In this document: positions 1 to 64,000 of the stretch, one piece after another
Numbering within the stretch: the stretch's first letter is position 1
Layout of the letters: every line of letters starts with the position of its first letter
Assembly: GCF_040358255.1 (NCBI RefSeq)
Contig: NZ_CP132938.1
Span: 4,712,001 to 4,776,000, forward strand
Reading direction: 5' to 3'
Origin: Tunturibacter gelidoferens
Lineage (GTDB): Bacteria; Acidobacteriota; Terriglobia; Terriglobales; Acidobacteriaceae
DNA length: 64,000 nucleotides
Made by a program: the position numbers and the translations under genes
Notes under the pieces: model-generated
The model's database searches: none
Told to the model about the DNA's origin: nothing
The model's input: only the letters and a program-made list of their open reading frames with translations

Positions 1-332
1 GTCATCTCGATCTGTTGTCTAACGTTCGTCACAAGGGAGCGAACGCTCCAGATGCGACGCTCAGTCACCGGTTCCCTCATGCCCGGCACACTTCGAGGCG
101 GGGGTTTTATCGCAATCTCGCTGGACCCTTCACTGCGAGGGACTGAATCAACAGAAGCAGCAACCGCGATCGCGGCCTCTTCCTCAAAGAATGAAAAAAA
201 ATCCGTTTGAAGCAGCAGGTCCGGCGACGGAATTGCCAGAGCCTTCGATGGTGACCGCCTTTCAGTCCGGACCTTCCCTCGCCGCGCTCGAAGGCTGGCC
301 AGTGTCGGCGGATTGTCTTCCCTTTCGGACAT
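1..332 (-). CDS. xseA: Exodeoxyribonuclease VII large subunit, N-terminal part (cut by window edge)
   Basis: An open frame runs from an ATG at 332 to the window edge without a stop, giving 110 codons. The last 25 residues (RRIWSVRSLVTNVRQQIE) match how the OB-fold domain of XseA begins; the preceding 90 residues form a non-conserved leader containing an acidic-aromatic patch (FFSFFEEEA, residues 45-53). XseA is the large catalytic subunit of the nuclease that degrades single-stranded DNA in repair. It follows the DUF2905 gene by 40 bp on the same strand, so they are probably co-transcribed. A second ATG at residue 85 could be the true start. Identification rests on a short segment only. Confidence 0.55.
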   Translation of the reverse strand, partial: MSEREDNPPTLASLRARRGKVRTERRSPSKALAIPSPDLLLQTDFFSFFEEEAAIAVAASVDSVPRSEGSSEIAIKPPPRSVPGMREPVTERRIWSVRSLVTNVRQQIEM

Positions 333-372
333 CTTGCCTGAGTCTAGCATCGCGACGCGGCTAATCGGACGG

Positions 373-597
373 TCAGCGGCGCAGCCGTCCCACAACCCAA
401 AGAATCACGCTCAGAAGAACACTGATCAGAATCGAAGTCGCGATTGGAAACGAAACCGACCATCCCCGGCCACGCCAGCTGAGGTCCCCAGGGAGGCGTC
501 CAAGAGGCAGATTCAGGCGATTCAGCCCGAGAATGATCCCCCCGGCCAAAGCCAGCAGCAACCCGAGGATGAGGAGAGTACGGCCCAGCTCAGGCAT
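373..597 (-). CDS. DUF2905 small membrane protein
   Basis: A 74-residue protein with two hydrophobic segments (about residues 6-25 and 52-70) separated by a loop containing the family signature GRLPGD followed by a basic stretch and FPIATS. This layout matches DUF2905 proteins, small inner-membrane proteins of unknown function. It starts 13 bp after the receiver gene and is followed 40 bp later by the probable xseA start, suggesting one minus-strand operon. Function is unknown. Confidence 0.8.
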   Translation of the reverse strand: MPELGRTLLILGLLLALAGGIILGLNRLNLPLGRLPGDLSWRGRGWSVSFPIATSILISVLLSVILWVVGRLRR

Positions 598-610
598 GCC
601 GCATCACTCG

Positions 611-982
611 CTAAGCAGTCGCCAGCAGCACGGCAGCCTCACGTAGAAGCTCCGAGGGCTGACACGGTTTTGTAAGTATGCCTACAGGCCTCGACCAGGT
701 ACGCGCCTGTTCACGCACGTTTTTCAGATTGGAATAAAAACCGGTCAGCATAAGGATGCGACACGCGGGCAGCTCCCGCGTCACATCATTTACCAGCGAA
801 AGTCCATCTCGTCCGGGCATCGACACGTCGCATAACAACAGGTTAGGCACAAACTCGCGAGAACACTCTAACCCTTGATCAGCGGAGTAAGCGGCCTTCG
901 CCTTGAAACCACTCTTCTCAAAGATAAGAGTCAGCGTGTCGGCCACCAGACGGTCATCATCAACCACCAGAACTCGATTCAT
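611..982 (-). CDS. Single-domain response regulator (CheY-like receiver)
   Basis: A 123-residue receiver domain with no output domain. Visible residues: acidic cluster D8-D10, phospho-acceptor D52 in LLCDVSMPG, switch threonine T80 in MLTG, and K105 in LTKP, so all catalytic positions are present. Such stand-alone receivers relay phosphate or bind partner proteins. The ATG has an AGGG-type ribosome site just upstream. No histidine kinase lies in the window; the partner is unknown. It heads the minus-strand trio with DUF2905 and xseA. Confidence 0.88.
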   Translation of the reverse strand: MNRVLVVDDDRLVADTLTLIFEKSGFKAKAAYSADQGLECSREFVPNLLLCDVSMPGRDGLSLVNDVTRELPACRILMLTGFYSNLKNVREQARTWSRPVGILTKPCQPSELLREAAVLLATA

Positions 983-1255
983 CGGTGCCCTCCGTGCGAA
1001 TCGTTTGGGGTGTGCACGTCAACACATGCCTGATGGGTTAAGACTAGGCTTCAAAACACATATTTGTCGAATCAAAATTCAATGATTTCGTTCTAAAGAT
1101 TTAGACTCCACTCTCCAGACAAGGTCACGCAGCAGGCTGTGCAAAAGAAAGTTTGCGAACAACGAGCTGCGATTCCATCCGCAGAGAATCGCAACTGCAG
1201 TCTCTGGTAAGGTTTACGACAGAACGCTGACTCCGACTGGATTAAGGATCACAAT

Positions 1256-2446
1256 TTGCAAGTCGCCGCATTCATCGCCGGTATACTCTTTTGCCTGGGA
1301 GTCGCCCTCGACGCCTTCCAGACCATCATCCTTCCCCGCCGCCCCACCGGACGATTTCGCATCACCCGCATCTTCTTCATCGCCACCTGGGTTCCCTGGG
1401 TCCTGATGGCCGATCGCGTCACCGATAAAAAACTCCGCGGGCAGATCTACAGCATCTACGGCCCCCTCTCCCTTCTCCTGCTTCTCCTCCTCTGGGCGAT
1501 TCTTCTCATCTTCGGCTTCGGATTGTTTTACTTCTCCCTGGGCTCCCCGTTCGGCGACGCGATGATGATCCACACCAACAGCGCTTGGGCACAATTCGAC
1601 ACAGATCTGTACGTCAGCGGCACAACCCTCTTCACCCTTGGCCTGGGAGACGTCGTCCCACACAGCCTGCTCGCACGAGCCTTCATCATCTTTGAATCAG
1701 GCGTAGGCCTCGGCTTCGTCGCCCTCGTCATCGGCTACCTTCCCGTTTTGTATCAGTCTTTCTCCCGGCGGGAAATCAACGTGGCCCTTCTCGACGCGCG
1801 CGCCGGCTCCCCGCCCAACGCAGCCGAGCTCCTCCGCCGCCACGCCTTCGAAGGAAGCGAAGAAGCCCTCATCGACCTCTTGGAGGAGTGGGAGCGTTGG
1901 TCGGCCGAGATCCTCGAATCCCACATCTCCTACCCACTTCTTTGTTACTACCGTTCCCAGCACGACACCCAAAGCTGGCTCGCCGCCCTCGTCTCCATCC
2001 TGGACACCTGCGCGCTCCTCATCTCAGTCATCGAAGGCGCCCACTCCCGCCAGGCTCAACTCACCTTCGTCATGTCCCGCCACGCCCTCATCGACATCGG
2101 CGAAGTCTTCGAAGTCCTCGAACGAAAAGACGGCAAACCCCGCACCGACCCTGACCGCCTCCCCTCCAAAGACTTCTACCATCTCTGTGAGGCGCTAGGC
2201 GAAAATCAACTCCGACTCTGTGGCGATCCCGCCGCTGCAAAACGTCTCCACACCATCCGTGCGCTCTACGAGCCGGCCGCCCACGGCCTGTCCGATTACC
2301 TGCGCCTCCCGCTCCCGGTCTGGGTCGCGCCTCCAAAAGTCAACGACCAGTGGAGCATCCTAACCAGAATGCGAACCGACGCCGCCACAGCCTTGAAGTC
2401 CGCAGGCGATCGCACACCCTTCTTTCACGACGAAGACCACGGCTAA
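1256..2446 (+). CDS. Potassium-channel-like membrane protein (ion channel family)
   Basis: A 396-residue protein starting at TTG. Hydrophobic segments lie near residues 3-25, 36-52, 68-95 and 140-168. Between the last two is a pore-loop-like sequence TLFTLGLGDVVP (about 124-135), which resembles the TVGYGD filter of two-TM potassium channels but with LGLGD. The C-terminal 220 residues are soluble and mostly helical. It is probably a cation channel of the inner membrane; ion selectivity cannot be assigned from the altered filter. It is convergent with the TPR gene downstream, separated by a hairpin. Confidence 0.75.
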   Translation: MQVAAFIAGILFCLGVALDAFQTIILPRRPTGRFRITRIFFIATWVPWVLMADRVTDKKLRGQIYSIYGPLSLLLLLLLWAILLIFGFGLFYFSLGSPFGDAMMIHTNSAWAQFDTDLYVSGTTLFTLGLGDVVPHSLLARAFIIFESGVGLGFVALVIGYLPVLYQSFSRREINVALLDARAGSPPNAAELLRRHAFEGSEEALIDLLEEWERWSAEILESHISYPLLCYYRSQHDTQSWLAALVSILDTCALLISVIEGAHSRQAQLTFVMSRHALIDIGEVFEVLERKDGKPRTDPDRLPSKDFYHLCEALGENQLRLCGDPAAAKRLHTIRALYEPAAHGLSDYLRLPLPVWVAPPKVNDQWSILTRMRTDAATALKSAGDRTPFFHDEDHG

Positions 2447-2466
2447 TCTTCTTCCCCACACGCAGA

Positions 2467-2502
2467 TTCGGGATGCCAAGGCTGAAACCCCGGCATCCCG
2501 AA
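2467..2502. terminator. Inverted repeat between convergent genes
   Basis: A perfect 11-bp inverted repeat (TTCGGGATGCC / GGCATCCCGAA) with a 14-base loop sits between the ends of the channel gene and the TPR gene. No long T tract follows on either strand, so it is terminator-like rather than a textbook intrinsic terminator. Confidence 0.5.
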
Positions 2503-2527
2503 CTCACTCCCAAATTACATCCAAGAA

Positions 2528-3328
2528 CTACTGTCCAGCAGGACCCGTCGGCGCAGGATTCAGCTTCTGAGCAGCCAGCGACCCCGCAGCACCCTTCGCA
2601 TCTTTATCCTTCAGCTGCGCGTAGATCTTCTTCGCCAATTCCGGCTTCCCCTGTGCTTCATACAACTCCGCCAGCTGCAGTTGCGCCAGCCCCGAAGGCA
2701 CCGTGGTCGTCGGCTTGGCAGTCAGCTCGTTATAAATATCTACAGCTTGAGAATCCCGCCCCGTTTGGCGGTAAAGCTGCGCCAGCGAAAGCTTCGCGAG
2801 CGCCGCAAGATCCCCATTCCAACCACTTGCCACCTGCTTCAGCGTGCTCTCCGCCGGACCGTTTTGGCCCTCTTCCATATACGTCAGGCCGCCGAAGTAG
2901 CGAGCCACCCTTCCATCCGGAGTCATACCGTACTTGTCCGCAACGCCCATAAAAAGGTCATTGGCCGCCTTGGCACGCTCGGTCGGTGACGCATACGTCT
3001 TCACACCCGCAGGCACCTGCTGCCCAGGCGCTGCGAGCGGTGTCTGATAAGCCTGCATAGCTGCGCCGAAGGCGACCGAAGCCTGATTCGCGCGGCTGTT
3101 ATAGATCAGAAATCCACCCACCACGATCAGAATCGCCACAAGCACAATAGCGCTGGTAGCAATCACGGAGCGGCGGTTTTCACTGGCCCATTCGAGGCCA
3201 TGCTGAGTCGTATCGACGAACTGGTCATGCTTGAGAGCTTGTTTGGTCTGCTGGTCCACTTTGTCTTGTTCTTCCTTTTTTGCTCGTCGCGGTTTGCCGC
3301 TTTGAGAGAACTTGTCGCGCGAAGTCAC
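2528..3328 (-). CDS. Membrane-anchored TPR protein (YfgM-like)
   Basis: A 266-residue protein starting at GTG, with a basic cytoplasmic N-terminus, one membrane segment at about residues 54-75 (after the motif ASENRRS), and a periplasmic region rich in TPR-type helices ([16 protein letters not shown] near 180 and [19 protein letters not shown] near 215). The architecture resembles the YfgM/ancillary SecYEG subunit family, which assists periplasmic protein biogenesis. Specific function is inferred from architecture. It is divergent from pckG with about 200 bp between the starts. Confidence 0.7.
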
Positions 3329-3528
3329 AGCGCAGAACTTTAAGTCTACCAGCGCAGGGAACCGGAATGTGGCCTAAACCCCAATCTCAGGTCGGCCATC
3401 ATGCCAAACCCTCCCAGGATCAGCGAATCGCCGACAAAATCTTCCAAAATCCAGCACCCCCACAACCAAGGGTTGACAGCCCAACGGTAGAAGCGAAGAC
3501 TTGTACCCGAAGGAAATCGCGCCAACCC

Positions 3529-5376
3529 ATGAAGACCATAGCCGTCGAAACCGCCATCGCAACCCCACCCACAACCAACAAACACCTCATCCGCTGGGTC
3601 GAAAAGATGGCCGACCTCTGCCAGCCCGACCGCATCCACTGGATCGACGGCTCCCAGGCCGAGTACGACTTCCTCTGCAGCCAGCTCGTCCACGCCGGAA
3701 CCTTCACCAAGCTCAACGAAAAGCTCTGGCCCGGCTGCTTCCTCGCCCGCTCCGCTCCCAACGACGTCGCCCGCGTCGAAGACCGCACCTTTATCTGCTC
3801 GCTCTCCAAAGACACCGCCGGCCCCACCAACAACTGGGAAGACCCCTTCGTCATGCGCAAGAAGCTAAAGGCCCTCTTCAAAGGGGCCATGCGCGGCCGC
3901 ACCATGTACGTCCTGCCCTACTCCATGGGCCCCATCGGCTCGCCCATGTCGCAGATCGGCGTCCAGCTCACCGACTCCGCCTACGCCGTGGTCAACATGC
4001 GCATCATGGCCCGCATCGGCGCACCCGTCTTCGCCGAGATCGACAAGGACGAAAAGCGCGTTGTCCCCTGCATGCACACAGTCGGCGCACCCCTCGCCCC
4101 CGGCCAGCAGGACGTCCCCTGGCCCTGCAACGACGAAAAATACATCGTCCACTTCCCCGAAACCCGCGAGATCTGGTCCTACGGCTCCGGCTACGGCGGC
4201 AACGCACTCCTCGGCAAAAAATGCTTCGCCCTCCGCATCGCCTCCAACATCGCCCGTGACGAAGGCTGGATGGCCGAGCACATGTTGATCGTCGGCGTCG
4301 AGTCCCCCAAACGCCCCGACGGCACCACGGAAAAAACCTACGTAGCCGCAGCCTTCCCCTCGGCCTGCGGCAAAACCAACTTCGCCATGATGATCCCCCC
4401 CGCCGGCTTCGAGGGCTGGAAGGTCTGGACCGTCGGCGACGACATCGCCTGGATCAAACCCGACGCCACCGGTCAGCTCCGCGCCATCAATCCCGAGGCC
4501 GGATTCTTCGGCGTAGCCCCCGGCACCAGCGCCAAAACCAACCCCAACGCCATGGCCACCCTCGCCAAAAACACCATCTTCACCAACGTAGCCCTCACCC
4601 CCGAGGGCGGCGTCTGGTGGGAGGGCATGACCGACACCCCACCCGCCGAACTCATCGACTGGCGCGGCAACCGCTGGACCCCGGCCATCTCCAAGGAGAC
4701 CGGCCAACCCGCCGCCCACCCCAACGGCCGCTTCACCGCCCCCGCAGCCCAGTGCCCCACCATCGACCCCGACTGGGAGAACCCCAACGGCGTCCCCATC
4801 TCCGCCTTCATCTTCGGCGGCCGTCGCCCCACCACCATGCCGCTCGTCTATCAGGCCTTCAACTGGTCTGCAGGCGTCTACATCGGCGCGACTATGGGCT
4901 CAGAGACCACCGCAGCAGCCGGCGGCGCCATCGGCAAGGTCCGCCGCGACCCCATGGCCATGCTTCCCTTCTGCGGCTACCACATGGGCGACTACTTCCG
5001 TCACTGGCTCAAGATGCAGCGCAACCTCTCCGCCACGCCCCGCGTCTTCCACGTCAACTGGTTCCGCAAAGCACCCGACGGCAGCTTCCTATGGCCCGGC
5101 TACAGCGAAAACATGCGCGTCCTCAAGTGGATCATCGACCGTGTTCGCGGCCGCGCTCAGGGCAAAGAGACCCCCATCGGCTGGACCCCTCACTTCGACG
5201 ACATGAACTGGAAGGGCATCGACTTCCCGCGTGAAACCTTCGACATCCTCCAAACGGTCGACCGCGCGCAATGGAAACAAGAGGTCATGGGCCACGAAGA
5301 GCTCTTCCTCGCCCTCCACGATCATCTCCCCCCCGAGATGATCTACGAGCGCGAACTCCTGATCTGCAGACTTTAG
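3529..5376 (+). CDS. pckG: Phosphoenolpyruvate carboxykinase (GTP)
   Basis: A 615-residue protein, normal length for GTP-type PEPCK, which converts oxaloacetate and GTP to phosphoenolpyruvate in gluconeogenesis. The P-loop FPSACGKTN is at residues 276-284 and the metal-binding GDDIAW at 303-308; R-rich PEP-site sequence [18 protein letters not shown] is near 133-150. The ATG at 3529 (MKTIAVE) is preferred, with AGGAAA about 10 bases upstream; longer upstream codons would overlap the divergent TPR gene. It is a single-gene unit followed by a repeat-bearing intergenic region. Confidence 0.97.
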
Positions 5377-5390
5377 GAGCGGCCGATACG

Positions 5391-5566
5391 GTATTTTTTT
5401 CTGCGTGGTGGCCAAGCGTTTTTGCAGGGGTTTTTGCAAAAGGCAGGTGCGAAAACGTGGTTTTCCGGATGGAGAAACGTGGTGAGATCGTGGTGAAATG
5501 CTGGCTGAAAACACCACGATTTCCGGTCACGAAAAATACGCCACGTTTCAGCACTTTATTTTCCCC
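5391..5566. repeat. Dispersed GTGGT-rich repeat, copy A
   Basis: The spacer after pckG contains many GTGGT and ACCAC words, including a 9-bp inverted repeat ATCGTGGTG (5487-5495) / CACCACGAT (5512-5520). It shares the ordered blocks GGGGTTTTTGC, ATCGTGGTG, AAAATACGCCA and TTTATTTTC with a second spacer at 34961-35134, in the same orientation. I infer a dispersed intergenic repeat family; no coding frame fits it. Confidence 0.6.
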
Positions 5567-5670
5567 CCTCCAGCCGGGAGTCAGATCTCCCGAGATCCGG
5601 TTCTATTTGAATCGTGATTGACCTTCAGAGGTCCCAACGAAAGCACCACCCAGAGAGCGAAGCAGATCCT

Positions 5671-6477
5671 ATGTCGAATCAGCACGCAGCACCCTACAAC
5701 CCCAATCCGCAGCCACCGGCGCCCGAACCCAGCCACGCCGAACGCGCCCGCACCCTCTTCCACCTGGCTAGCGTAGCGACCCTTTCGACGGTCTCCCGCA
5801 AGCAGCCTGGCTTCCCCTTCGGCTCCCTGATGCCCTACGCACTCGACCCCGCAGGTCGGCCCTTGTTCCTGATCAGCACGATGGCGATGCACACCCACAA
5901 TCTGAAGGCGGACCCTCGTGCCAGCCTCTTCGTCACCCAACCACCCGCCGATGGCGACGTGCTCGGCGCTGCGCGAGCCACACTCGTTGGAAACGTCCTT
6001 CAAATCACCGACGACGAGAAGCCCGAGGCTCGCGAACTTTATCTGAAGGCCCACCCCAACAGCCACTACTGGGTGGACTTCACGGACTTCGCCTTCTTCC
6101 GTCTGGAACCGGTGGATGTCTACTATGTGGGCGGGTTCGGCGTCATGGGCTGGGTTACTGCCCCGGAGTACGCCTCAGCCTCTCCTGACCCCCTTGCAGA
6201 GGCAGCGCAGGGCATTCTTGACCACATGAATGCCGACCACGGCGATGCCCTCATCCTGCTCACGAAGGCCCACGCAAACCTCGAAGCCGAGTCCGCAACC
6301 ATGACCTCGGTCGACCGTCTGGGCTTCCATGTGCGTGCCGTTACTTCGGCGGGGATCAAGGACGCCCGCATCGTCTTCTCCCGCGAGGCGACCACGCCCG
6401 GTGACACCCGTTCCGTTTTGGTCGAGATGGTCAAACATGCCCGCCAGAACGAGGCACTCCCCACAAATGCCTATTGA
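5671..6477 (+). CDS. HugZ-like pyridoxamine 5'-phosphate oxidase-fold protein
   Basis: About 268 residues from the ATG at 5671. The N-terminal two thirds form a split-barrel FMN-binding-like domain (ATLSTVSRKQPGFPFGSLMPYA, then SLFVTQP and the YWVDFTDFAFFRLEP strand pair). The C-terminal 80 residues begin ILDHMNADHGDAL, the DUF2470 heme-site helix that characterises HugZ heme oxygenases. Likely role: heme binding or degradation, or a related flavin/heme redox step in the cytoplasm. No heme uptake genes are adjacent. The residues upstream of 5671 are read in frame but the preferred start has a purine-rich AGCGAAGCAG site before it. Confidence 0.82.
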   Translation: MSNQHAAPYNPNPQPPAPEPSHAERARTLFHLASVATLSTVSRKQPGFPFGSLMPYALDPAGRPLFLISTMAMHTHNLKADPRASLFVTQPPADGDVLGAARATLVGNVLQITDDEKPEARELYLKAHPNSHYWVDFTDFAFFRLEPVDVYYVGGFGVMGWVTAPEYASASPDPLAEAAQGILDHMNADHGDALILLTKAHANLEAESATMTSVDRLGFHVRAVTSAGIKDARIVFSREATTPGDTRSVLVEMVKHARQNEALPTNAY

Positions 6478-6576
6478 CTCCTATCCCCTTTGCCTTTATC
6501 TTTAATGAGTGGCAAGACTCCCTTCGGGTTGAGTCAGTCATAACGAAGTCCACCCACTTCGTTGCTTTACTGGAAT

Positions 6577-6619
6577 ACCCACGCAACAGCCCCCACCGCG
6601 CTGCGTGGGTTTCCTTTTT
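6577..6619 (+). terminator. Probable rho-independent terminator after the HugZ-like gene
   Basis: A 9-bp stem ACCCACGCA / TGCGTGGGT with a 16-base loop is followed by TTCCTTTTT on the plus strand. A second perfect 8-bp hairpin (AACGAAGT / ACTTCGTT, 6542-6563) lies just before it. Confidence 0.6.
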
Positions 6620-6706
6620 AACCATGAACTATATGGGATCATCTCCCTCGGCGCGTTCTTTGAAATCCTCGAAGAGTGACCGTCACACCGTAAACTAATC
6701 GGAGCG

Positions 6707-8401
6707 ATGCCCCTTGAATCTCCCAACACCGCCCCTGAAGCCTCGATTCCGGCAAGTTCCAACGGCTTCGCACCGCTGAAGATTCCTCTGTTTCGTGACC
6801 GATGGATTGCCAGCACAATCTCATCTGTAGGGACGTGGATGCAGGACACTGCAGGCACATGGCTGATGACATCCCTGACCGCGTCGCCTCTGCTGATTGC
6901 ATTGATGCAGACCGCGGCCAGTCTGCCGGTGTTGCTGCTGGGGCTGCTGGCGGGGGCAACGGCGGACATCTTCGACAGGCGCAAGCTGCTGATCTTCTGG
7001 CAGGCCTGGATGCTCGGCTCGGTGGGCATTCTTGCGATCCTTACTTTCATAGGCCACATCTCGCCGTGGGCTCTGCTCGCCTTTACGTTCCTGCTCAACA
7101 TCGGTTCAGCGATGAACAACCCAGCCTGGCAGGCGATTGTGCCGGAGCTGGTGCCTCGCGAACTGATTCCGGATACGGTATCGCTCAATGCCGCGAGCAA
7201 CAACCTGGCCCGTGCGGTGGGCCCAGCGCTCGGCGGATTGATGGTTGCCGGCTTCCAGAGGGTTTACACAGGGGCCGGCTCCGTGTTCGCGCTTAATGCA
7301 CTCTCGTTCGCAGGCGTGATCTGGGTGCTGGTGAACTGGAAGAGGATTCCCCTGTTCAAGTCTGCGCTGCCGTCGGAGCGCATCGCTGGTTCGATCCGCT
7401 CGGGGCTGCGCTATGTGCGATACGCGCCGGACCTGCAGTCGTCGCTGGTGCGCGCGTTCATCTACACGTTCTTCATCTCTGCGATCTGGTCGCTGCTGGC
7501 CGTCGTCGCAAAGCGTGATCTGAAACAGGGTCCACTGGGTTATGGAATTTTGAACGGCTCGCTGGGGTTGGGAGCAGTGATCGCGGCTACTACGCTTCAT
7601 CGCATTCGGCAGCGATTTTCCGCGGATCAGATTCTGGCGACTTCGACGCTCTACAACGTCGTTGTACTGCTGGTCCTGGCGTTCGTGCGCAGCCCCTCGA
7701 TACTGATCGCGACGCTTGTCTTGTCGGGTGCGGCCTGGACCAGCACTATGTCGACGATCAACGTCTCGGTTCAGCTTGCGGTGCCGGCTTGGGTTCAGGC
7801 TCGCGCGCTGGGCACCTACATGACGACCTTTCAGGGAGGCATGGCGTTCGGCGCGATTCTGTGGGGGTACATCGCGGAACACACATCGACGACGATCTCG
7901 CTGACCACAGCGGCGTGTGGTTTGCTGATCACCTTCCCATTCGCGAGACGGTTTCATATCCTGCAGGGTCCGCTTCCTGACCACACGCCGTATCAATGGA
8001 AGCATCCTGCGCCACAGCTTGCACTCGATACGGAGCCTACAGACGGGCCTGTCCGAATTTCGATTGAGTATTGCGTGCCGATCGAAAACTATGCGGAGTT
8101 CACCTCTGCGATCCATCAACTTCGAGGCGTGCGGCTGCGGGATGGCGCGATGCGATGGGGCATCTACCGCGACGCCATCGATCCGAAACATCTGAACGAG
8201 ACCTTCGTGATGGAGTCGTGGCTGGATTACCTGCGTTCGCGCGAAAGGATTACTGCGGCTGATGAGACGATTCGCGCTCGCGTGCGTGCGTTACATCAGC
8301 ATGAAGATCCGCCGAAGACGACGTACCAGATCTATGCGCGAGAGGTTGCGAATCCGATACCGTCGCACTCTGTTGCGAGCACTATTGAAACGAAGCCGTA
8401 A
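6707..8401 (+). CDS. MFS exporter, MFS_3 (DUF894/EntS-like) family
   Basis: A 564-residue protein. Residues about 20-425 carry the multi-pass helices of a major facilitator, with the signature LLGLLAGATADIFDRRKLL near residue 80 that replaces the usual loop 2-3 GxxxDRxGRR motif. The last 120 residues form a soluble domain (PVRISIEYCVP... FVMESWLDYLRSRERIT), as in MFS_3 proteins that carry an ABM-like cytoplasmic tail. Family members export siderophores or drugs; the substrate here is unknown. ATG at 6707 follows CGGAG. Confidence 0.88.
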   Translation: MPLESPNTAPEASIPASSNGFAPLKIPLFRDRWIASTISSVGTWMQDTAGTWLMTSLTASPLLIALMQTAASLPVLLLGLLAGATADIFDRRKLLIFWQAWMLGSVGILAILTFIGHISPWALLAFTFLLNIGSAMNNPAWQAIVPELVPRELIPDTVSLNAASNNLARAVGPALGGLMVAGFQRVYTGAGSVFALNALSFAGVIWVLVNWKRIPLFKSALPSERIAGSIRSGLRYVRYAPDLQSSLVRAFIYTFFISAIWSLLAVVAKRDLKQGPLGYGILNGSLGLGAVIAATTLHRIRQRFSADQILATSTLYNVVVLLVLAFVRSPSILIATLVLSGAAWTSTMSTINVSVQLAVPAWVQARALGTYMTTFQGGMAFGAILWGYIAEHTSTTISLTTAACGLLITFPFARRFHILQGPLPDHTPYQWKHPAPQLALDTEPTDGPVRISIEYCVPIENYAEFTSAIHQLRGVRLRDGAMRWGIYRDAIDPKHLNETFVMESWLDYLRSRERITAADETIRARVRALHQHEDPPKTTYQIYAREVANPIPSHSVASTIETKP

Positions 8402-8615
8402 TACTGGATCGAACTGTTTTCTTTCGTTCCTGCAGCTTTTTGCGGTTGTTGGGGAAATGGAAGACGGAGTCAATAAAAGTCCAGCCCGCAAATCTTTGAA
8501 AATAATGGTGTGGCGAGTTGCGAGGCTTCCGGAAGAGGAGGAAACACGTTTGGCCGCCGGCGTGCTCCTTACTCGGGCAGGCCCCTTCTCTGAAAAACTT
8601 TTCCGAGGTCTTGCC

Positions 8616-9005
8616 ATGAGGTTAACGCTACGTGTGTTTTGCGCTACATCCTCGTTGGTTGTCGCGCTATTTTCTGCCAAACTCGCTTCTGCCGACACCA
8701 TCTCTAACCCGTTTATCGAGATGAGGAACAACGCATCGACAATGCCGCAGATGGGAAGCGGCTCGATGATGACTTACTCCGTACCAAACGGCTCCGCGAT
8801 CTATAACAGTTCCAATGGATACCTTGAAGCGGAAGATTCATTCATTCCGCTCTTTGATGGAGACTACGATGATGCAGTCGTTTTCAGGAAGGCTGCCTTT
8901 CCTGATATCCCGGAGACTCGCAACTTTGTATTGCTGGGGAGCGGGCTGCTGACAGCTGCGGGCTTTATTCGCCGCAGAAAGGTTGCGGTACACGTCGCCG
9001 AATAA
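8616..9005 (+). CDS. Small PEP-CTERM-like secreted protein with a variant motif
   Basis: A 129-residue protein from the ATG at 8616. Residues 1-26 form a signal peptide (basic start, hydrophobic core, KLASA cleavage region). The C-terminus has the layout of an exosortase sorting signal: IPETRNF at about 98-104, hydrophobic segment to 118, then RRRK. The canonical PEP triplet is changed to PET here. Proteins of this class are anchored or processed by exosortase at the cell envelope. The middle region is short and unrecognised. The upstream in-frame codons overlap the MFS gene and are unlikely to be translated. Confidence 0.65.
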   Translation: MRLTLRVFCATSSLVVALFSAKLASADTISNPFIEMRNNASTMPQMGSGSMMTYSVPNGSAIYNSSNGYLEAEDSFIPLFDGDYDDAVVFRKAAFPDIPETRNFVLLGSGLLTAAGFIRRRKVAVHVAE

Positions 9006-9028
9006 ACTTTCGTTGCCATGGACGACGA

Positions 9029-9058
9029 CGGGCACAGCCGAAACCAAGGCTGTGCCCG
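9029..9058. terminator. Hairpin between convergent genes
   Basis: A perfect 11-bp stem CGGGCACAGCC / GGCTGTGCCCG with an 8-base loop lies between the PEP-CTERM-like gene and the end of sucA. It could terminate both transcripts; no strong T tract follows. Confidence 0.6.
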
Positions 9059-9075
9059 CGGATTTTGCAGCGTGA

Positions 9076-11562
9076 TTAGACGGCCGCGCCGAGTGCCAGG
9101 TCGATCAGGGTTTTTTCTTCGATCTCGTGAGCCTTGGCGGAACCGGTTGCTGGCGTTGCACTGGCACTCCGTTTGACGCTGAGTACAGCGCGGTCGCCGG
9201 ACATGCGCCGCAGCAACGGCATCACGTAGGAGAATGCTCCCATGTTGGCTGGCTCTTCCTGGACCCAGATGATCTCTTGTGCGTCCGGGTGCTGGTCGAG
9301 AGCAGCCTGCAGTTCCTGCTCGGGCCAGGGGTACATCTGCTCGAGGAAGATGATGCCGACGCTGAAGTCCTTGCGTTTCTCGCGCTCGACGCGGAGGTTG
9401 TGGCCGATCTTTCCGCTGCAGACGAGTAGGCGGCGCGGATTTTTTACGTCGTTGTCGGGCAGTACGTTCTGGAAGTGCTCGATGGCGAAGTCGGCGAGGG
9501 TTGAAGAAGCGTCGGGGTGGCGAAGCATGCTCTTCGGGGTGAAGACGACGAGCGGCTTGCGCCATGGCCTGAGAGCCTGTCGGCGCAGGAGATGGAAGTA
9601 CTGCGCTGCATTCGAGGGCTGACAGATCTGGATGTTGTCGTTCGCGGCGAGCTGCAGGTAACGCTCGATACGCGCGCTGGAGTGCTCGGGCCCCTGGCCT
9701 TCGTAGCCGTGTGGAAGAAGCAGGACTATACCGGAGAGGAGACCCCACTTCGCTTCACTGGCGGCGATGAACTGGTCCATGATGATCTGCGCGCCGTTGG
9801 CGAAGTCGCCGAACTGCGCTTCCCACAGGACGAGGGTCTCGGGATAGTCGCGGGAGAAGCCGTACTCGAAGCCGAGGACCGCGGCTTCGGAGAGGAGCGA
9901 GTTGTAGACCTCGAACTTGCCCTGCGTTTCGTTTAGATGAGCGAGGGGAATGTAGCGGACTTCGGTTTCAGTATCGACCATGACGGCGTGGCGCTGATTG
10001 AAGGTTCCGCGCTGCGAATCCTGTCCGCTTAGACGCACGGGGACTCCGGCTTCCAGTAGCGAGGCGAAGGCTACGAGCTCGGCCATACCGTAGTCGAAGA
10101 GCCGCGAGCCTGCGCCCATCTCCTGACGCTGCTCGAAGAGTTTCTTCACCTTGGGATGGATATGGAATCCGCTTGGGTATGAGGTCAGCGAGGTGACCAG
10201 CTGGTTGATGCGCTCGGCAGGCAGGCCGGTGGGAACGTTATACTCGGGCTCGCATTCGCCACCTTTGTAGGGGTCCCAATAGGCGGGTAGCTGGGCTAGC
10301 TGCGGCTTATGATCGGCATGGGTCGCGGTCTTTTGATCGTCGAGGAGCTCTTGCTGGACCTTCTGCACTTCGGCGGTGGGGTCGATGCCGATCTGCTTTG
10401 CATAGAGCTGGTAGAGCGCGGGGCGATCCTTGATGATGGCGTAACGGCGGGGCTGCGTGACGGTGGGATCGTCGACTTCACTGTGTCCGTGTTTGCGATA
10501 GCCTACGAGATCGACCACGATGTCGGAGTGGAAGCGATTGCGATACTCGGCAGCGATTGCGGCGACTCGCACGACGGCATCCGGATCTTCGGCGTTGACA
10601 TGGAAGATCGGAATGGGGAGACGCTTCGCGATGTCGGTGGCAAAGCGCGAGGAGTTCGACTCTTCGGGGACAGCTGTGAATCCGAGGAGATTGTTGACGA
10701 TGACGTGGATGGTGCCCCCGACGTTGTATCCGTGCAGCGTGGCCATGTTCAACGTCTCGGCGAGAATGCCTTGTCCTGCAAATGCTGCGTCTCCGTGGAT
10801 GATCAGCGGCAGAACCTGATCATTGCCATCTTTACCGATGCGCTCCTGCTTGGCTCGGGTGCGTCCCAGGACTACGGGGTCGACTGCTTCGAGATGGCTT
10901 GGGTTAGAGGCGAGATGGAGCGAGATGGTTTTTCCGTCAGGCGAGTGGTATTCGCCTGTTGCGCCGACGTGATACTTCACATCGCCGCCACCCATGGTGC
11001 TGCGGGGATCGACGTCTTCGAATTTTGTGAAGATCTCTGAAGGAGACCGGCCGATGGTGTTGGTCATGACGTTGAGGCGGCCGCGGTGGCTCATCGCGAT
11101 CATGGCCGTGGCGACGCCGGTTCCCGCACTGACTGCGAAGACGCGATCGAGGAACGGGATCAGCGCTGTGATTCCTTCGAGGGAGAATCGCTTGGTGCCG
11201 AGGTAACGCGACTGAATGACTTGCTCGAAGAGGTCGGCGCGAATGAGTTGCGTGAGGATCAATGCTTGATCAGGCTTGGGAGCAACTTGTTCGATGCGCT
11301 CCTGCAGCCACTGACGTTGTTCGTTGCTGGGGATGTGCATGAACTCCGCGGCGATGGTTCCGCAGTAGTAGCTGCGCGCTTCTTTCGCAATATCGCCTTC
11401 TGGTGCGGGAGTTGGAAATGGCTCGGGAGGAAGGTACTGACCGAGAGGGTCAAGTGATGCCTGGAGGTAGCCCCAGCGGCGGAAGATATCGAAGATTGTC
11501 TCTCGTTCGTGTTGTTCAACTGCGGATGTTGTTGCAGTCAGTGCCTCTGCCTTCGTGGCCAT
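9076..11562 (-). CDS. sucA: 2-oxoglutarate dehydrogenase E1 component
   Basis: An 828-residue thiamine-diphosphate enzyme of the TCA cycle that decarboxylates 2-oxoglutarate and passes the succinyl group to E2. Visible family sequences: GGGDVKYHVGATGEY, SNPSHLEAVDPVVLG, the HGDAAFAGQG ThDP-binding segment, RFATDIAKR and the C-terminal LLPHGYEGQGPEHSSARIERYLQ cut here into its recognisable parts. It is shorter than the 930-residue enterobacterial enzyme because the N-terminal extension is reduced. No E2 (sucB) or lpd gene is adjacent in this window, so the complex is assembled from separate loci. Confidence 0.95.
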   Translation of the reverse strand: MATKAEALTATTSAVEQHERETIFDIFRRWGYLQASLDPLGQYLPPEPFPTPAPEGDIAKEARSYYCGTIAAEFMHIPSNEQRQWLQERIEQVAPKPDQALILTQLIRADLFEQVIQSRYLGTKRFSLEGITALIPFLDRVFAVSAGTGVATAMIAMSHRGRLNVMTNTIGRSPSEIFTKFEDVDPRSTMGGGDVKYHVGATGEYHSPDGKTISLHLASNPSHLEAVDPVVLGRTRAKQERIGKDGNDQVLPLIIHGDAAFAGQGILAETLNMATLHGYNVGGTIHVIVNNLLGFTAVPEESNSSRFATDIAKRLPIPIFHVNAEDPDAVVRVAAIAAEYRNRFHSDIVVDLVGYRKHGHSEVDDPTVTQPRRYAIIKDRPALYQLYAKQIGIDPTAEVQKVQQELLDDQKTATHADHKPQLAQLPAYWDPYKGGECEPEYNVPTGLPAERINQLVTSLTSYPSGFHIHPKVKKLFEQRQEMGAGSRLFDYGMAELVAFASLLEAGVPVRLSGQDSQRGTFNQRHAVMVDTETEVRYIPLAHLNETQGKFEVYNSLLSEAAVLGFEYGFSRDYPETLVLWEAQFGDFANGAQIIMDQFIAASEAKWGLLSGIVLLLPHGYEGQGPEHSSARIERYLQLAANDNIQICQPSNAAQYFHLLRRQALRPWRKPLVVFTPKSMLRHPDASSTLADFAIEHFQNVLPDNDVKNPRRLLVCSGKIGHNLRVEREKRKDFSVGIIFLEQMYPWPEQELQAALDQHPDAQEIIWVQEEPANMGAFSYVMPLLRRMSGDRAVLSVKRSASATPATGSAKAHEIEEKTLIDLALGAAV

Positions 11563-11876
11563 TGCTTCCTCACTTCAGATCTATTCGCGAGCGGTGCGCG
11601 TCCTCTATCTATGCTAGACCTTTCGGAGGTTGGGTGCACGCTCTTGAGTGGCCCGCGAGAGGCTATGACCATAAAGTTGCACCCTCTTAGATCAGCGAGC
11701 GAGAAGACGCCGCCGATATTTTTGCTCTGGAGTGTTGGAGGCGCGTCAGGTAACGTTTCCACTATTGGTAGAGATGTTGTAAGCCATTTTTTTCCAGCGG
11801 GTTAGGGGCTGGATTCCCGACTATGGACAAGTCACTGAGGAGCGCAGTCGTGATTTGCCGCTTATAGTGGAAAGTT
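11563..11876. other. Intergenic region between divergent sucA and secreted protein gene
   Basis: This 314-bp spacer separates two divergently read genes and must hold both promoters. I see no convincing coding frame, RNA gene or repeat in it. Confidence 0.4.
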
Positions 11877-12893
11877 ATGGTGGTTGAGGCTCGCAGGGCT
11901 CTAGTTTTGCTCGTAGTGGTGGGTTTGATGGCTTTGCCTGAGGGGTTTGCTCTGACGCTTCCGGGCCAGGCAAACACAGTTGCGCAGCCAACGGCCCAGG
12001 AGCCTGCACAAGCTGCCCCTCCCTCTGCTCCAGTAACTCCTTCTGCTCCCGCAACGGAGGACGGGAAGCCTGGCGAACGACCGCTGCCGGATATTGCGGC
12101 TCTTATGCATGACGTTGAGACGAATCAGAGAGCCGCAGAGGCGATTGAGAAGGACTATCTGTATCGGTCTCTAGTGACGGAACAGCGGATGGATTCGCAT
12201 GGTGGACTAAAGAAGACCGAGACGATGGAGTATGAGGTCTTTTGGGCGAATGGAGTGCCGGTGGGCCGGCAGGTAAAGAAGGATGGGCGAGAGTTAAGCG
12301 CGGACGAGCAAAAGAAAGAGAATGAACGGATTGATAAGGACTCCGAGAAGGCCAAGGAGAGGCGGCAGAAGGCCGATGAGGAGGGGAAGGAGTCTGATGC
12401 GCGCGGGCACGAGCTGATGACGGCCTCGCGAGCGCTGGAGTTGGGAAGCTTTACCAGTCCGCGACGAGTGCAGTTGAATGGCAGGGACACGATTGTGGCG
12501 GACTATGCAGGCGATCCGAAGGCCAAGACACGAACCAGATTCGAGGAGGTGGTTCGAGACATGATGGGCACGGTGTGGGTCGATGAACAGGACCGCGTGC
12601 TGGTAAAGGCCGAAGGACACTTTGTGAATAACTTCAAGATCGGTGGTGGGCTGGTGGCGAATATTCAGAAGGGGACAAACTTCTCAATGGAGCAGAGAAA
12701 GGTTAATGGCGAGGTATGGCTGCCGGCAAAATTCGAAGGCCAGGGATCTGCACGAGCATTGCTGTTTTTAGGTTTCAACGGCCACATTGAAGCCGTCGAA
12801 TCGGACTATCGGAAGTTCAAGGCTACGTCGACCATCCTGCCGGGTATGAGCACGGTCGATAGTTCCGTTACACCGGAGTCGGTACCAAAGTGA
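11877..12893 (+). CDS. Secreted protein of unknown function (outer-membrane lipoprotein-sorting-like fold)
   Basis: A 338-residue protein with an N-terminal signal sequence (hydrophobic core LVLLVVVGLMALP, residues 10-22) and a Pro/Ala-rich linker to about residue 60. A highly charged Lys/Glu segment (residues about 138-178) likely forms a coiled coil. The second half (TIVADYAGDPKAKTRTRFEE, GTVWVDEQDRVLVKAEGHF) has the alternating beta pattern of LolA/LppX-type barrels; similar proteins are common in Acidobacteriota. Function is not known. Confidence 0.6.
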   Translation: MVVEARRALVLLVVVGLMALPEGFALTLPGQANTVAQPTAQEPAQAAPPSAPVTPSAPATEDGKPGERPLPDIAALMHDVETNQRAAEAIEKDYLYRSLVTEQRMDSHGGLKKTETMEYEVFWANGVPVGRQVKKDGRELSADEQKKENERIDKDSEKAKERRQKADEEGKESDARGHELMTASRALELGSFTSPRRVQLNGRDTIVADYAGDPKAKTRTRFEEVVRDMMGTVWVDEQDRVLVKAEGHFVNNFKIGGGLVANIQKGTNFSMEQRKVNGEVWLPAKFEGQGSARALLFLGFNGHIEAVESDYRKFKATSTILPGMSTVDSSVTPESVPK

Positions 12894-12977
12894 TCTTCCG
12901 GCGTCTGTGCCGGCGAGACGAGCTCGCGGTGGAGATGATGGATGGCTTGCAGCAAAACGTAAGGGGGGAAACGCGCA

Positions 12978-13001
12978 AAGGGATAGCCGAGGCCATCCCT
13001 T
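12978..13001. terminator. Hairpin between convergent genes
   Basis: AAGGGAT / ATCCCTT with an internal GCC/GGC pair forms a 24-base hairpin in the spacer between the secreted protein gene and the cold-shock gene. No T tract follows. Confidence 0.35.
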
Positions 13002-13041
13002 CCGCAAAACTTGGTTGTCGCTGTAGTCGTAGTGCTAAAGA

Positions 13042-13242
13042 CTAGAGAGGCTGGACGTCAGACGCCTGCCAACCCTTAGGTCCCTTTACCACGTTGAACT
13101 GTACAGCCTGGCCCTCTTGAAGGCTCTTGAAACCGTTCGAATTGATCGCCGAGTAGTGTACGAATACGTCCTCGCCGTTCTGACGGCTGATAAAGCCAAA
13201 CCCCTTGGCATCGTTAAACCACTTCACTGTTCCCTGTTCCAT
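13042..13242 (-). CDS. Cold-shock protein, CspA family
   Basis: A 66-residue single cold-shock domain. Both RNA-binding motifs are present: RNP1 KGFGFISR (residues 13-20) and RNP2 DVFVHYSAI (25-33), with the starting EQGTVKWFN. It binds single-stranded nucleic acid as an RNA chaperone. AAGGAAA lies about 9 bases upstream of the ATG. The 5' region (13243-13500) is unusually AT-rich, which fits a long untranslated leader as in other csp genes, though I cannot define a structure. Confidence 0.96.
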
Positions 13243-13505
13243 GTTCGCTATTTCCTTATTGCTATTGAATTTGCCGCTAGATCCAAATCGGGGTTCGTAC
13301 AGTACGAGCTTTGCAGAAATCCAATCTGTTTCAAACGATGTGTGAAGGTTAGCACAGTTGCCAAGTTTTTTTTACTTATTCTCCTAAATAGTTATGGTTG
13401 CACTATTTATGGTGCAAAAAATGTGAATATTTCGGCTTGTTTGAGGATATCGGGGTTGGATGGATTCGACAAACGTGCATCGACAATGTTAGATGTCACG
13501 CAGCG

Positions 13506-14303
13506 TTACGCTTTGAGGTGAGTTCGGACGATCTCCTCGGCCTGATTCAAGACCTCGTCAAGGGTCATAGAGGTCGAGTCCAGGATCACTGCATCGGCGG
13601 CGGCCCTAAGGGGGGATTCGGCCCTATTGCGATCACGGTAGTCGCGGTCTTTCAGCTCGCGGAGGACGGCTTCTTCGGAGAGGCGCTGCTGCTCGGCCGT
13701 GACGGGATCGGGAGCTTGGCGCGCGGAGTTCTGCCTGACAGTGGGTCCAACGGAATCGGACCCGGGCGCGGCCTGGCGATAACGGCGGCTGCCCCGAACC
13801 TCGGGGGCCGCGTCGAGGAAGATTTTGACTTCAGCGTCCGGAAAGACAGCCGTGCCGATGTCGCGGCCTTCCATGACGACCCCACCAGCTTCTCCTAGCG
13901 CACGCTGCTGCTGGACCATCCAGGCGCGAAGTTGAGGGTGGACAGAGATTTTGGAGGCGGCGTTGGTGACGTCGGTTTCGCGAATGCGGCGGGAGACGTC
14001 CATGCCGTCGAGCAGGACACGGTTGCCTTCGAGTTGGGGCTCTAGGGTGATGCGGGTGTGGGCGGCGAGTTCCATGAGTGGCGCTTCTTCATCGAAGTCG
14101 TAGTCGTTCTCGATGGCTTTGAGGGCGAGAGCGCGGTACATGGCGCCGGTCTCAAGGTTGAGGAATCCGAAGCGGCGGGCGAGATGGGCGGCTAGGGTGC
14201 TTTTTCCGGCGCCAGCAGGCCCGTCGATGGCGATGACGGGACGCTGGCGCTTTTTGGTTTCAGGCTGCGTTGCGGGTGCGGAGTCCTCGTGCGGCTGCGT
14301 CAT
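13506..14303 (-). CDS. cmk: Cytidylate kinase
   Basis: A 265-residue kinase that phosphorylates CMP/dCMP for nucleotide synthesis. The P-loop GPAGAGKST is at residues 28-36, followed by LETGAMYRALAL (substrate region), VVMEGRDIGTAVFPDA and the DRDYRDRNRAESPL lid region. A basic/Gln-rich stretch of about 25 residues between RRYRQAA and EEAVLRELKDRD is longer than in E. coli Cmk. It starts 5 bp after the end of the preceding minus-strand gene, so the two are co-transcribed. Confidence 0.95.
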   Translation of the reverse strand: MTQPHEDSAPATQPETKKRQRPVIAIDGPAGAGKSTLAAHLARRFGFLNLETGAMYRALALKAIENDYDFDEEAPLMELAAHTRITLEPQLEGNRVLLDGMDVSRRIRETDVTNAASKISVHPQLRAWMVQQQRALGEAGGVVMEGRDIGTAVFPDAEVKIFLDAAPEVRGSRRYRQAAPGSDSVGPTVRQNSARQAPDPVTAEQQRLSEEAVLRELKDRDYRDRNRAESPLRAAADAVILDSTSMTLDEVLNQAEEIVRTHLKA

Positions 14304-14308
14304 CCGGC

Positions 14309-16528
14309 TTAGTCCCCTTCCTCACGTTTGAATTTGCGGGCGGGAGGCCTGTTGCCGAAGGGCTTGTTGTTGCCCTTGAACTTGTCGAACGTGCTGGCGG
14401 GTTTGCCGGCTCCGGTGGTGGCGGATTTGCTGTACGGTTTCTTGCCGGCGAAGCTGCCAGTAGTTGATTTGCCGGCGAAGCCGCCGCTGGATTTGCTGTA
14501 CGGCTTTTTTGCGCCAAAGCTGCTGGCGGTTTTGCTGTACGGCTTTTTCTCGCCGAAGCTGCCGCTGGATTTGCCTTCGAAGGCGCCCTTGGGACGTGGG
14601 GTGCGAGGCGCGTCGAACTTGCGGAAGGGGGGACCGTCGGGACGTGCTGCACGGCCCTCTGTGCGGCGGGGTCGGTCTTCGGAGTCGCGAGAGAAGTTTT
14701 TGCGTGGGGCGAAGCCGTTGGTGCGGTCGCCGCCGTCGTAGCTGCGTTGCGGGCGAGCAGAGAAGCTGCCCGGTTTACGGGGTCCACCGAAGCTGGGCTT
14801 GGCTGACCTGTCGCCGAAGGTTCGACGGGCAGGGCGGCTTTCTCCAGCGTCTGCGTCGGGACGAGGTGCAAAGTCGCGGCGTGGGGGGCGAGAGTCGCCG
14901 TAGTCGCGGCGGGGCGGACGGGAGTCGCTGCTGTCGCGCCCGAAGCTTGGCTTGCCTGCGAAGCCTTCACGCTTGCGCCCGAAGGTGCCTGGCTTGGAGA
15001 AGGTCTTGCGCGGACGGTCGCTGTCTCCTACTGGGGCATCGGTGTGTGGGCGCGGTGTGTATTCACGGCGCGGCGGGCGACTGTCGCCAGAGTCTTCACT
15101 GCGGCGGAAGCTGGAGCGGTCACCCCCGACAGAGGGACGATCGGTGCCAAAGCGGGCCTTGCTGCCGAACGCCGGCTTGTTGCCAAAGCTTGGGCGGCTG
15201 CCGAAGGACGGCTTCGATCCAAAAGAGGGCTTTGAGCCGAATGGTTTCGAGCCGAAGGAGGGTCGCTTCCCCGCTCGATCGGAGCTCGGCTTGCGGTCAT
15301 AAGTGCGAGGGGCGCGGGGGGCTTCGGCGCTGTCGCCTTCGTTCGAGATGTCTGAGGCGGATGCGGCTGCGAGGCGGTCGGCCTTCTCTTCTTGCCAGGG
15401 TTTGGTGAAGCTGGGGCGGTCGGGCCGGTTGGATTCGCGGGTGAAGGGCCGGCGCTCGCGCGGGGAAGGAGTGGATTCGGAGCTGCGACCAGGTTTGGTT
15501 ACAAATCCTGTCCCGACCTTGCGGGGCTTGGGGATGAACTTCTTGATCCGGCCAGTTTCCTCGGAGGATTCTGCGTTGTCGCCTTCGGTAGTGACGACAA
15601 TAGAGTCGATGTCGTCGGGTGCGGGAGCTGCGATTGCGAGGAAGGCGGGGAGTTCGCCGGCGACGTGGAGGACTGTGCGGCCCTCTACGGCGATGGTCTC
15701 CAGCTGGCGCGCGGAGATGAGCGCGTGGATGACGTCGCGGATGCGCGAGCGGGCTGCGATAGGCGAGAGGAAGGTCTCGATGTCTTCTTCAGAGGCGACG
15801 ATGGCCTGGCCCAGATAGAGAGAGATGAGGGCCGAGAGGGCCGAGGGTTGTCCTGCGTTGGCACCAGCTTTAATCTGCTTGGTGAATCGGGCGGTCGTGA
15901 GCTCCCAGAGGGTGGCGGCTCCGTCAGGCTGGGGAACCGGGATGACGCGGAGGTGCTGCCAGAGCTCGGTGAGCGAGCGGAGGACGGCGGTCTCGGTGAC
16001 CTCTTTGCCAAGCTGAGTGGTGAGATCATAGGAGCTCATGCCGGTGGTGTGGTCTTTCGCGCGTTCCGCGAGAAGGGTGTATGCGTTGAGGGCGAGGGGG
16101 GAGACCTTGGTGGCGCCGCTGGTGGCGGGTGGCTGCTTCCAAGCTTTGTCGCCCCGCAGGGTGAAGATGTAGGGGAAGGCGAGCGGAGAGACGATGAAGT
16201 CTGGCGTTTCGCTGCCGGTGCCGTTGGGGGAACCAAGTAGATAGAGGGGAATCGCACCGCCGTCGAGGACGAGACGGGAGAGGAGGCTGCGGGACTGGTC
16301 GGTGTCGGCAAGAGTAGGAGCGGCGTTGGCGGTCCCGAGGATGGCTTCGACGAACGAGGGCGCGGGCGCGGGAAGCTGAGCTGCGCGAGGTGTGAAGAAG
16401 ACCAGGCCTGTGGTGTTGAGCCAATCGCGGAGCATGTTGATGGTGAGGATGGGATCGGCGTTGTGATGCCAATGCGCGAGGCGGGCGGCGGCGAGCTGGT
16501 CAGCCGTGGGAGTGCTTAGGTTACTCAA
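14309..16528 (-). CDS. Large protein with folded N-terminus and very basic low-complexity C-terminal half
   Basis: About 739 residues if started at the TTG at 16528, which has GGAAGG seven bases upstream; a GTG at 16561 is the alternative. Residues 1-320 look folded and helical, with winged-helix-like stretches. From about 350 to the end it is low-complexity, rich in Arg, Lys, Gly, Ser, Phe and Pro: repeated SFGSK units (near 440-475), DSRPPRRD units (near 500-570) and KKPYSK units (near 650-710). Such tails in other proteins bind RNA or condense. I do not recognise the family. It is transcribed upstream of cmk with a 5-bp gap. Confidence 0.6.
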
Positions 16529-16830
16529 GGTGTTGCCTTCCTGCTGGGCGATGATCCGCACTCCAGCAATCTTCGGCCTGGGCCGAAGGACGGTCTTCGA
16601 TTCAAAAGGAGCGGCGCGCGACTAAAGTTCGGTCAAGTGTCTGCTGCGCGTTATTACAAGAATACCGCAAAGTTGGACGGTTTGCCGGATAGAGCCCTCT
16701 AAGAAGTAGCTCTCCGTTTGACGTTCAAGGGAGGTCATCATCGATTCTTTTGAATTTGTGCTTGTTTGCGAGAATTGTTAGCAAGGGTTAGGCGTGCAGA
16801 TGCACGCCTCCGAAAGCTTCGTTGAAGGAA

Positions 16831-17491
16831 TCAGGCGGATCGCACGCGGCGGCGGATAAGTTCAGAGAGCCCCGCGATGCCGGTTGCGAGCAGGGCCAGG
16901 GTTGAGGGCTCAGGAACGGACGAGCTGTCGGGGGTGACCACGGTGGAGGTCGTGTAGTCTTCGCTCGCGGCGGTCAGTATCAAGGTTCCGCCGGAGGTAG
17001 AGGCGCTGAGAGGGCAATCGCTCGCAGGAAAGTCCGACAGACAGTTCTGGAGATTGAGATCTGTTGTATCAAGCGGAAAGGTGAGATGGCCATTGGGGTC
17101 ACCGCCGTCGGCTATCGAGACATTTGTCAGGGGACCGCCCGGGTAGAAGATGTCTATGAAATTGTCGCCGCTGTTCGCTAGGAAGATCCCGAGACCGGCC
17201 ACGGTGAGGTCGTTACCAGAGTAGTGGTTGTTTCAGGGTCAGTGAAGGTGGAGAGTATGTACTCGCCTGGACCCAGAGAACCAAGGCAACTGTTCGCAGC
17301 GACGCAGGCCAAGAGTTGCTGACTCGCAAATGTGCCGGTGAAGGTTACAAGCTCGTTGGTGAAGATTGACTTCCGAGGGTGCCGCTAGCCAGCTCCGAGA
17401 TGGAGACGCTGATGGTGTCTGCTTTTGCAAGGTTTGCGCCTAGTAGAAAGGCGGAAGCGAGGACCAGAAACGAACGGAACGAAGAACGCAT
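16831..17491 (-). pseudogene. PEP-CTERM protein gene broken by two frame changes
   Basis: An ATG at 17491 with GGAGG six bases upstream begins a clear signal peptide (MRSSFRSFLVLASAFLLGA, then NLAKA). That frame stops after 49 codons near 17345. A second frame picks up at about 17370 (FTNELVTFTGTFASQQLL) and runs to about 17220; a third frame carries the rest (NDLTVAGLGIFLANSGD) to 16831, ending in VPEPSTLALLATGIAG and RRR, a standard PEP-CTERM sorting signal. Joined, the three parts give one coherent protein of about 220 residues, so I read it as a recently inactivated gene or two sequencing indels. Confidence 0.65.
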
Positions 17492-17724
17492 AAGACCTCC
17501 GAGGATGCGTACTGTCTTCCAACTGCAAAATCTGTTTGTCGATCTAACTGCTCTAGCGCCGTAGCTTTACCCGGTTTGGAAAGGAGGCGGAAGTGGTAAA
17601 CGAGCAATTCTTGCGATTTTTTATTTGCAACAAGAGCGCCGGAAAGTAAGCTGCGCATCTTTGCTGAAGAAGCGCGCCCTCGACTTGTCCCCGGTAGAAG
17701 CTACAAAGTGGGTCAATTGAAGTT

Positions 17725-18825
17725 TTACGGGATAGGCTGGCCCGCAGCAGTCATCTGTTGGAGCTGCTGACGGTCATAGGTTTTGACGCCATCGGGAAGT
17801 GGTGCGTAGTTGAGCGTGGCCGCCGCGGCCTGTCCGTCGGTAATGACGTACTGGATGAAGTTTCGAAGGGCCGTTCGTTTGCCGACATCTGGGCCGTCCT
17901 TCGGGATGATGAGGAAGGTGAGGGTCGAAATCGGGTAGGCGTCTGGCGCGGAGACTGGGGCGTTCACAATCGGAGTGCGTGGATCTTTTGAGAGTTGATC
18001 GGTGAAGGCTGCGATAGCGGCGGTGGTACTGGACGTATCCGGCAGGATGTACTTGCCGGCGAGATTCTTAACCGAGGCGACGGGTAGTTTGTTCTGCTGC
18101 GCGAAAGTCAGTTCGACATATCCGATGGCTCCAGGAGTTTGACGGACCTGCCCGGTGACTCCCTCACTTCCCTTTCCACCCATGCCAACGGGCCAGTCGA
18201 CGGAGTTGCCCTTGCCAACCTTCTGCTGCCACTCTGGACTGACGGACGAGAGATAGGTGGTGAAAGCATTCGTGGTGCCGCTGCCATCGGTGCGGTGGGC
18301 GACGAGAATCTTCATGTTGGGCAGAGCAACACCTGGGTTGTCTTTTACCAGGATCGGGTCATGCCATGAGGTGATCTTGCCGAGGAAGATCCCCGCGACG
18401 GCATCGGGAGAGAGCTGGATCGGCTTGCTGAGGCCGGGTAGCGAGTAGGTGATGCAAACCGGGCCTGCAGATTCGGGGATCTGGATTACAGGTTTCATGC
18501 CACTGAGTTGATCATCATTGAGCGCGGCATCGGAGGCTCCGAAGTCTACTGTGCCGTTTTTGACCTGCTGAACGCCACCCCCAGAGCCGATGGATTGATA
18601 GTTGATGCGCACACTGGAGTGTGCGTTGGAGAAGGCCGAAGTCCATTGGGACATTACTGGATAGACGAAGGTGCTTCCGGCGCCATTTAGATTGACACTC
18701 TGAGCTTCGCTGCCACCAGAGCTTGATTTGCAGCCCACTAGGGAGACAAAAAAAAGGGTGGACGCAAAACAAAGAACATGGGCTGCTCGGAGAGGGACGC
18801 GGAAGCTATCGATAGATTTGCGCAA
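17725..18825 (-). CDS. pstS: Phosphate ABC transporter substrate-binding lipoprotein
   Basis: A 366-residue periplasmic phosphate-binding protein. The lipobox LVGC places the lipidated cysteine at residue 32. Typical PstS sequences follow: GAGSTFVYPVMSQW, INYQSIGSGGG, VDFGASDAALND, and TDGSGTTNAFTTYLS, which together build the phosphate site. It would deliver phosphate to PstCAB, but no pstC, pstA, pstB or phoU lies nearby; the gene stands alone downstream of mutL with about 100 bp between. Confidence 0.93.
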   Translation of the reverse strand: MRKSIDSFRVPLRAAHVLCFASTLFFVSLVGCKSSSGGSEAQSVNLNGAGSTFVYPVMSQWTSAFSNAHSSVRINYQSIGSGGGVQQVKNGTVDFGASDAALNDDQLSGMKPVIQIPESAGPVCITYSLPGLSKPIQLSPDAVAGIFLGKITSWHDPILVKDNPGVALPNMKILVAHRTDGSGTTNAFTTYLSSVSPEWQQKVGKGNSVDWPVGMGGKGSEGVTGQVRQTPGAIGYVELTFAQQNKLPVASVKNLAGKYILPDTSSTTAAIAAFTDQLSKDPRTPIVNAPVSAPDAYPISTLTFLIIPKDGPDVGKRTALRNFIQYVITDGQAAAATLNYAPLPDGVKTYDRQQLQQMTAAGQPIP

Positions 18826-18924
18826 AGTCTTCTCCCGTGAAGCGAAGATTTATCTTAGTTTTGTTGCACGACCATGGAGTGATGGTTGCCGCCCAAACGA
18901 CATATTCGCAGAGTCTTCACAGAG

Positions 18925-20982
18925 CTAGATGCGCTGGAAGGCCTTCGCAATGTCCTTATAGGAGTAACGCAGAGCGATGGGCCTGCCGTGGGGACAGGCC
19001 GTGGGATGCTCGGTCTTTCCGAGGGACTCGAGCAGCCACTCGATCTTCGAGTGTTCGAGTTGCTGGTTGATCTTGATCGCAGCGTGGCAGGCGATAGAAG
19101 CCGCGATGCGGCGACGGCGGGCTTCGGAGTTCTCGGTTTGGCGATTGCGGTCGGGGATGGCCAGAACCTCTTCTAGCAGGTGTTCAAGCTCGCGACCGTC
19201 GAGACCAACGGGGGCGGCTTTGACTGCGAGAGTCCGGGGGCCGAAAGGTTCTACTTCGAAGCCATTGCGCTCCAACTCTTCGGCGATCTCGGTGAAGGTG
19301 ATCATCTGCGCGGGGAGTAGGTCTACGAGCAGAGGCATGAGCAGACGCTGTCGCTGGATCTGTTCGGTATCGCGATCGCGCAGAACTTTTTCGAAGAGGA
19401 TGCGCTCATGAGCCACGTGCTGATCGATGATCCAGAGGCCCTCTTCGTTGGTGGCGAGGATGAATGAGTCGCGAAGCTGACCAAGCGGCTTGAGGGTTGA
19501 GAGCGCGGTGAGGGTGTCGGCTTGCTGCGGCGAAACTGGTTCATATCCGGGTTCAGTCTCGATGGACTCGTAGCCCACGGGGATCGAATGTCCTGCGAAG
19601 GCGAAGCGGCCCGGAGATGGTGGCACGATCGGGGCAGCAAGTTGGAAGTTGGGAGACTTTACTGTCTCGGTCGAAGTTGGAACATCCCATTGCGCGGTTT
19701 CGGAGCCATTCGAAAAATAACGAGCACCTTCTTCTTCGACAGTCAGCGGAGTAAGTGGATGGCCTTCAAATGTCGTCGGTTGAAAGGTGGGGTCAAAGAC
19801 TGGCTGGCGTATAGCGTCGCTGCCATCTGGAAGGCCGGGGAGCGGGCTTACGTCGATGAGGAGAGAGCTCGAAACGCCATGCGGACCATTTTGAAGTGCG
19901 GTGGCGAAGCTGGCTGCGGGACGGGCCCGGATGAGCGTGGTGCGAATGGTGTCGCGAACAAAGTCGTGCACGAAGCTTGGCTGGCGGAAGCGGACCTCGG
20001 TCTTGGCTGGATGGACGTTGACGTCGACTTCTTGTGCCGGCATCTCGAGGTAAAGGAGGACGACGGGATAAGAAGTGGGCGGGAGAATGTTTCGGTAGGC
20101 CTCCGAGAGTGCATGGAGGATGAGCTTATCGCGGATGAGACGCTGATTGACGAAGACATAGATGGAATTGCGATTGAGCTTTTGCAGTTCGGGCTTGGAG
20201 ACAAAGCCAGTCAGGCGCAGGTAACCGGGGTCGGGTGCAACGTAGTCCTCGTCGCGCTTCCATGGTGGGGGCTCGGGAAGCCCGGCGCGATTAAAGTCAA
20301 GTTCGGCGGTAGTGGGAAGCATGTAATTGCTGGTGTCTTTGCCGAAGATCTGGAAGAGGCGGTCGGCGGAGTTGGCAACAGCGGGGGCGACCAGGAGAGC
20401 CTGCGTGGAGGAGTGAAGTTCGAAGTGTTTTGTGGGGTGGACGAGAGCATAGTGGGTGACGAGGGCGGCGATATGGGAGAGCTCGGTCTGCTCGGACTTG
20501 AGGAATTTGCGGCGGGCAGGGGTGTTGAAGAAGAGATCGCGAAGGGTGATGGTGGTCCCAACTGGGAGACCGGCGTCTTCGACGCGGAGGATGTTACCGC
20601 CGGCGATCTCTACGACGGTGCCTGAGGCCTCTTCGGCAACGCGGGTTTCCATTTGCAGGCGAGAGACACTGGCGATCGAAGGCAGGGCCTCGCCGCGAAA
20701 GCCTAAGGTTGCGATGGAGAGGAGGTCGTCGGCACTGCGGAGCTTGGAGGTGGCGTGGCGCTCAAAGGCGAGGAGGGCGTCGTCGCGTACCATGCCGTGA
20801 CCATTGTCGGTGATGCGGATCAACTTGCGCCCGCCGGCCTCGACCTCAATTCGGATGCGGGTGGCGTGGGCGTCAAGGGAGTTTTCGAGGAGTTCTTTGA
20901 CGACGGATGCGGGTCGTTCGACAACTTCGCCGGCAGCGATCTGGTTCGCCACAAGGTCGGAGAGGATATGGATGCGGCCCAT
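18925..20982 (-). CDS. mutL: DNA mismatch repair protein MutL
   Basis: A 685-residue MutL. The GHKL ATPase motifs are intact: ELLENSLDAHA (residues 30-40), DNGHGM (59-64) and GFRGEAL (94-100). The C-terminal dimerisation domain ends with GKTEHPTACPHGRPI and the IACHAAIK segment seen in MutL. It couples MutS mismatch recognition to downstream repair. The ATG at 20982 begins MGRIHILSD, matching the usual start. Confidence 0.97.
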   Translation of the reverse strand: MGRIHILSDLVANQIAAGEVVERPASVVKELLENSLDAHATRIRIEVEAGGRKLIRITDNGHGMVRDDALLAFERHATSKLRSADDLLSIATLGFRGEALPSIASVSRLQMETRVAEEASGTVVEIAGGNILRVEDAGLPVGTTITLRDLFFNTPARRKFLKSEQTELSHIAALVTHYALVHPTKHFELHSSTQALLVAPAVANSADRLFQIFGKDTSNYMLPTTAELDFNRAGLPEPPPWKRDEDYVAPDPGYLRLTGFVSKPELQKLNRNSIYVFVNQRLIRDKLILHALSEAYRNILPPTSYPVVLLYLEMPAQEVDVNVHPAKTEVRFRQPSFVHDFVRDTIRTTLIRARPAASFATALQNGPHGVSSSLLIDVSPLPGLPDGSDAIRQPVFDPTFQPTTFEGHPLTPLTVEEEGARYFSNGSETAQWDVPTSTETVKSPNFQLAAPIVPPSPGRFAFAGHSIPVGYESIETEPGYEPVSPQQADTLTALSTLKPLGQLRDSFILATNEEGLWIIDQHVAHERILFEKVLRDRDTEQIQRQRLLMPLLVDLLPAQMITFTEIAEELERNGFEVEPFGPRTLAVKAAPVGLDGRELEHLLEEVLAIPDRNRQTENSEARRRRIAASIACHAAIKINQQLEHSKIEWLLESLGKTEHPTACPHGRPIALRYSYKDIAKAFQRI

Positions 20983-21270
20983 GAAATCGATTGTAGGGGA
21001 TCGGTGCGCCTGCTGATTGATTAGGCCACAGCGGCATTTCTCTCGTAGAGTGAACGCTTTTCAGCTCGCTGTGGGAAATAGATTCCCAGTTGTTGCCCCA
21101 ATAGGCAAATGAATACCACTTTAAGATGCATTTCATTGCGCATTTTTCGATAAAGCATCCGGCTAATGAAGTTTGAAAGGCGATTATGAACGAGTTTCCG
21201 CGTCTCGTGATTGGCCATCAGAATGCACATACATGTTGCAAGTACTCGTCCTACGACCTTTAGGAGCCTT

Positions 21271-21798
21271 ATGAAGCAAAGAACACTGGGACTCTGCATT
21301 CTGGCCTTGGTTACTCTCGCCACTACTTCTGCCGCGTACGCCGATACCTTCGATTTCAGGTTTTCAGGCCTTCTCTTCTCTGGCTCCGGTACGTTTACCG
21401 CGACAGAGAGAGGCGCTTCAGATATCTATGACATTACGGGCGTCACGGGAACCGTCAAATATTGGGCGGGATCTTCGCAGATTACTTCTCTAGAAGGACT
21501 AGGTGACAACAAGCTTACATACCCGGGAATTGTCCCTGGATTCTTATTGCCAACCAGCTTCTTTGATTCCAAAGGTGTGTCGTTCGGCCTCGCCAATGGA
21601 GACGATATCGATCTGAGCGCTACCTGGGGTATTGAGACAGCAACGATAGGAGGGCCGAAGGGACTGAGCCTTCCCGAATCCGACACTGTAGACGTAAGCA
21701 AGAATTCGCCGGTTCCCGAGCCCAGCAGCCTTGCGCTCTTTGGCACGGGTATCTTCGGTATCGCCGGTGCGATGCGCCTCAAATTACGCTTTGGTTGA
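21271..21798 (+). CDS. PEP-CTERM sorting-domain secreted protein
   Basis: A 175-residue protein with TAGGAG seven bases before the ATG at 21271. Residues 1-24 form a signal peptide (core LCILALVTLATTSAAYA). The end has the exosortase signal: SPVPEPSSLALFGTGIFGIAGAM followed by a short basic tail, given here as PVPEPSS then hydrophobic helix then RLKLR. The middle is beta-rich (DFRFSGLLFSGSGTFTA). Exported and processed by exosortase; specific role unknown. Confidence 0.85.
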   Translation: MKQRTLGLCILALVTLATTSAAYADTFDFRFSGLLFSGSGTFTATERGASDIYDITGVTGTVKYWAGSSQITSLEGLGDNKLTYPGIVPGFLLPTSFFDSKGVSFGLANGDDIDLSATWGIETATIGGPKGLSLPESDTVDVSKNSPVPEPSSLALFGTGIFGIAGAMRLKLRFG

Positions 21799-21825
21799 TT
21801 CACTGCATTGCATCATGAGTCACGG

Positions 21826-21862
21826 AAGAGCCGCTTCGCAATATGAAGCGGCTCTTCTTTTT
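21826..21862. terminator. Strong bidirectional terminator
   Basis: A perfect 12-bp stem AAGAGCCGCTTC / GAAGCGGCTCTT with a 7-base loop, followed by CTTTTT on the plus strand. It ends the PEP-CTERM transcript and may also serve pyk from the other side. Confidence 0.85.
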
Positions 21863-21900
21863 ATGTAGAGGTAGGCGGCAGTCGAATGACTATCTACCGA

Positions 21901-23430
<1,530 letters not shown>

Positions 23431-23507
23431 GGGTCGCTTGAGGAGACTTTCTCACCATCGCGAAAGAATGATGGTATGACCAGTGAGTTTTAACTGCCGT
23501 GGCAATT

Positions 23508-24407
23508 CTAACCGGGGAGGAGGGTGTTTGGGGGCGCGGGGTTGGAATGAGGATGATGCGGGTGGAAAAATCGAGAGTGGAACTCTGCATTAAACTCAGC
23601 CCCGCACAGAACGCAGAGCGAGATGATATAGAGCCAGAACAGGAGCGCTATGCCGGCGCCCAGGGATCCATAGACCTGAGAGTAGTTGGCGAAGCGTGTG
23701 ACATACCAGCCGAAGACGACAGTCGCAAAAAACCACATGGCGGTGGAGACGAAGGCCCCAGGGAGGGTACGCTTCCATGATTGTTGCATGGGAGTTCCCA
23801 TATGGTAGATGAGGGCAGTGACGCCGATGCTGCCGATAAGCGCAACGCTCCATCGGATGACGAGAGCAAGGATAAAGACCGACGTACGGGCAGAGGGCGT
23901 GATGTGCAGGGCGACCCAGGTCGTGATGAAGTGACCGAAGACCACGAGGACGCTGGCGAGCGCGAAGGGAATCAGCGAGAGGGGGACCAGAACGAGTGCT
24001 CGGATGCGACGCTGCCAAAAAGTCCAACAGTCGAACGGGAGATCGTTAGCACGGCGCAGACCTTCCATGATGGTCGCTAGAACGCTGGAGGCGCCGCTGA
24101 GACTGACGAGCGCCGCAAGGCTCAGTGCGTGAGTGGAACGGGTGGTTTGTGGCGAAGCGACAAAATAACTTTGCAGCAGGGGGCTGACATCTGGAGGAAG
24201 GATGCGATCGAAGAAGAGAGCGAACTGGAAGCGAAAAGGCGTGTTGTCCGGAACGAGGCTGATAGCGGCGGCAGCGACGATGAGGGCCGGAAACAGCGAG
24301 ACCATCGCCGAGTAGGCAGTAGATTGGGCGAGGTTGAGGCTATCGTGCCTCATTGCCCGGAGCAGCGTTCCGTGGAGGATCCTGGGAAGACGAAGAAGTC
24401 TTCTCAT
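23508..24407 (-). CDS. YihY/BrkB family inner-membrane protein
   Basis: A 299-residue protein with about six membrane helices. The family features are visible: AYSAMVSLFPALIV early, a second helix pair around SLAALVSLSGASSVLATIMEGLRRA, and YGSLGAGIALLFWLYI near 255-270, ending NAEF. Function of the YihY family is unresolved (once annotated RNase BN). It starts 30 bp after the thioredoxin-like gene. Confidence 0.9.
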   Translation of the reverse strand: MRRLLRLPRILHGTLLRAMRHDSLNLAQSTAYSAMVSLFPALIVAAAAISLVPDNTPFRFQFALFFDRILPPDVSPLLQSYFVASPQTTRSTHALSLAALVSLSGASSVLATIMEGLRRANDLPFDCWTFWQRRIRALVLVPLSLIPFALASVLVVFGHFITTWVALHITPSARTSVFILALVIRWSVALIGSIGVTALIYHMGTPMQQSWKRTLPGAFVSTAMWFFATVVFGWYVTRFANYSQVYGSLGAGIALLFWLYIISLCVLCGAEFNAEFHSRFFHPHHPHSNPAPPNTLLPG

Positions 24408-24437
24408 AAGGGCACACCGAAGAGCGAAAGAGACAGA

Positions 24438-24926
24438 TTACGCCTTCCACCGATTGAGGAAAGCCGTGACGGCTTCAACGCTGGTGTGCTCGAACTCCTT
24501 CTCGTGTTCGGCGTAGAGGAGGGTGCCGTGGGCGTCGATGACAGCGAGAGAAGGAATGCCATGGGCGATGGGAACATGATACTTCTTTGCCACATCCACG
24601 TTGTGGTCTACATGGCCGGTATCGATGTGCACAACAAGAAAGTGCTTGGCGAGGAGTTCCGCATTGGGACTTTGGCGGTAGTAGTAATCCAGGACCTGAC
24701 AGTCACCGCACCAGTTTGCACCGAAGTCGAGGATGATGCGCTTGTGCTCGCGGCGGGCGGTGACCATTGCGGCGGCAATGTCAGCATTGGCGTTGGCGGT
24801 CTCTGAGTAGAGGTTCCTGTTGACCATGAAGACGGACTGAGCAGAGGCCGGAGCGAATGAAGTCATCATGAGCGCCAGAAGCGCTACTGCAACAGTGCGA
24901 ATCGTGATGCGACGTATCGTGTTCAT
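24438..24926 (-). CDS. Secreted thioredoxin-fold protein
   Basis: A 162-residue protein with a signal peptide (core VAVALLALMMTSFAPASA) and a thioredoxin domain. The active-site motif is WCGDC (in GANWCGDCQVLDYY), a CxxC redox pair, followed by the cis-proline region HGIPSLAVID. It likely works in the periplasm on disulfides or as a resident reductase. It is in a minus-strand run with the VWA gene upstream and YihY downstream. Confidence 0.85.
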   Translation of the reverse strand: MNTIRRITIRTVAVALLALMMTSFAPASAQSVFMVNRNLYSETANANADIAAAMVTARREHKRIILDFGANWCGDCQVLDYYYRQSPNAELLAKHFLVVHIDTGHVDHNVDVAKKYHVPIAHGIPSLAVIDAHGTLLYAEHEKEFEHTSVEAVTAFLNRWKA

Positions 24927-25062
24927 CGAGACCTTGTTCGTAGGACAGGACTGTGAGGGCGCCCGCTGCGATCCGGATATCTACATTCAATCCGGATATC
25001 TACAGATGATGCATGAAGATCAGGGAGTAACGCAAAACTATGCTGAGAGAAGCCGGTGACGG

Positions 25063-26214
25063 CTACTTCCCGGCATAGTAGCCGTCGCGGGTCTGGACGA
25101 CGAGACCTTTCTGATGGATGTCTACCGCGACCTGATGGTAGCCGTTCGAAGCTGCGTCCTGGGCGGGGGTGTAACCGAGGCGGTACTGTGCTCGAAGCTC
25201 TTCCGCTATCTGGTTATAGATCTGAGCGACGTCTTGATTTTTCTTTACCTCGAAGAGACGGCCACCAGTCTCCTGTGCCATGCGTTCGAGGATCTTCTTT
25301 CCGTCGACCTTGCTCTGGCTGGGATAGTTCCCCCCATTGCCACCCCCATTGCCCCCTCCGGGATAGCCGCCGCGGCCGCCGGGGTAGCCACCACCAGGAT
25401 ATCCGCCCCCGGGGAAGCCACCGCCAGGGTAGCCACCACGACCGTGCTGAGGGTTATTGTTCTGCGGATGAGACTCTTCCCCTTTGAAATAAATGGCATA
25501 GATGATGGTGTCGGCTCGCTGGGCGGCTTCGATGGATCGCACGAGATTCTCCTTGCTGTTTCGATCTACACCATCTGAGAGAATGATCAGGGCTTTGCGG
25601 CCTGTCTGCTTACTCATCAGCTCGTCGGAAGCCAAAAAGAGAGCATCATAAAGAACGGTCCCTCCCCGGCTGTGGCTGCGGCTGTCGCTATCGTCATCAG
25701 CGGAGGCGGGGGCGGGAGTATCGATCTCTTTCAGAGCCCTTTGGAGCAGCGGGCGCGAAGTCGTTAAGTCCTGCAACAGCTCCGTTTGACGCGCAAACTG
25801 GACGATGAAGGCCTGATCCTTCGGGTTGGTCAGCATCTGATCGAGGAAGGTACTGCTCGCGGTGCGTTCTTCGTCCAGGACACCGCGCTGGGACTGGCTG
25901 GTGTCGACGAGGAGGCCGAGGGTGAGCGGGAGGTTAGTGTCCTTGTCGAAGTACCGGATGGTCTGGGCCTTACCGTCCACCTGAAGGGTGAAGTCATCCT
26001 TGGTAAGGTTCTGGATAAGTGCTCCCTTTTTGTCACGTACGACCACGGGAAGATTGACCAGCCGGGCGTCGACGGCGATCGTCGCTGCCGTGGTGGAAGG
26101 GGACTGATCGGGCGGAGAGGTTTTTTGTTGTGCGGCGATGCTCGGAATGCGCAGGCCGGAGGCGAGTAAGACAACGACCATAACAAGAGGCCGGAGCAGG
26201 TGGGGGGCGATCAT
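25063..26214 (-). CDS. Secreted VWFA-related domain protein with Gly/Tyr/Pro-rich insert
   Basis: A 383-residue protein with a signal peptide (core LVMVVVLLASGL) and an early VVVRDKKGALIQNLTKDDF motif typical of acidobacterial VWFA-related proteins. The von Willebrand A domain begins at LTLGLLVDTSQSQRG, a MIDAS motif (DxSxS), and continues to KALIILSDGVDRNS. An insert of about 40 residues near 255-290 is made of GGYPGG-type repeats. Likely mediates envelope protein interactions; role unknown. Confidence 0.85.
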   Translation of the reverse strand: MIAPHLLRPLVMVVVLLASGLRIPSIAAQQKTSPPDQSPSTTAATIAVDARLVNLPVVVRDKKGALIQNLTKDDFTLQVDGKAQTIRYFDKDTNLPLTLGLLVDTSQSQRGVLDEERTASSTFLDQMLTNPKDQAFIVQFARQTELLQDLTTSRPLLQRALKEIDTPAPASADDDSDSRSHSRGGTVLYDALFLASDELMSKQTGRKALIILSDGVDRNSKENLVRSIEAAQRADTIIYAIYFKGEESHPQNNNPQHGRGGYPGGGFPGGGYPGGGYPGGRGGYPGGGNGGGNGGNYPSQSKVDGKKILERMAQETGGRLFEVKKNQDVAQIYNQIAEELRAQYRLGYTPAQDAASNGYHQVAVDIHQKGLVVQTRDGYYAGK

Positions 26215-26575
26215 GTGAGTTTAGACGACACCGGGTGGGTGGGGTTTCAAACTGGAGTCGTTTGACCTGACGTTTTTGCTGACGAGAAATCTCTGACTTG
26301 CTACTATCGATTCATCGTTCAATCTGCTCTTCCGCATTCCGGTTTCTCTGATTCAAGTGAACCGCTTGCAGAACGAAAATCCTCGGCTCGTGGAGTCTTT
26401 GCGCCCTCGGCTCTGGAGCCGTTTGCAATCGCCAGCGGATCTTCGTAACTTTAACGGCCGCGTTTCCTGAAGAAGCAGGCGAAAGATAGGTGGAGTTGCT
26501 CTGCGCGATAAGGTGTTAGACAGCTCTCCTTGCAGTATGCTGACAGCGTTGGGAAAATGCTGGAACGAGAATGCA
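26215..26575. other. Intergenic region between divergent VWA and MASE1-GGDEF genes
   Basis: This 361-bp spacer separates two divergently transcribed genes. I see no hairpin with a T tract, RNA gene or conserved frame. An in-frame GTG at 26513 could extend the downstream protein by 21 residues, but the ATG at 26576 is preferred. Confidence 0.4.
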
Positions 26576-28126
26576 ATGGACATAAGCAAGAGCGTTGGCG
26601 AAGCGTCGCTCGATGTAGAGCTGGCTCATTGTGCTGCTCCTGAAGTCACAGATACACACTCGCGCTCCGGGCCCATTCACTGGCGACACCTGATCGCTAC
26701 GTTCTTTATTCTGCTGCTTTTTTCCTGGCTGGGGATTGTGCTTTCGAGACAGTCGGATGGAGTTGCGACGATTTGGTTCACCAACGGACTTTTGTTTGCG
26801 CTGGTGGTTACGCGCCCAAAAAAAACCTGGATCCCTTATTTCATTGCGGGTTTCTTGGCCGATACGCTGGCCGATGTGATCTACGGCGACCCGTTGCGGC
26901 TGGCGATCGGCGTGTCGGTAGCCAACTCGGTGGAAGTAATCACCTCATCTGTGCTGTTGACGCGCTGGTTCGGCAACCCTCTGCAGCTGACGAAGCGCCT
27001 TCCCCTGCTGGGCTTTCTTGGCGTCGCGGTCGTTGCGGCGACGGCGCTGACCAGTGCTCTGGGAGCTTCGTGGACGTTACTCTTTGTGAAGGCAGGCCCC
27101 TGGTGGATGCTGTTTCGTACTTGGTACCTGGGTGATGTGTTGGGGATGGCGATCATCGCGCCACTAGTCTTCATCTTGCAGCGGCCAGGCTTCTTTACGA
27201 TGCTGCGAAGTCAGGAACTGCCGAGAACACTGTTATTACTGATGGTTCCGGCGGCCGCGACAGCGCTGGTGTTCAGCCACAGCAAAGACCCGCTCATCTT
27301 CTTTATCTTTCCCGCGCTGTTGCTGGTGGTGTTCCGGTTGGGTTTCCCGGGCACGGTGCTCGCCGTGTTTGTAATTGCACTGATCTCGATCTGGTTCACT
27401 GTCACTGGACACGGGCCGTTGATGCTGATTACTGGTACAAATCTGCTCCACAAGATTGTGATTGAGCAAATCTTCCTTGCCGTGGCCCTCTTCACCTTCT
27501 TTCCAGTGGCGGCTCTACTCGAGGAGCGCAAAGCGCTCGAGATTTCGTTGCAGAAGAGCGAACTGCGATACCGCGAACTGGCCAATGCGGATTCCCTGAC
27601 CGGTCTTGCCAACCGGCGGGCCTTTGATGAAAGGCTCGAGGAGGCATGGCACCGGGCTATGCGCGATCAGCAACCGCTGTCGCTGCTGCTGATCGATGTG
27701 GATCTTTTCAAAGCGTATAACGACCTCTATGGACATGTTGGCGGGGATGAATGTCTGCGCTGCATCGCGAAGGTGATTGCAAGTGCGTTACAAGGTAAAG
27801 CCGAGATCGCAGCGCGTTTTGGGGGCGAAGAGTTTGCCGTGATCCTGCCGAACACGACGATCGAAGTTGCGGTGCGAGTGGCGGAAAACGTCCGCGAGGC
27901 TGTCGCATCCTTGAAGGTGCCGCACTCGGGCAACCAGCTTGGAATCCAAACCATCAGCGTGGGTGTGGCGGCGGAGGTACCGAACCGGAACACTGCGGTG
28001 ATATCTTTACTAACAGCCTCCGATCACGCGTTATATCGTGCCAAGTATCTGGGACGAAACCGAGTAGAGTCGACGACGGCAGTGAAATCGAGAACCGAGA
28101 TGTCCACTGCGGATTCGACGGCCTGA
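26576..28126 (+). CDS. Diguanylate cyclase with MASE1 membrane sensor
   Basis: About 516 residues. The first 310 hold eight or so membrane helices of the MASE1 sensor type (WLGIVLSRQSDGVATIWFTNGL near 60-80). After a short helix, the GGDEF domain starts at DSLTGLANRRAFDERLEE and carries the catalytic motif GGEEF (in ARFGGEEFAVILP), so cyclase activity is expected. It makes cyclic di-GMP at the inner membrane in response to an unknown cue. No inhibitory RxxD site is obvious just before GGEEF. Confidence 0.92.
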   Translation: MDISKSVGEASLDVELAHCAAPEVTDTHSRSGPIHWRHLIATFFILLLFSWLGIVLSRQSDGVATIWFTNGLLFALVVTRPKKTWIPYFIAGFLADTLADVIYGDPLRLAIGVSVANSVEVITSSVLLTRWFGNPLQLTKRLPLLGFLGVAVVAATALTSALGASWTLLFVKAGPWWMLFRTWYLGDVLGMAIIAPLVFILQRPGFFTMLRSQELPRTLLLLMVPAAATALVFSHSKDPLIFFIFPALLLVVFRLGFPGTVLAVFVIALISIWFTVTGHGPLMLITGTNLLHKIVIEQIFLAVALFTFFPVAALLEERKALEISLQKSELRYRELANADSLTGLANRRAFDERLEEAWHRAMRDQQPLSLLLIDVDLFKAYNDLYGHVGGDECLRCIAKVIASALQGKAEIAARFGGEEFAVILPNTTIEVAVRVAENVREAVASLKVPHSGNQLGIQTISVGVAAEVPNRNTAVISLLTASDHALYRAKYLGRNRVESTTAVKSRTEMSTADSTA

Positions 28127-28194
28127 CAATGCGGGTCCGCCATCTCGTATTTGCCAACGGCAATGGGTTAGGAAGAATGTATCTTGACGGGACG

Positions 28195-29154
28195 ATGAGA
28201 CAACTTCTTTGGCTGACAGTTGGTTGTTTCTGTGCGCTCCTTGGAGTCGGGTGCGCCTCAAACTCGGCTACGGCTGCTACACCCGCTCACTCGCTGGTCG
28301 CAGCAACCGTGACGAAGCCTCCCATGGGATTTGCAAAGACCGTCGTGTTATGGCCAAACGGAGCGCCCGGCGCATTGGGCGACGGTGAAGGAGACGTACC
28401 GAAGATGTATGTGTATCCAGCACCGGGGGCTGGCTTACATTCTGCTGTGATCGTGATGCCAGGCGGCGGATATGTCCATCTGGCGATCGAAAAGGAGGGT
28501 GGGGAGGAGGCGCGTTGGCTGAATGCGCATGGCGTAACAGCTTTCGTGTTGGAGTACCGGCTGGGACCGCGATACCACTTCCCTTCTCCGATGCTGGATG
28601 GCGCACGGGCGATGCGCTATGTACGCAGCCACGCAGCAGAACTGGGAGTAGCGAAGGACAAGATCGGGCTGTGGGGCTTCTCGGCTGGCGGTCACCTGGC
28701 AGGCTATCTGGCAGCAGTGAATGATAACGGCTCTTCGGGCGCTGAGGATCCTGTTGATAGAGTCAGCGACCGGCCGGACTTCGCGATTGTGTCCTATGGG
28801 CGATTCACAATGGACGACTCAGTACCGAGAAGGACGAATATGGAGGGGCTGCTGGGCGACCATCCGACGAAGGCAATGTTGGACTCGATCTCGGTGGTGA
28901 AGCTGGTGACGAAGAATACCTCTCCCTGCTTCATCTTCTCCACTACGGCCGACCAGACTGTCAATCCGATGAATGCAACGGCATTCTACGACGCATTGAA
29001 GCAGGCCGGTGTGCCAGTGGAGCTGCACATCTTCGAACGCGGGCAGCATGGAACGGGAATGGCTCAGGGGATGAAAGGAATGTCCGAGCTAGCCATCTAT
29101 CCGACACTGCTCGCGAATTGGATGGAAATGCATGGCTGGATGTCGCAGGAATAG
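28195..29154 (+). CDS. Alpha/beta hydrolase lipoprotein (acetyl-esterase-like)
   Basis: About 319 residues from ATG 28195. A lipobox LLGVGC gives a lipidated cysteine near residue 20. The fold is that of BD-FAE/acetylxylan-esterase-like hydrolases: VIVMPGGGYVHLA (oxyanion HGGG-like, here PGGG), nucleophile elbow GFSAGGHLAG, acid region TTADQTVNP and catalytic His in ERGQHGTGMAQG. Probably de-esterifies acetylated sugars at the envelope. It begins 68 bp after the cyclase gene. Confidence 0.85.
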   Translation: MRQLLWLTVGCFCALLGVGCASNSATAATPAHSLVAATVTKPPMGFAKTVVLWPNGAPGALGDGEGDVPKMYVYPAPGAGLHSAVIVMPGGGYVHLAIEKEGGEEARWLNAHGVTAFVLEYRLGPRYHFPSPMLDGARAMRYVRSHAAELGVAKDKIGLWGFSAGGHLAGYLAAVNDNGSSGAEDPVDRVSDRPDFAIVSYGRFTMDDSVPRRTNMEGLLGDHPTKAMLDSISVVKLVTKNTSPCFIFSTTADQTVNPMNATAFYDALKQAGVPVELHIFERGQHGTGMAQGMKGMSELAIYPTLLANWMEMHGWMSQE

Positions 29155-29183
29155 TGTGCCGAAGAGATCGCTGCGCTCGTTCA

Positions 29184-29220
29184 AGCAGCCTGGAATCAAA
29201 AAAGTTGATCCCAGGCTGCT
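29184..29220. terminator. Long hairpin after the esterase gene
   Basis: AGCAGCCTGGAATCAA (29184-29199) pairs with TTGATCCCAGGCTGCT (29205-29220) with one mismatch and a 5-base loop. It is strong enough to end transcription, although no T tract follows. Confidence 0.6.
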
Positions 29221-29335
29221 AGGAACGAATAGACTGCATTTGGTATCGCTGCGGAATAAAAGTCGAAGGCAAACGTTTTACAAGGTGCACGTGGATCACG
29301 CATTTTGATTGCGAGAGAAGTTGCTTCGTCCGGTT

Positions 29336-31771
29336 ATGCTAGCGGACGGGGGGTTAGAGAAGCACGATGCTGGCACTATCCTTGCAAGTATTTCGAGGTA
29401 TTTCTTGAAGGCTTCTGCGCTCGAATCCCAGCGATCCTGGATTTGGAAGACGATTCTCTCAGCGGCGCCGGTTTCGCTGGTGGTGGCGGAACTCTGGCGA
29501 GTCAATCATGGGGCCGATTTCGGAAAGTTGAGCGCTGTCTTTATTGCAATATCCGGCACCGCCGTTGCAGTTTGGGCGCTGTGGCGCGAATATAGCCGCG
29601 TAGAGAAGCTAAGAGGGGCCGAGCAGGCGCATTCACAGTTTCTGGCAGCCGCCGAGACCAGTCTGGATGCCTTTGGGCTCTTTGAATCTGTACGAGATGA
29701 AGCAGGCAGAGTCGTAGACTTCCGAGTTCTGTACGTCAATGCCAACGTTGAGAGACTGACGGGACGATCACGTTCTGAGCTCCTGGGACAGACTCTGTGC
29801 GCAGTGACTCCGATTAAGACCACGGGACCGATGTTCACGAGATTTTGCAGAGTTGTCGAGACTGGGGAATCGCTCAACGAAGAGTTTCCCGTAAGTTACC
29901 CGAGCGTCAAGGCAACCTGGTTGCGAACCCAGGTCGTCAAGCTCGGAGATGGGCTGGCCATCACCTTCAGCGATATCAGCGAAGCCAAGGCGACGCAGGA
30001 ACGATACGCGCACCTGGCGGAGTTTACGGACTCTGTCTTTCAGAACGCTCCCTTCAGCATTATCGCGACCAATATCGCGGGAATGATTACGGCAATGAAC
30101 GGGGAAGCAGAGAAGCTGACGGGGTATCGCCGCGAGGAACTAGTCGAGAAGGCTTCACTAACAGTGCTGCACGACGAACGAGAGCTGTTGGGTAGGGCGG
30201 TCGCGATCGACTCTGCCGCGACGTTGGAAAAGTATGGGTTCGAAGTTCTGACGACGAGGGCGGCCGCGGGAAAGATGGAGGAACAGGAGTGGACGCTTGT
30301 CCGACGCGACGGCGCACGAACGCCGATCAATCTGGCCATGAGAGCCGTAACCAACGAGGCCGGTGAAGTAAGCGGCTTTGTGAGCATTGCGTTCGATATT
30401 ACGGACCGGCGCCAGATGATGGAGTATGTCACTCATTTGGCCACACACGATCAATTGACGGGACTGACCGGGCGCGCGCTTTTGCAGGACAAGACCTTTC
30501 AGACGGTGGAACTGGCGCGACGATATGGAACCAAGGTCGCTGTCTTTGTCATCGATCTCGATCACTTTAAACGTATCAACGACTCCTTGGGACACTCGGC
30601 CGGGGACCAGATTCTGATCGAGGCTGCGCAGAGACTGCGTCGCTCCGTGCGCAGTACCGATGTGGTGGCGCGGGTAGGTGGAGACGAGTTTGTTGTTGTA
30701 ATGCCGGACATCACCAACGTGGACGACGTTGAACAATGCGCAGCCAATCTGGTAGCCGCGTTATCTCCGGAGATATCAATCGAAGAGCACCTGGTACGTG
30801 TGACCGCGAGTGTCGGAGTCTGCATTTACCCCGACTTCGCAAGCGATGCCAAGCATCTGCTCAAACGGGCGGATTCGGCAATGTACGCGGCAAAGGAGAA
30901 TGGGCGGAGCCAGTTCCAGATCTTCAGCGAGAGCATGCTGAAGGAGACGGCAGAGCGACTGACGATGGAGCATGCACTGCGCCACGCATTGACGAATAAA
31001 GAGCTCAGCATGCATTATCAGCCACAGATCTCGCTGACCACCGGAGCCGTTACCGGCATGGAAGCGTTGCTCCGCTGGAATCATCCTAGACTTGGAAGCA
31101 TCTCGCCATCGCAATTTATTCCATTGGCAGAAGAGACTGGACTCATTGTGCCGATCGGGGAGTGGGCCTTTATGACCGCATGCTGCGAGGGGAAGGCGCT
31201 GCAGGACGAGCTTGGGATGGATCTAACGGTCTCAATCAATCTGTCGCCACGGCAGTTTCAGCAAAAAAATCTCGTCCCTATTGTTGAACATTCCCTGTCG
31301 AAGAGCGGTCTCTCTCCCGAGAAACTACAGATCGAAATCACGGAAAATATGTTGATGGTCAACTCCGAGCATGTTCTGGACAAGTTGCAGAGAATGAGGG
31401 AGCTGGGAGTCCGTATCTCCATTGACGACTTCGGCACGGGATTCTGCAGCTTCTCGTATCTGCTGGAATATCAGGTCGACCGGCTGAAGATCGATCAGAG
31501 CTTCGTGAAGAAGGCCGGAACCGACGCCAATGCCGCGGCCGTGGTTCGAACGATTATCGCGATGTCTCACGGGCTAAATATTAAAGTAGTCGCCGAAGGG
31601 GTCGAGACCGATGAACAGATGCGATTTCTGTTGCGAAGGAAGTGCGACGAAGCGCAGGGCAACTTCATTGCGAAACCTGTGGCAATGGCGGAGTTCAGTG
31701 ACGTGATACGGCAGTACGCCAACGGCCCCGCCGCTCGTGCCTCGGAGCCCGTTACCGGATTGGTTCGGTAG
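29336..31771 (+). CDS. Membrane PAS-PAS-GGDEF-EAL cyclic-di-GMP enzyme
   Basis: About 811 residues (a TTG at 29309 would add nine). Two short membrane segments near 40-85 precede a PAS domain (about 110-225) and a second PAS/PAC domain (about 235-360). The GGDEF domain begins THDQLTGLTGRALLQ and has an intact RVGGDEFVV; the EAL domain starts with GMEALLRW and holds DDFGTGFCSFSYL and DRLKIDQSFV, so both cyclase and phosphodiesterase sites look intact. Either activity may dominate. It neighbours another cyclase gene. Confidence 0.93.
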   Translation: MLADGGLEKHDAGTILASISRYFLKASALESQRSWIWKTILSAAPVSLVVAELWRVNHGADFGKLSAVFIAISGTAVAVWALWREYSRVEKLRGAEQAHSQFLAAAETSLDAFGLFESVRDEAGRVVDFRVLYVNANVERLTGRSRSELLGQTLCAVTPIKTTGPMFTRFCRVVETGESLNEEFPVSYPSVKATWLRTQVVKLGDGLAITFSDISEAKATQERYAHLAEFTDSVFQNAPFSIIATNIAGMITAMNGEAEKLTGYRREELVEKASLTVLHDERELLGRAVAIDSAATLEKYGFEVLTTRAAAGKMEEQEWTLVRRDGARTPINLAMRAVTNEAGEVSGFVSIAFDITDRRQMMEYVTHLATHDQLTGLTGRALLQDKTFQTVELARRYGTKVAVFVIDLDHFKRINDSLGHSAGDQILIEAAQRLRRSVRSTDVVARVGGDEFVVVMPDITNVDDVEQCAANLVAALSPEISIEEHLVRVTASVGVCIYPDFASDAKHLLKRADSAMYAAKENGRSQFQIFSESMLKETAERLTMEHALRHALTNKELSMHYQPQISLTTGAVTGMEALLRWNHPRLGSISPSQFIPLAEETGLIVPIGEWAFMTACCEGKALQDELGMDLTVSINLSPRQFQQKNLVPIVEHSLSKSGLSPEKLQIEITENMLMVNSEHVLDKLQRMRELGVRISIDDFGTGFCSFSYLLEYQVDRLKIDQSFVKKAGTDANAAAVVRTIIAMSHGLNIKVVAEGVETDEQMRFLLRRKCDEAQGNFIAKPVAMAEFSDVIRQYANGPAARASEPVTGLVR

Positions 31772-31856
31772 AGGACTTTTGGCACAGCGACGATCGCGAC
31801 GGAGGTATACCTGAGCGCGACACAACAGCTGAATCTTCAGAAACTACTTGCGATTG

Positions 31857-32117
31857 CTAGGTCGTCGCCCGGCTGCGCTTGATCAGGTGGTAGATGCCCA
31901 ACAATATGAGGGCACCGACGAGCGACATCAGAAAGCCAGCGGACTGATCAGGCTCATAGTGACCAATAGCCCGGCCGAGGAAGGTCCCGAGGAAAGACCC
32001 TGCTATACCGATCAACATGGTAATGAAGATGCCGCCGGGCTCTTTGCCTGGAATGATGAGTTTGGCAAGCGCGCCGACGATGAGACCGATGACAGCCGTC
32101 CAAAGCAGATGAAACAT
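31857..32117 (-). CDS. GlsB/YeaQ/YmgE stress-response membrane protein
   Basis: An 86-residue protein with three hydrophobic segments and the family motif GLIVGALAKLIIPGKEPGG at residues 10-28. GGAGG lies eight bases upstream of the ATG at 32117. Members are linked to general and osmotic stress in other bacteria (transglycosylase-associated family). Downstream of it is the end of the GGDEF-EAL gene, convergent. Confidence 0.88.
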   Translation of the reverse strand: MFHLLWTAVIGLIVGALAKLIIPGKEPGGIFITMLIGIAGSFLGTFLGRAIGHYEPDQSAGFLMSLVGALILLGIYHLIKRSRATT

Positions 32118-32307
32118 AGCTGATCCTCCGTGTTTGGTTTTCCGGGGCGGCCGGATACGTCTCGCTGGATGGGAGAAGGATACTCTTACTTTGTACCGAC
32201 GCAAGAGTTTGATCTTACTGATTCGCAGATTTCGGTAAGAGAATGCAACGCGGAAATGCGCTTCATCTAATCAACAAGACAACCAGGTTAGAGCGTCGAG
32301 CGATGAC

Positions 32308-32697
32308 TTAGGCGCTGCGGACGATCAGGTCGTTCTTCCAAAGAGCCAGGACCACGTCCATCTGGCTGTTGTGCGCGATGTCTTCGCCGTCGGTGACCTC
32401 AGCCCAGAGCGTAGAGACAGTCTTGTGGGTGCCTGCGTTGAGAAGCGCTACGGCACGAAGAGCATAGGCCTTGGCCTTGTTGGATGGAGCATATTGCCCG
32501 GCAGGAATTCCCTTTACCAGGCCGGCTTCACAAAGACTGAGGAAGGCGAACCGGGGGCCACCCTTTCGCTGGGCCGAGGGGCTGGTCGGATAGAGTTTTG
32601 CCGTCGCCTGGTCCCAGCGAGCTGCGGGCGTGATCGATTTGCCGTACGTATCCATGCGGGCCGCGATCAGAGCGGCCTCGCCGTATTTGTTCGCCAT
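32308..32697 (-). CDS. Small conserved protein of unknown function (DUF6979-like)
   Basis: A 129-residue soluble protein starting MANKYGEAALIAARM, with the sequence GGPRFAFLSLCEAGLVKGIPAG in the middle and AKAYALRAVALL later. The pattern resembles a small family I tentatively place as DUF6979; I cannot assign a function. An AGGAGA site lies just upstream of the ATG. The neighbouring ROK gene is on the same strand but 136 bp away. Confidence 0.6.
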   Translation of the reverse strand: MANKYGEAALIAARMDTYGKSITPAARWDQATAKLYPTSPSAQRKGGPRFAFLSLCEAGLVKGIPAGQYAPSNKAKAYALRAVALLNAGTHKTVSTLWAEVTDGEDIAHNSQMDVVLALWKNDLIVRSA

Positions 32698-32833
32698 AGT
32701 ATCTCTCCTGTGAGGATTGTTTCAGATCCGGTAGCAGGCGTGATCGCCGCTCGCACGCGATCGTGCGGTCGAGGCGGTCTCGCCGAAAGCTGCCGATCGA
32801 TTGCCGAATCGTCCTGCGACGCTCCCGGTCTGG

Positions 32834-33550
32834 TCAGGTCTTTGAAGTTGGCTTGGTCGAACTTTGTTTCGTCGGGCCGGTGCCTGATGGGTCAAGTGCG
32901 GTGTCTTGCCAGAGCTTGATGCCGCCGTCGATCGCGTTTGTGTTCGCGCCCAGAATCACATGATTGGGCAGGGACTTCATCATCTTGGCGTTGCCACCGC
33001 CGAGGAGCACGGTGTCGCAGACCATCGCGGCCTTGAGGCGGCTAATGATGTCGAGGACGGACTTTCTCCAGCGCTTGACTCCGCGACGTTCGAGGCCCAC
33101 GAGACCGATGTACTGTTCGTAGGTCAGCCCTTTTTTGTAAGGCAGATGAGCGAGTTCGAGCGGGATGATGACGCCATCGAAGATCATTGCCGAGCCCAGG
33201 CCGGTGCCGGTGCCGAGGAAGAGCATGCGCCCTCCTTTGTAACCGCCGAGAGCCTGCATCGCGGCGTCGTTGATGAAGCGGAGGGGTTTGCCAAATGCCT
33301 TTTCGTATGGAAAGTCGATCCAGCCTCCGCCGAGGTTATGGGGCTCGGCGATCGGACGATGGTGGACGACCGGACCAGGGTAGCCGATGGAGACGCAGTC
33401 GTAGGTCCATCCGGCGGTGGCGGCGAGGACGTCTTGGGTCATTTGTTCAGCGGTCATGGTGGGACCGGAGGGGATCTTGATAGGGACGCGCATGTCGGTC
33501 GAGGCAACCTTGATGTTGGTGCCCCCGATGTCGATGACCAGAACTTTCAT
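32834..33550 (-). CDS. ROK-family sugar kinase
   Basis: A 238-residue protein from ATG 33550. It has the ATP/phosphate motif VIDIGGTNIKVA (residues 4-15), the catalytic-region INDAAMQALGG, the glycine-rich LGTGTGLGSAMI, and a final LLGGGNAKMMK. These are ROK/polyphosphate-glucokinase-type signatures, but the zinc-binding cysteine cluster of classic ROK kinases is not evident, which favours a PpgK-like enzyme. It probably phosphorylates glucose or a related sugar. The first 38 in-frame codons upstream are ignored because the conserved fold starts at MKVLVIDIGG. Confidence 0.8.
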   Translation of the reverse strand: MKVLVIDIGGTNIKVASTDMRVPIKIPSGPTMTAEQMTQDVLAATAGWTYDCVSIGYPGPVVHHRPIAEPHNLGGGWIDFPYEKAFGKPLRFINDAAMQALGGYKGGRMLFLGTGTGLGSAMIFDGVIIPLELAHLPYKKGLTYEQYIGLVGLERRGVKRWRKSVLDIISRLKAAMVCDTVLLGGGNAKMMKSLPNHVILGANTNAIDGGIKLWQDTALDPSGTGPTKQSSTKPTSKT

Positions 33551-34179
33551 TGAATTGGATGTTAGCAGCGTTGCGGATACCTTTGGATACTTTGGCGGAA
33601 GGTGATCAAAACGGACGCTCCAGACTTCCGGGGGGTACCCCCCTGGGGGGGTTATACCACTCAAGTATCGCTTTTTCAGCCACTTACAATTTAGCCTCTC
33701 TCTAAGATTAACATAGCAAAGGACTTATAGGCAAAAACTTCATTCCATTGGGGTTATAGCCTTGGTCACCAACACTCGACGTATTCGGTCCTTCACCCCA
33801 GAACCTAATTTCAATTTTACAGGATGGGACATAACTTATACGCCACGCCAAAAGCCTTACTGGACGCGGGTTTTAGCGCGTTTGGGGGTTGACAGCCATT
33901 TTTACAGGGAAGTTTGCCCATGTCTTTGCCTCTGTAAAAAAGTGGCGGGTTCTGTGGGTAGCGCTACAAAGGGTTTTCGGTAGTTCTCCCAATAGTCAAA
34001 GCGAAAACAAAGCGAATCTAAATTAATGAAGACATTATGAATCTTTTCGTTTGCATATTTTCTATCCGAATAAGTCTCTCAATACAATTGGTTTACATTT
34101 TTTAAGACATTTTTATTGACAGTAGTATTTGATCTGGTTTATTGTGGTGATGGGCACATATGCCCTAGGAATTGATAAT
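33551..34179. other. AT-rich intergenic island with nested palindromes
   Basis: This 629-bp region has far lower GC than its surroundings and no convincing gene. It contains GGGGGGTACCCCCC (33630-33643) directly followed by TGGGGGGG, giving two overlapping palindromes, and an inverted repeat TTTTTACAG / CTGTAAAAA (33899-33907, 33932-33940). The stretch between about 33650 and 33770 resembles an intergenic element I have seen in related genomes; this is from memory, not a search. Confidence 0.4.
34116..34144 (+). promoter_or_regulatory. Possible sigma-70 promoter of the TonB-C-like gene
   Basis: TTGACA at 34116-34121 is followed after 17 bases by TTATTG, a weak -10 match, 36 bases before the ATG at 34180. 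It sits at the edge of the AT-rich island. Confidence 0.35.
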
Positions 34180-34641
34180 ATGCGTCGAATCATTGTGGCC
34201 ACTCTCGCCCTGTCCCCCATGTTGCTTCACGCTCAGGCAAATTCGCCTGCAAAAACCCAGACCTCTGCCGCCAACCTGCGCGCTGAGCTGGTTGCCGCAC
34301 CGTTTGCCGGCGCTGAGTCCGATCGCGGTTCCTCTACAACCGCGGCTCCTGTTCGGATCTCCACCGGAGTCAATGTTCCCAAGTTGATTTACACCGTCGC
34401 GGTCGAATCGGACGCCGACTTCGCTCCAACGACTCAGTTTGAGCGAACCGCTGTTGTTGCGATGACGGTCGACCCGAGCGGTAAGCCGACGGATCTAAAG
34501 ATCGTTCAGTCGGTCAACCCAGTGATGGACCGTAACGTTCTGGCTGCGGTCAGTCAGTATCGCTTCACTCCGGGCACACTGGATGACCAGCCTACTGCGG
34601 TTCCGGTCAATCTGGCGGTGGTTCTGCGTGGAGCCCGTTAG
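34180..34641 (+). CDS. Secreted TonB C-terminal-domain-like protein
   Basis: A 153-residue protein with a signal peptide ending LLHAQA. The C-terminal 90 residues have the TonB-C fold: KLIYTVAVESDADF, VVAMTVDPSGKPTDLKIVQSV, and DRNVLAAVSQYRFTPGTLDDQPT, the last being the typical strand-turn before the end. There is no N-terminal membrane anchor plus Pro-rich spacer as in a true TonB, so it may be a soluble periplasmic relative. It is followed by a bidirectional terminator. Confidence 0.75.
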   Translation: MRRIIVATLALSPMLLHAQANSPAKTQTSAANLRAELVAAPFAGAESDRGSSTTAAPVRISTGVNVPKLIYTVAVESDADFAPTTQFERTAVVAMTVDPSGKPTDLKIVQSVNPVMDRNVLAAVSQYRFTPGTLDDQPTAVPVNLAVVLRGAR

Positions 34642-34705
34642 TTCCCTGTTTGACTGACAGCCCTCCCTTCAGCGGAGATCGTTGATGTGGGCCTGGTTCA
34701 AGCTG

Positions 34706-34733
34706 AAAGGCAGACTCTTTTGAGTCTGCCTTT
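34706..34733. terminator. Bidirectional rho-independent terminator
   Basis: AAAGGCAGACTC / GAGTCTGCCTTT is a perfect 12-bp stem with a TTTT loop and a T-run on the plus strand. It lies between the TonB-C-like gene and the small minus-strand gene ending at 34755. Confidence 0.85.
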
Positions 34734-34754
34734 TTTGCGTTGCAAGAAGAGGCG

Positions 34755-34931
34755 TTATTGTTGGGAGGCTGGAGTGGCGGTGGGGCTGCTCTGCCCTTTG
34801 CCATTGGGATTTGGGCGCAAGACAAGGAAGACCGCGATCGCTCCAGCGATGACGCAGGCGATGACGATCAGCAGGATGGGGCTGCAGAAGGCTTGTCTCT
34901 TCTCAGGCGGCGGGGTGGGGGAGGAGGCCAT
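34755..34931 (-). CDS. Small single-pass membrane protein (unknown)
   Basis: A 58-residue frame, ATG at 34931. It has a Pro/Ser-rich N-terminus, a hydrophobic helix of about 22 residues (SPILLIVIACVIAGAIAVFLV), and a polar Ser/Pro/Thr/Gln tail. The helix-plus-polar-tail layout looks like a real protein, and the neighbouring bidirectional terminator supports transcription from this side. No Shine-Dalgarno is evident, which lowers confidence. Confidence 0.45.
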   Translation of the reverse strand: MASSPTPPPEKRQAFCSPILLIVIACVIAGAIAVFLVLRPNPNGKGQSSPTATPASQQ

Positions 34932-34960
34932 GGGTGGTTGGATGCAGAATGTGGAGGTCC

Positions 34961-35134
34961 GCGTTTTTTTATAGGTGCTGAAAGGGTATATTTCGCGGGG
35001 GTTTTTGCGAAAACGTGACGGCTGCGTGAGGTCTTTTGACGGTGTGATCGTGGTGGGATGCGTGGTAAACGTGGTGAATCAATACCATCAAGATGCTAGA
35101 TAGAAAATACGCCAGTTTTGTCGAATTTATTTTC
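34961..35134. repeat. Dispersed GTGGT-rich repeat, copy B
   Basis: Shares ordered blocks with copy A: GGGGTTTTTGC, GTGATCGTGGTG, a GTGGT-rich middle, AAAATACGCCA and TTTATTTTC. The block order and orientation are the same, with variable spacing. Non-coding. Confidence 0.6.
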
Positions 35135-35350
35135 GTCCACGGATGGGGGGTGCGAACCGGTTGCGCTTCGTTGGTGGCGAGAGGCTTTTCACTGGTGGGT
35201 TCCGGACCTGAAATGGCGGCTCTGGGGCTGTGGCAAGCGATTTCGCTTGATTGGCGGGAGTGCGGGGTGGGATACTTCGGGTGAAAATGCGATGAATCGA
35301 CGCGCGCGGCCTGGGCCGAGAGGACCTGCGAGTGCTCCCCGGAGGGAAGC

Positions 35351-36793
35351 ATGGCGAGTGTTGCTGGAGTGGGTGTTGATGAGGGCATGATCGCTCCCGG
35401 GGCTGCCGAGGAGTTGGCTGGACCGGCGCACGCTGAACTGAGCGCCACGAGGCCAGTAGCGCGCGGGGAGCGGATAAGCAGCATGGATGTGCTGCGGGGC
35501 TTTTCGCTGATGGGCATCCTGGTGATGAACATCTGTGAATTCGCTTATGGATTTCGTAACTATGCGTATCCTCTGAGCACGGTGAAACCGGTGTTCGATG
35601 GACTGCACTGGAAGATCAATACGACTGTGTGGTTTCTGCGCTGGATCTTTGCCGAGGGCAAGATGCGTGCGCTGTTTTCCATGCTGTTTGGGGCGGGTGT
35701 GATCCTGCTGACGGAGCGGGCGCTGGCGCGAGGAGCAGGGATCAAGGCGGCCGACATCTTTACGCGGCGGAACATATGGCTGGTGCTGATCGGGATGATT
35801 CACGGTTACCTGATCTGGGACGGCGACATCCTGTTTTACTACGGCGTGGCGGCGTTGCTGTTTCTGTTTCCCTTCCGCAATGTTCGGGTGAAGCGCCTGA
35901 TGTGGACGGCGGGCGTCATTCTGTTTCTCAACTCCGTGCTGATGATGGGGGGGCAGTACGGAAGCGCATACAGCGCGAAGCAGGCCGCGGCGAAGGCCAA
36001 TGCGAAGCTGGCGCAACACCAGACGCTTACTGAGGATGAGATCGGCGATCTGAAGAAGTGGCAGAGCACGCAGGACAGATGGCGTGCTCCGGACAAGAAG
36101 AAGTACGAAGATATCGCCGCGATGCAGAAGGGGTATTTGAAGGCGCAGGGGCACGTGGCTGGGAATGTGTTGATGGGCGAGTTGAAGGGCGCTTACTTCG
36201 GGTTCGGCGACTGGGTCGGGCTGATGCTTCTTGGCATGGCGCTGTACAAGAATGGTTTTTTGCCGGGCCGCTTAAGCTTGAAGACGTACGCGTGGATCGC
36301 GGTGATCGGACTCGGGGTAGGCTGGGCTGTGACGGGGGTTGGCGCGTGGAAGGCATGGGCGGGACACTTCGACATGTTCAAAACTCTGATCTGGATGCAG
36401 GCTCCATATGACATAGGGAGGATTGCAGGAGCGCTGGGGAATGCTGCGCTGCTGCTGATTCTGTTGAAGACGGGAGTGTTCAAGTGGCTGCTGGCACGGA
36501 TCGCATCGGTCGGACAGATGGCGCTGTCGAACTATCTGCTGACGAGCATCACGATGAAGACGATCTTCGTGTGGGGCGCCTGGCACTGGTACGGCTATGT
36601 GGAGTACTACAAGATCTACTATGCGGTGCTGGGAATGTGGATCTTCAATATGGCGTTCAGCTCGATCTGGCTGCGGTACTTTGAGTTTGGTCCGATGGAG
36701 TGGGTGTGGCGTTCGCTGACGTACTGGAAGCGGCAGCCGATGCGGATTCGGGCGGTGGCTCCGGCGCCGGTGGTTGCCGACGCTACTGTTTGA
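35351..36793 (+). CDS. DUF418 (YeiB-like) membrane protein
   Basis: A 480-residue multi-pass protein. Near residue 40 is RISSMDVLRGFSLMGILVMNI, the family start motif, followed by about ten membrane helices and a long charged cytoplasmic loop (about 220-280, Lys/Ala-rich). The C-terminus has the conserved FEFGPMEWVWRSLTYWKRQP. Family role is unresolved; YeiB-like proteins are thought to be transporters or acyltransferase-related. The DinB gene follows two bases after its stop codon, so the two are translationally linked. Confidence 0.88.
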   Translation: MASVAGVGVDEGMIAPGAAEELAGPAHAELSATRPVARGERISSMDVLRGFSLMGILVMNICEFAYGFRNYAYPLSTVKPVFDGLHWKINTTVWFLRWIFAEGKMRALFSMLFGAGVILLTERALARGAGIKAADIFTRRNIWLVLIGMIHGYLIWDGDILFYYGVAALLFLFPFRNVRVKRLMWTAGVILFLNSVLMMGGQYGSAYSAKQAAAKANAKLAQHQTLTEDEIGDLKKWQSTQDRWRAPDKKKYEDIAAMQKGYLKAQGHVAGNVLMGELKGAYFGFGDWVGLMLLGMALYKNGFLPGRLSLKTYAWIAVIGLGVGWAVTGVGAWKAWAGHFDMFKTLIWMQAPYDIGRIAGALGNAALLLILLKTGVFKWLLARIASVGQMALSNYLLTSITMKTIFVWGAWHWYGYVEYYKIYYAVLGMWIFNMAFSSIWLRYFEFGPMEWVWRSLTYWKRQPMRIRAVAPAPVVADATV

Positions 36794-36795
36794 CC

Positions 36796-37362
36796 ATGCG
36801 TCAACACGAGGTTCGCACGCAGCTTGGCCGGGTGCCAGTTCAGATGTTTGCGGCCAACGATCGCATGAACCAGATGCTGATCGAACATCTTGATCCTGCG
36901 GCGTGGAGAGCCAAGCCGCCGGCCAAACCGCCGGATAAGGCTCGCACCATTGCAGCGATCTTCACGCACGTGCATAACGTCCGCTGCAAGTGGGTCAGGC
37001 TTACGGCTCCGCATCTGAAGGTTCCACTACAACTGAACCGCGCGCACTGCACGCCGCAGCAGGCTCGTGAGGGATTGGCCGAGAGCGCCGCTCGCTGCGA
37101 GGAGATGCTGGCTGAAGCGCTGGGTGGTGAGGGCGGCCGCATCGAGAAGTTTCGCCGGGACGGGTGGGCTCCGGAGTGGCCGGCTGGCGTGGAGATGCTT
37201 TGCTACATGCTTGCTCACGAAGCTCACCATCGTGGTCAGGTGTGCATGCTCGCGCATCAGATGGGATTTGCGTTGCCGTATGAGGCGTCGGACGGGATCT
37301 GGAACTGGGAGAAGCTTTGGAGAGAGTGCGGGTGGCCTCGCGGTCCCGGCTACGGTTCTTAG
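36796..37362 (+). CDS. DinB-family four-helix protein
   Basis: About 188 residues from ATG 36796, two bases after the DUF418 stop. The hallmark is MLAHEAHHRGQVCMLAHQ, which supplies metal-ligand histidines in the last helix of DinB proteins; another candidate histidine is in HVHNVRCKWV near residue 60. Such proteins are metal-binding thiol-transferase-like enzymes induced by stress in some species. Substrate unknown. Confidence 0.85.
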   Translation: MRQHEVRTQLGRVPVQMFAANDRMNQMLIEHLDPAAWRAKPPAKPPDKARTIAAIFTHVHNVRCKWVRLTAPHLKVPLQLNRAHCTPQQAREGLAESAARCEEMLAEALGGEGGRIEKFRRDGWAPEWPAGVEMLCYMLAHEAHHRGQVCMLAHQMGFALPYEASDGIWNWEKLWRECGWPRGPGYGS

Positions 37363-37363
37363 A

Positions 37364-37819
37364 TCATGTGGTTGCCTGCAGTAGTTTTTTTGGGTTGTAG
37401 ACGTAAGTCAGGAACGCGTATCCCCACGGAACTGCGACGATGGGGAGTATGACCCACAGAAACGCGGAGGTGGTGCCTTCGGCTGATGAACCCGCCAACG
37501 TGCCCTTCGACCAGAGTGGGTACGCCACTACGATGAGCCACATGACTTTGTAGAAGACCTCGAGCAGCACGATCGGCAGCATCTTGAGAGGGCGAATGAT
37601 TCCCAGGCCAGCCAGGGTGGCGAAGGCTGTCCAGAGGCACCAGGCGACGGCATCCATCGGCTCCCACGGTCCCTGATGAGTGAGGATGTGGGTCCAGGTT
37701 TGTTTGCCCAGCACGAAGAACATCAGGATGTAGAGCAGGCGCAGGAGATAGATGTTGATGAGGCGGACGCCATCGTATTTTGCGGAGGGTTGAAAGATGT
37801 ACCTGGGGCTAAAGGTCAT
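37364..37819 (-). CDS. Conserved membrane protein of unknown function
   Basis: A 151-residue protein with four hydrophobic segments (about 24-42, 58-80, 84-104, 118-138) and a positively biased interior. I do not recognise it. It ends one base from the DinB stop, convergent. Confidence 0.65.
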   Translation of the reverse strand: MTFSPRYIFQPSAKYDGVRLINIYLLRLLYILMFFVLGKQTWTHILTHQGPWEPMDAVAWCLWTAFATLAGLGIIRPLKMLPIVLLEVFYKVMWLIVVAYPLWSKGTLAGSSAEGTTSAFLWVILPIVAVPWGYAFLTYVYNPKKLLQATT

Positions 37820-37984
37820 GGAAGTATCCTCGACTCGCAGTGCACTGCGCTTCCCGGTAGCACGTGCACACTAGACCAAACTCGGCTTGGGTGGCAGGTC
37901 TCTATAGATAACACACTGCAAGGTTGATACAAAGTACCACTTGGACTGCGGCTGTCTCGACTGAGGAGGTGGACCCAAAGCGCG

Positions 37985-38085
37985 GAGAGCGGGATGACCT
38001 TCGATCAGCTTGAACCGTCCGCAAATGCGCTGTGAACCATCACGATGTTCTTGACTGATGCAGGAGCCAGAGCATCCTTCCCTGA
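37985..38085 (-). pseudogene. Remnant of an alpha/beta hydrolase gene
   Basis: On the minus strand one frame reads APASVKNIVMVHSAFADGSS, a stop (TGA at 38007-38005), then SKVIP. This is the start of the common hydrolase pattern KNIVLVHGAFADGSSWSKVIP: the tryptophan codon TGG has become TGA, and the following frame is lost. No start codon or catalytic core remains. About 360 bp around it otherwise holds nothing I can identify. Confidence 0.55.
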
Positions 38086-38181
38086 TTGTCATCTCTCAGT
38101 GGCTTGTGATGCGGGACATTACGGTGTGGCGTCGCTGTTCTACATCGCTCGACGAATTGGTTGCGCCGGTTTGACGTGTCG

Positions 38182-38832
38182 TCATTTCACCTGGACATCA
38201 AAAAGGGTTATTAGCAGGGCAGCTTGGTCTGAGCTGATGGTGAGACCGCTCATGGTGGCTGGTGTCCCCCGAAGGCCGTCGAGCCGGCAGCCGCGAATAT
38301 CCGCACCAATGAGCTTCACGTGTGACAGGTCCGCGCGGCTGAGGTCGCAGTCGCGAAAGATGGTGCCGGACAGATCGGCGCTGTAGAAGTCTGCATCGGT
38401 CAGGTTGCAGTTCTCGAAGACGCAGTGTTGAAGGCGCGCCATTCGCAGGAGAGCGAAGTCCAGCTTGCACTCTTTGAAGAGGACGCTCTTCAGTTGGGCA
38501 TCGGTGAAGATAGCGCCGGTAAGTCTCGTTGAGATGAACTCCACGCGCTCGATGGAGCTTGCCTTCAGGTCACCGTTCGCCAGGTCGGAGCTTTCGATGC
38601 GGGAGTCGTGCAAGTGCAGCCCGTGTGCTTTTGGATCAGCCAGCGAGACGGAGTTTAGAAGACAGCGATCGATTCTCGCGGGTTGTCCGCGCGGACTTAG
38701 AAGCGGAGGCAAAGCCATGTCTGACCCTGTGGCGTCGCTTACCTGCCCAGATTCGAACTGCTCGGTAAAAGTCTCCGTGAGTAGATCAAACTCTATCTGC
38801 GGGGCGATGCGGCCCTTGGTCTTCGTCGCCAT
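38182..38832 (-). CDS. Pentapeptide-repeat protein
   Basis: A 216-residue protein whose residues about 70-190 carry pentapeptide repeats of the A(D/N)LXX type (for example SDLANGDLKA, CNLTDADFYSADLSG, CDLSRADLSHVKLIGADIRG), which fold into a right-handed beta-helix. The N- and C-termini are not repeated. Role is unknown; such proteins can act as scaffolds or DNA mimics. It ends before the haloperoxidase gene on the same strand. Confidence 0.88.
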   Translation of the reverse strand: MATKTKGRIAPQIEFDLLTETFTEQFESGQVSDATGSDMALPPLLSPRGQPARIDRCLLNSVSLADPKAHGLHLHDSRIESSDLANGDLKASSIERVEFISTRLTGAIFTDAQLKSVLFKECKLDFALLRMARLQHCVFENCNLTDADFYSADLSGTIFRDCDLSRADLSHVKLIGADIRGCRLDGLRGTPATMSGLTISSDQAALLITLFDVQVK

Positions 38833-38847
38833 GCTTCCAGAATATCC

Positions 38848-40251
38848 TCACTGATTGGAGATGGTGGCGATGGACCCGTCCAGCTTGGTGAGATGCACCG
38901 TTAGTTTTTCGTTGTAGACGCGAATCTTGTCCTGCAGGAAGCTGATGGCGAAGGCCTCTCCGAGGCGGAGCGAATCGTCGCTGTCGCTGCGCCAGTGGAT
39001 GCCTGCGTGAATGCCGTGGCCGAAGGTGATGTTGTGCGCGAGTTTGTTGAGCTCGCCGTTGATGGTGAGACTACCTGCGTCAGGGCCTGTGTAGGGGTTG
39101 AGCGAAAGACCGTCTGGTGCAGGCACCTGTGGGTTGGGGACGACGAAGTTTCCATCGTAGAAGAACTTGAGAACGGTGATACAAGCCCCGGCGACAGTGC
39201 CGTGACCGGTGGGGTAGGCGGGGTGAGCGGGCGATCCCTCAGGAAAGGCTTGCGAGAGAAACCAGCTGTTGTTAGCTTCATAGCTGGCTTTCAGCGCCTG
39301 CGAGTTGAGGAAGTTATTGTTCAGTCTGGCCTGAAGGCTGCCCAACTGGTTCGTCCTGGTGAGGTAGGCGATGCCGCCGCTGGACTCAGGCCGTGGACGC
39401 AGGTGAACGAACCACTTTTGATACCAGACCGTGTCGAGAACGCGGGCTGCAACTTCGCCGATGGTTGCAGAGATGTCGGGGCCACCTAGTGTGTCGAATC
39501 CATTTTGAGTGCGGGAGGTTGCGTAGGGATTGCCTGGATTGAGGGGTACGCCGAGGGTGTTCATGACGAGAAACGCGACGAAGTATGCCTGAAAGAGCAC
39601 GTCGACGTGGGTCCACGCGGCGAGTCCACGGCCGTTTTGCAGGAAGCGAACGTTGGGGTCCGCTTGATTGGTGAGGCCTGTATTGATCCCGTTCTGGACT
39701 TGCAGGAATGAATCGGGATCCAGCATGTAGTTGAGACCGGCCTGATAGGTTATGTACTGATTGGTGAGGGGCAAGGGTCCGAAGAAGCTGGGTGTGATGA
39801 TCAGCTGCGAGATATAGGGCCCAAGTGTCTCGCCTGGGTAGGAGCCGCGGAAGAGCAGATTGGGTGTGACCTGACCGGAATGCGTTCGCGGCCCGGCGTA
39901 GCTGGGCATGCTGGTCAGCTCGGCGCAGGCCGCGGCGGCTACGGGGCTGGTTTGGTAATCGGTGAAGGCTGTGTCGCGCAGCAGCGAGCACCAGTAGAGC
40001 TCGGTGAGCTCGGTACCCCAGGCGGGGCTGGAGAAGGCTGGCGGCGCTGGAACGATGACTTCGGTCTCCTGGTTGTGAGGAGAGGGTGAACTGCCGAATT
40101 GATGCGAGTCGGTTCCTTCGAGCGTGAAGGCTAACCCACCCTGTGGCCCATTCAGGGTGCGGGTTCCTCCGATGATGATGTTCTCGAAGTCCGATGGTTT
40201 GCCGCTGGCCAGAGCGGTCGTGAAGGTTCGATAAGCGGCGGGGTTTACCAA
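38848..40251 (-). CDS. Vanadium-dependent haloperoxidase-like enzyme lacking its own start region
   Basis: The body from 40251 (a TTG) is 467 residues, and the same frame stays open with family-like sequence (TASGFGIPSNPRVQASFAI, TNGDQQRYSDGS) back to about 40449, but no ATG, GTG or Tat signal precedes it before a stop near 40482. The vanadate-site sequences are intact: WYQKWFVHLRPRPE (Lys and Arg), AYPTGHGTVAGAC (SGH-like), and GIHWRSD (catalytic His, Arg). It would be a halide oxidase or phosphatase if secreted. The missing N-terminus is found in the opposite orientation next door. Confidence 0.7.
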   Translation of the reverse strand: MVNPAAYRTFTTALASGKPSDFENIIIGGTRTLNGPQGGLAFTLEGTDSHQFGSSPSPHNQETEVIVPAPPAFSSPAWGTELTELYWCSLLRDTAFTDYQTSPVAAAACAELTSMPSYAGPRTHSGQVTPNLLFRGSYPGETLGPYISQLIITPSFFGPLPLTNQYITYQAGLNYMLDPDSFLQVQNGINTGLTNQADPNVRFLQNGRGLAAWTHVDVLFQAYFVAFLVMNTLGVPLNPGNPYATSRTQNGFDTLGGPDISATIGEVAARVLDTVWYQKWFVHLRPRPESSGGIAYLTRTNQLGSLQARLNNNFLNSQALKASYEANNSWFLSQAFPEGSPAHPAYPTGHGTVAGACITVLKFFYDGNFVVPNPQVPAPDGLSLNPYTGPDAGSLTINGELNKLAHNITFGHGIHAGIHWRSDSDDSLRLGEAFAISFLQDKIRVYNEKLTVHLTKLDGSIATISNQ

Positions 40252-40449
40252 GCCGATCGAATCCTGAAGGACGACTTTGGTGTAGGTGGCCGAACCGTCG
40301 GAATAACGCTGCTGATCTCCGTTAGTTTGATGGGAAGGAATTGGAACAAGAGCCTGAGCGATCGCCGCGTTGAGACGGATCGCAAACGATGCCTGGACTC
40401 GCGGATTGCTTGGTATGCCGAAGCCGCTCGCGGTAGTCTGAACCGTCGC

Positions 40450-40575
40450 ATGCTTGACATAACTAGTATCCCGCCTTCCTTACAGGATCTCGTGTCCTCG
40501 CATGCCAACCCTCAACCCAACCTCAACCAACATAACCGCCGCAAGTTCCTGAGTCAGATCGGGGGAACGTTGTAG
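40450..40575 (+). pseudogene. Inverted Tat-signal fragment, apparent 5' end of the haloperoxidase
   Basis: On the plus strand an ATG at 40450 opens 41 codons ending NRRKFLSQIGGTL and a stop. RRKFL is a twin-arginine signal and the sequence matches the starts of this haloperoxidase family. If 40450-40572 is flipped, its last codon joins directly, in frame, to GCG at 40449-40447 of the haloperoxidase frame, giving one 574-codon gene. The hydrophobic part of the signal is missing, so the flip alone does not restore a working signal. Confidence 0.5.
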
Positions 40576-40700
40576 CACCGGCCTGGGCAAGGCACAATCG
40601 AAAAGTCAGAGTTGCACCAAAAAATGGCGCTTCGCAGTCAGGACAGCCGGGCTGAATTAATGTTGTGAGCTACGGGGCGAGCCCTCTTTGAAGCCTCTGA

Positions 40701-40888
40701 TTACGGATGTTCGGCGGCGGCTTTCAAGTTGGCGAGCCCCTTGTCGAAGTCGGGGCCGATCACTTTGTCCATTGAGGTAAAGACGCTCATCAGCTTGCCG
40801 GGGAAGAAGTTCATCGGGCCGTTCATGATCCAGTTGACGCGGGTGTCGGAGCCTTGCGGTTCGAGCACGAAGCTTGTTTTTCGCTTAC
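40701..40888 (-). pseudogene. C-terminal fragment of a second SRPBCC protein
   Basis: A minus-strand frame reads SFVLEPQGSDTRVNWIMNGP and later MDKVIGPDFDKGLANLKAAAEHP before a stop at 40703-40701. This is the last 60 residues of a polyketide-cyclase/SRPBCC protein. Its beginning is absent: homology stops at about 40888, immediately next to the end of the AHSA1 gene, so a deletion probably fused the two regions. Confidence 0.55.
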
Positions 40889-40912
40889 GTTTGGTTCCGC
40901 ACAGCAGGCACG

Positions 40913-41377
40913 CTAGATCATTGCTTCGAGGCGCACGTAGCTTGCTTCCATACCGTGTTCCATGCCTGTCGCCAGCATCGTTGCTCGCGTTTTCTCATCG
41001 GGTAGCGTCATCCGGATCGTCATCAAGGTTCCTTCGCCGTCCTGATCGAAGGTGGTTTCAACGTGGTTGTCGGGCGTGGGATCCGGCAGGTGCATCCGTT
41101 CGACGTGCACGATTCTGTTGAAAGGGTTCAGCTCAAGGTACTCACCCGTTATGTGGAATCCGGCGCCTTTGCCGTTGGTCCACTCGTAGCGGAACTTCCC
41201 TCCGGGCTTCGCGTCGTTGATGCAGACAGGCATGCTCCAGCCTTCAGGGCCGAGCAGCCACTTTTGTAACAACTTCGGATCGGTGTGCGCGCGATACAGC
41301 GCTTCCGGCGGCGCATCAAAGCGCCTCGTCACAATCACATGGGTATCGCCTTCCGTCTTCAACGTCATCTTGCTCAT
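40913..41377 (-). CDS. SRPBCC (AHSA1-like) protein
   Basis: A 154-residue helix-grip protein: TRRFDAPPEALYRAHTDPKLLQKWL at the start and GEGTLMTIRMTLPDEKTRATML near the end are typical of Aha1-type SRPBCC proteins. It overlaps the ArsR gene by four bases (ATGA), so the two are one operon. In this arrangement the SRPBCC protein is usually the enzyme or binding protein controlled by its ArsR partner; ligand unknown. Confidence 0.88.
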   Translation of the reverse strand: MSKMTLKTEGDTHVIVTRRFDAPPEALYRAHTDPKLLQKWLLGPEGWSMPVCINDAKPGGKFRYEWTNGKGAGFHITGEYLELNPFNRIVHVERMHLPDPTPDNHVETTFDQDGEGTLMTIRMTLPDEKTRATMLATGMEHGMEASYVRLEAMI

Positions 41378-41712
41378 CGCATCTCTCCTCTCTTCTTTGT
41401 GTCGATAGCGGCCAGAACTCCGTCCAGCCGGTCGTAGTTCTTCTCAAGCGCAGTGCGGAGCATTCCAAGCCATTGATTCATCGCTTCGATTCCCTCCTTC
41501 GCGAGACGACGGGGGCGCTTTGTGCCTTCCACCCGTCGCATGATCAGCCCAGCATCTTCGAGCACTTTGAGATGTTGCGAGATCGCCGGTTGCGACATCT
41601 CGAAGGGACGTGCCAGTTCATTGACCGTGGCCTCGCCCAGTGAGAGCCGCGCCAGAATCGCCCGGCGAGTTGGGTCAGCTAAGGCCGAGAACTTTGTATC
41701 GAGGCCATTCAT
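41374..41712 (-). CDS. ArsR-family winged-helix repressor
   Basis: A 112-residue transcription factor: DPTRRAILARLSLGEATVNELARPFEMSQPAISQHLKVLEDAGL contains the wHTH with recognition helix SQPAISQHL. No cysteine metal site (CxC) is present, as expected for the non-metal members that accompany SRPBCC genes. It likely represses its own operon through the palindrome just upstream. Confidence 0.93.
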   Translation of the reverse strand: MNGLDTKFSALADPTRRAILARLSLGEATVNELARPFEMSQPAISQHLKVLEDAGLIMRRVEGTKRPRRLAKEGIEAMNQWLGMLRTALEKNYDRLDGVLAAIDTKKRGEMR

Positions 41713-41717
41713 AGGTT

Positions 41718-41742
41718 ATAACTTATATAAGTAATAACTTAT
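41718..41742 (-). promoter_or_regulatory. Probable ArsR operator
   Basis: A perfect 12-bp palindrome ACTTATATAAGT (41721-41732) is embedded between two direct copies of ATAACTTAT (41718-41726 and 41734-41742), 9 to 30 bases ahead of the ArsR start codon. The position fits autorepression. Confidence 0.55.
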
Positions 41743-41811
41743 TGTCAAGATTTAAGTTTCATCATATGCGGAGAGTCGCTATTGACGGGTGGCTCCGGCT
41801 GTTTTCCATCT

Positions 41812-41896
41812 CACCCTTTGGAGAGTGCGCGAAGGATGGGGCACCCGATTATTTCTGGTTGGTTGAAATTGATGAAACCAAGGTGGGCTACCCGCC
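41812..41896. repeat. Dispersed repeat, copy 1 (GGATGGGGCACCC family)
   Basis: A non-coding element beginning CACCCTT, containing GTGCGCGAAGGATGGGGCA, CTGGTTGGTTGAAAT and AGGTGGGC(T)ACCCG. Copy 2 at 44515-44598 has the same blocks in the same order and orientation with about 80 percent identity by eye. I recognise it as a common intergenic repeat of this order; this is memory, not a search. Confidence 0.65.
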
Positions 41897-42008
41897 GTCG
41901 AAGTTTTGTGCGATGACCTGCTCGCGCGAATGGACGTAGGCAGCGAAGAGGTCAATGCACCACCAGCAAGCTTTTTCCAACATCGTGATTGAAAGCTCAG
42001 GAGGATTT

Positions 42009-43040
42009 ATGGCAACAGCCGTCGCAGCAGCAACGATGAAGGTGGCTCAAGTTTCCGCGGCCGGCGGAGATTTTCAGATTGTGGAGCGTGCGATTCCTAA
42101 CCCAGATGCGGGGCATATAAGGATCAAGGTGCTGGCCTGCGGGGTTTGTCACAGTGATGCGATGACGAAAGAAGGTGCGTGGCCGGGCATTCAGTATCCG
42201 CGGGCTCCTGGACATGAGGTGGCAGGCGTTGTCGATGAGGTGGGTGCGGGGGTATCGACGTGGAAGAAGGGGCAGCGCGTCGGTGTCGGCTGGCATGGCG
42301 GCCATGACAACACGTGTCTCTCGTGTCGGCGTGGTGATTTTGGCAACTGCTCGAATATGAAGATTCCGGGCATCAGCTATGACGGCGGGTACCAGGAATA
42401 CATGGTGGCTCCGGTGGAGGCATTGGTGGCGATACCGGATAGTCTGGGTGACGTTGAAGCGGCGCCTCTGCTCTGCGCGGGGATTACTACCTTCAACGCG
42501 CTGCGGCACAGCGGTGCACTGCCCAGCGACCTCGTTGCGGTTCAGGGTATCGGCGGTCTCGGTCACCTTGGAATTCAGTTTGCGAGCAAGTTTGGTTATA
42601 ACGTTGCGGCGATCGGGCGTGGACCGGAGAACGCGGCGCTTGCGAAGAAGCTTGGAGCGAATGTGTACATCGACAGCAAAGCGACGAACGCTGCCGAGGA
42701 GTTACAAAAGCTGGGCGGGGCAAAGGTGATTTTGGCGACCGCTCCGAGTTCGAAGGCGATGTCTGAGTTGATCAATGGGCTGGGGCCGAACGGCAAGCTT
42801 ATGGTGATTGGTGCCAGCTTCGATCCCATTGAGGTCACGCCAATACAGCTCATCACTTCTAGCCGAACGATTCAAGGGTGGGCTTCGGGAACACCAACTG
42901 ACTCCGAGGACACACTGCGCTTCGCAGAGCTGACCGGCGTGCGGCCCATGATTGAAACCTATCCGCTCGAAAAAGCAGCCGAGGCTTATGCGCGGATGAT
43001 GAGCGGGAATGCACAGTTTCGCGTGGTGCTGACGATGTAG
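42009..43040 (+). CDS. Zinc-dependent alcohol dehydrogenase (MDR family)
   Basis: About 343 residues from ATG 42009 (AGGAGG just upstream). The catalytic-zinc region GVCHSDAM and GHEVAGVVDEVG are present; the structural-zinc lobe is reduced to a partial cysteine set (CLSCRRGDFGNC). The Rossmann motif is GIGGLGHLGIQFA. The end, HFRVVLTM-like QFRVVLTM, is typical. It oxidises alcohols or reduces aldehydes with NAD(P)(H). Confidence 0.9.
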   Translation: MATAVAAATMKVAQVSAAGGDFQIVERAIPNPDAGHIRIKVLACGVCHSDAMTKEGAWPGIQYPRAPGHEVAGVVDEVGAGVSTWKKGQRVGVGWHGGHDNTCLSCRRGDFGNCSNMKIPGISYDGGYQEYMVAPVEALVAIPDSLGDVEAAPLLCAGITTFNALRHSGALPSDLVAVQGIGGLGHLGIQFASKFGYNVAAIGRGPENAALAKKLGANVYIDSKATNAAEELQKLGGAKVILATAPSSKAMSELINGLGPNGKLMVIGASFDPIEVTPIQLITSSRTIQGWASGTPTDSEDTLRFAELTGVRPMIETYPLEKAAEAYARMMSGNAQFRVVLTM

Positions 43041-43130
43041 CGTGACCGAGGTCCTGAATTCATCCATTGACCTGGGGCTAATTCGGGTCTAGTGTAGACG
43101 TGCCTTAGAAGAGGAATTTAGGAGGCGTTC

Positions 43131-43709
43131 ATGCGTCGATCCCTTTGTCTTCTGTGTCTACTGGTTTTTGGCGGTTGCCTTGCGGCTCAGGCCGATCCAC
43201 TCGTGACGGTTACCGTCAACTTCGTCTACCACAACTTCGACGACACGGGCTCGACCACCTTCTCGTTCGATCCGGACAAGGTGTTCTTCTATCTCCACCC
43301 AAATTACCAGTTTGATTTCTTGTATCCCCTCATTCAGTCGCCCGAGTTTCCGAGCCCGAGCAGCTTCGACACAGTGGATTTCTTTGGCGGCTCGCTCGCG
43401 TTCACCAACTTTGGACCAAATTTCATCTACGATTTCGAAATCGACGGTACCTGCCAGGACATCCCCCCTCTCGCCGGCACCGGGGCGGTGCCTACCTTCG
43501 TAACAACGACCTGCTATGGCAGCGGCGTTCGCGATTCTATCGGCGGGGACCAGACAGAGGTGGTCGAGGAGATTACCTCGCTGGACTTCGTGGTGACGGG
43601 AGGTGAGGCCACACCTGAGCCGTCGAGCCTTGTCCTGCTCGGTACCGGCCTTGCCGGTCTCTTGCAAATTGGCTTCAGCCGCATGCGAGCTGCCCGAAGA
43701 GCTTCCTAG
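43131..43709 (+). CDS. PEP-CTERM sorting-domain secreted protein
   Basis: A 192-residue protein with a signal peptide (core LCLLCLLVFGGCLAAQA) and a C-terminal exosortase signal TPEPSSLVLLGTGLAGLLQ followed by basic SRMRAARR. AGGAGG precedes the ATG. The middle has acidic beta-strand repeats (FNDTGSTTF-like) and paired cysteines near 120-140. Role unknown. Confidence 0.85.
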   Translation: MRRSLCLLCLLVFGGCLAAQADPLVTVTVNFVYHNFDDTGSTTFSFDPDKVFFYLHPNYQFDFLYPLIQSPEFPSPSSFDTVDFFGGSLAFTNFGPNFIYDFEIDGTCQDIPPLAGTGAVPTFVTTTCYGSGVRDSIGGDQTEVVEEITSLDFVVTGGEATPEPSSLVLLGTGLAGLLQIGFSRMRAARRAS

Positions 43710-43835
43710 CGGCGGCGGCTCCTGCGGACTGCGCTAACACTCGCGACGGGTGGCTCGCGAATCATTTGGTACGCGCAGTTGGGCTGGCGAACATTTAGGT
43801 TCTGCCAAGAGAAGCGGTGCTAGCGTGGCGTGAAT

Positions 43836-43889
43836 GCCCACATCTCACAATCGAGATGTAGAGCCAGATATAGACTTTCGGATGTGGGC
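43836..43889 (+). promoter_or_regulatory. Alternative hairpins ahead of the DUF417 gene
   Basis: GCCCACATC (43836-43844) can pair with GATGTGGGC (43881-43889), while CATCTC (43841-43846), which shares bases with the first arm, can instead pair with GAGATG (43853-43858). The two structures are mutually exclusive, as in an attenuator. Function is inferred. Confidence 0.3.
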
Positions 43890-43928
43890 CATCTGCTCGA
43901 TGATGACCTTACATGAAGGAGTCTTTTT

Positions 43929-44465
43929 ATGGCTGAAACCACACCGACTGGGGCATGGGGCGATAACGAAATACAGGCGAAGAGTGTGCTAACAAAGATC
44001 GCGGCGTTTGTCGCAAATCGAAATATCCCTTTCCTTATTTGCAGTGTTGGAATGATCGTGATGTTGCTGTGGGCGGGGAAATTCAAGATGACAGCACCGG
44101 GAGCGGAGGGCATCATCCCGCTTGTCAGTAACAGCCCATTGACCAGTTGGCAGTTCAAGCACTTTGGACCATATATTTTGGGGGATATGATCGGGCTCAC
44201 GGAATGGACTGCAGCAATCCTGCTGATCATTGGCTACTTCAAACCTAAAGCAGGCATTCTGGGCGGGATCATTCTAGTCGGCATGTTCTTCACCACGAGC
44301 ACCATGTTGATCACGACGCCGGATGACACCGTCGTGGTTCACGGCATCCATTACATGAACAACACCGGCCTGTTTCTCTTCAAGGACATTATCGCTTTCG
44401 GAGTTGCGTTCTATCTGATCAGCTACTATGGCCGAAAAGCGATCATGGCTGAGAATCAGAGATGA
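43929..44465 (+). CDS. DUF417 (YkgB-like) membrane protein
   Basis: A 178-residue protein with four membrane helices and the family motifs VLWAGKFKMTAPGAEGI near residue 50 (here MLLWAGKFKMTAPGAEGI) and GGIILVGMFFTTSTMLITTPD. An AGGAG site precedes the ATG. Family members are stress-induced inner-membrane proteins of unknown function. Confidence 0.85.
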   Translation: MAETTPTGAWGDNEIQAKSVLTKIAAFVANRNIPFLICSVGMIVMLLWAGKFKMTAPGAEGIIPLVSNSPLTSWQFKHFGPYILGDMIGLTEWTAAILLIIGYFKPKAGILGGIILVGMFFTTSTMLITTPDDTVVVHGIHYMNNTGLFLFKDIIAFGVAFYLISYYGRKAIMAENQR

Positions 44466-44514
44466 TGGTCTGCGGGGGAATTCATGACCTTGGAGTCCTG
44501 AATGACTGCACTCC

Positions 44515-44598
44515 CACCCTTCGCAAGTGCGCGAAGGATGGGGCACCCGATCATTTGTGGTTGGTTGAAATGAGTAAGAGCAAGGGTGGGCCACCCGG
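44515..44598. repeat. Dispersed repeat, copy 2 (GGATGGGGCACCC family)
   Basis: Shares the blocks CACCCTT, GTGCGCGAAGGATGGGGCA, TTGGTTGGTTGAAAT and GGGTGGGCCACCCGG with copy 1. Non-coding; it lies next to the orphan gene that follows. Confidence 0.65.
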
Positions 44599-44640
44599 CC
44601 ACCCACCAGAATTCTAGACCGAAACAGCGCTCTCGTCCGG

Positions 44641-45954
44641 TTAGCGCCACTGGGAAGCTTCGCCTTCGAGCAGTAAATATCCATATTCGCCTTCGTGTTC
44701 GCGGCCCAAGCCGCGCAAGTATTCACATTGGGCAATTAAGGATTCCGGAGTCAATAACTCCATATGCAATTTCGCAATATCGCTAGGAGGGAAATGACAG
44801 TAGAATCCATTCTTTTTCACCATCAAAGCGGCATAGTTATCACTGTCTTGTAGAGCGTCATTCATTTGCTTCTCTATGAGCCAACCTTCCTTTTGAAAAC
44901 CTACAAATACTAGTTCTAAATTTACATAGCATGTATAAGATTTCAGTCCGATTGCGAGTTCGACACAGGTTCTCTCACTAAAAGGAAAGATAGAAAATGG
45001 CGCTACGTTCGGCGAGAAGGTGGCAACTTGCATGCTATCTATCTCTGACGTGAGTTCCTCTTTCCAGTTTGAGGTCTTTTCGATCCGAGTGGCCTTCAAA
45101 TGGGACAACGCGGCTGTCATATCTTCAATTTTCGATATGTCAAAACATTCGACGTAGCAGTAAGGGGAAATGAGCGCCCCACTTGTCCCTTGTTGTTCCG
45201 CTTGTTGTAAGAGCTCCTCTAACTTAGATAAATAATTTTGGGGCGTGAGTGGCAGCGTCTTAACAGATACAAATTTTTCATCTAATTTTCCATAACCATT
45301 CAACACTTCTATGGCAGCACCCAATCGCTGCTTTTGTTTAATCTTTCTACTATCTTTCGTCTTGCCTGCCTTAACCTCTACGACCTCAACTGACCCATCC
45401 TCACGAACGACGGTCACATCGCCTAGCGCCAAACAGTTAGTGATGCAGTTAAGAATAGGAAAAGAGCCTCTCGTAAAAAACTCGCTGCTCCAATAGTCCA
45501 TCTCCGCGATCAGGCCTTCTGACAAGATCACTTGATTGACTGGATTTTGCGACAAGACCCTCGGGACTGATCTGTCATATCCGAATGCTCGCCAAGCAAT
45601 CCCATCCCCGATTATCCTCAGAGTATTCGCAGTCATCCTATGCATAAAGATTTGTGAGTCAATAAATTCCCGCTCTCGCTCGGTGACGGGCGTCTGAGCT
45701 TTGTAATGCTTTATGCTTTTCTCCTGCACGGCGGCGTCGTGAAGTATATGCATTTGGAGTTGCGCCATCGCAGTGGGATTATGTTGTCTCTTTCGGCTTG
45801 TGATCAGGTAATCCTCGAGAATGTCGGGGTAATCTCCGTTTGCCAGTCTCGCGGAACCATGTGCCGCCGGATTTAGCGCTGCACCTTGTTGTAATCTCCA
45901 TGAAAATGCACGCTTGTATTTGTTTGCGACCTTTCCTGCTCTCTCGGTGCTCAT
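44641..45954 (-). CDS. Orphan protein with PD-(D/E)XK-like nuclease motif
   Basis: A 437-residue protein from ATG 45954 (an upstream in-frame TTG is less likely; AAAAGGG precedes the ATG). It has no family I recognise. At 179-195 it reads GDVTVVREDGSVEVVEVKAGK: an Asp (179), then the E-V-K triplet (193-195), followed by KIKQKQRL with Gln 207 and 209, the order D...ExK...Q seen in PD-(D/E)XK nucleases. A second half (250-430) is rich in hydrophobic patches and cysteines. GC is well below the surroundings, suggesting transfer. Possible defence or DNA-processing role is inference only. Confidence 0.6.
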   Translation of the reverse strand: MSTERAGKVANKYKRAFSWRLQQGAALNPAAHGSARLANGDYPDILEDYLITSRKRQHNPTAMAQLQMHILHDAAVQEKSIKHYKAQTPVTEREREFIDSQIFMHRMTANTLRIIGDGIAWRAFGYDRSVPRVLSQNPVNQVILSEGLIAEMDYWSSEFFTRGSFPILNCITNCLALGDVTVVREDGSVEVVEVKAGKTKDSRKIKQKQRLGAAIEVLNGYGKLDEKFVSVKTLPLTPQNYLSKLEELLQQAEQQGTSGALISPYCYVECFDISKIEDMTAALSHLKATRIEKTSNWKEELTSEIDSMQVATFSPNVAPFSIFPFSERTCVELAIGLKSYTCYVNLELVFVGFQKEGWLIEKQMNDALQDSDNYAALMVKKNGFYCHFPPSDIAKLHMELLTPESLIAQCEYLRGLGREHEGEYGYLLLEGEASQWR

Positions 45955-46013
45955 TTCGCCCTTTTCTGATGACAGACTAGACTTACGCAGTTGACGGTCT
46001 CTAGTCAAAACAA

Positions 46014-46039
46014 AACGGCAGGGCCGAAGCCCTGCCGTT
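46014..46039 (-). terminator. rpoC terminator
   Basis: AACGGCAGGGC / GCCCTGCCGTT is a perfect 11-bp stem with a CGAA loop, followed on the minus strand by TTTGTTTT. It ends the rpoBC transcript. Confidence 0.85.
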
Positions 46040-46079
46040 GTTTTATTGTTACGCGAAGCGTCGAGAACAGTACGAAGTA

Positions 46080-50270
<4,191 letters not shown>

Positions 50271-50469
50271 ATTTGGCGTCTCCGTGTGCAGTGTCTGGCG
50301 TTTTTTGCGCCTTGCTGCTGGTTACTGCTGCTTTACTTCTGCTGGGCGGTGGGTGGTTAGGTCCGTCGCCTGCTTCTCTTTGTTTGCTCTTCCCCTTTGG
50401 CCGGCCCTTCGTGAATGTTGAGCGTGAGCCTCATTCAGAAGGACCGTGCCTGGGGTGGAGCGGTATCGA

Positions 50470-54957
<4,488 letters not shown>

Positions 54958-55592
54958 GCTCTCTCCTGAAAACTGACCTTCGAGGCCTCCCGAGTGCGTC
55001 TGCCTGCATCGTATTGCTGGCTTCACTCGTTAGGGGAGGGCATCGGTCAGGCCCTCCGGGTTTGGTTCTGATCGCGCAGTCTTTAAGATCTTCGGGTCTT
55101 GCTGTCCTCGATGGCAGCGAGTCCCGTGCGCAAAATGTCTTGCCGTAATGGTCCGCGGCGCGGATAAATCTTGAAACTTTTACTACCTGCCGGCGTTCGA
55201 AGCTGCTATAAAGAACGCGTGCAGCGTACTGTTGGCTCCTATAGCGGAGACAATGCCGATAAACACGGCAAAGCGCTCGCGGGGACAGCATGCCCCATGA
55301 GCGCAAAGGTCGACTTGTGCACTGTTTCTATATAAGTGGTGTTAATGCCTGCCGCCATTGAGGTTCGCCTACCCCAAAGTTGTGCCGCTCGCATGTTTCT
55401 TATTGCACTATGCGCATCCGCCGCTCGAAGCGTATAGTGGCCGGTTCCTTAACCTGTGAAGACAGGATGATCCGGGTACAACGAAGTTTTTTCTGGATAC
55501 AGCTGGCCGCCTACGAGCACGTCAAGGCGGAACGAATTTTCTCTAACGTCAAGAATATCGCGTTCCGCCTTATCGTGCAAGCTGGCAGTTAA
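54958..55592. other. Long rplL-rpoB spacer with terminator-like hairpin
   Basis: This 635-bp spacer on the operon's leading strand is longer than usual. Near the rplL end it has an 11-bp inverted repeat AAGGCGGAACG (55524-55534) / CGTTCCGCCTT (55561-55571), a likely attenuator or terminator on the minus strand. I see no gene with support elsewhere in it, so a promoter for rpoBC probably lies here. Confidence 0.45.
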
Positions 55593-55967
55593 CTACTTGA
55601 TTTCGATGGTGGCAACGCCTTCGAACTTCTTGGCGATGGCAGCTGCGTCATCCTTCGAAATGTTCTCCTTCAAGGGCTTGGGAGCGGCATCGACCAGATC
55701 CTTGGCTTCCTTCAGCCCAAGAGCGGTGACTTCGCGTACAGCCTTGATGGTGTTGATCTTATTCGCGCCGGCATCCTTGAGGATGACGGTGAATTCGGTC
55801 TTCTCTTCGACCGGAGCCGCTGCCGCTGCGCCACCGCCTGCTGCCGGGGCTGCAACTGCTGCTGCTGCCGAAACGCCGAGACGCTCTTCGAGCTTCTTGA
55901 CCAGAGCCGAAGCCTCGAGGAGGCTGAGGCTAACGATTGAATCTTCCAACTGCTGGATGTCTGCCAT
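55593..55967 (-). CDS. rplL: Ribosomal protein L7/L12
   Basis: A 124-residue stalk protein: N-terminal dimer helices ([21 protein letters not shown]), an Ala/Gly/Pro hinge (about 36-52), and a C-terminal globular domain ending [17 protein letters not shown]. It recruits translation factors. It lies 137 bp downstream of rplJ and belongs to the same operon. Confidence 0.98.
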
Positions 55968-56104
55968 GTTATTTCTCCAATTAGAACTGAACTTTGTGGT
56001 GCTTATTGCTCTACCAAAGCCTGACTGCGCTTCGGCTGCCTATGCCTTCCAGGGTTTCCGTTGCGCCCAGACCAGCGCCCCCGGGAAGACCAGGCGAAAC
56101 TTGT

Positions 56105-56872
56105 TTAGCCTTCGACCGGGTCCGTGGTTGCGGCTTCCCCACCCTGCGATGCGGTGGAGTTCTCAGGCTGCTCAGCGGTTGCATCGGCGGCGGGAGCTTC
56201 AACAGCGTGCGCCTCGGCAATGAGCTGACCTTCAGCGGCGGGAGCTTCCGCAACTGGAGCTTCAGCAACAGGTGCTTCAGCGGCAGGCGTTTCGACTACC
56301 GCTGCTTCTGCCTTCGGCGCTTCGACTGCTGCCGGAGCGGCTGCGCCAGCAAACTTGCCCTTCTCGACGCCCTGGTTGATGACAACTGCGAGATCGCGGC
56401 CGGTAGCGTTGATGACAGTAGCCAGACGCTGCGCAGGCGACTGAATGAGGAAGAGAAGCTTCGAGAAGAGCTCTTCCTTGCCCGGCATGGTGGCGAGATC
56501 GCCGATCTCACGAACGTCGATCACCTTGCCGTCAACGATGCCCAGCTTGAAGGTGAACTCGGCGTTGTCCTTGACCCAGGTCGAAAGGGCCTTGGCCAGG
56601 GCAACGGGATCGCCCGAGGTGTAAGCGACAGCCGACACGCCCTTGAGGCCCTGCAGCGCCGACTCGATCTTGGTGCCTTCGCTGGCACGTGCAGCCAGCT
56701 TGTTCTTGACGACGTGATAGTTTCCGCCGGCGGCGCGAACCGTCTTACGCAGCTCGAAGTCCTTCGCGGCGGTGAGGCCCTTGAAGGTGCCGATGATAGC
56801 GGAGGTCGAGTGCTCGAGCTCGGTTGCGAGCTGCTTCACCTTCTCCGTCTTTGATGCTCTGGACAATGCCAT
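56105..56872 (-). CDS. rplJ: Ribosomal protein L10 with acidic C-terminal extension
   Basis: Residues 1-175 are a standard L10 (KLAARASEGTKIESAL, QSPAQRLATVINATGRDLAVVINQGVEKGKFAG). Residues about 176-255 are an extra tail dominated by Ala, Pro, Glu and Val with repeats of the form EAPVAEAPVAEAPAAE. Normal L10 is about 165-180 residues. The tail is flexible and negatively charged; its role is unknown. Confidence 0.96.
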   Translation of the reverse strand: MALSRASKTEKVKQLATELEHSTSAIIGTFKGLTAAKDFELRKTVRAAGGNYHVVKNKLAARASEGTKIESALQGLKGVSAVAYTSGDPVALAKALSTWVKDNAEFTFKLGIVDGKVIDVREIGDLATMPGKEELFSKLLFLIQSPAQRLATVINATGRDLAVVINQGVEKGKFAGAAAPAAVEAPKAEAAVVETPAAEAPVAEAPVAEAPAAEGQLIAEAHAVEAPAADATAEQPENSTASQGGEAATTDPVEG

Positions 56873-56949
56873 GACTAAATCCTCTTCGCTTTCGCTTGCC
56901 CCACTCCTCGCTTCCGCGGCCAGAGGGGGTTTCGTGCTAACTAAATTGA

Positions 56950-57660
56950 TTAGGCCTTGCCTGCTAGTTCGGCAGCGGCGTAGTCGAGCTGGATTCCGGG
57001 GCCCATCGACGAGCTCAACGTGACACCCTTGATGTACTTGCCCTTGGCGGCCGACGGCTTAGCCTTGACGACGCTCGTAATGACGGTCATCGCGTTATCG
57101 ACCAGCTTCTGCGGATCGAACGAGAGCTTGCCAACCGGAACGTGAACCAGCGCAGTCTTGTCGGTCCGGAACTCGATCTTACCGGCCTTGATCTCCTTGA
57201 CTGCGGCGGCAACGTCAGTGGTGACCGTACCCGTCTTCGGGTTGGGCATCAGACCCTTGGGGCCGAGCACCTTACCGAGACGTCCGACCGAACGCATCAT
57301 GTCGGGGGTCGCGATCAGAGCGTCGAAGGCCGTCCAGCCTTCTTTCTGAATCTTCTCGACCAGCTCCTCGCCGCCGAAGAACTCAGCGCCAGCGGCCTCT
57401 GCTTCCTTGATGCGATCGCCCGAGGTGATCACGGCAACAATCTTGGACTTGCCAAGGCCGTGCGGGAGCACCACAGTGCCGCGAACCATCTGGTCCGCGT
57501 GGCGGGGATCGACGCCAAGACGCATGGTCAGATCGACGGTCTCGTCGAACTTCGCATACTTTGCTTTTTGCAGGAGCGGAACAGCGTCCGCCAACAGATA
57601 AGGACGGGGCTCAACGAGCGCACGCGCCTTTACTAGATTCTTAGAGAGCTTCCTTGCCAT
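56950..57660 (-). CDS. rplA: Ribosomal protein L1
   Basis: A 236-residue protein from ATG 57660 (GAGGGA upstream), matching normal L1 length. Recognisable parts: [47 protein letters not shown] and [19 protein letters not shown]. It binds 23S rRNA at the E site and can autoregulate. Its usual partner rplK is 2.8 kb away, separated by two unrelated genes. Confidence 0.98.
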
Positions 57661-57771
57661 TTTCCCTCGTCTCCCACCCCTCTGGAGCTGTTCCCTCCGG
57701 GCGTGGTTCTCGACTGGCCTCAATTGGACATTGAGGCACTCTTATGAGTATGCCGTAAATGCGGTCCTGCG

Positions 57772-59133
57772 TCAAGGATTGGCCGCCTGTTGGGCTGGTT
57801 TCCTCCGCAAAACGTACACCCCGCGATAGAGAAATGGAGTCGCCTCGTAGGCAGGATCTTTGAGTGCCGCCTTCTCCCATTTGAGTGCCGGTGCATGCAT
57901 CACGATATAGTCCGGTTTATCTTCAGCGACCCAGGAGACCCAATCTCCGTGAGTCACGTGGTCGGCGTTCTTGGGCGTCGTCAGGCCCATCACATCGTAG
58001 ATATATCGATGGCTGCAGTAGTAGCCGAGTCGCCCAGTCTCCACGGCTTCGATCGTTGCCTCCGGAGGAGTATTCCGGTTCAGCCACTCCGCCAATACTC
58101 GGTAGTCGGTTTCGGGCGTTTCGTTGAATCTCTGCACTACGAAGGCATTTGTAAGGGCGACGGCAGCTAGAACGACAGCCGCAATGGAATATCCAACTCG
58201 GTTCCGGGGGATGCCCTCGGCTCCATAGACCAGGCCAAAGAAGATAAACGGTGCGAAGTACCAGCGATACCCCGGGATATTTAGTAGCACGTAGAACGCG
58301 AGGAGCAGCGCGCAGAAGGATAAGACCGTTTCATTCAGAGCCGTTCCCCGCAGACGTTTTACCCCGACGAAGGCAAGTGCCACTACCGCCAACACGAAAT
58401 AGATCGTCGGTTTGAAGTCCTTATCCAATTGCCACGCCATTCCGAAGAAGGCCGTTGGCCATGGTCCCAGGGCGCCCGATAGACCTTGTCCGATCTTCGC
58501 GGTGGTTGAGGAGGGAAGGATCTGACCGTAGACACGATAGTTCAGCAGGAGAAAACCGGCCGCAATCGCCAGAGCCGGAAGAAAAGACGATAACGCTGGC
58601 CAGCGTCGACGGCGGAAAAGATGCGCGCAAACCACCAGAAGCATCATGCCGCCTTCGAATCGTGTGAGCACTAAAAGCGCCAGTACCGAAGGCAGCCAGT
58701 TGTACATTTCCTCCCGGCAAAGCGTAACCGTAAGTATCAGCATGAAGAGGAACAACGCGGTCTCCATGCCCACCTGAACATAAAAATATCCGACGCTAGC
58801 TATCAGAAAGCCGGCAAACGGGACCATGCGCTCGGCAAGGACACTTGCGAGGAACAGAAATGTGGCGGAGATGAGAACGGACGCGAGAATAATGTTGCCG
58901 TGAAGTATCCATGAGACAGCGAACAGGAGGTAGCAGAACAGAGGGGAGGTGAGCCCATTCACCTTCTCTCCGACATTGAAGACAAACCCGTCGCCCGAGA
59001 GCGCGTTGTTGATGTAACGCGCGTAGATCAGAGCGTCGTCGATCTGGGCGTGACGAGCCCGATACGACAAAAAAACCACGAGCGCGAACAGAAGAATGTA
59101 CTTCATCCTCCGCCATGCCTGGATGCCTAGCAT
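57772..59133 (-). CDS. GT-C-like multi-pass membrane protein (glycosyltransferase-like)
   Basis: About 453 residues from ATG 59133 with roughly eleven membrane helices. The first periplasmic loop holds DDALIYARYINNALSGDGFVFNVGEKVNGLTSPLF, the motif pattern of GT-C-type mannosyl/arabinosyl transferase-like proteins (acidic pair early, GxxVFNxGEKVxGxTSP), and the C-terminal soluble part ends IVMHAPALKWEKAAL. Likely transfers a polyprenyl-linked sugar at the outer face of the membrane, but the acceptor is unknown. It is inserted between rplK and rplA. Confidence 0.7.
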   Translation of the reverse strand: MLGIQAWRRMKYILLFALVVFLSYRARHAQIDDALIYARYINNALSGDGFVFNVGEKVNGLTSPLFCYLLFAVSWILHGNIILASVLISATFLFLASVLAERMVPFAGFLIASVGYFYVQVGMETALFLFMLILTVTLCREEMYNWLPSVLALLVLTRFEGGMMLLVVCAHLFRRRRWPALSSFLPALAIAAGFLLLNYRVYGQILPSSTTAKIGQGLSGALGPWPTAFFGMAWQLDKDFKPTIYFVLAVVALAFVGVKRLRGTALNETVLSFCALLLAFYVLLNIPGYRWYFAPFIFFGLVYGAEGIPRNRVGYSIAAVVLAAVALTNAFVVQRFNETPETDYRVLAEWLNRNTPPEATIEAVETGRLGYYCSHRYIYDVMGLTTPKNADHVTHGDWVSWVAEDKPDYIVMHAPALKWEKAALKDPAYEATPFLYRGVYVLRRKPAQQAANP

Positions 59134-59283
59134 ATGCGGGATTTTACAAACATTCCAATCTTCCGCAAGATGAATATCGCCCCAGTAATCGCTCTCTTTC
59201 GTCTGGCCTCGAAAGGCTGTGGGAGAACACGCCTTGACGAGGCGTGAGGCCCGGGATATATTGGTTTTCCGGAAGGCGAACAA

Positions 59284-60381
59284 ATGGCGAATAAACTAAG
59301 CGCAACTCTCTTCCCAATTCTGCCGCAGCAACCTACCGGCATCGCCCGGCTGGCGGCTGAAGCGGAGCACGCCGACGATGGCCACCTGATCGAATTCAAG
59401 ATGTTGAAGGTGCGCAGCATCCTGAATAAATCGGTGTCGAAGCGGCAGCTGTCCCTGGCCTACAGCATCAATCCGTACCGGGGATGCGAGTTCGGCTGCA
59501 AGTACTGCTATGCACGATATACGCATGAGTTCATGGCTCCGAAGGCTACGGCAGAGACGAGCGCGGAGGTCACGAGCAACGGGATAGATATGAGAGACCC
59601 TTTAGCGTTCGAGCGAATGATCTTCCTGAAGCAGAACGCCGCATGGCTGCTGGAACAGGAGTTGAAGAAGATCGACCCTGCCGACGAGGTGGCGCTGGGC
59701 ACCGCGACCGATCCTTACCAACCGATCGAGCGGCGGGCAAGGATTACGCGCAGTCTTCTGGAAGTGTTTGCGCGAAAGGAGGGCTACCGGCTCGGGATCG
59801 TGACCAAGTCGCGGCTGATCGAGCGCGATATTGATCTGCTGGTAGAAGTTGCTCGCCGCAACACCTTGGTGGTGCACGTGACGATCACGACACCCGATGC
59901 AGCGCTGGCGCGTCTGCTGGAGCCACGAGCGCCCCGGCCTGATCTACGCTTTCAGGCGGTGAAGCGGTTGCGAGAGGCTGGGATCGTCGCAGGAGTCTTC
60001 GGCTCGCCGCTGCTGCCCGGCATTACCGATAACGAAGAGGCGCTTGACGGCATGGCTCTGCGCGCAGCTGCAGTCGGAGCGAGTTTCTTCGCCGCCCATC
60101 CACTCTTCCTCAAGCCGTGCTCACGTCCTACTTACCTGAGCTTCGTTCGTGAGCACTTCCCTGCCCTTCAAGCCGACTACGCCAAACGTTTTGCCACGGC
60201 TGACTTTGCCGGAAGAGAGTATCGAGAACGCCTTGCAAAGATGGTCGACGGCGCTTGCCGGAGGTACGGCCTGGGGAAGCGTTCGAGCGATGCCCTGCTA
60301 ACCCGAAACGAAGAGGGCGGGGGCAAAAGACCGATGCAAAGTGCGGGAACAGCGGCGAGACAGCAAAGACTATTTGCATAG
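59284..60381 (+). CDS. Radical SAM protein (PA0069/SPL-like family)
   Basis: A 365-residue protein divergent from the GT-C-like gene. The [4Fe-4S] motif CEFGCKYCY is at residues 68-76 (CxxxCxxC). Other family parts: KSRLIERDIDLLVEVA, TDNEEALDGMALRAAAVGASFF and SPLLPGITDNEE. This group is related to spore photoproduct lyase but is found in non-spore-formers; the substrate is unknown. Its strand differs from the ribosomal genes on both sides. Confidence 0.85.
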   Translation: MANKLSATLFPILPQQPTGIARLAAEAEHADDGHLIEFKMLKVRSILNKSVSKRQLSLAYSINPYRGCEFGCKYCYARYTHEFMAPKATAETSAEVTSNGIDMRDPLAFERMIFLKQNAAWLLEQELKKIDPADEVALGTATDPYQPIERRARITRSLLEVFARKEGYRLGIVTKSRLIERDIDLLVEVARRNTLVVHVTITTPDAALARLLEPRAPRPDLRFQAVKRLREAGIVAGVFGSPLLPGITDNEEALDGMALRAAAVGASFFAAHPLFLKPCSRPTYLSFVREHFPALQADYAKRFATADFAGREYRERLAKMVDGACRRYGLGKRSSDALLTRNEEGGGKRPMQSAGTAARQQRLFA

Positions 60382-60533
60382 GCGACGAGAAGGCTGAGGC
60401 GGGGCCACAGTTAACGACGAGAGAGGACGCCCGGAGGTCATCGTCGACAGACAAAGTCGTTGATGATGCCTTGCGTCCTCGCTTGTAGAAATCTCCGCTT
60501 GTATAAAGCTGAGTCGGTGCGAACAGCCGTGAG

Positions 60534-60968
60534 TTAGCCTACAACTTCAATGCCCATCGAACGGGCGGTGCCGCGAATGGTCTTCGCTGCAGCCTCGACG
60601 GTGGTCGCGTTCATGTCCGGCATCTTCTGGGTGGCGATGGCGATGATCTGCTTCTCGGTCACCTTGCCCTTCTTCTCCTTGTTCGGAGTGCCAGAGCCCT
60701 TCTCGATGCCGGCGGCCTTGAGCAGGAGCACCGGAGCCGGAGGGGTCTTGGTGATGAAGCTGAAGGTGCGGTCCGCATAGACGCTGATGACGACAGGGAT
60801 GGTGAGTCCGGCCATATCAGGCGCTTTGGTGCGCTCGTTGAACTGCTTGCAGAACTCCATGATGTTGACCTGAGCCTGGCCGAGCGCGGGGCCGACCGGA
60901 GGTGCAGGGGTGGCCTTGCCGGCCATGATCTGAAGCTTGACGTATCCAGTGATCTTCTTCGGTGCCAT
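60534..60968 (-). CDS. rplK: Ribosomal protein L11
   Basis: A 144-residue protein: [44 protein letters not shown] is the usual start and the C-terminal rRNA-binding domain ends [17 protein letters not shown]. It forms the GTPase-associated centre. nusG lies 85 bp upstream of it in the operon. Confidence 0.98.
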
Positions 60969-61053
60969 TCGGGTAAATCCTCTTTACTCTTCCAGCGGCG
61001 GGCGTTGTTATATCCAAACGCCTGCTGCTTAATGTTATTTCAAAACTCTTGAA

Positions 61054-61692
61054 CTACTCGTCGACGACCTTGTCGACCTTGGAGAACTCGATCTCGACCG
61101 GGGTCGAGCGGCCAAAGATGCTGACCATGACCTTGAGGGTCTGCTTGTCCTCGTTGATATCGTCGACCGCACCGGTGAAGTTGGCGAAGGGGCCTTCGTT
61201 GATGCGGACCTGCTCGCCCTTTTCGTACTTGACCTTCATGGTCGGCTTGTTGCCTGCGGTCTCGGTGCGGAAGAGGATGGAGCTTACTTCCTGCTCGGAG
61301 AGCGCGACCGGGTTGTCGCCGGTGCCCAGAAAGCCGGTGACGCGCGGCGTGTTCTTGATCACATGCCACAGGTCGTTGTCGAGATCCATCTCGACCAGAA
61401 CGTAGCCAGGCAGGAAGACGCGCTCGATGGTGTACTTCTTGCCGTTGCGCAGCTCGGTAACCGGCTCGGTCGGGATCATGATGCGGCCGATGCGGTTCTG
61501 CAGACCGAAGGCGGTGATACGGCTCTCGAGCGACTCGCGCACCTTGCGCTCAAAGCCCGAGTAGGCGTGAATGATGTACCACTTGAAGTTCTCATTGACC
61601 GGTGGAGCGAGCTGCTCAGAGGGTTCTCCCTGAGGATTCTGCTCTTCCGGATTTTGCTCTTCTGCCGCCATCGTTGTGCCTTTTTCACGCAT
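61054..61692 (-). CDS. nusG: Transcription antitermination/termination factor NusG
   Basis: A 212-residue NusG: NGN domain starting KWYIIHAYSGFERKVRESLESRI (residues 37-58) and KOW motif KGEQVRINEGPFANFTGAVDDI near 160-180. The first 35 residues are an acidic/Pro-rich extension. It links transcription to translation. A start at the internal ATG 61671 is possible. Confidence 0.97.
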   Translation of the reverse strand: MREKGTTMAAEEQNPEEQNPQGEPSEQLAPPVNENFKWYIIHAYSGFERKVRESLESRITAFGLQNRIGRIMIPTEPVTELRNGKKYTIERVFLPGYVLVEMDLDNDLWHVIKNTPRVTGFLGTGDNPVALSEQEVSSILFRTETAGNKPTMKVKYEKGEQVRINEGPFANFTGAVDDINEDKQTLKVMVSIFGRSTPVEIEFSKVDKVVDE

Positions 61693-61735
61693 CGTGTACT
61701 TCTCTCTACCGCTATTGCTCGGAATTCGAATCTTT

Positions 61736-61996
61736 TTAGTGCTGGGTCAACCGGTGTAACAACGCTTCGATCGCCCGGCCGATGATGTTATCCACCAGCC
61801 AGAAGTAAGCGGCGAAGATGAAGACAGTCACAAGCACGACGATCGTAGTCGACTGAACCTCGGCGCGCGAAGGTGAGATTACCTTGCGCATCTCGCTGCG
61901 AACGTCCTTGAGGAACTCGCCGAGACGTGCTGGCTGCGCCTTGAGCTGCTGCAATCCGGTGCTGGGCTGTTCGGTTACCGCTATTGTCTTGGCCAT
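61736..61996 (-). CDS. secE: SecE translocase subunit
   Basis: An 86-residue SecE with one C-terminal membrane helix (TTIVVLVTVFIFAAYFWLV) and the conserved amphipathic part RLGEFLKDVRSEMRKVISPSRAEVQ. It is 43 bp upstream of nusG in the operon order. Confidence 0.95.
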   Translation of the reverse strand: MAKTIAVTEQPSTGLQQLKAQPARLGEFLKDVRSEMRKVISPSRAEVQSTTIVVLVTVFIFAAYFWLVDNIIGRAIEALLHRLTQH

Positions 61997-62061
61997 AGTA
62001 CTGCCTCAATCTTCGTGGTGCGTTGTGGTGTCTGCTCCCGGACTTGAGGGACCGGGCAAAC

Positions 62062-62137
62062 TGGCGGGGGAGCTCGGATTCGAACCGAGAAGTTCGGTTT
62101 TGGAGACCGACAGTTTAACCGTTGAGCTTACTCCCCC
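62062..62137 (-). tRNA. tRNA-Trp (CCA anticodon)
   Basis: The minus strand folds as a cloverleaf: acceptor GGGGGAG / CTCCCCC, D arm, anticodon stem TCGGT / ACCGA with loop CTCCAAA giving anticodon CCA, T arm CTCGG / CCGAG with TTCGAAT. The 3' CCA is encoded (62062-62064). It sits between secE and rpmG, in the classic tuf-tRNA-rpmG-secE neighbourhood. Confidence 0.97.
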
Positions 62138-62186
62138 AGTGGTGCGGAGTGAGACCTTCGCCTCACTCCCAAAATCCGGCTGGAGA

Positions 62187-62336
62187 TTACTTCGTTTCTT
62201 TGTGGTCCGTATGCTTCCGGCAGGTGTTGCAGAACTTCGAGAACTCGAGACGGCCAGTGGTCGTCTTTTTGTTCTTCGTGGTGGAGTAGTTCCGGTTCTT
62301 GCAATCCGGGCACTGAAGAGTAATGATCTCGCGCAT
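62187..62336 (-). CDS. rpmG: Ribosomal protein L33 (zinc type)
   Basis: A 49-residue protein from ATG 62336. Four zinc-ligand cysteines are kept: CPDC at 9-12 and CNTC at 36-39, so this is the cysteine-containing (C+) form. It lies between tuf and tRNA-Trp. Confidence 0.96.
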
Positions 62337-62583
62337 ATTGAAAAATCTCCTTCTAACGTGGCCAGCCACCTCGGCTGGCAAGCAGCGTAGCGACACGCCG
62401 CGACACAGGGCAATGGCCCCTGCAACCAAATCCTGATTGTGAGACGGAAGAAAAGCGGTCAGGCCACGCTCGTCCTCTTAAATTATCTCTTAAAACAGTG
62501 TTTCAGGAAAGCCATAGCTCCGATCCGTCAGAACGATGGCCGCCAAATGGAACATTGAAGCAATAACACCACTAAAACGAGAA

Positions 62584-62607
62584 GGCGGCAGAATCCCTCC
62601 TGCCGCC
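62584..62607 (-). terminator. tuf terminator
   Basis: GGCGGCAG / CTGCCGCC is a perfect 8-bp stem with an 8-base loop, followed on the minus strand by TTCTCGTTTT. It ends the tuf transcript. Confidence 0.75.
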
Positions 62608-62621
62608 AACCGTTCGAATCT

Positions 62622-63809
<1,188 letters not shown>

Positions 63810-63915
63810 GACTGCTCGTCTCCTCGTGTTGGCCGGCGCGTGCACCGGGGTTCAGGTGAATACTTCAAACGAAAGCTAAAAGCGAAAAACTAAACTTGAG
63901 AAACGGGGGTTTGTC

Positions 63916-64000
63916 TCAGTAGTACGCGTACAGCTTGAAAAACTTCTCTCGCAGCTCCGGAGCAACCTGCTCCAGGCTGGCGAGATAGAGTTCGCGAATC
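63916..64000 (-). CDS. C-terminal part of an unidentified protein (cut by window edge)
   Basis: The last 27 codons of a minus-strand frame (ELYLASLEQVAPELREKFFK, then LYAYY) end with a stop at 63918-63916, 106 bp upstream of tuf. The frame is open to the window edge. The helical, charged composition looks like a real protein, but it is too short to name. Confidence 0.4.
   Translation of the reverse strand, partial: IRELYLASLEQVAPELREKFFKLYAYY

Follow-up and report, generated by a model that had tools for sequence, protein, structure and literature searches.

A haloperoxidase gene of Tunturibacter gelidoferens with its Tat-type start inverted beside the gene body

Near-reciprocal, non-homologous inversions have been described in starving E. 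coli, and those whose junctions gained or lost a few tens of bp have been explained by template switching (PMC3161906). Short-range template-switch mutations, described in great apes and yeast, involve the copying of a nearby template in inverted form (PMC7954356, PMC8604942). The presence of a short stretch of DNA in two orientations within one species is also a feature of invertons, or phase-variable DNA inversions (PMC11892184). On the protein side, the body of the gene described below is homologous to vanadium-dependent bromoperoxidases and a haloperoxidase whose structures have been solved (PDB 1qhb, 7qvw and 1qi9), and among bacterial relatives many have a Tat-type start. In the T. gelidoferens genome studied here (G000), this same start is detached from the body. 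A limited literature search returned no title on the locus, and absence from print is not claimed.

The window, which is the whole 64,000-base stretch of DNA that was analyzed, corresponds to G000:C2:4712001-4776000 of a 5,581,845-base genome in two contigs (99.97% complete). The haloperoxidase body lies on the minus strand at 38848–40449, comprises 534 codons including the stop, and lacks both a start and a signal peptide. It is collinear with the genome G065 over its whole length and with the genome G031 up to 40408. The minus-strand frame is open from a stop at 40480–40482, which closes it upstream and lies inside the inverted segment, down to the stop at 38848. The first in-frame ATG, GTG or TTG is the TTG at 40251, codon 67 from the junction, in keeping with the report of the first-pass annotation that the frame has no start or signal before a stop near 40482. 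The protein encoded by 38848–40251 matches 10 PDB sequences at E ≤ 0.1, among them 1qhb, 7qvw and 1qi9 with phmmer E values of 1.1e-57, 3.8e-57 and 7.1e-56, and the best of these matches covers query residues 157–461, the C-terminal catalytic region. In the alignment with 1qhb, the PTGH of the G000 protein falls on GSGH, a stretch that we take to belong to the active site. Scans of the protein against Pfam and NCBIfam returned no families. By homology to the solved structures, 38848–40449 is identified as encoding the body of a vanadium-dependent haloperoxidase, and it is the single match in a search of the G000 genome. A Tat export signature, in which a twin-arginine motif is followed by a hydrophobic core at the N-terminus, is not present in the window in this form: the plus strand carries the motif, and a search for the core found nothing.

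Adjacent to the body, plus-strand positions 40450–40572 encode a 41-residue peptide that ends in NRRKFLSQIGGTL and is followed by TAG. A Pfam scan of this peptide gave no families. When 62 genomes of the genus were searched at the DNA level, window 40444–40568 proved identical at 125 of 125 bases to the opposite strand of G065:C2:1063614-1063738. G065 is flagged as the same species as G000 and is the strain M8UP30 of Edaphobacter lichenicola, which is now named Tunturiibacter lichenicola (PMC11924767). All 41 residues of the peptide are found in G065 within an open frame of 498 codons that also contains the enzyme, and the order in this frame is MLDITS...NRRKFLSQIGGTL, then the hydrophobic stretch AAGALASPVFASAQS (the Tat core), and then the haloperoxidase body. 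Because the G065 frame reads Tat motif, core and body in succession, the alignment of the two genomes identifies the plus-strand piece as the beginning of the haloperoxidase gene, reversed in G000 when compared with G065. The inverted segment (40444–40568, plus strand) carries the original start codon and the first ~39 codons, including the twin-arginine motif NRRKFL. The segment itself is found in only two of the 62 genomes, G000 and G065; the third DNA match, in G034, has 80% identity over 44 bases, all of which lie outside the segment. At the protein level, a search at E ≤ 1 yields matches in 24 of the 62 genomes, of which only those in G000 and G065 are full length; the remaining 22 are weak (E 0.06 to 0.99), and the G031 haloperoxidase start is 38% identical over 39 residues (E 0.17). 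The first-pass annotation had read a 41-residue plus-strand peptide from 40450 onward as the Tat-type start of the haloperoxidase, and the homology search that it proposed does recover a haloperoxidase N-terminus, that of G065. Its further suggestion of a flip of exactly 40450–40572 stands in its in-frame arithmetic (534 codons with the stop, plus 41) and fails at its right end. The segment stops at ~40568, and GTTG at 40569–40572 belongs to the downstream flank, yet gives the same residues, T and L.

Outside the segment, the two strains retain the same order. Window 16913–40449 is collinear with G065 1040001–1063540, and window 40567–40872 with G065 1063736–1064041, after which 456 G065 bases are absent and collinearity resumes to 44600. 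The original upstream (leader) region of the haloperoxidase is still in place at 40567–40697 on the minus strand (98% identity to G065:C2:1063736-1063866 in plus orientation). In G065, 73 bases (1063541–1063613) that are in neither window piece separate the segment from the body. A search of the G000 genome with these bases gave no match; as a positive control, the query was found in G065, and in G031, where the N-terminus has diverged, there was no match. Counted between the anchors at window 40449/40567 and G065 1063540/1063736, the net loss in G000 is 78 bases, or 26 codons. The lost stretch holds the Tat hydrophobic core and what comes after, encoded by the 73 G065 bases. The earlier deduction that a deletion must have accompanied the flip is thus borne out. 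Because 78 is divisible by three, a hypothetical back-flip joins in frame.

The comparison with close relatives that had been called for places the normal order in the same-species strain G065. The same-strand order, Tat motif and then body, is also found in G031, in which the gene is intact (594 aa) and the body shares 92% DNA identity. To extend this comparison, 80 related loci were fetched and six were set aside as partial or at a contig edge, leaving 74. Eleven named loci were read by eye, and 10 of them, including L048 (which is G065), have the Tat motif followed by the body on the same strand; the exception, L052, has no Tat motif. By a simple pattern, 52 of the 74 loci with a complete upstream frame hold an in-frame Tat-like motif, a count that includes some off-target first matches (for example in L047, L060 and L076). 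When the region ahead of the body was scanned on the other strand in the 74 loci, no convincing flipped start emerged: a loose motif matched in seven, which were judged by eye to be chance occurrences unlike the start of this gene, and the flipped start of the window itself was detected as a control. Since the same-strand order is seen in G065, G031 and the related loci, we regard the flipped order as the derived state, which arose in the G000 lineage.

At the left junction (40444–40449), the sequence CGTCGC agrees at six of six positions with the outer end of the segment and at five of six with the gene-body side when G065 is used as a proxy for the ancestor, with TCGC common to both. By strict parsing, the homology here is 1 bp; it is 4–6 bp if position 40445 was already G before the event. 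At the right junction (40567–40568), there is a 2-bp microhomology, AC, between the inner end of the segment and the downstream flank. The chance of matching bases at one random junction is roughly 0.016 for at least 4 bp and 0.16 for at least 2 bp. In either arrangement, inverted repeats at the segment ends measure at most 6 bp and are imperfect on one side, in line with the remark of the first-pass annotation that no clear ones were seen, and a search for repeats across the junction region of the window returned nothing at the ends. A GCATGC pair is located no more than 4 bp from the outer breakpoint. Folded as single strands and compared with shuffled sequences, the ancestral stretch gave unremarkable z values of 1.13 and −0.02 for the two strands.

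The comparison shows both gene orders, the loss, the positions of the junctions (to within microhomology) and, from the relatives, the polarity. Very probably, one non-programmed rearrangement in the lineage of G000 inverted ~124 bp and dropped the adjoining 78 bp net. To regard the inversion and the loss as one event is the simplest reading. The combination of a local inversion, short microhomology and the loss of tens of bp is that of a non-homologous microinversion with junctional deletion, whether by template switch or by end joining. As the molecular route, we favor a double template switch in one replication fork. The nascent strand would leave its template on the gene-body side, use a few bases (TCGC or CGTCGC) to anneal, at the far end of the segment, to the opposite strand, be extended by ~124 bases copied back from that strand, and then return to the original template at AC. 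These steps would leave an inverted stretch and, at one of its junctions, a loss of tens of bases. In its shape, the G000 product fits the near-reciprocal inversions of starving E. coli (PMC3161906). The E. coli inversions arose under laboratory selection, whereas the G000 event belongs to a natural lineage, is situated inside one gene and has no unusual secondary structure found with it; the unremarkable fold scores give no support for stalling at a strong secondary structure, which the E. coli model includes. The G000 locus likewise resembles the inverted copying of nearby templates described for great apes and yeast (PMC7954356, PMC8604942), although no pair of long inverted-repeat arms was found at the ends of the G000 segment.

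The same inversion and deletion could instead have been produced by two double-strand breaks that were repaired through Ku-type end joining once one end had been resected, a route that we regard as a credible but less probable competitor. Ku (PF02735) is present in all three genomes tested (G000, G065 and G031), a junction homology of 1–2 bp fits this kind of repair, and no outer-boundary base is used twice under strict parsing. However, end joining needs two breaks ~124 bp apart and the re-ligation of a short free fragment. In addition, if 40445 was already G, the left junction hints at annealing, because at least 4 bp of homology would arise there by chance with a probability of only 0.016.

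A second lesion is present nearby. At 40868–40872, 456 bases that are whole in G065, and across which G031 aligns unbroken at 87.5% identity, are missing, a deletion that is unique to G000 among these three genomes. The affected neighbor of the haloperoxidase is a Polyketide_cyc2 (PF10604) gene that encodes 207 aa in G065 and is reduced in G000 to a 55-aa remnant at 40701–40868. The deletion lies ~300 bp further on than the inversion, and the two fall within ~430 bases of each other. In 22 syntenic G000/G065 blocks (418,046 alignment columns), which were built from direct-strand matches of at least 250 bases and >88% identity on the syntenic diagonal, there are 23 breaks or gaps of at least 20 bases within or between blocks, the two lesions among them; against this number, their clustering is only mildly unusual. 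It is conceivable, though we think it unlikely, that one serial template-switch accident of replication caused the 456-bp deletion as well as the flip with its 78-bp loss, and so broke two neighboring genes at once.

An assembly or library artefact in G000, in the form of a chimeric inverted fragment, might be considered for an order taken from the assembly. This explanation is very improbable: the genome is assembled in two contigs at 99.97% completeness, an artefact would also have to lose 78 bp, and no other in-place inversion was detected in the ~418 kb compared, the haloperoxidase segment being the only one found in those columns. A scan for further small inverted patches inside the aligned blocks gave no candidates; it counted only clusters of mismatches with an exact reverse-complement match no more than ~200 bases away, and would miss imperfect patches. 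Eight minus-strand matches of >88% identity connect G000 and G065; one of these is the haloperoxidase segment, and the other seven span 35–66 bases. Five of the seven come from G000:C2:4661815, a place that is collinear with G065 over 700 bases. This place, which is outside the window, holds a dispersed repeat of ~100–200 bases, with several copies at 73–83% identity in both orientations in the compared G065 stretch.

The segment covers the beginning of a gene for an exported protein and occurs in two orientations within one species, as would a programmed or phase-variable element that toggles the signal peptide, and the first-pass annotation had raised an invertible element with imperfect ends. 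This interpretation is highly improbable and was rejected on the lack of repeats and the one-way loss. An inverton has inverted repeats at both ends and inverts reversibly with its content conserved; in comparison with such elements (PMC11892184), the G000 segment shows no end repeats beyond 6 bp, a one-way net loss of 78 bases and a probably inactivated gene. As part of the signal peptide was not found in G000, re-inversion would not restore the G065 gene order. Moreover, the flipped order was seen in no relative examined, and the G065 haloperoxidase carries a frameshift of its own.

The weak likeness of the peptide to the G031 haloperoxidase start could be read as that of a remnant of another Tat-exported gene, unrelated to haloperoxidase, a reading of negligible probability that is ruled out by the identity of its DNA to the G065 haloperoxidase start, which is in frame with the body there. 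A conserved separate plus-strand gene, which the first-pass annotation had named as the finding that would overturn its view, is also ruled out, as the segment DNA is in two of 62 genomes and the G065 copy is inverted.

Because it has no ATG, GTG or TTG before codon 67, no export signal and a stop in front, and is the only copy found, the G000 haloperoxidase is most plausibly a pseudogene. A comparison of the body in G000 and G065 gives 30 synonymous and eight nonsynonymous single-base differences, a count that omits one column with an extra G065 base and the codons gapped in G000 or G065. When these differences are polarized with G031 as outgroup, 15 synonymous and four nonsynonymous changes fall on the G000 side, 11 and three fall on the G065 side, and five are unassigned. 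These counts suggest that constraint on the haloperoxidase persisted until recently and that the lesion is young. In G065, the body is split by a one-base frameshift (L044:1938-3789), either a separate lesion or a sequencing error, and both genomes of the species, as sequenced, therefore carry a broken haloperoxidase. Within the minus-strand body, ~547 bases (window 39509–40055) have no G000/G065 difference and the flanking parts differ; this stretch may reflect recent DNA exchange.

Additional observations concern the surroundings of the gene. Relative to G031:C1:1449187-1456117, the gene order of window 36800–44600 is shuffled. In G031, the haloperoxidase sits beyond the gene of window 43131–43709, the product of which is presumably PEP-CTERM-like, as judged by motif, and is followed by a second copy of the last ~96 bases of that gene (90.6% identical to window 43617–43712). 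The G031 layout looks as if the gene had moved. An intergenic repeat at window 41790–41900 and 44512–44597 matches the genome at nine places, its own among them, over lengths of 24 to 111 bases.

The locus offers a clean before-and-after view of how a gene was broken in a soil bacterium from nature; a strain of the same species has retained the old order, so that each junction can be read. It also calls for caution: a gene start in reverse should not be taken for a switch, and automatic annotation of this locus would yield an enzyme without an export signal. The G000 lesion is most likely ordinary gene decay, unusually legible, rather than a genetic switch.
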